From Membranipora membranacea (taxonomy: Eukaryota; Bryozoa; Gymnolaemata; Cheilostomatida; Membraniporidae): 64,000 nucleotides of DNA. Of this stretch, positions 1 through 64,000 are shown piece after piece. Location: positions 15,562,001 through 15,626,000 of the forward strand of contig OU612073.1 of the NCBI GenBank assembly GCA_914767715.1, written 5' to 3'. Under the pieces are notes generated by a model. The model worked only from the letters and a program-made list of their open reading frames with translations, ran no database searches and was not told the DNA's origin. The position numbers and the translations under genes were made by a program. Position 1 is the first letter of the stretch. Every line of letters begins with the position of its first letter.

Positions 1-224
1 CGATTCAGGTGCACCCGCCAATTTAAATTTTTTACTACCAAAATATTTTTATTCCCTAGAGTCTGTTCCTTCCGATATCACGAAACGCCTTAACGGAGCC
101 ACTTTTTTGGGATCTGTCCGTTGACTATCATCCATGAACGAAAGGATTTGTGTGATGAATGAACTTCTTTGATCACTGATTTCTCATTGTCACAGATTTT
201 TGATGATTATAAGCTAACTCTTAC

Positions 225-353
225 CTTGGTTTCACGTAGAAATGTGTATATAATGATGACCATATTTGTTGCCATAACCATACCAACAATAACACGAATA
301 TGTGTCTTCTGATTGACTGCCATTTGGTCTCTCTTGAACATCAAGAGGCACAT
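225..353 (-). CDS. Internal exon of a multi-pass membrane protein, possibly a later exon of the otopetrin-like gene
   Basis: On the minus strand an acceptor (CTGTAG) precedes a 129-nt open exon (43 codons, phase 0 at both ends) that ends in AAG before a strong GTAAG donor. The peptide has a basic stretch (MFKRDQMAVNQKTHIR) followed by one hydrophobic membrane segment (VIVGMVMATNMVIIIYTF) and a short charged tail. A lone helix after a basic loop fits the C-terminal half of a transporter or channel. It lies 5.7 kb downstream of the otopetrin-like exons on the same strand and may belong to that gene, but the joining exons were not found and may have been displaced by the LINE. An unrelated membrane protein is equally possible. 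What is seen is the exon; the gene assignment is inference. Confidence 0.4.
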
Positions 354-599
354 CTACAGTTAAAATGTTATAATTAAAGTTCTTTTTAGCAAATATCTAA
401 TATATTTTTTTTGTATCAAAATTGGTATCTCAATGATAGTCGGAAACCTTCCCACCCAGGTAAGGGGATGACTTAAACGTCATTGGGCGAATATAATTAC
501 GTTGGCAGTGGGGACACACCGACTGGGGAGAAGTCTGAGGCAAACTATGATAGCATAATAGCATTTCAATTATGACTAATTGTTAATATAAGTATAAGT

Positions 600-1138
600 A
601 TAAGTTGGGGAAATTATGTGACAAAAAGATGCCATGCAAACTGAAAAGTCTAATCTACAAAACATCAATATGACCAACCCTTCTCTATGGCAACGAAACA
701 TGGCCAATAACGGGTCATCTGTCAGATAAGATGGCCTCATGCGAAATGCGCATGGTCCGGTACTGTCTTGGGATCAGCCTGGAGGAACATAGGAGGAACG
801 AAGATATTTTACAAGAAGCAAAAGTGGTGCCAATTAAAGACCTGATGAGAAGAAAGAGAATGCAGTGGTTTGGACATGTTCAAAGACGAGATAGTCAGGA
901 AGACATCAGAAAAGTATGTGAGATGGAGATAGATGGCAATAGACCTAGAGGCCGCCCTAAGCAGAGATGGAGTGATACAATAAATGCGGACCTCAGATGG
1001 CTGGATCTTGATAGCAGCGATGTGGAATACCGGAGCAGATGGAGAAGTCTGGTTGAGCTTGGTATCAAGCAAAAACCCGCAACCCGTACAGACAAAGGCG
1101 GTGAAAGGTGAGAAAGGTGAGAATAAGTTGGGGAAATT
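600..1138 (+). mobile_element. 5'-truncated non-LTR retrotransposon 3' end with 16-bp target-site duplication
   Basis: Bases 616-1122 encode the C-terminal end of a LINE reverse transcriptase protein: a LLYGNETW block, then MRRKRMQWFGHVQRRD, and GRPKQRWSDTINADL, the usual tail of RTE/Jockey-type ORF2 proteins. One in-frame stop interrupts the start (TSI-stop-PTLLYG). The same 16 bases, ATAAGTTGGGGAAATT, flank it at 600-615 and 1123-1138, which is a target-site duplication. The 3' end is a short GGTGA-rich repetitive tail rather than poly-A. This is a dead, 5'-truncated insertion of about 507 bp. Confidence 0.85.
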
Positions 1139-1901
1139 CCTCACCTTATTTTATCTTTTGATATGTTCTAACTTCCATTTAAAGTGAGTTTTTGAGTTCA
1201 CCCATTTTGATTTTTGTAACAGGGAGGAGGGAGGGAATTTTCCAAAGTTGGTATATCACTTAGAATTTCAGATTGAAAGGAAGGAGAATAGAAACTCCCG
1301 GTTGTATAGCCTTATGACTTTGAGCTAATCTACTTCTTATTGGTCAGTAGAATGGAATTCCAGGGTGAGCTGCAAAACCTTTTCCAAAGTTATTATTAAT
1401 TTCCGGTTTCGATTGAGCAAGACGTGAAAAAAATTCTCTCTGTTCAAAATTCAAAATTTAGCTGGTGAAATCTAACACTGTGGTGGCTGGAAACTGTGGA
1501 GAGGGACATCTGAGTCATTGGTTTGACTCCTTGATTTGAAACTTGGCTTTCTTTGGAAGAGAATTGGATTCCCAGCCCAGGCTCCGCTGGGTAAAATTTT
1601 CCCGCCACTTACTGGAAACGCTAAAGCATTTCTGTTCATAGTGATGGTTGGATCCTTACACAACATCACCAGGGAGGACCACCAGAACAGAAACATACCA
1701 CCAAAGCTTTTTGGGCGTAATGGTAAGAATCTACTCTCATGTGCCATTGTTCAACAGCAGGTCATACACACCATTTCATTGACAAGAAAATACGAGGTGA
1801 TAGGAACACTTGGAAAAATATGTAGTAGGCAATCCTTGCTCAAGCCCATCAGTCATAACCAGGCCATAGCCATTTCCCTGCTTGTGGTGATTCGACCTGG
1901 A

Positions 1902-1925
1902 GATGTGGAACGAAACCCTGGACCA
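1902..1925 (+). other. 2A-like ribosome-skipping motif in the LINE leader
   Basis: The codons read DVERNPGP, preceded by a hydrophobic/polar stretch (AIAISLLVVIRPG). This matches the consensus D(V/I)ExNPGP of 2A oligopeptides, where translation skips the Gly-Pro bond. Such motifs are known near the N-terminus of CR1/L2-type LINE proteins from sea urchins, amphioxus and molluscs. Here it lies upstream of the endonuclease. The match is seen directly; activity is inferred. Confidence 0.8.
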
Positions 1926-3014
1926 GGTATAAGATTCCCATGTGGGATATCTAACAAAGCTGTCATGTCAAACCAGAAAGCCTAGCCTTGATAGTGAAGA
2001 CCCAAACCCCATAGCCCAGTCTTCGCCCTTACAGAAGAAGGAACATCATCACCGACTTAACAGTCCTATCAAAGTTGTCAACTTGAACATTCAGAGCATC
2101 AACAACAAAAAAGCCGAAATCCTTCTGATGCTGGAGAGAGACGAACCTGACATAATTTGTAGAACAGAAACATGGCTCAAACGGGAAGTACGGAATGTGG
2201 AGATATTCCCATCTTCGTACACCATGTAAAGAAGAGATCGTGCTGATGGGTATGGCGGTGTGCTGCTCGCCATCAAAACTGACTACATATCCAAACTTTA
2301 CCCCACCAAACCCTGACAAAGACATCGAAGCTGTCCTCGCAAAGATTGCGCTCACAAACGATACAGAGCTCTTTATCAGTGCCGTCTATCTCCCACCAAG
2401 TACAGATGTCCTCTATTCTGAGAAGATCACCAACTTTCTGCTCAGTGTCATCAAGAAACACCCTAAGGCAGTACACTGGATCCTGGGGGATTTCAACTTG
2501 CCTGATATAGACTGGCAGACCAGGTCAATAGAAGGTCATCAGTATGCTTAAGATGTAAATCAAACTTTTCTTGATTTTTGTTTTCACAGCAGACTAGAAC
2601 AGGTTGTCACTGAAACAACTCGGGGTGACAATATACTGGACCTTCATTTCACAAACCGCCCTTCTCTTGTCACCATTTGCAAGATTTGGCCAGGACTGAG
2701 TGGCCATCATGCTGTTTACATAGAAGCCTGCGTGAGACCCAAGAAAGTCAAACCGATACCTAGAAAGATTCACTTTTGGAGGAAGGCTGACATAGATCAA
2801 CCGAAAGCTACTTTTACTCTAATGGCTGAGGACTTCTACAATACATTCACCACCAACTCACCTGTTGCCAATATGTGGCATTTCCTAAAACATCGACAAC
2901 TGGACATGGAAGAAAAATGTGTACCATCAAAAATTTCATCAACAAAATACCATCAGTCCTGGGTGACTAAGAAAGTAAAGAGACTAAGCAAGAGGAAGAG
3001 ACGATGGTTTAGGG

Positions 3015-3398
3015 CAGAGGTGCCCAACCTTTTCATTGAGGGAGCCGCATCCACATATTGCAATGTCCCTGGAGGGCGGCAACCTTGCCATAAATCAAAC
3101 ATTCATACATGGGTGTGCAGTATTTTCATCTCTGCAGTGGGGAATTTATTTATTGGTGCTCACTCAAATGCAATGGTTGGAGAATTCCAAAATACTGTGA
3201 CTAGATATAGAGCGTTCCTTATTATTTACAAATGAGGAATGTAATAAATATAGGGGTGAAAACTGATTTCGCGACTACGCGATTTTCTCAGACGGGACGG
3301 GGGCCGCATAAAATGAGCCGGGGGGCCGCATGCGGCCCCCCAGCTCATTTTATGCGGCCCCCGCATGCGGCCCCAGGGCCACTCGTTAGGTAGCTCTG
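3015..3398 (+). mobile_element. hAT-like MITE nested in the LINE
   Basis: The element begins CAGAGGTGCCCAACC and ends with a decayed inverted copy (CGTTAGGTAGCTCTG). The LINE reading frame is continuous on either side of it (RKRRWF before, YKLTGKQ after). Flanking bases GTTTAGGG and GTTTATAT share five of eight, a decayed 8-bp target duplication. A reverse-orientation relative with an intact target duplication lies at 27441-27775. It has no coding capacity. Confidence 0.75.
3299..3362. repeat. GC-rich nested palindrome inside the MITE
   Basis: Twenty-base arms GGGGGCCGCATAAAATGAGC (3299-3318) and its exact reverse complement (3343-3362) enclose a second palindrome centred on CCGCATGCGG. The related MITE at 27441-27775 lacks this doubled structure, so it appears to be a secondary inversion of the GCGGCCCC-rich MITE end. 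Confidence 0.85.
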
Positions 3399-5215
3399 GT
3401 TTATATAAACTCACTGGGAAACAGTGTGACAAGGAGACATTTGACACCCTGAAGAAAGCGACCCGAAGAGCATGCAAGAAAGCATACAATGGCTACTTGA
3501 ACGAGATGTTCACAGGAAATGGTGGACAAAAGAGATTCTGGGGCTATATCAAGTCCAAAAAAACTGCAAACTCTGAAGCAGCACCACTCAAAGATGAAAG
3601 ACTTATCACAGTTTGCAGTAGTGAAGGAAATTCGGAGATCCTGAATAGACAGTTTACATCAGTTTTTGGACCAAAGGACTCTCACCCATGCCAAACATCA
3701 AATGGAGTTTCCCACCAATGCAGCAAACAAACTTTTCTCCAGAATGAACACAAGTGAAAGGGCCCAGACAACATCTCAGCAAAGCTGTTGAAAACTCTTG
3801 CTAATGAGCTGTCCCCTGTACTGGCTTTTCTCTTTCAAGCCACGCTTGCCCAATGAGAAATCCCCTCAGACTGGACTCATGCCAAAGTCACCCCTATCTA
3901 CAAGAAAGGAGACAGATCACTACCTGAAGACTACAGACCCGTATCACTGAAATCCATCCTGTGCAAAACTGCCGAGCATGTTATCACAAGCCAGATCCGA
4001 CGTCATCTTGATCAGTGCAACGCTCTCACTGACGCTCAGCACGTATTTAGGGAGAATATTCACCACAAATGACCTAAACAGTACTCTTGAGGAAAATTGG
4101 CAGACAGACCTAGTCCTACTTGATTTGTCAAAAGCTTACCAAACTCTCAGTTACTTGAGAAGCTCAAGTTCTATGGTATTGATAACAAAATCATACAGTG
4201 GATTTCAGCATTCTTGGGTAACCGAATTCAAGAAGTACTGGTCGAAGGAAAGAGCTCAACAAACTCCGAAGTCACTTCGGGTGTTCCATAAGGAAGCGTA
4301 TTTGGGCCCCAGCTCTTCATATTATTTATTGATGACATGCCGAACTACGTCACCAATGGCTCTACTGTGCGGCTATTCGCAGACGATGCTGTGTTATATA
4401 AGAGAATTACCACAGTAAGTGTTACCTACTCCGAGTTTCCCGAAAGCGAAAGCAGATAGCTGCAGATTACTACATCAGAGGCCATGACCTGGAGCTCGTT
4501 GAATCTGCTAAATACCTTGGCGTCACCTTCACGAAGATATGACCTGGAAACAGCATGTAAAATCTGTTGCTGGAAAGGCAAACAACACCCTGTCCTTTCT
4601 CCAGCGAAATATCTCAGACTTGCCACAGAACCTCACAGCAATTAGCTATAAAACACACATACGCCCACAGGTCGAGTACTGCAGTTCTATCTGGGACCCG
4701 ATCGTCAAAACCAGAACTAGAAAACAAAACAACTAGAATCCATCCAAAATCGGGCAGCTTGCTTCACCTGTAGTAACTATTCCTGATACAGCAGTGTATC
4801 AGCCATGAAACATCAGCTCGGGTGGGAGAGCCTACAGGCCAGAAGAAAGATATGCAAAGTTGTACTGCTATACAAGATAATGAACCATCATATCGACATA
4901 TGACTGGTATTACGACCATCTGCTGTCAATCCGGAGAAGCTAACTCAGCTCCACTGCAGAACACTGGCCTTTCAGAGATCATATGTGCCAGACACCGTAG
5001 TGCTATGGAACAGCCTCCCTACCAGTCTGACATCTGTGGTCACCGTCATTTAGATCAGGTGCAACTGGCGCACTGGTCGGCGAATTCTAAGACAGATCTA
5101 TGCTCTTCTCTCTATTCCAGCACCAAGCACCCAGCACCTGTATTATGATGTATTACCCAGACGCACAAGCACAGACGCACAGATGAGTGTAGATGACACC
5201 ACAGATGTCTTTTGC

Positions 5216-6095
5216 TCACAGATCAACGTAAGAAAAGTAAGACACAAGGGAGAACAATTGCTATGTTAAGTGGTTAGGACTGAATAGCTGATCGATTAAC
5301 TTACAATACAGTCTAAGGATACATAAGGGAACTGCAACAATAATTTTAGAGGACCAGCAATAAGGATGCTATTAGCCCGGGGTGGGTGGGTGGGGAGGAG
5401 GGGTGACAGCCTGGTTCAATCCATTTGAAAAGAGAGGACAACTCAAAAATGGATTGCAATAGCTGTGAATTCGGAATAAAATAAGAGTTGTCCGATTTTA
5501 CTCAACTGTCTAATGGTAATGTGAGCACAAAATCAAAATAGACTAAGTCGGTGTCTGTGTATCGATGTCTATTGATCATGATGCTGAATTTAGTAAATAA
5601 AATTCACTCCAGTCAGTCTCAACTAGCTAAGCCTAAGTAAGTAGCAGTTTTACAAACAGTATGGTATGCCAAATGAACAGGGAATCACATGGAATATAAG
5701 AAGAAGAATCAAAAAGTCAAATCAAGGACTGCTCCTTGATCAAACTAACAAAGATATTTGTGTTAGTCTTAGTCTATATCGTAAATCCGAATTTATCGAG
5801 ATGATAGACAGGTCTATGTCGTGACTTTGAAGAGGTCACGACAGATTCAACCAGGCTGCCTCCCCCTCCCCTCCCCACCCACCCAGCCCCTACTTGACAG
5901 TCTGCCAAGATGACATAAAAATAAGTTTTCATGGAGATGACAAACTTTCATGTTTCGAATACTCTGGCTATTACATGAGCCTACTAAATCTGTCAGGGAG
6001 GCTTTGGCTACAAAGGCAGTGGAATATTCTCAGTTGAACACATATTAACAAGGATGAGAACCCACAAGTGATTTCAACTTATGTGTTTATATTAC
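5216..6095. other. No gene recognised
   Basis: AT-rich non-coding sequence with two G/C homopolymer-rich patches (near 5380 and 5870), which are roughly inverted to each other (GGGTGGGTGGGGAGG against CCCTCCCCACCCACCC). No exon continuing the otopetrin-like gene was found. Confidence 0.4.
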
Positions 6096-8343
6096 CTGTA
6101 CAGAGAGGAAGAAGATTTTAAGTACTAAGACCACTGTCAGCATTTGGTGCTCGATTCTGGTGGCCTCTGTGATGTTGCCTGGTAAAGAATCCAGCGTTAG
6201 CAGACATTCAACTTCAGCAATGATCTCTGTAGCAGAAAATCCCATTGCTCCAAAGCCAAAAGCAATCATCATAATTGCTGCTATATTATGATGTGTATGT
6301 GCTTCCTGACTTTCTTTTTTTTTCATTCGCAATCTGCTGAGGAATCTAACAGCAATCGAACCTCTAAGACTGGTACCTTGATCACCAGGTGGGTCTGCAA
6401 CTAATAGAAACATTTTAGCTCAGAACTAGAATGCTGCAGAATAAGTCTTTTCACTAATTGGATTAGGTTAGCAATCCATCAATTTACCATCAAATTCCTA
6501 TCCAGTGCACTCAAATTTTTGGGTGTTTTAACTTTGACAGATGAAATCATCAAACAAGGGCAAACTGCAAGATATATACGCTGCTCAATATTTGTGAGCT
6601 ACAAAATGAGCGCATTTCTTATGATTTTCATAACAAAAATCAGATGAGGGATGAAATTCATCTTTGTTTGCCCAAGAACATGAAATAGATGCAATTTAAC
6701 AGATTAAAAAATAAAAACAAACAGTATGTATTCAGAGCAGTAGTGTTATCTGCCCTGACCATAAATTCCGAAAATTTTATGACACTACTTGAATACAATT
6801 AGGTCTCCAATTGAGAATTTACGCCTACTTTGGTATCGAGGTAAGAGAGTTTGAGAGTAATATCCCGAATCATTGATTGTGCCGCATCAGACACCGAGCT
6901 AGTCTGGTATTCAGACCAAACCAGGGCTCATCAGTAAACTCTGGCAACTGACTCTCTAATTGTGATGTATGATGATGATGATGAATAGCAGTGAGGGTAG
7001 TAGCAGCGACTAAAGCTCCTTGCTTGTACGGTGCTATCTATTACCAACATCGTAGTGGATTATTCAGTTACCAGATTACACCAATAAGGCCCTGTTTATG
7101 GTCTGAATTCCTCACTTACCACCTGCCCAAAGTGCTTGCACATTATCCAGTTGGTAATCAAGGCTTAGTTTAGTCTCAATGTAGATACAATAGCTTAGAT
7201 CCAATGCTGTTCAGTGCCTCAAAACTTCCAATGTTGATGTTTAAACTGATCAATTAGAATGATGCAAGGTTGATTCAATCCGAAAAATTATACTTCAAAC
7301 TTATAGAAGTTGACTCGCAACAGATCGTACATGCATGCGTCTAACCTCTTGCAGCAGAGTTTTCACCATCTGCTGAAGAATCCTCTATGTAATCCTCTGA
7401 ACATTTTCCAAAGAGTTTGATGAGGCTATCTGCAATTAAAAAACAACCCTGTCAGCTCTGTTCAGATTTTGTTTACTCATACCTTTCTCCAGAATGAAAG
7501 GCCAACAAATTTATTTATATTCATTCTAATACATGACCGTAGTTTAGGAAAAATGGTAGAGGAGGCGCAAAAAACCTTGAGGGTTTGAAATAGCACCAGG
7601 TTGGATATTGTAAGCCCCTCTTGTGGAGGCTGGGGTTAATCCCCAGCCTCTAAAGTGTTTTATGATATAAACAAATAGCAAATGGAAGTCCCAATTGAGC
7701 TGATTTTGACATGGGATATTCAATTCATTTTTATGCAACTCTGAGGTGAGGCAGGGCGTCCCTGCCTCCCCTAGAACTACGGGCCTATGACTGGCAGGCT
7801 AAAGAAAAGAAAACATAAAATTCACTCCTTATCCGTGACCTTGGCATGATAAGTCATAAAGATTAGAAAGGCTGTATGGAAATTAGCCCGGTAGACAATG
7901 TGATTTATGTAGATTTGTGTGATTATAGTTTTTTTGAAAAGTCATTTACTCAAAAACCGTTGCTTGACAAGATGACTGTGTAAAATTTACTGTGAATAGC
8001 ACTTCTCTCAAGCCAGACGTTCCAATTATTGCGAGCCCCTAGCAACAAAAAGTTTCATGCCTTCCTAACCAGGTGCAGGTAGGTGTCAATGTTTACTTAG
8101 TACCTACCGCATAAAAGCATGAGAAGCATTCCGAATGACGAGAGAACAAGCAGTGCTATCATGTAACCATACACCCAAACTGCTGTGACTACTTCTACTC
8201 GGCTAGAATTCAACCATTGGGTTAGATTAAGGACTAAACCAAAAACTATAATTGATGCAATCGTTAATCCTACACAAATTGAACTACTTGGTATCTTAAC
8301 CATGCTGATTAACCGGAGCAGCAAAAAGGCATGACAAACTGCT
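6096..8343 (-). CDS. Otopetrin-like proton-channel family protein, partial (three consecutive exons)
   Basis: Three minus-strand exons join in phase 1: about 8343-8108 (acceptor near 8343, donor GTAGGT), 7429-7346 (donor GTTAGA) and 6400-6096 (donor GTAATA). The first encodes two membrane helices (ICVGLTIASIIVFGLVL and VYGYMIALLVLSSFGMLLMLL). The second is an acidic loop (DYIEDSSADGE). The third is a basic loop followed by two helices with AAIMMIAFGFGAMGFSATE and MLTVVLVLKIFFLSVQ, separated by a loop with one Cys and an N-glycosylation site (GNIT). The glycine-rich helix followed by an acidic residue, and the spacing to the next helix, resemble helices 3-4 of otopetrins (proton channels of the plasma membrane). 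The family call is from pattern only. The 5' end and the C-terminal half are missing or disrupted, so it may be a decaying gene. Confidence 0.5.
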
Positions 8344-8445
8344 GCAATGTTATAGCAGTAACTGCAGCCTAGTTTTTACATATAAGGAACTTCATTTGAC
8401 TGTAATCCTAGATGAAAGATCAGTGATAACCTTTTCACATCTGTG

Positions 8446-8587
8446 ATTTCCCCGCCATGCCCACCGGGTGAACTTAAATATGCAATCATTATCTCATTCT
8501 TATCATTTTTTTATTTGGAGTTAGTGAGTGATATGAATGAGATAATGATTGCATATTTAAGTTCACTTGGTGGGCATGGTGGGAAAT
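8446..8587. repeat. Long inverted repeat, arms about 54 bp
   Basis: The left arm 8446-8499 (starting ATTTCCCCGCCATGCCCACC) is the near-exact reverse complement of 8534-8587, with a 34-bp AT-rich spacer. It would fold into a long hairpin. No target duplication is obvious and it has no coding capacity. It is probably a foldback MITE. Confidence 0.9.
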
Positions 8588-8592
8588 GACAA

Positions 8593-8675
8593 ATGTTTTC
8601 TGTTATGCCCCCCTGGCAACTTATATATTATCGGCGATAATATATAAGTTGCCAGGGGGGCATAACAGAAAACAT
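8593..8675. repeat. Perfect 83-bp palindrome
   Basis: Forty-base arms beginning ATGTTTTCTGTTATGCCCCC surround the centre GGC with no mismatch. It lies 5 bp from the preceding, unrelated inverted repeat. The absence of mismatches implies recent formation or a correction process. Confidence 0.95.
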
Positions 8676-10255
8676 CGATTGTTCACAATTGTATTTGAAT
8701 AGTCACCTCTTACACTAAGACTTATCAGATATAAGTGTAGTGATAATTTTAACTTTAATATGGAGATTTTGTTATGATTTTATACTACTTTTAGCTGATA
8801 ACACTTTTTTTATTTCAAATATCAAGCGTTTTAAAATATGATATTTAAAATAATTTTATTGTAAAGGGATAGTGCACATTTGCATTGCATTTTACCAACC
8901 AATATTACAAACATTACCTGACAGCTCAATTCAGAGGAAATTCCATGCACAAGGCTTCAATCAGTTAGAATCTGCTATCAAACATAAAGTTGTGTCCTCA
9001 ATTGGTCTGAAAGGGCAACTACAAAATATGACTTTTGAGGTATTTTAGCCTTTCTAAAGATTCACCCCTTTGCATGGAGTTACCCTCTCTTTCCCTATTT
9101 TACTAACTACACAATCGACATCTCAGTGTCAGTCAGTCAATCATAAAAATCTTATCTGTCGAATTCAATTGTTTTTCTATGTCATCACTAGCTGCTACAT
9201 ACTTCTATGGCTAGTAAACCTACTTCATATTCATTTGCACCCACTAAAGATGGGAGAAAGCATCATTGGATGACGGGTAGGCCTGCAAAGAGGGAGCAAC
9301 CAGAGCCACTCTTCGTGCCCACACATCTCCCAAGGAAGCCTGTAGTTGTACTTGGAACTACAGGGTTACGCCGTAAGGAGCAGCTGAGTCACAGTCATGA
9401 TTGAACATTTTCCTCTCAACCACTCTCGATCTATTGAGATAAGTTATATGCGGAAAGAGTTGAATTCACATACAAGCACCACAGGTAGAGACAAGCTAGC
9501 ATAATTCACTTTAATGTCTTAAGACCCTAATGACCACTGTGTAATACCTATACAGGTATATCAACATAACAGTCTTCAGTTGTCAAGAGCACAGATTGCT
9601 GATTTACTTACTGGAATTGCTTTGGGAAAATGGATCTAGTTTCTGTATGTAGCTTCAAATCAAAAACAAAACAAAAAGACAGCCTCAGGAAGATGCGACT
9701 GGAAGCACAGTGGTCTGCAACATGCATATATATATATATAAGTATATCAGATTGTATGTCATCACAAAAAAGTATACATGTGTGCTGTTGTATGTAACCA
9801 CTCTATCTGACATCATTATAATTTAGAGAGTTAGTGCGAGCGGTTGCTATAGCTGACTCCTAAATGAACCAAGCAGTGTGAAGAGATATTGCTGAAGATA
9901 TCAAATGCATTTTTTATTTCACTGTGAACACACCATACATTCAAGGCATTTGTCTCACATTATAAATGCCGTTGTATTAAACCGGCATAAACCCTTTTTC
10001 GCTTATATTTATTTCAAACTTATTTCCAGCATACCTGTGTAAAATTCATTGAACAAAGTCAATCCTATAACAAGAGTAATCTGTCCTTTTATTTTTGGAA
10101 AACTGGTTATTTTTGTACAAGATAAATAGTATGTCAAGGTTTTCAGTCCTGCAAGTTAAAAGCGAAGAGCAGTAAGTTTTGAACAGTACTATAATACCAT
10201 TTTCAGGATTGCATGAAGTTACGTAAAGTAATGAAGACCAGAGTTACAAAGAGTA
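8676..10255. other. Intergenic, no gene recognised
   Basis: AT-rich sequence with a short (TA)n run at about 9726-9740. On the minus strand AATAAA (10088-10093) lies about 165 bp past the stop of the Ly6-like gene and is a plausible polyadenylation signal for it. Confidence 0.4.
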
Positions 10256-11920
10256 CTAAGTATATGCGGCAAGGAATGAAATAGCACCCAAGAAGATGTA
10301 TACAGAACTGTTGATCACAGGAGGAGAGCTGTTACAAAGATCAGAGGAGCACGAGCAAGTCTCAGCTAATCGGTTGGAGATACCAAACTGTCTGCGGCAC
10401 AACAGACCCTGTCGATGAACAGATTCTCCTCTTCTGGGTACGACCCCGCATGACCTGAAAACAAAACACCGACTTACGTTGTGAGGTTTTAGATGTTGGT
10501 AAAATTCATATCAAATGTGTTAATTTACTAGAGACTAGATAATTCTGTTATTTTTGTATTTCCATGGTTGCCCATGCAGTTATTATTGTTATTCTACTGC
10601 AGATATTGGACCCATTTCAAGGTTATTCACCTGAAAACACAGAGCGGTATGACAAGAGTTCTGAGTCTGACACATACGCAGGGGCTTAATAAGTTTACGA
10701 GGCACATATATAAAGGATGCGTGATAGTGACTATGCATTCACCAATTGCGACTAAAAAAGGCTCAAAGATGCAGTTCATATATAATATTGAAAGCCCCTT
10801 TATCTCAGCTTGACAAAAGCATCGATGTATTTTGAACTCATGAAATGGAAAAGCTCAATACCAACACTGACCTTAAATCCAAAACATAGACAGACTAACA
10901 TGGTAAATTGCTCTATTATAAATGGGACAATAATATGTCCAGATGTATATTTTTACATACCTCCCAACAAACATCTTTCCGACCTCTGGATGCTCAACTT
11001 GTCCTTTCATACACGCAGCTTGCAGATTCTTATCGATCGGGTCTGGACATTCGATCTGATATATCTGCAAGCAAAGAAATGTTTAGTAAGGATTAATGCT
11101 CATCCTATCCACTAACAAGATGGTTGCAGCATAAGCTTTGAAGCAGTGATGAAGGTTGTTTACCCTACCCGCAAACGAGGTTCACCATAGCCAATGTCTT
11201 GGCAAATCAGAGTTTTTTAGTGGATATTAGTGGTACTGATCGCCATTAGGGTGCAGTGTTTTATGCTAGGCCTAGCTAGAGGTGGTGAACCTACTATATA
11301 AACATGCTAATTTGATTCCAAAGACTGCATTGAGGTTTGTCATGTCACAGTGTTACTATGATGCAACACTCGGGCAGGGAGCAAGAGTCTTGGGGGCTCA
11401 GACCAGGCCTGAAGCATTGTTGAAGTGGGATAACCTGGAAAAGACTATCATGCTGAATTGTGCATGTCCCAGAATGTCAACCATGCAGAAACCATGATTT
11501 GATCTTCTCAAAATCATTCCATTGACTTTTACAGTGTTAAACAAATATGAAAAACGCAATGGCTGCTGCCAGAAAACTGCAATGACTGCTGCAAAATTTA
11601 AATAGCGCCCTGCCATATTCCTCTGATATTTGGATATGGCCGTCTCTCTTCTGAAAATTTATTAAATACGTGACGGAAGCTTCTATTGCGTCTTCCAATA
11701 TCAATAGTCTCAATGTTTCCAAGTTACACAACATGATCATTCTAAACACACAGCAACCGTCAGTCTGTGAACACACAGCACACTATTGAACTCTAATCCA
11801 TAATAAAAGCTGATTCATACTTTACCTGTTGCTCAACGTTGTGCACTAAAGTTTCATTGCCCCAACAACCGTGTTCTTCCTTCTCAGCCCAACATACCCA
11901 GCAACGAACACTTGTAACAT
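10256..11920 (-). CDS. Ly6/uPAR three-finger GPI-anchored protein (quiver/sleepless-like), first exon not found
   Basis: Three exons join with consistent phase: 11920-11826 (begins 2 nt into a codon, donor GTAAAG), 11064-10961 (donor GTATGT) and 10454-10256 (stop TAG). The product contains ten cysteines in the Ly6 order. It opens CWVC, then HGC, IEC, AAC, a GRSCG block, LLC, and ends CSCSSDLCN, the C-terminal hallmark of three-finger domains. After that come SSPPVINSS and a hydrophobic tail (VYIFLGAISFLAAYT) that fits a GPI-attachment signal. Family members are extracellular, membrane-tethered modulators of receptors or ion channels; the FVGRSCG block is typical of the invertebrate quiver/sleepless branch. 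A signal-peptide exon must lie upstream of 11920. A hydrophobic minus-strand ORF at 13186-13380 was considered, but no donor in the right phase was found. The partner is unknown. Confidence 0.8.
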
Positions 11921-14878
11921 CTAGTAAACAATGCAATGTGACAGATATAAGTACAAACTATCATTAATATATACATAATAACAATAATATTGACACCAAC
12001 CCACTGGTCTTTGAAAATTTCTGAGTAATGTACCAAGTACATACCATAGCAAAGGGTCAACAGTTCATTGACACCCAATGGTTCATACCAAAAGGCTGTC
12101 TAGCATTTACTGTACGAATAAATGGGCGATACTGTTACAATAGCTTCATATAACAGGCAAAACTTATTGCTATACATTTTTTTATGTAATAATTTCATGA
12201 TGATATGCAATGCTATTAAAAAACTAAAATGAAGGTTGAACGTGCGTTAAATTATTTGAGCCGATTGTAGGTTGGCAACTGACGCAAACTCATCGCTGTT
12301 TTGCTAGCCCATCCTAAGCACAACTATAATTGTATTTATTGTTTTACTGTTAGGATTTATTCTTGTTAGAACAATGAATTCCTTTGTATGATGAAATGGT
12401 ACTGCAAATCATTATATCATAAAGTTCTTTTACATTAACATTTATCTCAACCTTAATTCCACCTTCTTACTTATGTTATAACATTCCACGTATTTAGAAA
12501 AGTGAAAATTCGAGCTTCACAAGACAAGGTTACGTCCACGAAGGCTTGTTGGGATTAAATTGCAAATTTATGACGAGAAAATGATATATCTGATCAAACA
12601 CAGTAACTATCATGGTATTATGTAGCTGAACTTTAGGATCAGTATTTACCGAAGCTATGAAAACTGTTGTTATTTACCTTTAATCATGCAGAGTAGGATG
12701 TTTGCTAGAATAAATAAATTACTGCTGTACTTCATTTGTAATTTTATGAAATCAACTGTAGTCAAAATTGTATGGTATTCTCTTGCCAGTGCTCATTAAT
12801 TGCTGTCCAAATCTTGTATGAGCTATGAATGTCATCATTGGCTTATATTAGGTCAGGATTTTCAGTCACAATATCACAAGTCTCAAACTCCATCACAATA
12901 CAGACAGAATTTGGAATCATAGATTTATTTTGGCATCAAAATTATGTTTCTACGTATTTCTCCACAAAGTTTTATTAACCTTACTGCATGCTTTTACACT
13001 TAGCTTCTCAAAAACAACAGTCAAAATTAAACCATCCCCAGCCAAAAATCACAACTGCAGTTTAATAACAATAGTATGAAAACTTTATGAACAACTCGAT
13101 CCGGGTTCACTGCACTGATCGCGCATGTCCGTATATAGTAACGCCTGTAATACCGACCAGGATGTCATAAATTGGTAGACTTGAATTATCTCCTCAAGGT
13201 AGTGCTCTTCCCCAAATAAGAAGGAAGGAAGTTATGAGTGGTCTGAAAATAAACAGTTTGTTGTTGCAACAAGCCGTTTTGAACTTCTAGGGTGGTCAAT
13301 CTTGCTATTAACAGAAGAGCAATAACAACACATGGAATAATCATAACAATTATAAACTGGGGTCGCCAACTAAACAACATAGAATTTGGCTGAGAAAGGA
13401 TAGGTTTGTGGTTCAGATGCTTGTGGAATGGTAATTAGCCCTCTTATGATGTAACTACAGCGCAATGCACCAAGGACAGCTTTAAAGAACCTCAGCAAAA
13501 GTGAATGCACGTATACCGAATCATCTGTTAATACAATGTATAGAACGCAGCTTGTGCAATAACCTTAGCTAAACTATGCAGATTCTTACTGCTACTTTGA
13601 AGAAGTTGAGATGAATTTGGAAGCAGGCCATAACCAAAACTATCATTGCGTACACATCACTAATGTGGTTTATTGTAAAAAGTACTTCTAGCTGTTTGAA
13701 AAATCACTGGCAGCTGTCTGAATTAATTTGCTTTAGACTAAAAACCTCAGACATGCACTTTACTTCATTTCAATAATATCTTTAGCGCAGGGTCAACTAG
13801 TTTTAAGAAAAACATGTATTTGAGGGGACTGGTGTTCAGCCATTTAGTTCTACTATCAAAAAAATAGGCACTGGATATGACTATTCAATTGTCGTAACCA
13901 CGAATCAATTAATGTAGATAATCATTTTAGTTGTTTGTAATTGAGAGTTATGCCCACATTGACGTTGTTAAGACAACTCTGTCAATAGAAGTCAAATTTG
14001 TCTCATTGCCATTGCCTCATACATTTGGGCCTACATCTTCAATATTCCGATAGCGTGATTTGCGTTTCAGTCTGATTAGAGCGGCCTCTAAATTCTTTCT
14101 GCCTTCGATTTTGTTTAACCTTGACAATATTCAACTTACGGTCACGCACACCAATTTGAAAGCTGAATGGATTTGCATTTTAAAACGATACCAAAGCAAC
14201 AAAGCTTCTTTATTACATCTAATGAGCCTAATCTTAGTTACAGAATATCTAGATGTCATCACTACACTCAAATATAATGATATCAAATTATCAAAAAATC
14301 ATTCAGCTAGCCTCTTCCTCCCAGGGATAATACAACTTCACTTTGAAACATTTGTGTACCATGTGTGACAACGCATTTCAAAAAAAAATTTGATGATTAG
14401 AAGTTATTTGTGAAAAGTGAATAAACTGCAATAAATAATAGTTTTTTTTTCTGAACTATATGCCACTTTCAATATTAATATCAGAATATCTTGTCCAAAG
14501 ACTTAATGATAAACCTAGACAGGACACTATATATAGCTGAAGTATGGCACCTAATTGTGGGCGACGTAATGACATTGGAATGTGTAGTAGCATGGGTGTT
14601 ATCACCGATTTACTGTCCATAACCCAGGTTTTTCTGTTCATAAATCAATCAATTTTCACCAGATTTTGAGTTTGAAAAATGCTTTACATTCTTGTTATCA
14701 AATTGATGTTGTTCCTTCTTCAAAAAATTTCTAATTGTAGTTGTAGTTTTCAAACTCAACATCCGATCAAAATTGATTGAGTTATCAACCAAAAACCTGG
14801 TGTATGAGCTGCAAGTCAATGGTTACACAGATTCTACTATACCTTCCAATATCGTTGCGTCTCCCATAATTGAATGTC
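11921..14878. other. Intergenic; 3' flank of transporter A shared with transporter B
   Basis: No recognisable exon. From about 13360 to 14450 the sequence is a diverged duplicate of 27815-27965 plus 29030-29760, the region downstream of transporter B. This shows that the duplicated unit extends well past the coding region. It includes at about 13950-14000 a block containing GTTGTTAAGACAAC, which recurs downstream of B and C. Confidence 0.55.
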
Positions 14879-17800
14879 TCAGTGCCTCGTTGCTAATGCT
14901 CCATATAGTGTCTTGTCTAGGCTAGATAATGAGTCTGTGGTAATTTCTTCTTTCTCTGTTGTCTGAACTGTCGTGTCTTCATAAGGTAGCCATAATGTCC
15001 GTTTGAAAACAAGCATTAACAGCATGAGAAGAAAACTTAAAATAGTGAGACCAGCGGAAAAGAAAAATAGTGTGTTTGCTGGTAGGATGAGTAGGAGTTT
15101 AGATGCTACTGGTGGAGCAATCAGAGATCCGATTCCTCCACATGTTTTGGAGATTGCATACATCAAATTGTGAGATCTTGTTCCGTTGAGATGCTTAATT
15201 AGGTTAGGCAAATTAGAGAGTACGACCCCATACATACCCCCATGGAAACATGCTAACGCTACCATAATGTATACATTGTTAACCAGACCCATTGCGCAAG
15301 CACTGCAAGTCATCGAAATCAAGCATATTAGATGAATCAGATATTTGTTTGTGTTGATTTTGGCAGTGATAAGTGACTTCACAACTGAGAGCACCAGCAG
15401 TCCAACCCCAAACAAAGTCAAGGCAGTTCCTGCCAACAATCTATCTTCATAAACATCAACTATATAGCTATATAGATAGACCTCCAGTAGAATTATTCCT
15501 CCATTCCAAAAGATGGCGTTAAGGAAATAAATGATTAAAACTGGGCGAGTGACTGATTTAAATAACTTCCATGAAGAGGTCTCTCTCTCCTCATCAACAT
15601 TTTCATAACTTTTCTCCTCGTTATCAGTTTTATAGATAAGGGCTCCGAGAATATTGAAAGAAAGTATCCCACCAAGGATAATCATCACATCTTTGTACTC
15701 ATATGACTAAAATAAAACGAAAGTATGAATCAAAATACGGTAATTATAACAACTCAAGAGGCCTGTAGAATGCATGTATGTGCATCCACCCATGTTGTGA
15801 TAGCTTTGATCGTACCATCAATTTAGTTGGTATGTTAACATCCACCGATACCATAAATAAAGTAGGCTTTAAATTAACTAGTTGATAAAGTTAGATCCTG
15901 TTTGCCTGAGTTTCGGAGTTGCTCATCCTCCTCTGATAAACTACTGTAGGCTTTTTGCCTGCAACTTGTGTGGCAGTGCAGAGAAGTAATTCCAAATGCA
16001 AACTAAATTTGATCCATATATCTTTGCTAACCTCTGCAGTTCCCCCAAACCATCATTAGTAGATATACAAAGCTTGTCCAAAGGTAAAAGGAAACAATGC
16101 AAATGACAAAAGTTGCTTATTTATTAACAGTCTTGTGTGATTCTGAAATTAAACAATAGAGGAGGTTGTCTGGATCAAACGCTTGTTTTTCAACGTTTCG
16201 CCTTAAATTACTGTGAGAAACATGGTCTATTATCATGTGTGCTGTGGAATTTCTTGGGTAACATGCTGGGTTGATGTATGTGCAGTTGAGGTTTTACAAA
16301 TATTTACTGTACTGCGAAGCCTGGTATGATAGTGGGCTGTGGAATTTCTTTTAGAACTATTCTGGATTAATAAATTGACTTGTGGCTATGACATTTTTAA
16401 AAAACATGCTGAGTCAGATCCGAAGCCAGCATAGCGTTCGAGATGGCGATCGCGGTATTAGGCGGTAATTGAGGAGTGGTGGGAAGCTAGGAAACTCTGT
16501 TTTTTTGCAATTTATCACTTATCTAACTTTAGCACCTGTGAGCAACACTTTCGCCTCATTTCACAGAGTTCTAACCCTGTTTTATCAGTTTCCTCTCATA
16601 TCCTAAAACCTACAACTATGTTGTTATATCAATGAAATAACTAAAATGTGCAGACGTATTAATGGTTGTCTTCTCCCATGTCTGGACATTCTCAGACACG
16701 GCACTTTTCGGATAATAAACTTCAGCTTTTTTGTGCATTCATTTACCCAGAAAAGTTCTCAAAAAGATTTCACAACACAATCATACCAGGCTCCTCAATT
16801 TAGTAAATCTGTAAAAATAACCTCAGAAACTGTATTTGCATTTACCCAGCATGTTACCTGAGAAATTCCACAGCACACTATCATACTAGGCTCTGCAGTA
16901 CAGTAAAACTGTGAAAAACCTCAACTTTACATGCATTCACCCAGCATGTTAACCAAGAAATTCCACAGCACATTATCATAACAGCGGTTGCAGCAAGCGG
17001 GTCAATTGTCCACTATCATACCAGGCTTCGCAGAACAGTAAATATTTGTAAAACCTCAACTGCACATACATCAACCCAGCATGTTACCCAAGAAATTCCA
17101 CAGCACACATCATTATAGACCATGTTTCTCACAGTAATTTAAGGCGAAACGTTGAAAAACCAGTGTTTTATCCGGAAACCTCTACAGCTTTTGGGGTGTG
17201 GGTGGCCCCCTCTATTACTACCAACAAGTAAACTGCAATGGGCAGACAAACGTTGACAAGTTTGTTCTGGAATATGTGATGAACAACCGATATAGGACAT
17301 ATCAAATCAAATCTAGCTGACATTTTGATAGTTCAACAAGTTACCTTTAGCAATGTCTGCATGACGAACGGAAACATAAGAATTCCGAAGGCGGTGCCAG
17401 CTCCCTGTATTGTGAAAGCCAGGTAGAGATGTTCATCAAAGTATTTTGGTATCACTGATATTCCCGATATGTGCAGATTACATAAAGATGCAGCTGTAAA
17501 TATATTTTGTACATTACGAATATGATTATGAATGTGTCCTGGCGCTACTGTGAATAAATAGATAATTTTGGATCATGATCAATACGATGTACAACCATTA
17601 CAAAAATAACACAAATTTACATGACCTGCAACTCAATTTTGACCTGTTAACACAATGTCTTCCTTTATATTATTATTATTTCAGTTATAATTCTCATCTA
17701 AACATTTGTTACAACAAAGATTCATCAAAAAAGGATTCTGGAAAATCTGAAGAATGTTTAGGAAAATAGTGAATAAAGAGTGTGTCGGGCTAAATTCCCA

Positions 17801-20800
17801 TTTCGGCCAATCGTAGTACAGGTATCCCTATCCCCAACAAATAATTGCCATTTTTTGGATGATTATTATCTGCCATATACCCCTGAAACACTGAAACATT
17901 TGATTACTCTATAATACTTACATGTTAATACACTTAGACTAAGGACCACATGCCAAACTTTTGAGGCATAGCCTGTCAGCACGATCCCCAAAACTGCGGT
18001 CAACACAGAAATAGTTACAGTCCTCTGTAGTCCTAAGTGGTGCACAATCAACACAGATACTGGGGCTAAAATAGTTAACAAACCATTATTACACATTGGT
18101 TGTTGGCAATTTTTTGTAATTCTGTTTTCACAAAATTTTAATGAGCGCAGTGTACACACCAAAAAAGGATCTACATAAGAAGTACCAAAATTTAAGGTCA
18201 CCAGTATTATTAGCTCGTTGAACTGCACAAAAAACAACCATCAACATTCTTTATTATCAATTCAAGAAGTAGTCACATTGCATTAATCAAACTCAGTTAT
18301 TTTGCTAACCTTTCGTATTACATTCACATGACTTCCCATCATGGGTTACACGAATGTGTGCAGACGAGCTTTGCTTTCCTATATGTACTATCATAAACAG
18401 CTGTTTTAAATGTGGTTATTTTCCTGATATTTGGAAGTGTGCAGAGATAGTACCAATCGAAAAAAAGAAGTCTGTTGATACTGAATCAGATTTTAGACCT
18501 ATTTCCTTGTTATGGCACCTGGGCAAAATTATTGAAAAAGCTGTTATGCATTTTTATGTTCAGTTTGTTTTACCAACCATTGATGGAAACCAGTATGCGT
18601 ATCAGAAAGGCCGAGGTACAGTAGATGCAATCATAGCTGCTATCGATAATTGGACCCAATTATTAGATGAACCAAAGTCAAAATATTTGACAGTCGCTTT
18701 CCTTGACATGTCAAAGGCTTTTGACAAGATGGACAGAGGAAAACTGATAGATATGCTAACGAGGAAGGGTATCAACTATAATCTAGTGCAAATCATCAAC
18801 AGCTTCCTCACACACCGATACCAATCAGTACGCATCGGCAACAATACCAGCCGAACATTACCAGTTATAAATGGAACACCCCAGGGAACATTGCTAGGTC
18901 CAGTCTTCTGGCTTTTATATGTGGACAGCCTTGAAGTTGAATGTGACATAATAAAATACGCAGATGACCTGACATTAACAGGCCTGCCCGCTAAAACACT
19001 TAACCAACAACTGGACCTCCAAACCTCTCTAGACACAGTATCGACATGGTGCGATGAGTATAATATGGTGGCTAATGCAAAAAAGTCATCTATTATGCAT
19101 CTGACTAACAAACATGCTCGATACCAATTCCAACCACCAACTCTGAAGCTGAATGGAGAACAAATACCACCGACAACTAAGACTAGATTTCTAGGAATCA
19201 CTATCGATCAGCATCTGTCTTTCGAAGACCATGTAGACTCGATCCTGAAGAACGTCAGACCGCTAACCTATACCCTTCTTAACCTCAAACGCTCTGGCGT
19301 ACCTCAGCGGTTACTGACGAGGTTCTACCTCACATGTATACGGCCTCGTATGACATATGGAAGTGTAGCCTGGTTCTGCATGATGACCGACCAACAGAAA
19401 AAACGAGTAATCCAGCTGGAAAAACTCTCACTGAAAATTATAGCCCCAGGCTGTGACGAGTATAGTGAAAGGATAGCCCTGCTAAACATCATACCACTAG
19501 ACGAATATATTGACTCTATGTGCCATCAACACATCGACAAGATCAAGACACCTGGGCACTGCCTGCATCATTTACTACCTCAACCGAGTGCTCGCAGACC
19601 TAGTAGACATACAACGCGCCTCAACACCAGCTCACGAACTGAATTGAGAGGCAACACTTTACTCATGTGTTACAGCAATGCCGGATGTGTAAATTATAAA
19701 GTCTAAGGATTAATTTTTTTCTGTTTTTTATTTTCATGCCCAGGTTGCCTTCCTTACTTATATTGTGATGAAACCTCTAAAGGTCGCCTCTAATTTTTAG
19801 AAGATGATCATTGGTTCAGTAATAAAGATTATATATACTGTAAGTATAACGTTAGATTGTGTGTGTGTGTGTTGTGCCCCTTTAGGGTAGCTCGCATGGA
19901 TGGCTCTCTGGTGGCGCCAAAAAAACACAGCTTCTAGAATGATGTAGTCAGATGTTGTTACTTGTTTTGGACCACGCCAGTTATTTAAGGTTCTGTTGTA
20001 TTTGTGTTGCATTGAAAAAAACTTTATGTACATGATATGAGAGACTTTAGGAGAGATTTGCTTTCTCCAATCCCTGTCCTGGTTGATAAATGACCAATTT
20101 TGATGTTGCACATGTGCTCCACTTTGGCGCCAAGTGATAGTGATAGTGTATTGCTAATCGTCCTATTAATCACAATGTGTCAAACATCGATCATCTTAAC
20201 CAACAAATTACTGTATATAATATCAGACATTGACCATTATGTTAAGACTAACTAGGGACGTCACTGGGAGTTACACAACCTAACTACACTGAACGATAGG
20301 TCCTGGGTTGAGCCCCACCAGGTGCACTGTTTGTCCGGGAATGACTAACCGATAATGATATGCAATGTTGCCAGGACCTTCAACCATAAAGTTGGCGATC
20401 ATCCAAGAAAATAATAATGATAATCTGACTTTATCATCCTAAAATCAGTGTTTTCTGACACCACCTGAGAGCCATTCTTGCGAGGTGACTTAAAAGCGCA
20501 CCACACACACACACAATCTATCGTTTTAGTTACAGTGATACCAAGGTTGGCAATATGAATGCAGCAGGAAAAGAGTTTGGTTAATGCAATGTGACTACTA
20601 ATGTTAATGGTAGTGTTCTGTGAAGTTCAACGAGCTAAAATACTAGTGACCTTTCATTTTGGTCTTTCTTAGGTAGATTCTTATTTGCTGTGTACACTAC
20701 GTTCATCACAATTCACCGTCAAATCACCTCTAACCCTCACCCTGGTGAACAAATAGTGAGGTGTAATCTCAGTCCACCCCTAACCACTGCAGCTCTTTTG

Positions 20801-23800
20801 ACCAATTTGGATGATTTCTCTGACGAGATAGTGTTCATTCCCTACTTGCGTTGTGTATGATGCAAACACCTCAGTTTTATTGTTGCTTTTAAAAAAAGGG
20901 CTGATACAGGGGACCGTCCAGCTGTTGTATTTATGCGTTATAAGGAGTGGAGTGAAGAATTGAGAAAACTTGGTACCATGTGTATTCCGTAGTTTCTTCC
21001 ACAAAGTTATAAAACTAAAGGCTCACTTCATAGTTCAGAAAGACCAAAGATATTTGCCAATCCATTTGGTAAACAGTAAATTCATTCATAGTAGCAATGT
21101 TTCAGTTTAACAGTGATGGCAAATTGTTAGATTTTGGGGAGACATGACGAATCTGAGACAGCAACAAAATTCGAGACGAGACTGAGACATATATTGATGT
21201 CAAAAAAATTAAAAACTGGCACTTTATTGGCATCTACAAATTGAATATGATACAGAAGCGACTTTATTAATTTTTATATTGCATCAGTCTGGGCTTCTAT
21301 ACAAACATTGGGGAGCCTTGTCAGTATACTCTGCTAGGATTCCATGTCGAAATGCCATTGGGACAAGTTGCCAGTGACATAATGCCATTGCCATAATACC
21401 ATAGGTGATAATACCATAGGTGATAATACCACTGAACACTATACCAATGCCAAAATACCAGTTGTACAAAACGCCAGTTGTGTCAAAATACCAGTGGATA
21501 TAAGGCCAGATTGGACATAATACCATATGGGACAACATACCATATCCCAAAATACCATTGCCATAATGCCAAAATATGTAACCAAAGGAGATCAAACCAC
21601 ACTGTATTTTTTGTGTTAGTTCTATTACAGCTGCGAGTTGCTCGTTGAGAGTAGGAGTTGGCTCAGCTGTTTAGAGCCGTCACCTTCACTATGCAAGTCA
21701 TAAAGTTTCTTTGTTCAATTTCGATGATATCTAGGGTTTGTTGGGGTTCACAAATTGAAAACTAGTGACTTGTAACAAATATTTCCCAACTATTCTCTAG
21801 AATAATATGACAATAACTCTGAACTATTACCAACTTTTCTTTTGAAAGCCAAGTCTTGACTCATCTCCGCCCTCATGCTACAAATGAAATTGATGAGACT
21901 ACGATGATTGAACATAGAGCAGATTAACTCTGTATTTATTAGTTGTATAAAAAGTTACAGTTACAATTAACAAAAAAAAAGAAAAAAATCTTTTCACCCG
22001 AAATGAACTTTCACATTTAGGCCATGGTCATAGTATTCAGCAAAGTCATTTTATACGGGTTTGTGACACACAGGACATTCACGAATTGAATTTCATGTTG
22101 TAAATTTAGTATATGATAATGAGGATATAGATAACTTTTTTACATCTCTTCCGACCAATTACACATTCAACAAAGTTTGTTTTCCTACTCAAAAGTATGA
22201 AAGCCAATTTACAGAGCCGTTTTCTTGTGAGACAGGGTTTCCAAATCATTGGAGGCATGATTATTGATAAATCTTAATTTTAGTGACGAAACTCATGAAA
22301 AATTGTGCCAAATGGTCCGCAAAACAGGCAGAAAATGCTATAATTGACTATCCAAATACTAAAATTATTTCCCAAACTCTGTCCATATGAGTTTTCAATG
22401 CTTCAGATTCTGAATCAAAACTTATTTTTATCCTATTATAAGCGGTTATCAAAATAACCCTCTTTTCAGCACGTTTTTCCTATGCGGCGTGGGTTAAAAG
22501 TACTAAACTGGAGAGAGGACAACTCTGAATTGAGGCCTAAATCAGAGCTCGGAAAACTGTCTATAGCTATGCAACGAAACTTCGTTTGATTCCATTCAAT
22601 GAGAATGTTGAGAATTTTATATGTTCAACACAAAAATTCACTGGTTTAATTATGATAAACCACCAAAGTTGCCTTCCACCTGTAATGGACTGTGTGAAAT
22701 GCACAGTACACGAAAATTACGTCCTATTTACTATGGAAAATCTTACAATAATCACTCAGATAGCACAAGCATCTAAACTATACTACACAGAAAAGAACTT
22801 GTTTCACCTTTGCCACAAAATTTGGAATTATGGGCAAATGTAAAATTATTTTGTTACTAACCAAACTTGTGTAAATTAAACTTAGTAATAAATAACGAAA
22901 TGTGTGACTAGTGTAGTTGTAGTACGAAATCCTCCTATACCGATATGTGTGCCAAAATATAACCCACCAATGTTGTGACGCGCAGGTCGGCGTACAGGAC
23001 ACTAAATTATACTTTAGTCATGCCAAGGAGTTGTCTATAACTCCTTGGTCAAGCACCCCACTTTTTCCGTTTGATTTCACATTTGATGTTGAGTGGAGAA
23101 CAGAAACTATTCAAACATGTTTTTTATGATGGGATTGAGCCAGGTTGTGCTCGTTGGAATCGTTAACTCCGCAGCAACACATTTTATGCAGAAATATTCT
23201 TTTCAAACGTGATGCTACTAATTTTTAGTCCTGTGTGTCACAACTTATATTTGGTCATTACATCTTAATAATAATAATAATAATGAAATTTATTATAAAA
23301 CGTTTAAAAATCATTGTTCAGGTATAATGATTTTCAATATTGTACATTTGATAAAATATTAAAATCGAAAACCTTAGCTGATAAAATAAATAAAATAATC
23401 AAAAGTTTATCATAAAACATGCGATGCGTGTATATGATGATAAGATAAATAAAACCTAAAAGTAGCAACTGCCAAGCACCTATAAAGTCCCTATAAAACC
23501 ATGGCTATGGGGTATAGGCCTTGCGGAACAGTTGGTTTTCGGGTGGGATTTAAAAGAGGGAGTAGAAGGAAATCGCAAACTGAAGATGGAAGGGAATTCC
23601 ATACATCCGGTAAGGTGGTATTGATAGATCGCCCATCCACTGTTACTAATCTTACATAAAAAATTGCTCACCAGAGTGTTGGCTATGTTAAACCGAGTGG
23701 TTCGAGCAGTTTTTTAGGCCATGATTGGTACCTGAAATCTAGATCGAGACCTTGTGGGCAGCCAGTGCAATTTAACCCTGGCTTTGGTGGCTGATGAAAA

Positions 23801-26800
23801 GTAGTTTATACCTGTAATAAATTTGGTGCATGAACTCTGAATGACGTAGAGGAAGGAGTTACCTAGATCAAGCTTACTTGTTATGAAGGCATGAATGAGT
23901 GTGGTAAACAGGCTTTCACGGATAAAAGTTCTGATAGATTTCAGAAGTTCTAATTGATATAAACGTGATTTTCTAGCATCACTGACGTGAGCATGAAAAT
24001 CTATCTTATGAGTCTATGATCACACCAAGATTTTGAACAGTAGCCGAAGGAGGAACAGAGACATAAGTGTTTAGTTCTAGTGATGAAAACGAGGGTGAAT
24101 GATTCCTAGGTGAAAGTGGTATGAATTGTGTTTTTGTGGGGTTCAGTTTTAAATGGCTATTTTCCATGAAGGAGGAGATGATGGAGAAAGCTTGCCTGAC
24201 TATCGACCAATTGCCATTTTCTCATTTTTTGATGAAATCACGCTCACAGAAAAATACCCGGAACTGAGCGTCATCAGCATACATGTGGCATTTCACCCCC
24301 AAAAATAATCTTTGCATTGTTGTCGCAGGAAAAATTGGCTCAAATAAAACTTAATATTTTCAATGAGGCATTGTGCAGATTGGTGAGTCTTGACGAGATG
24401 TGTGCACTGGGTCCGCTGTCTACGGGGCACCCTTGGGCTCTTTGGCGGCTTTTTGGGGGATTTAGCTCCCCTCGAACTGACTTATTGTTGGTGACATCAA
24501 CATCAATTTGAATCCAGAATACTATTTGGACTTCAAAACACTATAGCAAGTTTAGCTACAGCAAATCCACAGGACCTGATAGAATATCAACACGCAGGCG
24601 CTAAACGATAATAATTTAACTCTGACACCACTTATGACCTACTTAGCCAACCTCATGGTAAAAACCTCGATTTTCCTAAAGTGCTTAAAAATTGCTGCGT
24701 AAAGCTGATTTTTAATAGAGTAGATTTCAATTTCAATTCCATTAAACTTGACAAATAAGTTTCAGAAAAACTCCTCTCTACGCAAATGAGAGAGTATTCG
24801 GAGCGCAAAGAATTACTCACAAATTACAAATTTGACACTAGATGTACACTCAGTACAACTGACACAATCAATATTATACTGGAACAACTTTACGACCATT
24901 TCAATGATGGAAGAATCACCCAGGATTTGTTTTTAGATCTTTAAAAAGCATTTGATACGATAAATCACGGCATATTCTTATAAGTAAACAAATATTTTTT
25001 CAGATATTCTTCCCCCTCATATCGATTGCTAGAAAATTATCTTTTAACTAGAAAACGGTTTTTCTTGGTAAATGAATTAAGTCGGTTTTACTGCCTGTCA
25101 TGATTGGTGCTCCCCAGGGTTCGTTTCTCGGGCCAGCACTATTTTTAATTTATAACATTGACCTTTTAAATGCATCACCTGATCTAAATTAAATACTCTT
25201 TGCTGACGATACTAATATTTTTAGTACTGAACCTGAAATTACGAGGAGAAATTTACCTCTGATAAAGAATGTGAATGTGTATCACCAACTATCTTGTGAT
25301 AAACTATGAGAAAACCCTTTTGAATTTTAGAAGAAAAAGTAACAACATAACTTGCCATGAACATTTTAGGAGCCTGAAAAAGGAATTAAATTTAACCCCG
25401 ATGATGATACGAGCACTCGGCCCAGCCATTGAGCAGAATCTTGAATTAAAGTTCTGGGGCCACGCAAGTGATAGCCAGATACAACTCTGCAAAAAAATGC
25501 CAGACCAGGGGTCACATTTCTAATAATTTTGAAAAACTAAAAATCATGCCCTTACAAATGCTTTTTAGATACAGAATTTTGAATGCTTGATCCAACAAAC
25601 TTGAATTTATTATAACCAATAACAGGAGAGAGGTCCTTGTTAAGCAGGGCCAGGGTGCAGTCTCACAGTCAGGCTGGCGGGGCGTCTCTGGTCAAGTGGT
25701 GCATAGCAGGTACGGTGGGCACTAAGTGATAAAACATATCAGAAAAGTTTATACTTGTTGCGTTTAAAAAGAAACACGAGGCAATATGATATGTTGCCAG
25801 ATGTCTCGGTAGGCCTATCATATTGAAAGCTATGAACAAGATATAAAAAAGTATCCAATTACAAAGATAATCATTTTGACTGTTCTAGACTTGGCCTTGC
25901 CTCAGATATTTGTGTACGTTTAATCAAAGTTGTCACTTTTTCAGTGTCTTGGCACTGAAAAAGACTGTATTTTCATGCTTAGCTGCATACTCATAAATTG
26001 TCTTACACTATGTTCAATCATGCTAGCCTTCATGACGCCGGTAACAGCATCAGACAAGACCAGTCAAAACCCTTCAAGCCAAGACATAAAGTTGGTCAAA
26101 TTTAGAGAGTAAATTAATTTGCCATAACCCACAGAGTTGGCGGCGCGATATTTGGCTGCAGTTTCTGCAACACACACTTGTCAATCTGTAAACTGGGGCC
26201 CAACAAACCCCAGAGAAAAAAATTCAAACATAGAAACTTCGAGACTTGAGCAGTGAAGGAGATGGCTCTAACCAGCTGAACCACCTCCTACTCTGACCGA
26301 GAAACTCGCAGCTGTTATATGGCCAACAAAAAAAATACAGCGTGGCTTGATCTCCTTTGGTTACATATTTTGGCATTATGGCAATGGTATTTTGGGATAT
26401 GGTATGTTGTCCCATATGGTATTATGTCCAATCTGGCCTTATATCCACTGGTATTTTGACACAACTGGCGTTTTGTGCAACTGGTATTTTGGCATTGGTA
26501 TAGTGTTCAGTGGTATTATCACCTATGGCATTATGGCCATAGCATAATGGCAATGGCATTGTGTCACTAGCATTTTGTCCCAATGGCATTTTGACCATGG
26601 CATTATGGCCGGGTACCCTCTGCTAGCCTTGTAACGTGGCCACGGTTTTCTGGTTTTTTGGTTTAAAAACCTAAAAACGTTGCGAAAACCGTGACCAAAA
26701 CTGTACAGTATTTATAATTAAAAAGTCTCGAGAGTGTCTGTCTCGACGAGACGAGACAGTGTCTTGAGTGGACAAGTCTCACGAGACCAGAGCAGAGTTT

Positions 26801-27048
26801 TGCCATCACTACAGTTTAATGACAATTCTATGGTCTATGAAATGTGAAAGAAAAGAAAAGTACTCACAAAAAATGAGGAAGACTGCAGCAGCTGAGGAGC
26901 CAATCCATCCCACTTGTGAACTCTCCTCAGAGAAATACTCACTGTAAAACTTTACGAACACCCCGATGGATCCAAATATGAACCCTAACGTGAGGATATT
27001 TGTGATGGTAACTATCAACACAATCAACCAAGAATATTTTGACTCCAT
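14879..27048 (-). CDS. SLC16/monocarboxylate-transporter-like protein, paralogue A (4 exons, 433 aa)
   Basis: Exons on minus: 27048-26868, 18065-17922, 17493-17345 and 15706-14879, with GT-AG junctions and phases 1, 1, 0 as in B and C. Exon 1 encodes helix 1 (YSWLIVLIVTITNILTLGF) and start of helix 2 (VGWIGSSAAAVFLIF). Exon 2 encodes VLIVHHLGLQRTVT and helix 3. Exon 3 carries the MCT-type block PKYFDEHLYLAFTIQG. Exon 4 holds the central loop and helices 7-12. MCTs are 12-helix plasma-membrane carriers, commonly proton-coupled for small carboxylates. The helix-1 DGGWGW motif is replaced by KYSW, and the helix-8 Arg of classical MCTs appears to be Lys (VLSVVKSL), so the substrate cannot be assumed. 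Intron 1 is 8.8 kb against about 1.05 kb in B because of a LINE and a 5.7 kb hAT-like element; intron 3 carries a foldback element. The open frame is intact. Confidence 0.85.
16157..17190. mobile_element. Foldback element in intron 3 of transporter A
   Basis: About 190-bp arms (about 16157-16350 and 17005-17190) are reverse complements; both contain CAACGTTTCGCCTTAAATTA or its complement. The interior (about 16740-17100) holds repeats of roughly 100 bp around the phrase CACCCAGCATGTTA followed by GAAATTCCACAGCACA. The orthologous place in intron 3 of paralogue B (near 30980) has GAAATTAAACAGCTAAACTG with no insert, giving the empty site. No transposase is seen. Confidence 0.8.
17922..18065 (-). 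other. Exon 2 of transporter A
   Basis: A 144-nt exon between acceptor TTTTAG and donor GTAAGT, encoding VLIVHHLGLQRTVT and the following helix. It is at least 90 percent like the same exon in B and C by eye. It is listed separately because large insertions isolate it from exon 1. Confidence 0.85.
18331..19810 (+). mobile_element. 5'-truncated LINE with intact reverse-transcriptase frame
   Basis: An uninterrupted 450-codon frame (18354-19706) encodes an RT domain with FRPISLL, FLDMSKAFDKMDR, NGTPQGTLLGPVFWLLY and the catalytic IKYADDLTLT, followed by a thumb with TRFLGITIDQHLSFEDHV and a C-terminal RPRMTYGSVAW block. It is a CR1/L2/Jockey-group non-LTR element. No endonuclease is present. 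The edges are estimated from where homology with intron 1 of transporter B stops and resumes. It sits in intron 1 of transporter A in antisense orientation. The intact frame means insertion was recent relative to the other LINEs here. Confidence 0.85.
19850..20520. repeat. Foldback-type repeat in intron 1 of transporter A
   Basis: The ends are inverted: GTGTGTGTGTTGTGCCCCTTTAGGG near 19860 and its complement-like GACTTAAAAGCGCACCACACACACACA near 20490, each followed inward by a GCATGGATGGCTCT-like block. The same element, with fuller arms, lies at the matching place in intron 1 of B (32545-33025), so it predates the A/B duplication or has been carried with it. Confidence 0.65.
20270..20350 (+). 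repeat. Possible tRNA-derived SINE fragment
   Basis: GGTCCTGGGTTGAGCCCCACCAGG resembles a T-arm/B box, preceded by a weak A-box-like stretch. The match is poor, and nothing confirms ends or a tail. Confidence 0.25.
23023..23048. repeat. Palindrome of the AAGGAGTT hairpin family
   Basis: Perfect 10-bp arms CCAAGGAGTT and AACTCCTTGG with a 6-bp loop. Related hairpins occur at 39337-39367, 49537-49558, and in imperfect form at 43864-43890, 44171-44189 and 44293-44317. Confidence 0.85.
23275..24310 (-). mobile_element. Degraded L2/Rex1-like LINE 3' portion
   Basis: Minus-strand translation shows an RT YADDAQF motif near 24280, then HLKLNPTKTQF and VQNLGVI (the usual block after the active site), and near the end YGIPFHLQFAISFYS, typical of the C-terminus. 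The 3' end is an (ATT)n run near 23275. There are many stops. Confidence 0.7.
24545..25640 (+). mobile_element. Degraded LINE reverse-transcriptase fragment
   Basis: Plus-strand remnants show STGPDRIST near 24565, DLxKAFDTINH near 24935, GAPQGSFLGPALF near 25110 and LFADDTNIF near 25200. These lie in the right order for an RT domain but are interrupted by stops. It faces the minus-strand LINE remnant within the hAT-like element. Confidence 0.7.
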
Positions 27049-27140
27049 TATTGAAATAACGAGTTAGATTTATTCTGTGATACTTCCGTGGTGCTTGGTA
27101 CAAGTTTTGGCCTACTGTAGGTTATGGCATACCTAAGCTT

Positions 27141-27148
27141 TTTAAATA
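27141..27148 (-). promoter_or_regulatory. TATA-like box of transporter A
   Basis: Reads TATTTAAA on minus about 95 bp before the ATG, followed by AGGTATGCCATAACC, a block shared with B (GGTATGCTATAACC) and C (GGTATGCCATAACC). An ATCAATCA element, a weak CCAAT counterpart, lies upstream. Confidence 0.55.
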
Positions 27149-27440
27149 GGGGTCATTATATGAGTGTGGTCCGCTTTGATTGATAGCAAATGAGATAATC
27201 TGACCGAATGTCCACTAATTATTGCAAATTAATATCAACTATATATATCAGACTAATATCAACCTGCCACACATGATTGCATCTGCCACATTCCTACTGA
27301 TCATTTATGGGTGTAATCCTCCGTAATCCTCCGCACCCATTCTAAGCCATAGGCCAGTGATAAAAAAATTATACAAAGGAGAAACTGTATATCCTTACTC
27401 TGTGTTCCTATTAAGAGAAGGTCAATAAAACTACATAGAC

Positions 27441-27775
27441 CAGGGCTGCCCAACCAATTGCCCTGGGGTCGCATGCAATTTATGCGGCCCCCGACCAGTT
27501 TGAGAAAATCGCGTAGTCGCGAATACAATTTCACCCCTGTATTTATTACATTCCTCGTATGTACAATGATAAGGAACGCTCTACATCTAGTCACAGTATT
27601 TTGGAATCCCCCAACCATTGCATTTGAGTGAGCTCCAATAAATAAATTACCCACCTCAGAGATAAAAATATTGCACACCCATATATGAATGGTTGATTTA
27701 TGGTGAGGTTGCTGCCCCTAGGGACATTACAATATGTGGGTGCGGCCCCCTCAATGAAAAGGTTGGGCACTCCTA
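27441..27775 (-). mobile_element. hAT-like MITE with 8-bp target duplication
   Basis: The 335-bp element has termini CAGGGCTGCCCAACC and GGTTGGGCACTCCTA (imperfect inverted repeats) and is flanked by ACATAGAC at 27433-27440 and 27776-27783. It is the reverse-orientation relative of the copy at 3015-3398. The short ORFs in it are not genes. Confidence 0.9.
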
Positions 27776-29769
27776 ACATAGACTAATCAAAACGTGATAA
27801 TAATAAAATCCTGTTGCCGACTTAACAACATAGAATTTGGCTGAGGTGGGACAGGTTTTTAGTTCAGTTGATCGTTAGGTGATAATGAGCCATTTAATGA
27901 CATAACTAAATGTACAGTGCAATAAAGACAGCTTTCCAGAACCTCAGCTAGAGCGATAATACATAATCACAATCTATGGAAAGCCGGGGGGGGGGGGGGT
28001 ATTGCTTGTTTCCTGCTGCTTGTTGTTAGTTCTCAGCCTATTGATTTTTGTTTTTAAAGGGAGGGAAACTCCAGAAAAAAATACTACTCCTCCTTTTCAT
28101 AGGCATGACCTATTCTATTGCATTTGCTATGGTGTAGCTTTACACAATAGAAAATAGGAATGAAGGCGCTTATGAGAGCCTGATGCCCGCAGCACAAAGA
28201 TGAAGCCCAAATGATAGGACTAGCTGATCTACTCCACAAATATTAAATATCACAGCTATCAGGTTATTCCTTGTCCTATTTCCATACCTGGTACATTGCT
28301 AGGACAAGATAGTTCCCTCTGTGGATGTGGGGGAAATTTGAAAAGCTGTTGATCAAGGTGCCTTGTTACAAGACTTTTGCAATATCACTTCTCCACCAAA
28401 GAGGAAACAGATTTGTTCTAGTACATAGTGGGAAACGATTGCCTCCTTCTTTATGGCAGTGTCAGAAAAGTAATACTTAGATAGGATGACATTGAGCTTG
28501 ATGCTACAGCGAAAATAACAGATGCAATAATATAGGTGAAAGTACCAATGCAGAGTAAACCAGGCCCTAAATATCAATTGTACAACTTTTCAATTGTGTC
28601 AAAATGCCACGCTGGCGGGAGGTTGGGATTTTATCAAATTACCAAAAAAAACTATAGAACTAATCTCCCTGGAAATTCCAGGTAAAAATTGCACGTTTTA
28701 TCAACTAACTCACCTATCTGATTATATGAGGGATTCAAACATTGTAGGCACACTAGCTTTGGCAGGAGAGAGCTAGCTGAACTTTGACTAGTTCCATTTT
28801 TATATTGGAGCTGTAACAATTCAATTTGTTTTCATCCCACCGGCTGCTGATTTGATCAGGCCTAAACCCCTTTGGATACCAAAAGGGTTGCATCTATATT
28901 TTCAATCCTAGATAAATACCACTCCACCATAGACTCAAACAATGATAAGATACAAACTAATCAATAACCGCAGTCAAGGCCTTGCCAAGATTTTGAAAAA
29001 ATATTCTGTTTGCAAATGTTTCAATCCAGTCGATGCTACAGGCAGCCGTCTGAATTAATTTGCTTTAGGCTACACTTTACTTCATTTCATTAGTATCTTT
29101 AGTACATGGTCAACTGATTTTAAGAAATTATTATATGGTATTTGAAGAAAGTACTGGTATTCAGCAAAAAAAAGGAGCACTGGATATGACTTTTTATATG
29201 CGCAATTGTCATACCACAAATAAATTAATGTAGATAATAGTTATAGTTGTTTGTTGTTAAGAGTTATGCCCACATTGATGTTGTTAAGACAACTCCTACA
29301 TGAGAAGTCAAATTTAATCTTTTAAATTGCCATAGCGTAATTTGAGATTTCACTCTGATATGAGCAGCCTCTAAGTTCTTTCTGCCTTGGATCAAGTCTA
29401 ACCTTGACAATATTCACTTTGAGATGATGCACACCAATATGAAAGCTGAGTATATTTGCATTTTAAAAGAATATTGAAGAAACAAAGCTTCTTTATTATA
29501 TCTAATTGAAAGGCCAAACTTAGTTGACAGAATAATATTTAGATGTCATCAATCCATGCCAATATAATTATCGAAAAATTAGCGGAAAAAGATTCAGCTG
29601 CCATATGAAAATTATATTCTTCCCTCCTGTGATAATACAGCTTCAAATTGATACTTTTGTGTGCCGTGTCTGATAAGGCGTTTCAGAAAATTTAACCTAT
29701 TTATATAGAATGATGGAAAAATATTTGTGAGAAGTAAATAAACTGCAAGAAATGATAGTCTTTCCTGAA

Positions 29770-32700
29770 TTAGATGCCAGTTTCAATATTTAAATCAGAA
29801 CTTTGAACACCCTCAGTAATCTTGTCTTCACCTTGTGTTGTCTGAACTGTTGTGACTTCATAAGGGAGCCATAAGGTCCTTTTAAAAACAAGCATTAAAA
29901 ACATGAGGAGAAAACTAAAAGCAGTGAGACCAGCGGAAAAGTAAAAGAGTGAGTTTGCTGGTAGGACCAGAAGTAGTTTAGATGCTATTGGTGGAGCCAT
30001 CAGAGATCCAATTCCTCCACATGTCTTTGAAATTGCATACATCATATTGTGCAATCTTGTTCCGTTGAGATGCTTAACTAGGTTAGGCAAATTAGAGAGT
30101 ACAACCCCGTACATACCCCCATGGAAGCATGTTAATACGACCATAATGTACACATTGTTAACCAAACCCATTGCGCAAGCGCTGCATGTCATTGAAATCA
30201 AGCATATTAGATGAATCAAATATTTGTTTGTGCTGATTCTTGCAGTAATAAATGACTTCACAACTGACAGCACTAACTGTCCAACTCCAAACAATGTCAG
30301 AGCAGTTCCTGCCAACAAGGGATCTTCATAAACATCTGTTATGTAACTATATAGATAGACCTCCAGTAAAATGACTCCACCATTCCAAAAGATGGCGTTT
30401 AGGAAATAAATAATTAAAAATGGGCGAGTGACGGATTTAAATGACTCCCAAGTAGAGGTCTTTATATGCCCATCAACATTTCCTGGGCTTTTCTCCTTGT
30501 TATAACTGTTATAAAAAAGGGCTCCGAGAATATTGAAAGAAAGTATCCCACCAAGAATGATCATCACATCTTTGTACTTAAATGACTAAAATAAAATAAT
30601 AATAATATTAATCAAAATACAGATATCATAACACTTTGAGAAATCTATGAGATGTATGTAGCTGCACTTCCGAATAGTATTATTACCATTATTACCATCA
30701 ACTCTATCTGTATATATACCTATAAACTAGGTACGCTTTGCAATGATTAGTAGATAAAGAAAGATCCCTTTGCCTATGTTTCTGAGTTGTTCCCCCTCCT
30801 CTGACAAATTGCAGGCGCTGAGCCTGCAACTTGTGCACCAGCTTTGGTGCAGGGGAAGCAATTCTATTTATCTTTGCTAACCTTTGCAATTCCCTCAAAC
30901 ATGAAAGTTAGGTACTGGCTGTTAAGCAGATATACAAAGCTTGCTAAAGCAAAAAACAAACGTTGTGTAATTCTGAAATTAAACAGCTAAACTGTAATGT
31001 TTATTTGTCATGGACTTTGATCGGCACTAATAAATTATATATGTAATGGGCAACCAACTGTTGACCAGTTTATATGGGCCAAAGAAGTGAAATCTAGCAG
31101 ATTTATTTGTTACCTTCAGCAGTGTCTGCATGACGAACGGAAACATAAGAATTCCGAAGGCGGTGCCAGTTCCCTGTATTGTGAAAGCCAGGTAGAGATG
31201 TTCATCAAAGTATTTTGGTATCACTGATATTCCCGATATGTGCAGGTTACATAAAGATGCAGCTGCAAATATATAATGTAAATTATTATTATTGATGTGT
31301 CCTAGCGCTACTGTGAATATATCCATGATTTTGGATCACCAATACAATGTACAGTCACAATGTCACCTGTACATTTGTCAAATTTAGGACAGTCACCAAT
31401 ATAACATGAATTTACATGACCTGCAACGCCATATTAGCCTGTAAACAAAATGTGATCATTTACAGCCATCAGACTTATATTTTTCGGATAGCAACAATCT
31501 TCAATATTCATCTGAATGTTTCATGTTCCATATTCAACTCGATTTTAATGAAGCCTATTTCTATTGGAAGTTTTAATTTAGTTACAAAAAAATTTGTCAG
31601 AGTCAGATGTGTCACTTTGAGGATGTGCAAACTGACAAAGAATTTCGACAATCTTCCCTGTGATGGTAAGATTCAATTATAGGTACATAACATGAGCTCA
31701 GGGCTAGCCGCTCATTACGTAGTTATAATTCTCACCCTATCATATGGTTACAAAAAAAAAGATTCATCAAACACAAATAAAAAAAAAAATGTTGGTTAGG
31801 CTAAAACTCCCCAGTCTAGGCAATCGCATTACTGGGTATCGTCTCAAGACTTCTGATAGCAATCATCATAATACTCCCCCCCCCCTCCTTCCTCCACTCT
31901 TCATCCCCCATAAAATAATTGCCATGTGTTGGAACCAGGATGATCATTATCTGTAAAATACACTTGAAACACTGAAACATTCTCTCATTTACTCACATGT
32001 TAATACGCTTAGACTGAGGACCACATGCCAAACTTTCGAGGCATAGCCTGTGAGCACGATCCCCATAACTGCAGTCATCACAGAAATAGTTACAGTCCTC
32101 TCTAGTCCTAGGCGGCGCACAATCAACACAGATACTGGGGCTAAAATAGTTAACAAACCATTATTACACATTGGTCATCATTGGCAATTTTTTGTTATTC
32201 TGCTTTACAAAAAAATTATATTGAGCGGAGTGTACACACCAAATAAGGATCTACATAAAAAAGACCAAATACACCAGTACGCCAGTAGAGAATCACCAGT
32301 ATTTGGGGTCGTAGATCATAGAACTACCATTAACATTCTTTGTGTTCACTTCAAGAAGTAATCACATTCCTTGAATCAACTCCTTTCCTGCTGCATTTAT
32401 ATTGCCAACCTTTGTATTTCATTTTTTATAACTTTATTGGCATCATTTGTATTGGTTTTTTGAAATGCTTAATTTAAAATAGATCCCTCTCTAGTACCAA
32501 AGCAATTATTATAAATATAACGATTGGTTGTGTGTGTCTGTTGTAAGCTTTTTAGGTAGCTCGCATGAAGTCAAGTCAGATTTTGTTACTTGTTTTGAGA
32601 TCATGTCAGGTAGTTGAGGCTCTGTTGTATTTGTGTTGCATACAACAAACAGATAAATTGTTCAACAATTGAGTGGGGGGGGGGGTCGTTGCTTCATCTA

Positions 32701-33369
32701 CATCATAAGAGAGACTTTCTCCAATCCCTGTCCAAGTTGTTTAATGACTGATTTTGATGATGTACAGTGCTCCACTTTGGCGCTACAGTGTACATCATCA
32801 GATTTTGTCATCTATCAACCTGGACAGAGATTGGAGAAAGTGAATCTCTCCTTAAGTCTCCCATTGATGTACATAAATACTATCTGTTTTTGTCAATTGC
32901 AAAAAGGACAGAGCCTCAACTACCTGACATCATCTCAAAACAAGTAACAAGATCTGACTTCATCATCCTTGAGTAGTTTTATTTGGCATCACCTAAGAGC
33001 CATCCATGCGAGGTACCTTAAAAGCGCACAACACGCACTCACATCAATCGTTATATTAACAGTAGTGCAAATGTTGGCAATAATATAACTGCAGCAGGAA
33101 ATGAGTTGCAGTTAACATATTTATATGTAGTAAAGTGTTAGTTTGATGCCGATAGTCTCCGAAATTCAAACTAACGAAAAATACTCACAAAACATGAGGA
33201 AGACTGCAGCAGCTGTGGAGCCAATCCATCCCGCCTGTGAACTCTCCTCAGAAAAATACTCACTGAAAAACTTTACAAGCACCCCGATGGATCCAAATAT
33301 GAACCCTAACGTGAGGATATTTGTGATGGTAACTATCAACACAATCAACCAAGAATATTTTGACTCCAT
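29770..33369 (-). CDS. SLC16/monocarboxylate-transporter-like protein, paralogue B (4 exons, 429 aa)
   Basis: Exons on minus: 33369-33189 (starts MESKYSWLIVLIVTI), 32140-31997, 31262-31114 and 30585-29770, with intact GT-AG junctions and the same phases as A and C. Features are as in A: twelve predicted helices, PKYFDEHLYLAFTIQG in exon 3, and a central hydrophilic loop (NKEKSPGNVDGHIKTSTW) between helices 6 and 7. The C-terminal tail is acidic. Introns are short, so this is the least disturbed copy and the best reference for the ancestral structure; intron 1 still contains a foldback repeat. Transport by the SLC16 family is known; the substrate here is not deducible. It is divergent from transporter C across a 5.1 kb spacer. 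Confidence 0.88.
32545..33025. repeat. Foldback repeat in intron 1 of transporter B
   Basis: Arms of about 200 bp are inverted. AGGTAGCTCGCATGAAGTC with GTCAGGTAGTTGAGGCTCTG on the left matches the complement of CAGAGCCTCAACTACCTGAC and CCATGCGAGGTACC on the right. A poly-G tract (about 32676) lies in the left arm. Diverged relatives lie in intron 1 of A and, partially, near 40010-40110 in intron 2 of C. Confidence 0.75.
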
Positions 33370-33452
33370 TATTGAAATAATGAGTTAGATTTATTCTGTG
33401 ATACTGCTTGGTACAAGTTTTGGTCTAATGTTGGTTATAGCATACCAAAGCT

Positions 33453-33461
33453 CTTTATATA
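33453..33461 (-). promoter_or_regulatory. TATA box of transporter B
   Basis: TATATAAAG on minus, followed by TTTGGTATGCTATAACC and preceded by TTTGTAACCAATCA (CCAAT box). It lies about 85 bp before the ATG. The same arrangement is seen for C and partly for A and D. Confidence 0.75.
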
Positions 33462-33629
33462 GGACCATATATGTGGTTGGATTGCATTGATTGGTTACAA
33501 ACAAGCACAAAATATGGCATCATTCGCAATAGAGAAATAGCTGCCAAGATCCTCAGTATGGCCAGGTATTTTTCAACAGGTGATATCTATGTTATTGTCT
33601 ACAGTTTAAGCTTTACTGGCTTGTACCAG

Positions 33630-33665
33630 ATCCAGTTTGATCCAGTTTGATCCAGTTTATCCAGT
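33630..33665. repeat. Short tandem repeat, GATCCAGTTT unit
   Basis: Three to four near-identical 10-11 bp units in a row, upstream of transporter B. Confidence 0.7.
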
Positions 33666-34941
33666 ATGACTGCATTCGAATTTGCACCTCTTCTACCGAT
33701 AAGCCGGCTGAACTTCTTCATTATTTATTTATGCAATCTATGAAAGGCCTTGTCATCATCTTTGGAAAAGGCCAAGTTTTTCCGTAGCCCTCAAAGTTTC
33801 TTGTCTATCATATTCACGTTAAGCTGTTACATGATGTTATCCTTATCTAGCCAGAATCACATTACAGGAAAATTCAATTTCTTTGTTTTGTCATAAATAT
33901 AATATAATATAATATACTTGATTGAGCAGAAACAATTATTACACATACAGACTTCACACATCCCAATAATCAGCAGGAAGGCAATTATACATAATATATG
34001 TTATATTTATGTTGGAAGATGACATTCTTCAAATAATACAACTTGGGTCAGGAGTAAATCATAAATTACATTATTTACTGATGAGGATTAGCCCATTACG
34101 TATTGTGGTACATTGCAGAAATGTTATTGTGACCCTGTTTTTTGACGTTTTCTTAGAAAATGTAGAAATCAAACCAAATAAATGTTTTGAAGCATTATGT
34201 CAAACAATCCTTCAAATCAATCCTTGGATCATTCAAAAACAATGATGATTGGTTTGACTCCAAGCGCTCATAGCCATATATGTTTTCATTGCCTTCAAAA
34301 TGATGTCAGTCTAGCGTGCAACTATCAACATAATATTTGAAATCACTGTCAGTAAGTTGTTTAACCAGAACGATTTTACCTGATCTTAGGTATGATGAGC
34401 GCTTAAAAGTTTTAAATCTGACCACTCTATCTTGTTTTATAACCATTATCAGTGCCAAACATTTTATGACAATATCCAATGATCCTATGATCCTCTTTTT
34501 AACTGTATCAAACGAAATACTGCTAGAATATCCTCTCGTAAGCCAACAATTTTTAGACCAAACCAAAGTGTGCCAAATCCTTTCTTTCAATTTTTTGTAA
34601 AGTATTTCAATGACCTATGATCTTTTTTTTTCTATGCTGTATTTTTAATAATAGTTTCTACATAGTTTAAACATTGTGTTAATTCGTTTTTTATCAATAA
34701 TTGATACTGAATGCTTCAATAAACTAAACTAAACAACAATAAAGCCCATTCTATGTCACTTTTGCTCAATCAAGTTAACTGATGAGGGAGACAGAATATA
34801 GACAAAGCTCTTACCTTTGCTGCAGAAGTTGGCTGCTGCTCTATACAATCTATAAAATCATCTGCCTCAAGCAAGACATCTTTTCAATAACTTACCTAGC
34901 TGTCTTGACAAGCTTTGTCGGTGGGTAGGGGCATAATAATA

Positions 34942-35026
34942 TGTCATTGCAAAGCCAAGATTGGCTACAAACACGAACACAGTTAGATATATTATATCTA
35001 ACTGTGTTCGTGGCTTTGCAATGACA
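34942..35026. repeat. Bulged palindrome made of transporter promoter sequence
   Basis: The outer arms TGTCATTGCAAAGCC and GGCTTTGCAATGACA enclose inner arms based on CACGAACACAGTTAGATAT. The left arm has a 15-nt insertion (containing TTGGCTACAAA) absent from the right. Both arms resemble the region upstream of transporter D (45455-45560), which includes TTTGTAGCCAATC and GCAATGACATCT; a TATAAGG remnant lies at 35049-35055. Confidence 0.8.
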
Positions 35027-37478
35027 TCTAGATTATTGATGCTAACTGTATAAGGGGTCACAAATCCCATCATCCATATCGCCTAACTTTTGGACTGAGT
35101 CATGTTATCACAAATGAGTGGGGATAATTCCTAAACTATTACGATGTAGATTGTAGATATTTGAGGTGCACAACAATGTACAAATCCTAGTTCTTGCTGT
35201 TTCCAGTATACTAACTACAAACTACACACAGAAACCATAACTACAGAAAGAAAAAGATAACCACGTTCTGAAACACCATATCTACATGTAGAATCTACAG
35301 CTGCATACTACACGCACACGCTACATGTAACATGTATCATGCTATTTGCCAAAAGGCCACACTCTTAACTGTCCACAGGACCGCACACCTAACTCTGCAA
35401 ACCACAGACTACACACTAAAAACTGTTGCAGTGCTTTTTGTCCCACTTAAACCTACCTACCTAAGCTGACTGAAAAGAGATCCTCCGCTCAAATACTAAA
35501 TTTTATTAAAATGGATCGCTAAAACTCAATTTGAAAATCTCAAATCGAAACTTGCGTCATTGTCTGAATCACCTAACCAGTATAAAAGTGATCTTATACT
35601 TCCCAGAGTGCAACAGTTCACAAGGTGATAATGCAGATGAGCACGATATTGGTATATCAAAAAAAATTAATAGACTGAAATGTACAAGAAAAATACCTAA
35701 ATTGTTGCCACTAATATTAATGGAGATGAATGGGCCTCTGATCATTACAGTTACATAATAATTTCAGTATATTGACAGCATGATCAATCTAGTAGATAGG
35801 TACACAGGTGCAAAAATAATGAAATAGACTTAGCTACTCATTTAAAAGGAGCAGATAACTCCATATCAAAACAATATATCATTTTAAAAGAAAAATTGAT
35901 ACGTAATTATGGTCCATATTTGTAGGAGAACTTCATGAGAATAATAACAGATGTGTACAGATAGCTGTTAGTGCTTATAGTCCTGTGGCAGTCCCCTCCT
36001 CTCATGTCACTTCCATTTACGATTTTGGGTGGGTAGGGTTTGACAATTGTGTCTGGTAGAGTTTTTCATGCTGTCCCCAATGGTAATACAGTATCAAAAC
36101 ATTCAAAATCTGAATGAGCATGTCATAATTATTGGATCTACAAATGTGCATGGGTCTGCTATCGTAAATAGCCGAGATGCGGACATTTGAAATGAAGTTA
36201 TTTTGCATAGGCTGCCACCAGATTATTGGGTTCGAGCTGATCTTAGATGGTGTTGTGTGCTGCACCACTCAACAGTGTCTAATAATAGGGTCAAATAACT
36301 TTCACAAGTGGTGACCGATTTTCTTGCAAAAATGATATCATTCTATTCCAATCATCCTCATTAATAACGCTGTAATCAAATCACTATTATTTAGGTCTTT
36401 ATCATGAAGCCGCTGCTCTGAAATACCCCCCTCCCCCCCCCCCCTGGCGGTCAGCGGAATAAACTGGTGATGACATATTGGAGTTACAAGCATTCTTACA
36501 GATGAAGCAACTCCTTATATAATTGACAGCAATGTTATTAATTACTCATGACAAGTAGCATGGGGTCTTCTTCAGTCAATAAATTGTCTCTTCTGCATGT
36601 GGTTTTAATCATTCAATCCTCATCCATCAAACCAAAGCAACCTAGATGAGCCAATAGCCAATACATAAAAGATTATTTTTCCTCTGTTTCACAATGCCAC
36701 AGGATCTTGAAATTGTCACTCATGGTTCAGAAGTATATTATAAACACTATTCAGTTGAAAGTCTGATATGAACCATTGTATTTGCATCACATCATCCGTA
36801 AAAATTATCCTTAACTACAATCTTCCTAAGATATCACAACGCCATGACAAGACGTCCTGCTGAAATCAATATTTTTAAGACCTGTGTTCGGTTAGCTTTC
36901 CAACAATATATTTAATATCCCAATCGGTATCATAACCTCAAACAAACAAACTATAGAACATTTGTATTAGATGAATTTATTGTTGCACGATTATGAAAGA
37001 ACACTCCAGCTATTCTATCAAATCAACTATGACAAACTTTGTCAATGTGTTTCTGGAACTTTGATCCAAGTGCAAAACCTGAAAACGTGATATGACAACA
37101 ATTCAGCGACGTGGTGTTCTTTTTCAAATTACAAATTCAATAGATCTGCCCACAGAGCATAAAATGCAGTGCCAAACTCCAACAGTCTGCAAGATAATGA
37201 TCAAATTGATTGCTGTATCAAATTACTTTTATTCAATAACTATTTGACTACTACATGTACTTTAGTTTACTTTATAGTGCGAGTTTGAGTGATGAAAATT
37301 AAGTGCAGAATTTTAATTGCTTAAATCAAAGCATTTCCTATCCTGAATTTGTCAATTTCTATGCTGCTCATTTTATTGTATAATGTTTGAATGGTTTTTG
37401 GTTGGCAAGAATTTGTTACGTATAGTCTTTAGGGACCCTAATAAATCACCCAGAATGCCATTGAGGGCAGGTAATGAC

Positions 37479-37558
37479 TAGTTTAAGTGCTCAAACGGTG
37501 CAAGATGCTGGTAGAGGCATTTCATTATCAACCACTTTCTCCCCTAGCACTTAAACTA
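37479..37558. mobile_element. 80-bp micro-MITE
   Basis: Thirteen-base inverted termini TAGTTTAAGTGCT and AGCACTTAAACTA are flanked by the direct repeat GGTAATGAC (37470-37478 and 37559-37567). An 8-9 bp duplication and TAG/CTA ends suggest a hAT-derived element. Confidence 0.75.
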
Positions 37559-38358
37559 GGTAATGACTAGAGTTCTGAACCTGAATAGCTCAACAAAAAG
37601 TTGATTGACGGCATCTTGATCTTTGAAAGAATAATTCAAAGATCAAATAGCAAAGTCAAATTCATTGCACGAAAATTCCAATGAAAGAGAAATGAATTCA
37701 CTTCTTGATTTGATACTGGCACCCAATCATCCTAGCCAGGTCCTTGCAGCATAAAACTAAAAGTGTGCTTCCACACCCCACATGTAGGAAAAAGATCCCA
37801 CATTTTCCTCTTGGATATAAAGAGTAACTTGGTTTAGAGAGGGCAAGGGTATAGGGTGCGACTTATCATGGGTGATTCTCACATACACTTAATGACGTAA
37901 TTCAAAGTAATCTATAAATTCGAGTAATATTGGTAATTCACTGAAAATCGGCCAGGCATAAAAGCTAGTTAAAATCTGCCCGTTCTGATCTGGACCACAT
38001 TTTCTGGTCAAAATTGCTAGTCTAAGCATCAACACACATTGTTATTATTTCCTAAAACCTATAACCTTTGAACACTTAGCTTGGTCTAGTTTCTCTACAT
38101 GGGAATTGCTTCCCCCTACTGAACAGCCAGCTTATCAGTGGAAGGGGCGCAAACTTGAATGCAGGCAAACTGGTTCAAACTGGACCTAGTACCAGTCAGT
38201 AACGGTTCCCTCATGACAATGAAATAGATATCACATGTTGAAAAACACCTGGCCATACTGAGGATCTGTGCGGCCACTTCTGTATTGTGAATGTAAGTCA
38301 GACTGTGTTCTGATTTGTAAACAATCAGAGCGAACCAACAACAAATAAAAGGTGCCAC

Positions 38359-38368
38359 TATATAAAAG
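38359..38368 (+). promoter_or_regulatory. TATA box of transporter C
   Basis: TATATAAAAG followed by TTTGGTATGCCATAACC; a CCAAT-like AAACAATCA lies upstream. The leader before the ATG contains three GTAACTCATTA-like repeats and is longer than in A and B. Confidence 0.75.
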
Positions 38369-38512
38369 ACTTTGGTATGCCATAACCCACAGTAGGCAAA
38401 GACCTGTACCAAGCAACACAAGTGTATCACGTAACTCATTACTTTAGCTTTCACATAACTTTATTTTAACTCATCACCTAACTCATTACAAGTGTAACTC
38501 ATTATTTCGATA

Positions 38513-41500
38513 ATGGAGTCGAGATATTCTTGGTTGATTTTGGTAATAGTTACTATCACAAATGTAATCAGCGCTGGTTTCGTATTTGGATCCATCGGAG
38601 TGTTCGTAAAATTTTACAGTGAGTATTTCGCTGAGGAGAGTACGCAGACAGGATGGATTGGTTCGGCAGCTGCTGCGGTATTCCTCATGTTTTGTAAGTA
38701 TCCTTTATTTTTAAAGCTATAAAACTGAGACTAAAATTAGAGCTAAACTAAACTATAAAAAAAACAACTGTGGACTGAAATATGAGTTTGATCTATTAGT
38801 TGATAATTTTGCAGAAATACCCACAGTATGCACATGATACCAAGTTTTCTCATCTCCACTCACACCCCCTCCCCCTCTCCCCAATAAAAAATACAGTAAA
38901 CTCTTTGTTACTTCAGTAAAATGCTGTTTAACAATGCGCTCTTCCATTTAGCATTTTTTCACTGACTATCATTTGGTATTTCCACTGTACTAGAATCTCA
39001 GCCGCTCAATTTCACTGCATAAAACCTTTCCCTCTATAACCACAGGTTCGTTTATCTGCAGCAAAACCAGCTTGAAATTAATAAAAAGCTTGGATTTAAA
39101 ATATTGGTTAAAAATCCTTGTATGAAGTCACAAGTTCAGTCCACAACTCAGGCATAAAGGTGCAGTACAAAGCTGCAAAGTTCTTACTTTTCTGACCGGT
39201 CAGATCACACTTGTAGTCAGAAGACTGCAGTAGGATTCAAACCCAGGACCACCAATAGTGTTGGAAGGCAGGCCCTCTACCTGTACCCTGTGCCACCCCT
39301 CTTGTATATGGCAACACCATAATTTAGATGCATCACATCAAGGAGTTAGAGTCTCTAACTCCTTGATCACATGTAAGAGCTGATAACTGTCTTGTGAGAC
39401 ATTTTTTCTCCAAATTAGTCAAAGAGTAGTGGGTAGGGTTAGGTGACAGTACACTTCACTATTTGTTGGACAGGGTTATATGTTGGGTTGGACAGGGTTA
39501 TATGTTGGGATGGACAGGGTTATAAGTTGGGTTGGACAGGGTTATAAGTTGGGCTGACGTGGAATTGCGATGTGACAACATGATTTTTGTAAAGCTGAGC
39601 AACAAAAAATTAACAATGTCTAATGATGCTTTGTTAATTATTTTAGCCCCAGTATCTGTGTTGATTGTGCGCCACTTAGGACTACAGAGGACTGTAACTG
39701 TTTCTGTGATGACTGCAGTTGTGGGGATCGTGCTCACAGGCTATGCCTCAAAGGTTTGGCATGTGGTCCTCAGTCTAAGCGTGTTGACATGTGAGTATTC
39801 AGCTATTACTGAATATTATTTTCAGACACATCTTGTTTGACAGATAAAAATCATCCTGGATCCAGAACATGGCAATTTGTAGGGGGAAAAGGATGGAGAA
39901 AAGGGAGGGGGTGAGAACAACGATTATTGCCATCATAAATCTTTCCAGTTTTAGCTCATCACACACTAGCCCCGTAATTATTCTTCAGATTTCCTAGGTA
40001 CCTTTTGGGGGTAATAATACAGTACAGAGTCACTTTCTCCCATCCCTATCCAGGTTAATCAATCAACCAAATCTGATTATATACATGTGCTTCGTTTTGG
40101 CGCTAAATACATCATAAATGTTTGGTTACATTGATAAGGAAGAATTTGAGATCATGTGTAGGACTCTCACAAACAATGCCCTTATCCATATTATTAAGTC
40201 TATGGCCCTATAAAACAATAATGACTGATATACATTGAGCAATTTTTCTCAGTGAATAGTTATTATTTTCTGCAAATTATTACGGCTACATATTCCTCAA
40301 TTATATTTGACTCTGCTGATGGTGTTTTGGAAGCTAATTTTCTATTTTTTAAAGAAAATTGGACATGAAGAGTACAGGTGTCAGGAGTTTTCCCTTATTA
40401 TAGGGGGCGCTGAACAGATGAGACCATAAATTGGCACTTTTTTATATAAGCTATCATTGGAGCAAATCACACTTTTTGGTCTGACAGCCATGGAAATTAA
40501 GAACAAAACAAAATGAGCGGAATTTCATAGGCTGACCCACTTAATGGGAAAAAAATTGACTGCGAATATAATTTGATATTTATTATGTTATATTATTATA
40601 ATGTAATAAACATATCATTAAAATAAAGAGGAATAATAATATTCCAGCTTCGAATTTCTAATAATAATAATTCCAACTGCAAATATTTTTTGCAGAAAAT
40701 AAATTCACAATAGCATATATATATTCAATGTTATTGTAATACAAAACAATTCTATATCTAATACAATAAGTTAATATGTATATGGAATTTATTTGAAAAA
40801 TACAATTTAGCTGCATATTATAGGACACCTTCCTTCCTGACACTGAATTTTATTGTGATTGATCAGGTTTTTATATTTTAATATATTATTATTTAATTTT
40901 AACTAAAAATTAAGATTTTTTGATACTTTTTTGTTTCCATAGATAGGTTAAATTTTTGGATTACCGAATATGTAGATCAATTGTAGTTAACTGAAACCAA
41001 TGAGTTTATACAGCAAAAGGTCTCATCTGCTTCCTACTCCGAAAAACGTAACCCCATTTTGATTACTCATTCTTATCTGCCAGTTCAGTTTTTAGTTGAA
41101 TTACAGTGTCTCAATCAAAGTGTGTAAACAGTGTAAAGTGTGTAAACATCATTATGTAATTCATGTTTTTAAGCCTATCAACAAGTGGCCTATTTGGGTT
41201 AATTCCCTTGTGTGTATTCTTTACCTTATAGCTCTACATATTCATGTATCTGCATTATCTTATAAATAAACAATTCAAGTCAGTCTGTGTGCTAAAACCA
41301 AACGACATCAGTTACCAGGCTTATGAAATTGCAACAATTGCACAATATTGATGGAGACATATTTTGAAGTCATAGTGATACAGCATTAATTTGTCTTGTG
41401 AAATGTTGAGGATTTTTTGTTTGGTAATTTTTATACATCTTAAAGTAACTTTTTGATAAGGTTGGCTGTTCACTGACACTGATACCAAAATTATCGATAG

Positions 41501-43092
41501 ATTCATAGTAGCACCAGGACACATTCATATTCATAATTTACATTATATATTTACAGCTGCATCTTTATGTAATCTGCACATATCGGGAATATCAGTGATA
41601 CCAAAATACTTTGATGAACATCTCTACCTGGCGTTCACAATACAAGGAGCAGGAAGTGCCTTCGGAACTCTTATGTTTCCTTTTGTCATACAGACACTAC
41701 TGAAGGTAACTTGTGGAACTTGTATAAAAGTATGACATAATCAGCTAAATTTGACTTGATTTGTCCCATATCGGTTGTTTATCACATGTTCCAGAACAAA
41801 CTTGATAATGGTTGTCTCCCCAGCACAGTTTAACTGGGTAATTTGAGGGTAAATCAGGAATGGTTGTCTGCTTTGTTTCCTTTTTAGCTTGGAATAAACT
41901 CTGTATATCTGCTAACCAGTCAGTATCTGACTTTCATGGTTTGAGGGAAATGCAATAGTTAGCAAAGATAAATAGATCAAACTTTGTTTGCATTTGGAAT
42001 TGTTCCCCCTGCATACTGCTGTTGCACAGGTTGCAGGCAAAAAGCATGCGGTTTATCAGAGGAGAAAAAGAACTCTGAAATCCAGGAGAACTCAATCTAA
42101 CTTTATCAACTGATGGTTGCTATGCATACCCAATTTACAGTGTCATTGACCATTCAGGTATCTGACAGTAAGAACAAAGCTATAAAAACATGCGTGGTTG
42201 CAACTACCTGGATGTCAAAGACCTCTGTAGTTGTTATAATTACTGTATTTTGATTCATATATCTATCTTATTTTAGTCGCTTGAGTACAAAGATGTGATG
42301 ATCATCCTTGGTGGGATACTTTCTTTCAATATTCTCGGAGCCCTTTTTTATAAGACTAATAGCAAGGAGAAAAACTTAGAAGATGTTCATGGGGAGAGAA
42401 GGGCCTCATCTTGGGAGTCATTTAAATCACTCGCTCGTCCAGTTTTAATCATTTATTTCCTAAACACTATCATCTGGAATGGAGGAATTATTCTACTGGA
42501 GGTCTATCTATATAGTTATATAACAGATGTATATGAAGATCCCTTGTTGGCAGGAACTGCTCTGACACTGTTTGGAGTTGGACAGTTAGTGCTGTCAGTC
42601 GTGAAGTCATTTATTACTGCCAGAATCAACACAAACAAATATCTGATTCATCTAATATGCTTGATTTCAATGACATGCAGTGCTTGCGCAATGGGTCTGG
42701 TTAAAAACGTATATATTATGGTAGCGTTAGCATGTTTCTATGGGGGTATGTTCGGGGTTATACACTCTAATTTGCCTAACATAGTTAAGCATCTCAACGG
42801 AACAAGATCTCACAATATGATGTATGCAATTTCGCAAACATGTGGTGGAGTTGGATCTCTGATGGCTCCACCAATAGCATCTCAACTACTACTGGTCCTA
42901 CCAGCGAACACACTATTTTTCTTTTCTGCTGGTCTCACTGCTTTATGTTTTCTACTCATGTTGTTGATGCTTGTCTTTAAAAGGACCTTATGGCATCCTT
43001 ATGAAGACACAAACGTTCAAACAGATTATGGAGAAAAAAAGACAGCTGGGGACGTGCAAAATTCTAATTTAAATGCGGAAAATGTCAAATAA
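38513..43092 (+). CDS. SLC16/monocarboxylate-transporter-like protein, paralogue C (4 exons, 429 aa)
   Basis: Exons: 38513-38693, 39647-39790, 41557-41705 and 42277-43092, with donors GTAAGT, GTGAGT and GTAACT and pyrimidine-rich acceptors; phases 1, 1, 0 keep the frame open to TAA. The protein runs from MESRYSWLILVIVTITNV through TGWIGSAAAAVF (helix 2), VLIVRHLGLQRTVT (loop 2-3), PKYFDEHLYLAFTIQG (about residues 124-139, helix 4-5) and a central loop (about 185-205) to six C-terminal helices. The DGGWGW signature of helix 1 is absent. The predicted length is typical for the family (about 430-500 aa). It is on plus while A and B are on minus. Intron 1 holds a SINE, a palindrome and a 22-bp tandem repeat. 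Confidence 0.88.
39190..39305 (-). repeat. tRNA-derived SINE
   Basis: On minus the sequence reads GGTGGCACAGGGTACAGGTAG (A-box region), an anticodon-arm-like CCTTCC and GTCCTGGGTTTGAATCC (B box/T arm), in the order of a tRNA gene. It extends past the tRNA-like part without a clean acceptor stem, so it is SINE-derived and not a functional tRNA. It lies in intron 1 of transporter C. Confidence 0.6.
39337..39367. repeat. 31-bp perfect palindrome of the AAGGAGTT family
   Basis: Fifteen-base arms ATCAAGGAGTTAGAG and CTCTAACTCCTTGAT flank one central T. It lies 32 bp from the SINE in intron 1 of transporter C. Confidence 0.9.
39466..39553 (+). repeat. 22-bp tandem repeat, four copies
   Basis: The unit is TTGGACAGGGTTATATGTTGGG with slight changes (ATGGAC, TATAAG). 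It ends about 90 bp before exon 2 of transporter C. Confidence 0.9.
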
Positions 43093-45500
43093 CTCTGAAA
43101 CAGAACTATTTCTTTTTTCAGTTTATTTACTGTCCATCATTGCAGCCGAATGATTTATTTGATAATTTTATGTGGTTATCATGATATTGATATGTATTGA
43201 TGTTATCCAGATACTCCGATAAATATATGTTAGCACATATATATCTGGCATGAGAATTAAGTGCAGGGAACTTGTAAGCAGAAAAACAATGCATAAAATA
43301 ACACATTTTTTTATAATTATGTTTGAAGATGGCTAGAGCATTTAGATCAATGAAGTTCATGGATCTTCTAAAACTATACATAATTAATACTGCTACAAGT
43401 AAAACATTAATGTGAATCATGTTAGGTAGAAAAAAGTTATTTAAAATCTTACTGGATCAGGGTATGTGGCTAGCAGCTTCTGAACTATGGTCAGACTCTT
43501 CATTTGCATATCAGCAAAATAAACTTGCTCAGCATTCAGTATGAGGCCACCAAGGTGGGATTGGTTGTTGACAAAAGCAGCAGACATTAACAATACCACA
43601 TCTTCACCCTCCGACCCAAGCTCTCCTAACGCAAGCTTGTTTGTTTCGATTTTCCATGTTCACTACACTCATATACCTAAGACAGAGTAATCTGAAACGA
43701 CAACATTGAAAAATTCAACTGTTGCCACTGTTATACAGCTAGGTTTTCATAATTCTCCACTATTTCTTTTTCATCAAGACATTACCGATCCCCTCATGGT
43801 TACCTCCAACTCTTAGAGAGTCATTTGATTTTATTTACATGATTAAAGTGATGGGTGTAGAGGCAGGGAGTTAGGGATATAACTCTCTGGTAGAAGTATT
43901 AACATAATTATTTTTATCGATTTCTCATTTGGGAGTTGTCTTAACAACATCAATGTAAGCGTAACTCTTAATTACAGACAACTAATATCTTTTCCACCAT
44001 AACTTCAGCTCTGTGTTAGGACAAATGCAGAAGCCCATTTAGTTTTGAAAATAAAAGAAATGACCGAATTCAAACACATGTTTAATAAACCAGTGTGCTA
44101 AAGATACTACTATAAAACCAGAATGCCCAGTGTTGATGTATTTTGTAAGTTTTGTTCAGTTTAAGTCAAGGAGTTAAGTTATTTAACTCAGCATGGTTTT
44201 TAGTATGTATTAACATAATCCTTATTGAAAATCCATCTGTTATACAGCTAGGCTTTCATTAAATATATCATTATTCCTTCTTCTTTTTCATCAAGGAGTT
44301 TAGGATATAACTCCCTGGTAGAAATAATTACCTAATTTGTTGACTTCTCATGTAGGAGTTGTCTTAACAACATCAATGTGGGCATAACTCTTTACTACAT
44401 ACAACGATAATCATGATCTATTTAACTCCAGTTTTGTTTTTATGAAAATTGTATGTATAGAATGCCATATCAATAGCCTAATTTTATGAAAATAAAAGAA
44501 ATGACTGAATACCAGTCTTTACTCCATATTTGTCTGATACACGAAAGCATCGAGCTTCGATTCACTGGGTGTGAAAAATAGGGAGTAGAAAAGTATCTCT
44601 CTTTTATAGTCATTGATGTCCAATATTTTTAGTGATATATATTGTGGACTTCACTCTTCCTTATTTCACATAGCTCAAAAGTCCTTGCACATTGAACAGA
44701 TTCCTTCCATAATTATTTATTGAGAGTTTATTTAGCTCCATAAAAATGTGCGATCAGGAGAGACACCCTTAGCGGGTCTGGCTCACAGCTCAGAGCGGAT
44801 AGATAGTGATTTCGGGGTTCGTTATTGAAGGGCGCCACAGTAAATAGGTTGAAGAGAACAGAGATACACAGCCAAGATTTAGATCAATTACAAATTATTT
44901 GATGAGCTCTAGATAAACTTGACCTTCTGACCCCGTGACGTCTTTGTGGGAAAGACTGACCCACAACAGATCACTCATATTAAAATATCTGCCACAAAAC
45001 ACAAGTCCTTTGCTAAAATTCAATCCCTTGTAAATTATAATAGAATTTATGATTGCTGCATACATAGTATATATATATAGCATATATAATGATTTACATT
45101 AAGCTCATTCATAGTTCCGAATGAATTATAAGTTGTTTGGTGACTTATCAAAAAATATTGTGGAATTTTGAAGAATCATCAACTATTTGTAGCTGAAGAC
45201 CCTGGTAAATTTGATGACGTCATTTGCATCCAGGATTTCGAATCACATGCAGACTAAAGTGGTACAACTGTTGCAGCCATCGGAGCACTTGCTATGTCTT
45301 GACAAACCAAATTCCGCTGTTCCTGTACAAGGCTGTGATGCATGACCATTCAACACTGACTTCAAAATGTGATGGCAAAATTCCGCATATGTGGTCACTG
45401 CCGTCAACATGACACTGCAGAATGGATGTGCATATATGCAAGTATCTGATGGGTGTGTGTATTTGTAGCCAATCATGCCTTAGCAATGACATCTGGGTGA
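43093..45500. other. 3' flank of transporter C with dispersed hairpin repeats
   Basis: No gene recognised. It holds two copies of a composite repeat: ATACAGCTAGG(T/C)TTTCAT, then a TTCATCAAG-rich block, a GGAGTT/AACTCC hairpin (43864-43890 and 44293-44317), then GGAGTTGTCTTAACAACATCAATGT at 43941 and 44354. A third hairpin lies at 44171-44189. Similar pieces recur near 49040, 50065-50240, 52040 and 60855, and in reverse downstream of A and B. Confidence 0.6.
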
Positions 45501-45511
45501 TTGATGCCCAC

Positions 45512-45520
45512 TATATAAAG
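45512..45520 (+). promoter_or_regulatory. TATA box of transporter D
   Basis: TATATAAAG about 70 bp before the ATG, with TTTGTAGCCAATCATG (CCAAT box) about 45 bp further upstream. It is intact although the gene behind it is truncated. Confidence 0.7.
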
Positions 45521-45586
45521 GAGGTCATATCCTATCATGACATAGCCTAACATCTGGACCAAACAACACTAAGGTATTCTGGAACA

Positions 45587-46504
45587 ATGGAATCAAAATA
45601 CTCTTGGTTGGTTTTGTTAACAGTAACAATCACAAATGTGATCACCATAGGGTTCGTATTAGGATTCATCGGAGTCTTTGTACAGTTTTACAGTGAGTAT
45701 TTCCCAGAGGAGAATACACAGACAGAATGGATTGGCTCAGCAGCGGCCGCAGTTCTCCTCATTTTCTGTGAGTATCATTCGTTTTGGCAGCTCCAAACGT
45801 TACGTAAAAAGTCAAACCAAACTATAGTATATCTTCCACGAAATAATGTGGAACTACATTGGGGCAGGCATTGTTTTGTTTTGCTAATAATAAATTTGGA
45901 CTATCAGCTGACGTCTGAGTAGAAATATAGTACAGAAAGCACATTAGAACAAACTGATCCCGCCTCTTTCAGAGTTGTAGAAACTCACTTCAAACTGCAG
46001 TTTTATCATATAACAATGAGCTTTTCATTCCTTCCATTAACCATAAAATTATTCCCGGGGCTGTACCCTGCTCATTGAGTAAGATTTTAGTTAAACTAGC
46101 ATTTAAGCCTCAACTCTTCTCTACATTTACCTCTTACCAACCATGTATCAGTTTTTTTATGAGATATTACAACTCATAACTATTTTCTTCTTCTTTTTTA
46201 ATGTACTGAGCCTAATGTTATCGTTATTGCAATGATTGATGGATCAGTAAGGAGTGTGTCAGTTATTGAGTTAGACCTCACTCTTTTTGACAGGGTGTGT
46301 CTTCAGAGTGTCACGAGTATTAAATGATGTCTAATAATGGATCTTTGACTCTTTTAGCCCCAGTATCTATCGTGTTGATTGTGCGCCACTTAGGACTACA
46401 GAGGACTGTAACTATTTGTGTGATGTCTGCAGTTGTGGGGATCGTGCTAACAGGGTATGCCTCAAAAGTTTGGCATGTGATCCCCAATCTAAGTGTATTA
46501 ACAT
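45587..46504 (+). pseudogene. SLC16-like paralogue D, only exons 1 and 2 present
   Basis: Exon 1 (45587-45767) is open and ends at a GTGAGT donor; it differs from the others by charged or bulky changes (TQTEWIGS for TGWIGS, GFIGVFVQF). Exon 2 (46358-46504) is open with three extra bases in frame (PVSIVLIVRH), then GTGAGT. No copy of exon 3 (SLCNLHISG, PKYFDEHLY) or exon 4 is seen downstream to the end of the window. A duplicated non-MCT segment begins about 550 bp later. It is either a truncated pseudogene, or exons 1-2 are spliced to something else. The promoter and both donors are intact, so transcripts may still be made. Confidence 0.7.
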
Positions 46505-47059
46505 GTGAGTATTACACTTACAGGTTAGCAAATTGTTCTAGCCTTGTCAAGCCGCCACGGCCACTGAAAATAACCCAAAATATGTGGCCCCGTGACAAGG
46601 CTAAAATGGTCCAACACCGGCAGATTTTAAAATCGATTAACTTATCTCAAATTTTACATGTACATGTACATATGTACATATTTGGGTGTCTTTTGTCTCT
46701 ACAATACCTCGATACAGCCAGATAACAATTGTGTTAGAAATGGGAAACATTGATGTGGGTTAGATGTAAAATGAGATGAGATTAAAGGGACTCCAAAGTT
46801 TCAGACTGCATTTTGACTACATTATAATCTCATTTCTCTCACCTTAGAATATGTGTTTGCTAATAAATCCCAATTATCCAGGCTTAACTTGCATAATGTT
46901 TATTAACATCATATGGACTTTAATGTAATTTATGTTGTGTCTGCTATCTGGATACCTGATATCTGATGCCTTTTACCAAAATGCTGTCGAGATGCATGAC
47001 AAATTATCTCAACGTGAATTTAACCCACATGATCTCATTTTTACCAGGTGTCATTAATG

Positions 47060-49100
47060 TTTAGGTTAAAACTACAGAGGAATGATTCAGCTTTTTTTAA
47101 ATTAAATGATATTTATAGGCAGGTGGGAGATGATTAGGATAGTATAATCCACACCATGACTCCAACAACTTGTAATTTTAATCTATGAATGACATTGATA
47201 GTAACTTTAAGCGTCCACCCAAATTATGAAATAATATATTTTGGTTAAATAATATAATTGCGTTTAAATCATGTTGTTTTGGCTCTGCTGGCTTTCCATG
47301 GGTGAAGTGTACTATAATAACATGGTGTTGTTTTGCTGATGGTGGCTGTAATAATGGAATGACATGTTTTTTTTATAATAATAATATTGTATTTAAATGA
47401 TGTGGGTTCTGGTGTGTTCGATGGGTACAGTGTTTTGACTGTAAATGAAGCAGCCAGCTAATAGAGAAATAACTCTTCTGGTGTCGGCACACCGACTGAG
47501 GCACACTTACTCGGGCGCACCGACTTGGGCGCACCGACTTCGGCACACTGACTGGGCCACACTTACTGGGGCACACTGACTTGGGCACACTGACTGAGCC
47601 ACATTTACTGGGGCACACTGACTGGGGCACACTGACTGAGCCACACTTACTGGGGCACACTGACTGGGGCACACTGACTGGGCCACACTTACTGGGGCAC
47701 ACTGACTTGGGCACACTGACTGAGCCACATTTACTGGGGCACACTGACTGGGGCACACTGACTGAGCCACACTTACTGGGGCACACTGACTGGGGCACAC
47801 TGACTGAGCCACACTTACTGGGGCACACTGACTGGGGCACACTGACTGAGCCACACTTACTAGGGCACACTGACTGGGGAACACTGACTGGGGCACACTG
47901 ACTGAGCCACACTTACTGGGGAACACCTGTTTCTCTTTGTAGTTTTTTACTCAAAACGACTGAGGTCAATTTTCCTTTAGATTTTATCATGATTTAGTAA
48001 CAATAGTTAGTAATAATTTTGTAGATGAAGCATGTCATTTTAATTGGCTTCAATCAGGTTAATAATTTGTTGGAATGTGTCATGTACATATCCCAACATA
48101 ATCCTGCATTCCAAAACAGTGTTAAAAATCTAAATAGAATTGTCTCAGTGTGTCCAAATTGCTTGCCCCAGCAAAGATATAGAAAAGGTTAGTTTTGAAC
48201 TTTTCCCTTGCATGCTTGGCATTGGCAATTCTGATAGTGACAAAAAACTATAGCTCTGGTAGCTTTCCATGTCTAAAGTGGCGTGAAGGAAAATTCACCA
48301 TCCAAAATGCTGGTCCAATTGTGTGCGAGGCTTATGCAAGAATGAAGTGATAGGTAAACTAGAATACGATATAGAAGATATATCAATATGGCGCGTTTTT
48401 ATGTCAATCAAAGACGAGGCTCTTCCATTGCATATCAGCTGAAAAATCATCACTCATCTGGTATTCTTTTCATTCTGAACATCCATATATAGCATTGAAT
48501 ATTGGTACGCATAACTTTCAGTGAACATTGTCAAGGATAAACACAAGCAAATGATATAACAATTAACAGGCTGCCCAATTTTAAAATATCCTACCTCAAT
48601 GTCGAAACTAGAACCAAAAATATGTGGAATAAGCTTCGGATTAAGCTAAGGTGGGCTGATCTGGAGTCAGCAGAAAACATTAACATGACCACAGAAGTCA
48701 AAGATCCACATCTACACCCCCTGGCTCAGACTATCATACCACAAGTTTGTCATCCCATTTGCTATGTTCTTCTACATTTATCAGACCTAAAAGTGGATAA
48801 CCTGAATTTACATACCTAGAAAATTTAACGGGTATTCAGCCAGGATTTAATTAATCACTATTTTTATATTCAATATTCATCAAAATTTTATAAATCCCCA
48901 CACATTCACTTCAATTCTGTGAAAGTCATGTTAATTCATTGCAATGATTATTAGTGTGTAATAGTTGTTCTTTATACAAAAATTGCAATCTTTAGCATCT
49001 TTGCCATCTTTCGAAAAAGCCAACCTCTTGTGTAGGAGTTGTTCAAACAACATCAATGTGGACACAACTCATAACTAGGAACAACTATCATGATTTATTA
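47060..49100. repeat. Duplicated segment, uninterrupted copy
   Basis: Bases about 47060-47990 match 54565-55195 (for example AAAACTACAGAGGAATGATTC against AAAACTACAGAGGGATGATTC). Bases about 48010-49100 match 59935-60915 (CATATCCCAACATAATCCTG in both). The order and orientation are conserved, so the second copy is the same segment split by insertions. No coding region is recognised. Confidence 0.85.
47484..47925. repeat. 14-bp/42-bp minisatellite
   Basis: The basic 14-bp unit GGGGCACACTGACT alternates with GAGCCACACTTACT in 42-bp higher-order units, about ten of them. Because 42 is a multiple of three, all frames stay open, giving false proteins on both strands. The other copy of the segment, near 55065-55125, has only about three degenerate units, so the array expanded after duplication. 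Confidence 0.95.
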
Positions 49101-49536
49101 TCAATTAATATCTGTTTTTTTCTGTTCTGGTGTGGTACCGATTTGCCGTTTACCACAATTTCGTCTGAGGTGCTTGTTAAATTGTCTAGTCACAAGATCA
49201 ACCCTCCTAATTTTTTGTAGTACAGGGTGTCATTTGATGCTATAGGAAAATGATCATTGGTCTATCAAACACAATAATGATACAGCTTCTTTTCAAGCTG
49301 ATCAAGTTTGAAATTTTATGTAATTTATAGGCAGGTGGAGCTCAATTATTATGGGATATCCATAACATGACGCCTACAGCTTTTAATTTTAATCTAAAAT
49401 ATAATCCTTTATTGAAAAGTTGATATAAAGTGCAAGTAATCACCTGATCTGAACTTGATTGACCTGAGCACTATCTATATATTATGATCATTGTGGTCAT
49501 ACAGACTGTATGAGCATAATCACCACTCAAGAAAGC

Positions 49537-49558
49537 ACCAAGGAGTTAGCTCCTTGGT
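49537..49558. repeat. 22-bp palindrome of the AAGGAGTT family
   Basis: Arms ACCAAGGAG and CTCCTTGGT around TTAG. Confidence 0.85.
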
Positions 49559-50239
49559 CGCACAGCACAACCTTACTGTTGGAGCAGTGGATATGGACAT
49601 GAAAGCAATTATTGTTGCAGATGGAGCATGCAAGATGTGATTTAAATCAATCTGTACTCTTGTTAATATGTTGATGTGCGTATCCCAACATTATCATGCA
49701 TTGTGAAACAGCATATGACATTCCCAACCAAGAGAGTCAATGCCAAAATCATTAAACATACCATAACTTTCATCTTATATCACTAAGTTCCTCAATCCTG
49801 GTTAATCCCGTGTTTGAAGTAACCCTCCAAAGTTCTTGGCCAATTGTGAGTTCTGTTTATACAAGAAGAGAAGATGCCATACAAGAAATAAATAATATGA
49901 CAGGTCGTCAGGATCACACCTTCTTATATGATGATATGTCGTTTAATGATGACATCCAGAGATCAGCCAAAGTTCAGGCTCTTCCAACAGTATAAAGTTG
50001 AGCTTTTAAAAATTAATCATGGCTAATGCAGGATAACCTGGATCAAGGTTAATGAAAACCAAACCGTTATACAGCTATGATTTCATTTTTTTCATGATCA
50101 TTCATCACTTCCTTTTCCTCAAGACACAGCCCATATATGTTTACCTGAGTTATTTATTCATTTTTTGACTAAAGATATACTTTCCTTCTTCTTCTTTTTC
50201 TTCTTACAACATCAATGTGGACACAACTCTTCACTACAA

Positions 50240-51829
50240 ACAACTATGACAATTATTTCATAAACTTAATTACTGTAGCCGTTGCTGTTTCCATTTTGCC
50301 AGTTTTATTGAAGCTCTAGTACTGACTGATATCCTCATGAGAGAATAGATACATTTAGATTTCGAAATATATATTCAACAGTAATGGATGAGAAACTGAG
50401 TACTCTCTGATAATGAACCCATTTTTGAATATTATTGGTAAAAGAATGCCATGAATATATTCCATTGCTAGGTCAGATCTCATCTGCAATTCATGCAGTG
50501 TTGGTCACCTTTATCAAACAGATTGATGATAATTATTTGATTTTTACAATAAACTAGTAATCTGTGTTTATAAGCTGATTATAGGTCTGTGCTCCAACCA
50601 CTGCCTTGGTCGGTGTTATAGTGCTGGGTCATGAAAAAAGCTCCAGAAAATTTTGTACAAATCGAATTAGACACACATCAAATGGTTATCAAACAGAGAC
50701 TGTGGATTGTTTACTGTGAATTATCTTTATAGTCTCTGAATCGAGTTTCAAATTTACTGAAAATGAATGTGTTTCTGTACACCACAGGAAAGCTGTCGAG
50801 CCACTAAGCTACTTCACAGCTCTTACAAAATTTAAGTTGATGATGTTGTTTCATGGGACTGTGAATCAAACTTGATATAGCGCCACATAGTTTCGTAACC
50901 AAATAATGCAGTAGCAAATACCAAATCATTTTTAGTCATCTTAAGGAATTTTAAGCCACAGTGAAAGGCTTCACTGTGCTTTGTCTAACTTTCTTGGGCG
51001 GACTGCTGCTCTGCTATTTTTTCAAGACACCAAAATATTGTTTGTGTGATTTATGTGTCTCTGTTAGCTTCTTCATTATTGGATCTAGCAATAGATCTGG
51101 CAGCTTTTATATCATGCTTTGATTGGCGTCCCAGTACAACCTTCAAAAACTCAGGCTAGCTGCTTGACAAAGGTTTCAAATGCGGTCTTCAAGGTACATT
51201 CCTGAACTTGTGGACTAATCTAAGATGAAATAATGAATTCCAGCAACCAAACATATCTAGCCATATGCTTGTTAAGGGTTAAATAAATTCCACTTCTTCA
51301 TTATTATAAATCAATGCTTAGCATTGGATCATAAAAATGTAAAATTGATTCACGACCGATGTTTTTGTTCTTTAGAGCACACAGGGAAGTGCTGCAAATG
51401 TTATAGGAATAATCTGTAATAGAACAAGCAAGACAACTCTTCTTAATATAATGGTACTTATTGATATGTTATAGGAAGTCATGTTATAAAAAATATACGG
51501 CTCTTATATTGTTAAAAAATCATTAAAGCTTCAGTAAAATTTCAATTTACAGAAAATCAGCATTAATATTACCTTCAGAAAGGTCAAGGCTAATCACATG
51601 CAAACACCGAAAGACTTTACAGGCGGCTCAAGTTGGAAACCTATTTTGAATGAGACTGGGTATAGAAAACTTTGACATAGAACACATTGGACCAAAAATA
51701 TCAGGCTATGACATTGCATTCCTGCTATGAAAACTTCATTGTCTCAGTATTATTATATTTGAAAAAAGGAAAGAGTGAATTGGACGCTCATAGTGGAGAT
51801 CCATTCAAAACAGGAATAAAGAATCAGAC
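50240..51829. other. Intergenic, no gene recognised
   Basis: AT-rich sequence downstream of the BRICHOS gene (which ends at 51830 on minus). No exon, large repeat or ORF with family motifs was seen. Confidence 0.4.
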
Positions 51830-53673
51830 CTAGAATGCTGCAAGTTTTTGAGATTGTGCACTTGTACCGACGCAAATTGTAGCACAGGCTTGAGCGCAGG
51901 CACAGTAACCAAATCCACATACACACCCTCTGATACAGCCTGTAACACAAGCACTGTCCCTTTTTGCTATGCTGTGTTCATCTACTTTCATCATGGCTAA
52001 AAAGGAATAACATGAATTGAACAACGGGAAAACTCAACTATGATACAGCTGGGGTTTCATCAATTTATCATTTCAATTATTTCCTTTCCCTCAAGATATC
52101 AGGACTGATTATGTGTTTACCATCGATTCTGGTAAAGTAGATTCAATACCATGCACATACACATAGCTCTGCTAAGCAGCATTCAATAAAAAGAGTAACC
52201 TACTCCAAGACAGGTCTTTGGGTCTGGGATACTCTCTTTGCCTCTGGTCATGCACAAAAACAACACTCTGTTTCGATAATAAGGAGTAACCCACCTCCAT
52301 CTTGTGCCGCCGGTATTTTGACCATCCACTGGTAGCCATCAGTACAGTGTTCATGTGCTGCGGGTGAAATGAAGCTGACATCATCAATCTTCCCTGGCAG
52401 CACTTGGAATTGAATGTCCTCTTCAGAGGTCATTGTGATGTTTTGTCCGTCTTTGTCAGCGAGGAAGCTCTCCAAGCTGTACCCATCCTGAGATGTGAAC
52501 GTGGCTGGCATGACGAGACATAAACCACTATCTGGCATCTTAGAGATGTGCAGCCCCTGTCATGAAACCAAATAAAGGTGTTATAGGTGAAAATTCAAAC
52601 ATAGAACCGATTCAAATATATCATTCATTTTAATGATTTCAGGTTTTACTTGGGAGTTGTCTTTTCTTTTGACATGAGAAAGTAACACATGCTTTTTTAT
52701 ACATAATCATTTACTTTTTCTGATAGGCCAGCCTTTTGAAAGTCAGTATTGCCAAGTTCAATGCAATCCAAAAAAACTGATTAACTGTCTTCTTTCCCTT
52801 GAATAACTTTACTATGTCCATTTACACAAGTTTCTAGGGTAAATAAATTTTTATTATATTCTGCTGACCTTGTTATAATCTTGAAGGTTGAAAGAGCCGT
52901 CTTCACCCAGATACATGGCAATGTTCTCATTTCGGTTGTATGAGACCTCCTCATCATCAATTGGTTCCTGAGAGAAAAAAAACTTTCTTAAAACTGAAAC
53001 AATGCGTAGCTAAAATGTTGTAGAAAAACCTGAATGTGGTCCTGTAAGACGTAAGTAATCCTAGCATATAACTTTATGAAAGCTATCATTGGTAGAGTGG
53101 GATGTGTTTGGAAGGTGGTTGCACGTTATGAAATCCTCCTCTAATAGGGTTCAACATGAGGGCCGTGTCAAACAACGATGAATGTTTGCTGAACAATTTT
53201 TTTTGAGTACAACATAGTAAATTCCAAAAAGACCCTTTCAGTTGTGATAACAATTACCTGTTCACTGTTGACAAAGTGCACATGTTCAGTGATGTCAGAA
53301 TATGTTGCCTGTGTCTGTCTGTGACAAGCACCCGCTGAGGAGTGTAACTGGGTGTATATCAGAGTACCAACAGTGCCTGCCAGGAGGACTACCAGTATGA
53401 ATGTGCTAGCAGCCAGGAACGACCTTCCATCTGATCTATAAGTTTGCTCCATCTGCTGAAATGAAATCACGATATGATTCAGAGACATGCATATGAATAT
53501 TAATTTTTACATACAGATAGAGGATACAGATGAGGGCAAGTACTCAAAGGAGAGAAAGTATCACATTATAAAATATTTAAAACTCATACCAGCAATGAAG
53601 TGCCAAAATGGTTGTTACTCTGAAAGCATCAAATGTTTTCTGCAACTCTCACCTTGATCTTTTCTGTGTCCAT
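51830..53673 (-). CDS. BRICHOS-domain precursor with C-terminal eight-cysteine peptide (5 exons, 248 aa)
   Basis: Exons on minus: 53673-53653 (MDTEKIK), 53455-53258, 52967-52869, 52556-52295 and 51996-51830, all with GT-AG junctions and matching phases; exon 2 has a CAGCAG acceptor, so one Gln is optional. The order is that of a BRICHOS precursor: short cytosolic N-terminus, type II membrane anchor in exon 2 (FLAASTFILVVLLAGTVGTLIY), linker, BRICHOS domain in exons 3-4, then a C-terminal peptide. BRICHOS hallmarks are the Asp in LQDYNKG, a Cys 16 residues later in GLCLVMP, and a second Cys before an aromatic-Trp pair (HCTDGYQWMV). Exon 5 encodes MMKVDEHSIAKR and a 42-residue tail. BRICHOS acts as an intramolecular chaperone for an aggregation-prone C-terminal segment released by proprotein convertases. 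In annelids (arenicin, alvinellacin and related) that segment is an antimicrobial hairpin peptide. The family is well supported; an antimicrobial role is inference. Confidence 0.87.
51833..51958 (-). other. Predicted mature peptide of the BRICHOS precursor (42 aa, 8 Cys)
   Basis: It follows Lys-Arg. Cysteines are at peptide positions 4, 8, 12, 14, 19, 21, 25 and 29, i.e. C-X3-C-X3-C-X-C-X4-C-X-C-X3-C-X3-C, a mirror-symmetric array around a GFGY turn. The tail of 13 residues after the last Cys has none. Net charge is only about +1, unlike the strongly cationic annelid hairpins. Confidence 0.75.
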
Positions 53674-54233
53674 TTTTAAGGTGGTTAGTAGTAGTAGTAG
53701 TAGTTAGGCTGCCAGGACTTATTTACCACTGTATGTGAATGCTGCAGCTTTTATAGTGACAAATTTATGACATGGCTAGTATCCTAGCATCATGATTGGC
53801 TGATTTTTTAGCAGAATTGAACCAATCACCTGACAAAAGGATGCGCTCAAGGTGAAATAACAAAATAATGACTATTATTACCCAAAAAATTACAGGGTTA
53901 TGCAGTGTTTGAGTACATAGGTACCCATATTTCGTTATGTGGAGCTAGCGAATCAAAAACCGTGATTTTTTAGGTTTGATCAAACTATGCAGAGAGAAAT
54001 ATGGTGATCAACAGTGAAGTTATGAAATCTTTGAGTCTTACTTTTTTATTCCAGGCTTACATTCATCCTGCAACAAAAAATAACCAGAAGGTCCTGAATC
54101 ATATTGAGATAAAACCGTAAATAAAAAAAGTGAAGAGGTAAAATGTATCAAAAATAATATTCACATTGCTTGCCAAATGTGCCAAAATAGGAGACTTCGG
54201 AGTTTCGCGACCCATATTTGCAGAAGATATTAT

Positions 54234-54530
54234 ATGTTTCTAATGAGCGTAATAAAACTAGTATCACTGGGCAGTTTTTCCATCCTTTTGACAGCCATCA
54301 CCTGTCATGTATCAGGTCATGACAGTGACAGTGACCGTTCTGGCTGTCACTGGAAATGCCATAATAATAATCATTTCTTATCAACTTCCAGTGGCAGAAA
54401 TAATGACATTTTAATGGGCATTTATTACAATAACATTGACCAAATAATGGGCTGTGTCCTTGTATGCGGTGTTACGCTTTGCTGTCTTGATGAGTGTGAG
54501 CCAATTAATTATCACTTTGCTATCACCTAG
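54234..54530 (+). CDS. Possible small secreted cysteine-rich protein
   Basis: An open frame from ATG 54234 to TAG 54530 begins with a signal-like segment (MFLMSVIKLVSLGSFSILLTAITC) and continues with clustered cysteines (GCHWKC, GCVLVC, TLCCLDEC). It lies 560 bp upstream of the BRICHOS gene in divergent orientation. No family is recognised, no splice sites or promoter are clear, and another frame of the same stretch reads like a helix (TVLAVTGNAIIII), so chance cannot be excluded. Confidence 0.2.
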   Translation: MFLMSVIKLVSLGSFSILLTAITCHVSGHDSDSDRSGCHWKCHNNNHFLSTSSGRNNDILMGIYYNNIDQIMGCVLVCGVTLCCLDECEPINYHFAIT

Positions 54531-54564
54531 TTTTTGCAATTCATTGATTGATTGATTGTCATTA

Positions 54565-55195
54565 ATCTCTAAGTTAAAACTACAGAGGGATGATTCAGCT
54601 TCATTTAAAAGTCGGTCAATTTGCAATTAGATGATATTTATAAGCAGGTTTCAGCTGATGATGATAGTATTATCCACACCATGACTCCAACAGCTTGTAA
54701 TTCTAATATTTTATTAATATCATTAATAGTAACTACAGTTTTAATATTTTGATTATATTAATAGCAACTAAATGTCCGCCCAAATTATGAAATGGTATGT
54801 TTTGGTTTATTAATATGATTGCTAACAAATTAAGCTGTGTTGGTATTGCTAGTTCAGCTGGCTCTCCATGGGTGAAGTGTACTTTTTTGACATGGTATGG
54901 TTTGCTGACGGTGGTCATTTAGAATGTTTTAACAAGTAATTTTAAAATGACCTGTTTTAAGTAAATTATTTAATTGCATTTAAATGATGTAGGTTCTGGT
55001 GTGGTAAATGCATACAGTGTTTTGATAATAAATGAAGCAGCGAGCCGATTGCAAAATATCATGTCTGGCGCTGGCACAGCAACTGGGGCACACTGGCTAG
55101 CGGGCACACTGACTAGAGCACAACTGTTTCTCTTGGCTGCTTTTTGCTCAAAACGACTGAGGTCAGTTTTCCTTTAGATATTATCATGATTAATA
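54565..55195. repeat. Left half of the interrupted copy of the duplicated segment
   Basis: Collinear with about 47060-47990, including the phrases CACACCATGACTCCAACAGC and CTCAAAACGACTGAGGTCA, but with a nearly empty minisatellite. Confidence 0.8.
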
Positions 55196-55439
55196 ACATT
55201 TATACTTAAAGGAACTGTTGCGTCAGAATTGTGCTATTCCATAAAACCACTAGAAGAGGCAGCAATAATTTAGAAATGCACTTCTCGTTACTTATAAGAA
55301 ACAAAAAATTTTGAAATTGAGTTGTAATTAAAAATTTAATTAGTCGGTTATTAAAAAAATTATATGGCAAGTCTGATACCTTTCCAGGCAGGTCTGAACT
55401 GGATTCCCGAAAGCTATAGTTGTTGTTGTTACATTGCCA

Positions 55440-55830
55440 TGGTAACACCTGAATGATTCGGCTTCAATGCAAAGGACAAGAAATTACTAAGAAAAGTTTT
55501 CAACGATGCCAAGAATTTAGGGCTTGATGTAGGCGATCTCGATACCATTGTTAAACAGAGAACTAAATCCATTATCATGTGCTGTTTTTCTGATGAAGAC
55601 CACTTTATACACGATTTTCTTGAACATTGCCCTTCTGGTCGTCTTAGACATGTTAAATATCGCAGCTCATGGGGCAAAGACTGTTTTCTGAGGCAAATGT
55701 GCATCACACTTAATGAGATTCTTTTTTTAAAAAGTCCATAGTTCCATACACTGGTAGCAAGCTCTTATTATGACAAAGTATATGCATCCATTTTTCGCAA
55801 CATTTAATGTTTGTGATAGCTAATAAATCA
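55440..55830 (+). mobile_element. LINE 3' end fragment
   Basis: The plus-strand frame encodes DLDTIVKQRTKSIIMCCF, GRLRHVKYRSSWGKDCF and a stop, resembling the C-terminus of L2/Crack-like LINE proteins. It ends in AATAAATCAATCAATCAA, a short tandem-repeat tail. It is nested in the TTAA element. Confidence 0.5.
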
Positions 55831-57297
55831 ATCAATCAAGTGACACAATGTTTGCTGCAGACCACTCTGATCATACCAAAAGGCTAATATGACATACACC
55901 AGTGTTATAGTTTATATTACCCACAGATTGTTTCCATCAACAATTATTCAACATACATCCTTCACTGATGATAAAATGATGAATAGTGTGTCTTGTTCAT
56001 AGCTTGAAAGCTATTGCAACCATCCTAGGCAAGTGTCTGTATAACTGTAATAAACTCATTTTCATAATAATGATAGATTTAGATAAAGAAACAACTGCTT
56101 CTCAAACAGTGACTTCAATGATTTGAATACCATACAGTTACAAAACTACGATCTGACTCAGATCTGACTCAGATCTTGGTTAAACATAAACAATTACTTA
56201 GCTGGTTCGATGACTCAATGACCCACGCTGCTCTTATTTTACCAACATCTAATGCTAGGGCTTGTGAAAAGAGTTGTTATCCATTCTAGATCACTGATAA
56301 ATAATACTCAAGGTGAAATGGAACGTGATTAACCTAATCCAAAGATTATAAATATTCTGTCAGGCAAGATTGCATTGTGGTCAAAATAAAATAAGCCCCC
56401 AACAACGGCCTGTTTATTTATTTTAGCACTATGGTGTGAAATTGTTTGGAATACAGATATATTTGTATTACATGCTAGTTCATAGATTGCAAAGATGCCA
56501 AGGAAGTTCTCATTCATAAGCTGATTATGGCTAGGAGGTTCACCATCGCTGATTCAAGGTTAAGTGATGGTGAGGGCGATGATTATGCTCTGGGGCGGCT
56601 ATAGAGGCTTCCATCAAATAATGATCGGTGAATCAAAGGCAATATTTCTCCTGGATGGAGTGGCGAACAGCCAACGCAACCTGGAGAGTTAGCTGCTGCG
56701 CAGTCGAGGCAAGACCGAGATTGTTTGAGCAGTATACTACAGCTGTATACTGGTGTCTCTGTAATGGTTGCTGAGTGCAAGGGATGTTTGCCAAAAATCC
56801 TTCCAAGTAAGCTGCTGCCAGGAGTCTGAAGAAATAAAGGCAATGCGTGCTGAGAACGGCTGTGATGCTAAACACACCATTGCATGATAGATGATAAACA
56901 ATTCAAACACCCAAAAAAATTGTTGTTATGAGTGCAAGTTAATCAGGGACTGGGTTGGTTGTTGGTCAGTTGTTGTACGCATTCTGATAACGAACCCAAA
57001 CAATCTCATATCATTGAGTGGAAAAAACCAATATTTCTAAATTCTTGGAAAACGTTCAATCACGCAGTAGCTACAGACTCTCAATATATCAAACAGCTTC
57101 GATATTGGGATGATCGCATTAGCCTCATCTGTTGGGTGGCCTAGTTTGCTAAAATAGAGTTGAGTAAAGTAATTCGCATTTTGACGATGATTACTTAACA
57201 TCGTCTGGGACTATTCTGCAATACTGCTACAGTTTAATCAACCAAAATTTAGGTTGTAACATTTTCTAGTTTGCCAAATCCATGAAAAAATACTCAC

Positions 57298-58343
57298 TAT
57301 TTTGCGAAATCTGGAAATCTGGAAGCTGAGATGCTGACCAAGATTGTATATTCTGGTCTTGCATCTCTTCTGGAAACCACTCATCATCAGCAAGAATATC
57401 AGAGACTGTATCACCTGTGTCAGATTCTGGTTCAGAATGCCCATCCTCTATAATAATTCATTCCTATCATCATATCAAAAGATACATTACAGTTTCAAAG
57501 ACGCTGTAATTTTCCATAGTTGCTTTCAATTCATCATGACCTTCATTCCGGTGGTTGTGCAATCATGTTGCTGCACAGAAATGAATTATAAATACACACC
57601 CAGTGCACCCTATAGAGACTAAAACAAACAAAACGGCATCATTTTCTTATGGCAGATAAAATTTACTATTATGGATAATAGTGTCAAAGATACTAATTGA
57701 TATGTTAGCTCAAGATGAAGACCACTAAGATAACACCATGTCAAAACACGACAAGCGAAATTTTGATTCACGCTACCAAATTTTCTTTACAAATCGATCG
57801 GAGCAATATCAAGTAAGAGTACAATCATGGGTAGCACATAAATTATGATTCGTACCTGTAAAAGATGCCTGCGCATTGGAACTTGAATATGGAGAGAGAA
57901 TATCTCTTACAATCCGTCTTGAGGCCCTAGTACTACCGCTGCCTTCCTCAGGCACTGCTGGCTCAGGGTTTCGAAGGGTTTACCAGCTGGGGGAATAGCA
58001 TCTTTTTTTAACTTCAATCTAATCAAAAATGAACCAGAATTCAGAAAATGTGATAATAGCAATCATAATAATATAGTCTTGTCTGTTCGAAAGCGCACAA
58101 TACACAGGCATACCTGATGGCATTTCATATAATGTGATCAAAGTGACTGTTTTTTGCATGATAATGCAACACTAGTAGAAATCAGCGCTTTTGTGTTCAA
58201 AACACAGCATTAATAGATTTTATTTTAGACGAAAATATGGAAAATAATATACAAGTATTATAAATTGTGATTAACACTTAGAGTTGAGAGTTTACATAGG
58301 CGTCCTTGCTGTCAAGGCCCGCTGCAATGCATCTCTTTGGCAT
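57298..58343 (-). pseudogene. THAP-domain protein gene remnant, probable transposase N-terminus
   Basis: From ATG 58343 the minus strand reads MPKRCIAAG, the usual THAP start (expected next Cys replaced by Leu), then breaks up. An exon at 58018-57856 begins with LKLKKDAIPP, matching the conserved AVP end of THAP domains, but continues in a shifted frame as RIVRDILSPYSSSNAQASFT. It splices in phase (donor GTACGA) to 57447-57298, an acidic exon (DGHSEPESDTGDTVSDILAD) with donor GTGAGT. The frameshift and missing middle of the zinc-binding domain mark it as broken. THAP domains bind DNA through a C2CH zinc finger; position inside a TTAA-flanked element suggests a former transposase. Confidence 0.45.
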
Positions 58344-59821
58344 ACCTTCACAAAAAACACAGTGGTGGATGAAAAATAAATGGAAGACCAACATCTTGAG
58401 TCAGGGATGTTGTTTGCTTTACCGTCATTTGTTGTTCCACCCATCAAAAACTATAAATAGCTACTTTTACTGGTCAAGTTTGCATTTTTACTGGATTGAT
58501 TGCAGAGCACCGATTGTATCATAAACACAATACCAATGTGTCATACTTCTCGACAAAAAATAATTCTTTCTACCATATCAAATATTATTTAGAGTATAGG
58601 TTGGCTGCTGCTCTGTCGATGTGTTTATCCTAATGCAGAATAAGAGTATAAACAGGTCCGGAAGAAAGCCTATTATCATGCGTATAATATCCTTCTATGT
58701 ATGCTGACAGATTTTGACATCTTACCTACTTGGCTTGAACAAGGCTTTTCAAATATATCATCAATTATCGGATTGAAAGTAGTGCATCATATCACGCTGG
58801 TTGACTATTTGTTGTTGACCTAGCCTTTGAAAAATCACTTGAGAAATTTGCCGGCTCATCGATAGATATAGTGTCGAATTTACTATCTAATACCTTTCAT
58901 TACCTAAACAGACTATAAAACTGCGTATCAATAGATAAACACAAAATACGAACATGTCATCGGCTAATCCAAAGACCATGCTGTGAAAGCAACCGAATTA
59001 CCTAGTATATCCATTAGCAATACCAAAACAATGTTCCATTAGGTCACTCAAAAAGTAAAGTTTAGCAAAACTTTTTACTTCTAGATGATAGACAATGTTT
59101 CAATTAGTGGACACAGAAGATCATTTGGAGAAATCCCACTTAGTTTGTGAGACATGACAATTTGTATGAATTCAATAACATCACTATAATGCATGAATAG
59201 CCTTTGTTATTACTGCCTTGCCTTAGTCATGAGCAATAATATAAGGACCCTCCTACGTCACAGGGTCATTAACCAGACACATCACTTGGGTTAAATAGAA
59301 AGCCATGGGCGATAACTATCTACTGCCCAATCCTTGGTACAGGGAATTTCTGACGCAACGGTCCCTTTAAATAAGCAATAAATAAATCATCAAAATCTAC
59401 ACAATTCGGTCAATTGAACTCAACTTATTAGGATAAAGAGTCCCAACAGTTTCCTATCAGTCATAGGCCTGCGATGCTTGTATTGTCATTGTGGTCAAAG
59501 TCAAACGGCATACAGGTGGCACAACCACTGATATATATTCATCAATAAGAGGTATATATCTGGCCCTGAACAAGCACATGGCAATTTATGTATGGTTGCT
59601 GGAAACATTTTCTCAACTTTGATTGGTCAAAAAGTTAAGTAATGCTACAGCCGACCCCTTGTAAACATTTGTCGAGCAGCTTGCCTGAGAATTTAAAGCT
59701 CGTTACTGGGACGTCAGTCAATGCATAACGATAAAGCAGCCAGAATTTAAGCTCAATCCAATTACAGTCCCAAAGTTATATACTGATTAAACTTCTCCAC
59801 AAATAGCCATACTGTGTATTT

Positions 59822-59905
59822 TACCACTAATCCATGAATCCACTAATCCATGAATCCATGAATCCATGAATCCATGAATCCATGAATCCACTAATCCATG
59901 AACTA
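59822..59905. repeat. 8-bp tandem repeat
   Basis: ATGAATCC repeated about six times, with interspersed ACTAATCC variants. Confidence 0.95.
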
Positions 59906-59934
59906 TTAGAGCACAGGCCAATCACCTAAACCAA

Positions 59935-60915
59935 ATAATTTTGTAGATGGTGCATATCACTTTAATCGGCTTCGATCAGGTTAATAATTTGTCTAAATGT
60001 GTCATGTGCATATCCCAACATAATCCTGAATTCCAAAACAGTGTAGGAAATCTAAACAGAATTGTCTCAGTTTTACCAAGTTGCTTGCCCCAGCAAAGAT
60101 GCAGAAAAGGTTAGTTTTGAACTTTTCCCTAGCATACTTGGCATTGACAATTCTGATAGTGACAAAAAACTATAACTCTGATAGCTTTCCCTGACCGAAA
60201 TGGCGTGGAGGAAAATTCACCATCCAAATTCTGGTCCAATTGTGTGCAAGGCTTATGCAATATGGCGCGTTTTGATGTCAATCAAAGACGAGGGTCTTCC
60301 ATTGCATATCAGCTAAAAAATCATTACTGAACATCTATACATAGCATTGAATACTTATGTGCATAACTTTCAGTGAACATTGTCAAGGATAAACGCAAGC
60401 AAAAATCCTACCTCAATATTGAAGACTTAAACCTAAAATATGTGGAATAAGCTAAGGATTAAGCTAAGGTGGGCTGATCTTGAGTCAGCAGCACACACTA
60501 ACACGACCACAGAAGTCAAATCCACATCTACCCCCTCTGGCTCAGACTGTCATAACACAAGCTTGTCATCCCCATATAGGCTACTATGTTAATTCTCCTA
60601 CATTCATCAAACCTAAAAGTGGATAATCTGAATTTACATCCCTGAAAATTTTAATGGATATTCCGCCAGGATTAAATTCATTTATGACTATTTTTTTCAT
60701 TTAATTTTCAACAAGAAATTATAAATCGATTCACTTTCAAATTTGAGAAAGTCATATTCATTCATTGCCATCATTATTGGTGTGTAAGAGTTATTCTTTA
60801 TACGAAAATTGCCATCTTTAGTATTTTTTTCGAAAAAGCCAACCATTTGTGTAGGAGTTGTCCGAACAACATCAATGCGGACACAACTCATAACTACAAA
60901 CAACTATCATGATTT
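59935..60915. repeat. Right half of the interrupted copy of the duplicated segment
   Basis: Collinear with about 48010-49100, ending with the block GTAGGAGTTGTCCGAACAAC and AACTACAAACAACTATC. Confidence 0.85.
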
Positions 60916-61418
60916 GTTATAAACTAAAACATAATGGATTGAAATCTATTTGACTGGTGTGAAAAGCACTAGTTTAATTAGGCCACAGGCAATGATGGTA
61001 ACAAATAAAAAATCTCACTCAACCATTTATCATGTCATATAGCAAAGAGTATGTATATAGGTATGAGAATAACTGATACCGGAAAGCATGAATGATGTTG
61101 TGGTTTAAAACTTCCTTTCTGCTGGCTTAGGGCAAACAGGACTTCCTGTAACTTCCTATAACTAATGAACATATTACTTTGACTAAGTACATAAAACATC
61201 CAACGTTAAATGTCAAAAGACCACAAGTACAAGCCAGTATGAGGCAGTAATGGGTTACATTTAATTTTTAAATGCAATGACACAATCTCAAGAATGAGAT
61301 TAAGAGTCTATGAGATTGTGCGCATATTAACACCAAGCAATGATATTTTATAGGTCATCGACACTCACTAAATAAATAGTTTGCTAAATACTAGTGTTGT
61401 ATTCAGGGTCGAGTCAAC

Positions 61419-61610
61419 GGGATGGGTTTCGGGATGGGTTTCGGGATGGGTTTCGGGATGGGTTTCGGGATGGGTTTCGGGATGGGTTTCGGGATGGGCT
61501 TCGGGATGGGTTTCGGGATGGGTTTCGGGATGGTTTTCGGGATGGGTTTCGGGATGGGTTTCGGGATGGGTTTCGGGATGGGTTTCGGAATGGGTTTCGG
61601 AATGGGTTTC
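61419..61610 (+). repeat. 12-bp G-rich minisatellite, 16 units
   Basis: GGGATGGGTTTC repeated 16 times with few changes. The run of GGG tracts on plus has strong G-quadruplex potential. It produces long false ORFs in several frames (GFGM, GWVS and PKPI repeats). Confidence 0.95.
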
Positions 61611-61668
61611 TGCGGTCGGCCATGAGGGTCAGAGGTCTGCATCTTCAACTACTAGGGTGATGGTCAAT

Positions 61669-61737
61669 ATACTGCCTGCACCTGGACTCGAACCCGAGAC
61701 CTTGTGCACAACAGTCCACGATCTTAACCACTATGCT
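61669..61737 (-). repeat. tRNA-like sequence within the hAT-like element
   Basis: On minus: CATAGCATAGTGGTTAAGATC (A-box/D-arm-like), a GTTGTGC anticodon-loop-like part and CTCGGGTTCGAGTCCAGG (a good T arm/B box). Anticodon and acceptor stems do not pair well, so it is a degraded tRNA or SINE head rather than a working tRNA. Confidence 0.5.
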
Positions 61738-62191
61738 ATGGATTTTATGTGACGAGGTTGGAAATAGAGACTAGACCATAATAAAACATATAGCTATTAG
61801 TCATGCTTTTGCTGTGATTATTATGAACGGCTTACAACACTACATTAAGCTTTCTTCAGACATCTATAATTCAATAAATACTTGACAGAATTTGATGAAA
61901 CTTGATCTCAACAAAGTTCACTATGTCTAGATGATATATTACAAACTGAATCAACCTTAACATGTACCATTAGCTAATTGCACTAGTGATTAGTGGATTA
62001 ATATCCATCATTCTTTTAAATTGTGATATCTGAAGACAGTGTAGGAGTAGGACATCGACTTATGAAGTCGTAATGTAAATCCATTTCACACGCTCTTTTC
62101 GACTCGACCCGACTCGTACCCGAATTTAGGGAAATTTCAGTGGCTCGGCTCATTTTCATTTTTGCTGGCTCAATACAACACTACTAAATAC

Positions 62192-64000
62192 TTAATCTGC
62201 TCAATTTAATCCTTTAACTAGGATTATAGTATAGGGAATTAAATGCTAGTTAAATCGCATTCCATAATTTTTTATCTTTATCAGAGGTTGAAATTGGAGA
62301 AAAAGTGCATATACACCCAAAATTGAGATCAATCCTATGCGGAACATTGGCCGAGGGCAGCCACAGAACAAACACAGCTCGGTGGTGTGGGGGCGCTGTA
62401 AGCTCTCACAAAAGCACTGTGGCCACCAACGCAAACGGGGCATTTCATCACAATCGCACTCTATCAAGCATCTTGTTGAAGAGCTTATCCACGATCTATA
62501 TCCTGGTCGTTGATGGCATTTGATTAAAGTTGAAACACGGGAGGCCAGGAAATATTGACTTCCTGCACCGCATTGTAAAGCTGTCAAGCTTCTGAATGTT
62601 AACAGCTCAAAAAAAATTGGACTCAATGATGTTGCATCATTTTGCTTAGAAATGAAGCCAATATGGCTGTTTCTATCAAAGTGGATGGGGGTGTCAACTT
62701 AATTGCAATTTTTTCTATAACTGGTGATGTATATTCTTAGAGATATAGCTCATAATTTTAGGTGTAAAATAATACATGTTCAGCCTAAAGTGAATGATTA
62801 AAGTTTAATGATATAGTGAGAAATTTCAAGCAATGTCTCAAAACAGATCAAAGACTTTGGAGACAAAACTTTTACTTATGTTCTCTGAAGGGCTTTTTAT
62901 ATGACAAACACACCAATTTTCAGCAGTATAGCTAATGTATTAAGATCGCCACAGACCATCAGAGGCTGATAAGTTTTTCCATAGGATCAAGCATGCTATC
63001 AAAGGGACCATTATTGTGGATACACGACTCTTTTCCAAAGGTCTCACATACACGGCCACTTTGATCAGACAAAGTACATGCAGGAAATGCCCAAAAAACA
63101 CCTTAAAATCCCCTAAATTAGGCTGTTTGGGCGTCTTGTTGTGCCCAATGTGGAAAAGTCTTGTCAGGGTTTCCTGTAGGTACACTGTGATCAATCAAAG
63201 CAGTTTGATAATACTGCGGGTCACTAAGTGCGCAAATCAATGTGACCTGGATTAAACCTGATGGCATTACAACTAAGTAAACCTTGATTGAATGTAACTG
63301 CAGAGACATTCACTCATTGTGCACACACATTCGGACACAATAATTGTTTATAGTACCAGGTGTCATTTGTTGTTAGAGGAAAGTTATCAATGGTCTATCA
63401 CACATAGGCCAGAAGCAGCCTAGCTGGAACTGCTCTATAAAATAATGGCACGGACAATTTTTGATGGCAGGAAACTGATCGCATATTATACTTCATTAAT
63501 GTTTCTTCTGTAAAATTCACCAGGTGTACCCAGTTGTAGTGGTCATATTTAGAAATTAAAAGGTGTTTTGTTTTTGCATTATATGTGTGGGGACATAACT
63601 CCCATTCTGTGTAATCTTACTAATCTAATCTTCAGGGAATTCCAGGTTGAAACTGCATTGTGGAGATTTTTCTTGACTTGCCAATTTATTTACCAAGTAA
63701 ACTTGCAGAAGTCTGCTCGTGTTAGATCAGGACAAATTTAAAATTTTCAATAAGTATAATGTCAGATCTTTATGAGGTTAGTATGTTACCGTCTTGCGGC
63801 AGCATATCCGCAATATTTCTCAAAATTGCATATAATAAGTGAAATGTTAAGAATTCAATAAAAGGTGTTTCTAGGGTGGAACAACGTGGTGAATTCAAAA
63901 TTATGGTTGTACGCAGTTGTAGCGATCATGTCAGCAGCAGCGCGGCAGCATATCCTCATTTCTTCTAAAAATTGCTTTTCATGAGTGAAATATTAAGAGT
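62192..64000. other. No gene recognised
   Basis: Two moderately long open frames (62246-62626 minus and 63016-63255 plus) show no family motif and no splice context. The rest is AT-rich non-coding sequence. Confidence 0.4.

Follow-up and report, generated by a model that had tools for sequence, protein, structure and literature searches.

The minus strand of the Membranipora membranacea sequence studied here, a stretch of 64,000 nucleotides that we call the window, carries a complete five-exon gene (53673 to 51830) whose predicted product ends in a cysteine-rich tail. The eight cysteines of this tail stand in an exact mirror register, which is the unusual feature of the gene and was missed by the first-pass annotation of the locus. 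Judged from its sequence, the product seems to belong, as an unusual variant, to the worm defence-peptide precursors, a class already known. We think it probable, on balance, that it is a BRICHOS-assisted precursor from which a furin-like protease would release a nearly neutral 42-residue hairpin with four laddered disulfides.

The first-pass annotation had placed the gene correctly at 51830..53673 and had left its strand, which is minus, unstated. The five exons do join without a frame error, as it had claimed: all four introns are GT-AG, with phases 0, 0, 0 and 1, and the spliced coding sequence of 747 nt is an open frame of 248 amino acids. Exon 1 (53653-53673, minus strand, as are the others; 21 nt) encodes MDTEKIK and ends at the phase 0 donor AAG/gtgaga. 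Exon 2 (53258-53455; 198 nt, phase 0) covers residues 8-73, with the N-terminal stub, the hydrophobic segment and the start of the linker, and exon 3 (52869-52967; 99 nt, phase 0) covers residues 74-106, with the acidic linker and the first part of the BRICHOS-type domain, including Asp103. The rest of this domain, with Cys119 and Cys177, is encoded by exon 4 (52295-52556; 262 nt), which ends at the phase 1 donor GAG/gtgggt, and the spacer, the Lys-Arg site and the cysteine-rich peptide follow on exon 5 (51830-51996; 167 nt including the stop). At the window's own stop-triplet frequency, the chance that the 242 codons of exons 2-5 stay open is about 2e-7, a value that ignores the freedom to choose splice sites. 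The start codon lies in the context AAAATGG (A at -3, G at +4) and is preceded by an in-frame stop at 53706. A TATAAA box on the minus strand (53750..53755), situated some 80 bases before the ATG, is a core promoter candidate. If intron 4 were retained (52248-52295, minus strand), exon 4 would extend by about 15 residues to a stop and end in Glu-Cys-Cys-Phe-Cys-Ala, which might serve as a short alternative C-terminus.

The precursor begins with a short stub (residues 1-18), followed by an uncharged hydrophobic segment (residues 19-41; 53354..53422, minus strand) found by hydropathy. With Kyte-Doolittle values, its best 21 residues (20-40) have a mean hydropathy of 2.28, as expected of the N-terminal anchor or signal peptide of BRICHOS proproteins, and its sequence would suit either a signal-anchor or a long signal peptide. 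An acidic linker (residues 42-94, net charge -7) leads to the domain itself (residues 95-193, net charge -11), and then to a 13-residue spacer ending in Lys205-Arg206 (51959..51964, minus strand). This predicted proprotein convertase site is the only dibasic site of the precursor. Both the site and the tail of 42 residues with eight cysteines that follows it had been recognized previously, and the tail is the predicted mature peptide (51833..51958, minus strand). This peptide begins with Asp-Ser-Ala, and its average mass in the reduced state is calculated as 4139.8. It contains a single Arg and a single Lys, and its side-chain net charge is +1, or about +0.7 at pH 7 when the cysteines are reduced and the termini are included. 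An odd cysteine encoded by exon 2, Cys51, lies just past the membrane segment without an obvious partner and might link two precursors.

A tblastn search found no second copy of the gene in the window, which also held no Rfam family at the gathering threshold and no tRNA. No relative of the precursor was found in the protein collection searched, and even a conserved transporter exon of the window had only five relatives there, so the missing orthologue says little. That exon (14879-15706, minus strand) encodes part of an MFS transporter (PF07690, E 5.3e-18); it is the one scanned of three long, visually similar exons, which may form a local cluster of transporter paralogues, the other two being at 29770-30585 (minus strand) and 42277-43092 (plus strand). 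A long reverse transcriptase open frame was observed at 18309-19706 (plus strand; RVT_1, E 5.5e-29), and further frames near 674-5148 resembled retroelement pieces by eye; frame 674-1111, the only one of this set that was scanned, had no Pfam match. The window also contains a 441-bp tandem array (47486-47926) of a 42-bp unit composed of three 14-mers, with two frames free of stops on the minus strand and one on the plus strand, and a 12-bp minisatellite (61418-61610; 16 copies, 97% matches), one frame of which codes for Trp-Val-Ser-Gly repeats.

Comparison with annelid BRICHOS peptide precursors

The gene structure provides evidence for a BRICHOS-type precursor that is independent of any domain match. 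As described for alvinellacin, the last intron of the gene is in phase 1 and all others are in phase 0, and the introns of the capitellacin gene are placed almost identically (PMC4002450); the alvinellacin peptide is encoded on the last exon of its gene (PMC5431198). The bryozoan gene obeys the same phase rule and also has its peptide on the last exon, although it has four introns compared with five in the alvinellacin gene. Alvinellacin and capitellacin are both reported as beta-hairpins with two nested disulfides each (PMC4002450, PMC7761999), which in capitellacin, a BRICHOS peptide, are laddered as Cys5-Cys18 and Cys9-Cys14 (PMC7761999), whereas four are predicted here. Their precursors are described with a signal peptide instead of a signal-anchor-like segment, and alvinellacin is cationic whereas the peptide studied here is nearly neutral (PMC4002450).

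Membrane-anchored precursors of this kind have been reported elsewhere. Among the BRICHOS precursors of Heteromastus filiformis, 5 of 13 are given as transmembrane, a group that includes HfBRI-54 and leaves out HfBRI-75 and HfBRI-91 (PMC10745061), and the spoon-worm BRICHOS precursors are also described as transmembrane (PMC9410094). The HfBRI proteins share with ours a BRICHOS precursor, a dibasic site and a C-terminal peptide (PMC10745061). HfBRI-75 and HfBRI-91 contain 11 cysteines, and their cationic property is described as not pronounced (PMC10745061); with an odd number of cysteines and no confident structure predicted in that account, they differ from the 42-residue peptide with its eight cysteines in mirror register.

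The strongest competing explanation is that the gene encodes an ordinary annelid-type BRICHOS antimicrobial peptide, that is, a hairpin that lyses membranes as arenicin or capitellacin do, with disulfides added. We regard this as a serious possibility, with the same precursor plan, an Xaa-Lys-Arg site and a mature peptide on the last exon behind a phase-1 intron, as well as transmembrane precursors already known (PMC10745061, PMC9410094), all in its favor. According to a 2026 survey, hairpin antimicrobials have 11-25 residues and charges of 1-8 (PMC13001179). The charge of +1 still falls within this range, but at its bottom; the peptide has a single Arg and a single Lys, whereas the class is described as arginine-enriched, and a length of 42 residues lies beyond the range (PMC13001179). 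Because of this low charge and this length, we have not filed the product as an antimicrobial peptide.

Mirror register of the C-terminal cysteines

The tail has cysteines at positions 4, 8, 12, 14, 19, 21, 25 and 29 (spacing 3, 3, 1, 4, 1, 3, 3), and the nested pairs 4+29, 8+25, 12+21 and 14+19 all sum to 33. Since every pair has this same sum, all four would face each other in an antiparallel hairpin, and since the cysteines of the first strand occupy even positions only, they would lie on one face. Mirror symmetry is found in 0.00074 of all placements of eight cysteines in 42 residues, and mirror symmetry together with a single face in 0.00006 (42-mer), 0.00015 (30-mer) or 0.00021 (26-mer), probabilities that serve only as guides because the symmetry was spotted before testing. 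In such a hairpin, the other residues paired on the cystine face would be T6/T27 and R10/Q23, and the opposite face would pair V5/I28, G7/A26, I9/A24, G11/A22 and V13/A20, all small or hydrophobic residues (V, I, G, A).

A single-sequence AlphaFold2 model of the peptide (mean pLDDT 63), computed with no information on this register, placed strands at residues 2-4, 13-15, 18-20 and 29-31, all of which fit the sum of 33. The mid-arms (residues 5-12 and 21-28) were without strand in this model, for which Foldseek returned no match. With the Chou-Fasman propensity values, strand was favored over helix in the first arm (1.18 vs 0.79) and in the second (1.16 vs 1.02), and in each arm the cysteine moment was 4.0 of 4 at 180 degrees per residue, against 2.2 at 100 degrees. 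The cysteine register and the strand predictions, the latter partly from a low-confidence model, both point to a C-terminal peptide with beta-hairpin propensity.

A helical hairpin built on the alpha-hairpinin motif was also considered, in which C4-x3-C8 and C25-x3-C29 would staple two helices and the C-x-C pairs would lie near the turn. Spaced as i, i+4, i+8, the cysteines C4/C8/C12 and C21/C25/C29 would likewise line one helix face, and the second arm is Ala-rich with a helix propensity of 1.02. We nevertheless find this arrangement unlikely, as the moment at the helical angle is little more than half of that at 180 degrees, the glycines at positions 7, 11, 15 and 17 disfavour helix, C12/C14 and C19/C21 have no helix face in common, and the low-confidence AlphaFold2 model contains no helix. 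The 180-degree phase, the higher strand propensity of both arms and these four helix-breaking glycines are the reasons why a beta-hairpin is preferred.

Cysteine-rich C-terminal domains are known from chondromodulin and tenomodulin. Another analogue is hepcidin, which to our knowledge has no BRICHOS domain. Four disulfides (Cys1-8, 2-7, 3-6, 4-5) are described as nested in its beta-hairpin, the arrangement predicted here, but its Cys4-Cys5 bond deforms the turn (PMC4410394), whereas the four pairs of our peptide would keep one register. The pairs Cys6-Cys15 and Cys8-Cys13 of protegrin-1 form a CxC-x4-CxC core (PMC9100274) equivalent to C12-C21 and C14-C19. Unlike protegrin-1, which is arginine-rich with two disulfides and is described with a cathelin precursor (PMC4410394), the peptide of M. 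membranacea would have two extra rungs, four residues apart.

Identity of the middle domain

Judging by its sequence, the middle domain most likely belongs to BRICHOS, of which it would be a divergent member. The family signature is given as one Asp and two Cys (PMC6265681, PMC9627735), the Asp occurring in 97% of single BRICHOS domains (PMC9627735), and these marking residues are present as Asp103, Cys119 and Cys177. Asp103-x15-Cys119 has the Asp-to-Cys spacing of 16 that the first-pass annotation had noted; the BRICHOS region of human ITM2B also has a spacing of 16, and human proSP-C has two adjacent cysteines at 15 and 16. The same annotation had read a Cys-x4-aromatic-Trp block into the domain, which was inexact: the actual C-T-D-G-Y-Q-W is Cys-x3-Tyr-x-Trp.

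A search against the BRICHOS profile, which had been proposed as a check, gave a divided answer. The isolated domain matched, and the full-length protein of 248 residues had no Pfam match up to E 10. No Pfam match was obtained with exon 4 alone. Exons 3-4 had a single match, PF04089 (BRICHOS), at 13.9 bits (E 0.064), and a trimmed piece of 95 residues matched only PF04089, at 14.9 bits (E 0.032) over positions 8-86 of 91 in the profile. Both scores fall short of the curated 25-bit cut-off, which means that Pfam itself would make no BRICHOS call here, and the trimmed piece was picked only once the full-length scan had failed, which counts against the match. Two positive controls scored 69.7 and 64 bits. 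None of eight shuffled sequences matched PF04089, and two of the eight matched unrelated families (E 0.21 and 0.084), so that an E value of 0.03 is weak when taken alone. The match is nevertheless more telling than its database-wide E value, since PF04089 had been named before the scan.

Global alignments to the ITM2B and proSP-C domains scored better than 1000 shuffles (p 0.004 and 0.012), whereas local alignments were non-significant (p 0.32 and 0.39, 1000 shuffles). In a low-confidence AlphaFold2 model of exon 4 alone (pLDDT 56), we observed a strand, a strand with the Cys, a helix, three strands and a last helix that stops right before the second Cys. This predicted order, beta-beta(Cys)-alpha-beta-beta-beta-alpha and then Cys, is compatible with the BRICHOS description given in PMC9714404. 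A lineage-specific secreted protein resembling BRICHOS by chance would explain why the Pfam cut-off was not reached and why no local alignment was significant. We judge this quite unlikely, as the Asp, the two Cys, the spacing of 16 and a near-full-length profile match would all have to coincide, along with the helix predicted before the second Cys, the intron phases, the hydrophobic anchor and the Lys-Arg site.

Two BRICHOS proteins outside the annelid peptides are close in plan. ITM2B/Bri2 is likewise a transmembrane BRICHOS precursor with a furin site and a short C-terminal peptide, but this peptide has 23 residues and, in a model, one disulfide (PMC9714404); its sequence similarity to our precursor is weak. 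The BRICHOS-family protein OAF has a convertase site as well, and a model of its mature polypeptide shows an extended hairpin held by four nested disulfides, comparable to the one predicted here, but that polypeptide is described as highly conserved, with 70 residues and a Pfam family of its own, PF14941 (PMC9714404). Membership in OAF was rejected, the full-length protein having no match to PF14941 (Pfam up to E 10).

Support for the BRICHOS-type precursor architecture proposed by the first-pass annotation thus comes from the signature residues (one Asp, two Cys), their spacing, the sub-threshold but near-full-profile PF04089 match and the alvinellacin-like intron phases. Its suggestion of a new class was too strong, because transmembrane precursors, the Cys-rich and not markedly cationic HfBRI-75 and HfBRI-91, and the four-disulfide OAF model had already been published. 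Neither the eight cysteines nor the low charge is the novelty it had claimed, given these precedents of 11 cysteines and of four modelled nested disulfides.

Proposed maturation and role of the peptide

Building on the observed gene model, domain signature and cysteine register, we infer disulfides, fold, cleavage, chaperoning and role as follows. The proprotein would exist in a type II membrane (or signal-peptide) form, in which the acidic BRICHOS-type domain would maintain the hairpin conformation of the C-terminal tail during disulfide formation. Cleavage after Lys-Arg by a furin-like protease would release the 42-residue peptide, a putative two-stranded antiparallel beta-hairpin spanning residues 2-31 or so, with four laddered disulfides (C4-C29, C8-C25, C12-C21 and C14-C19), a tip at G15-F16-G17-Y18 and then a flexible tail of 11 residues. 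A metallothionein-like peptide, whose cysteines would bind metal and not each other, would suit the two C-x-C motifs and the eight cysteines within 26 residues (4 to 29), but it is highly improbable: the peptide is predicted to lie on the luminal side of a secretory precursor, where conditions are oxidising, and metal binding has no need of mirror symmetry.

The disulfide-laddered hairpin would most likely be secreted for host defence or signalling, and its sheet, being prone to aggregate, would depend on the BRICHOS domain. By analogy, a host-defence role is plausible because of the kinship of the precursor. More speculatively, and in our opinion somewhat doubtfully, BRICHOS may chaperone here a nearly uncharged four-rung ladder in one register that, like hepcidin, acts by binding a receptor or a metal-handling partner, or else by ordered self-assembly, and not through membrane lysis. 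If this non-lytic reading were true, BRICHOS would in addition serve as the template on which nested disulfides form. The domain has been studied as an anti-aggregation chaperone, and a client with four mirror-related disulfides would test whether it guides disulfide pairing as well. With such a peptide, the cystine-ladder hairpins would be extended to a nearly uncharged form whose four rungs share one register.
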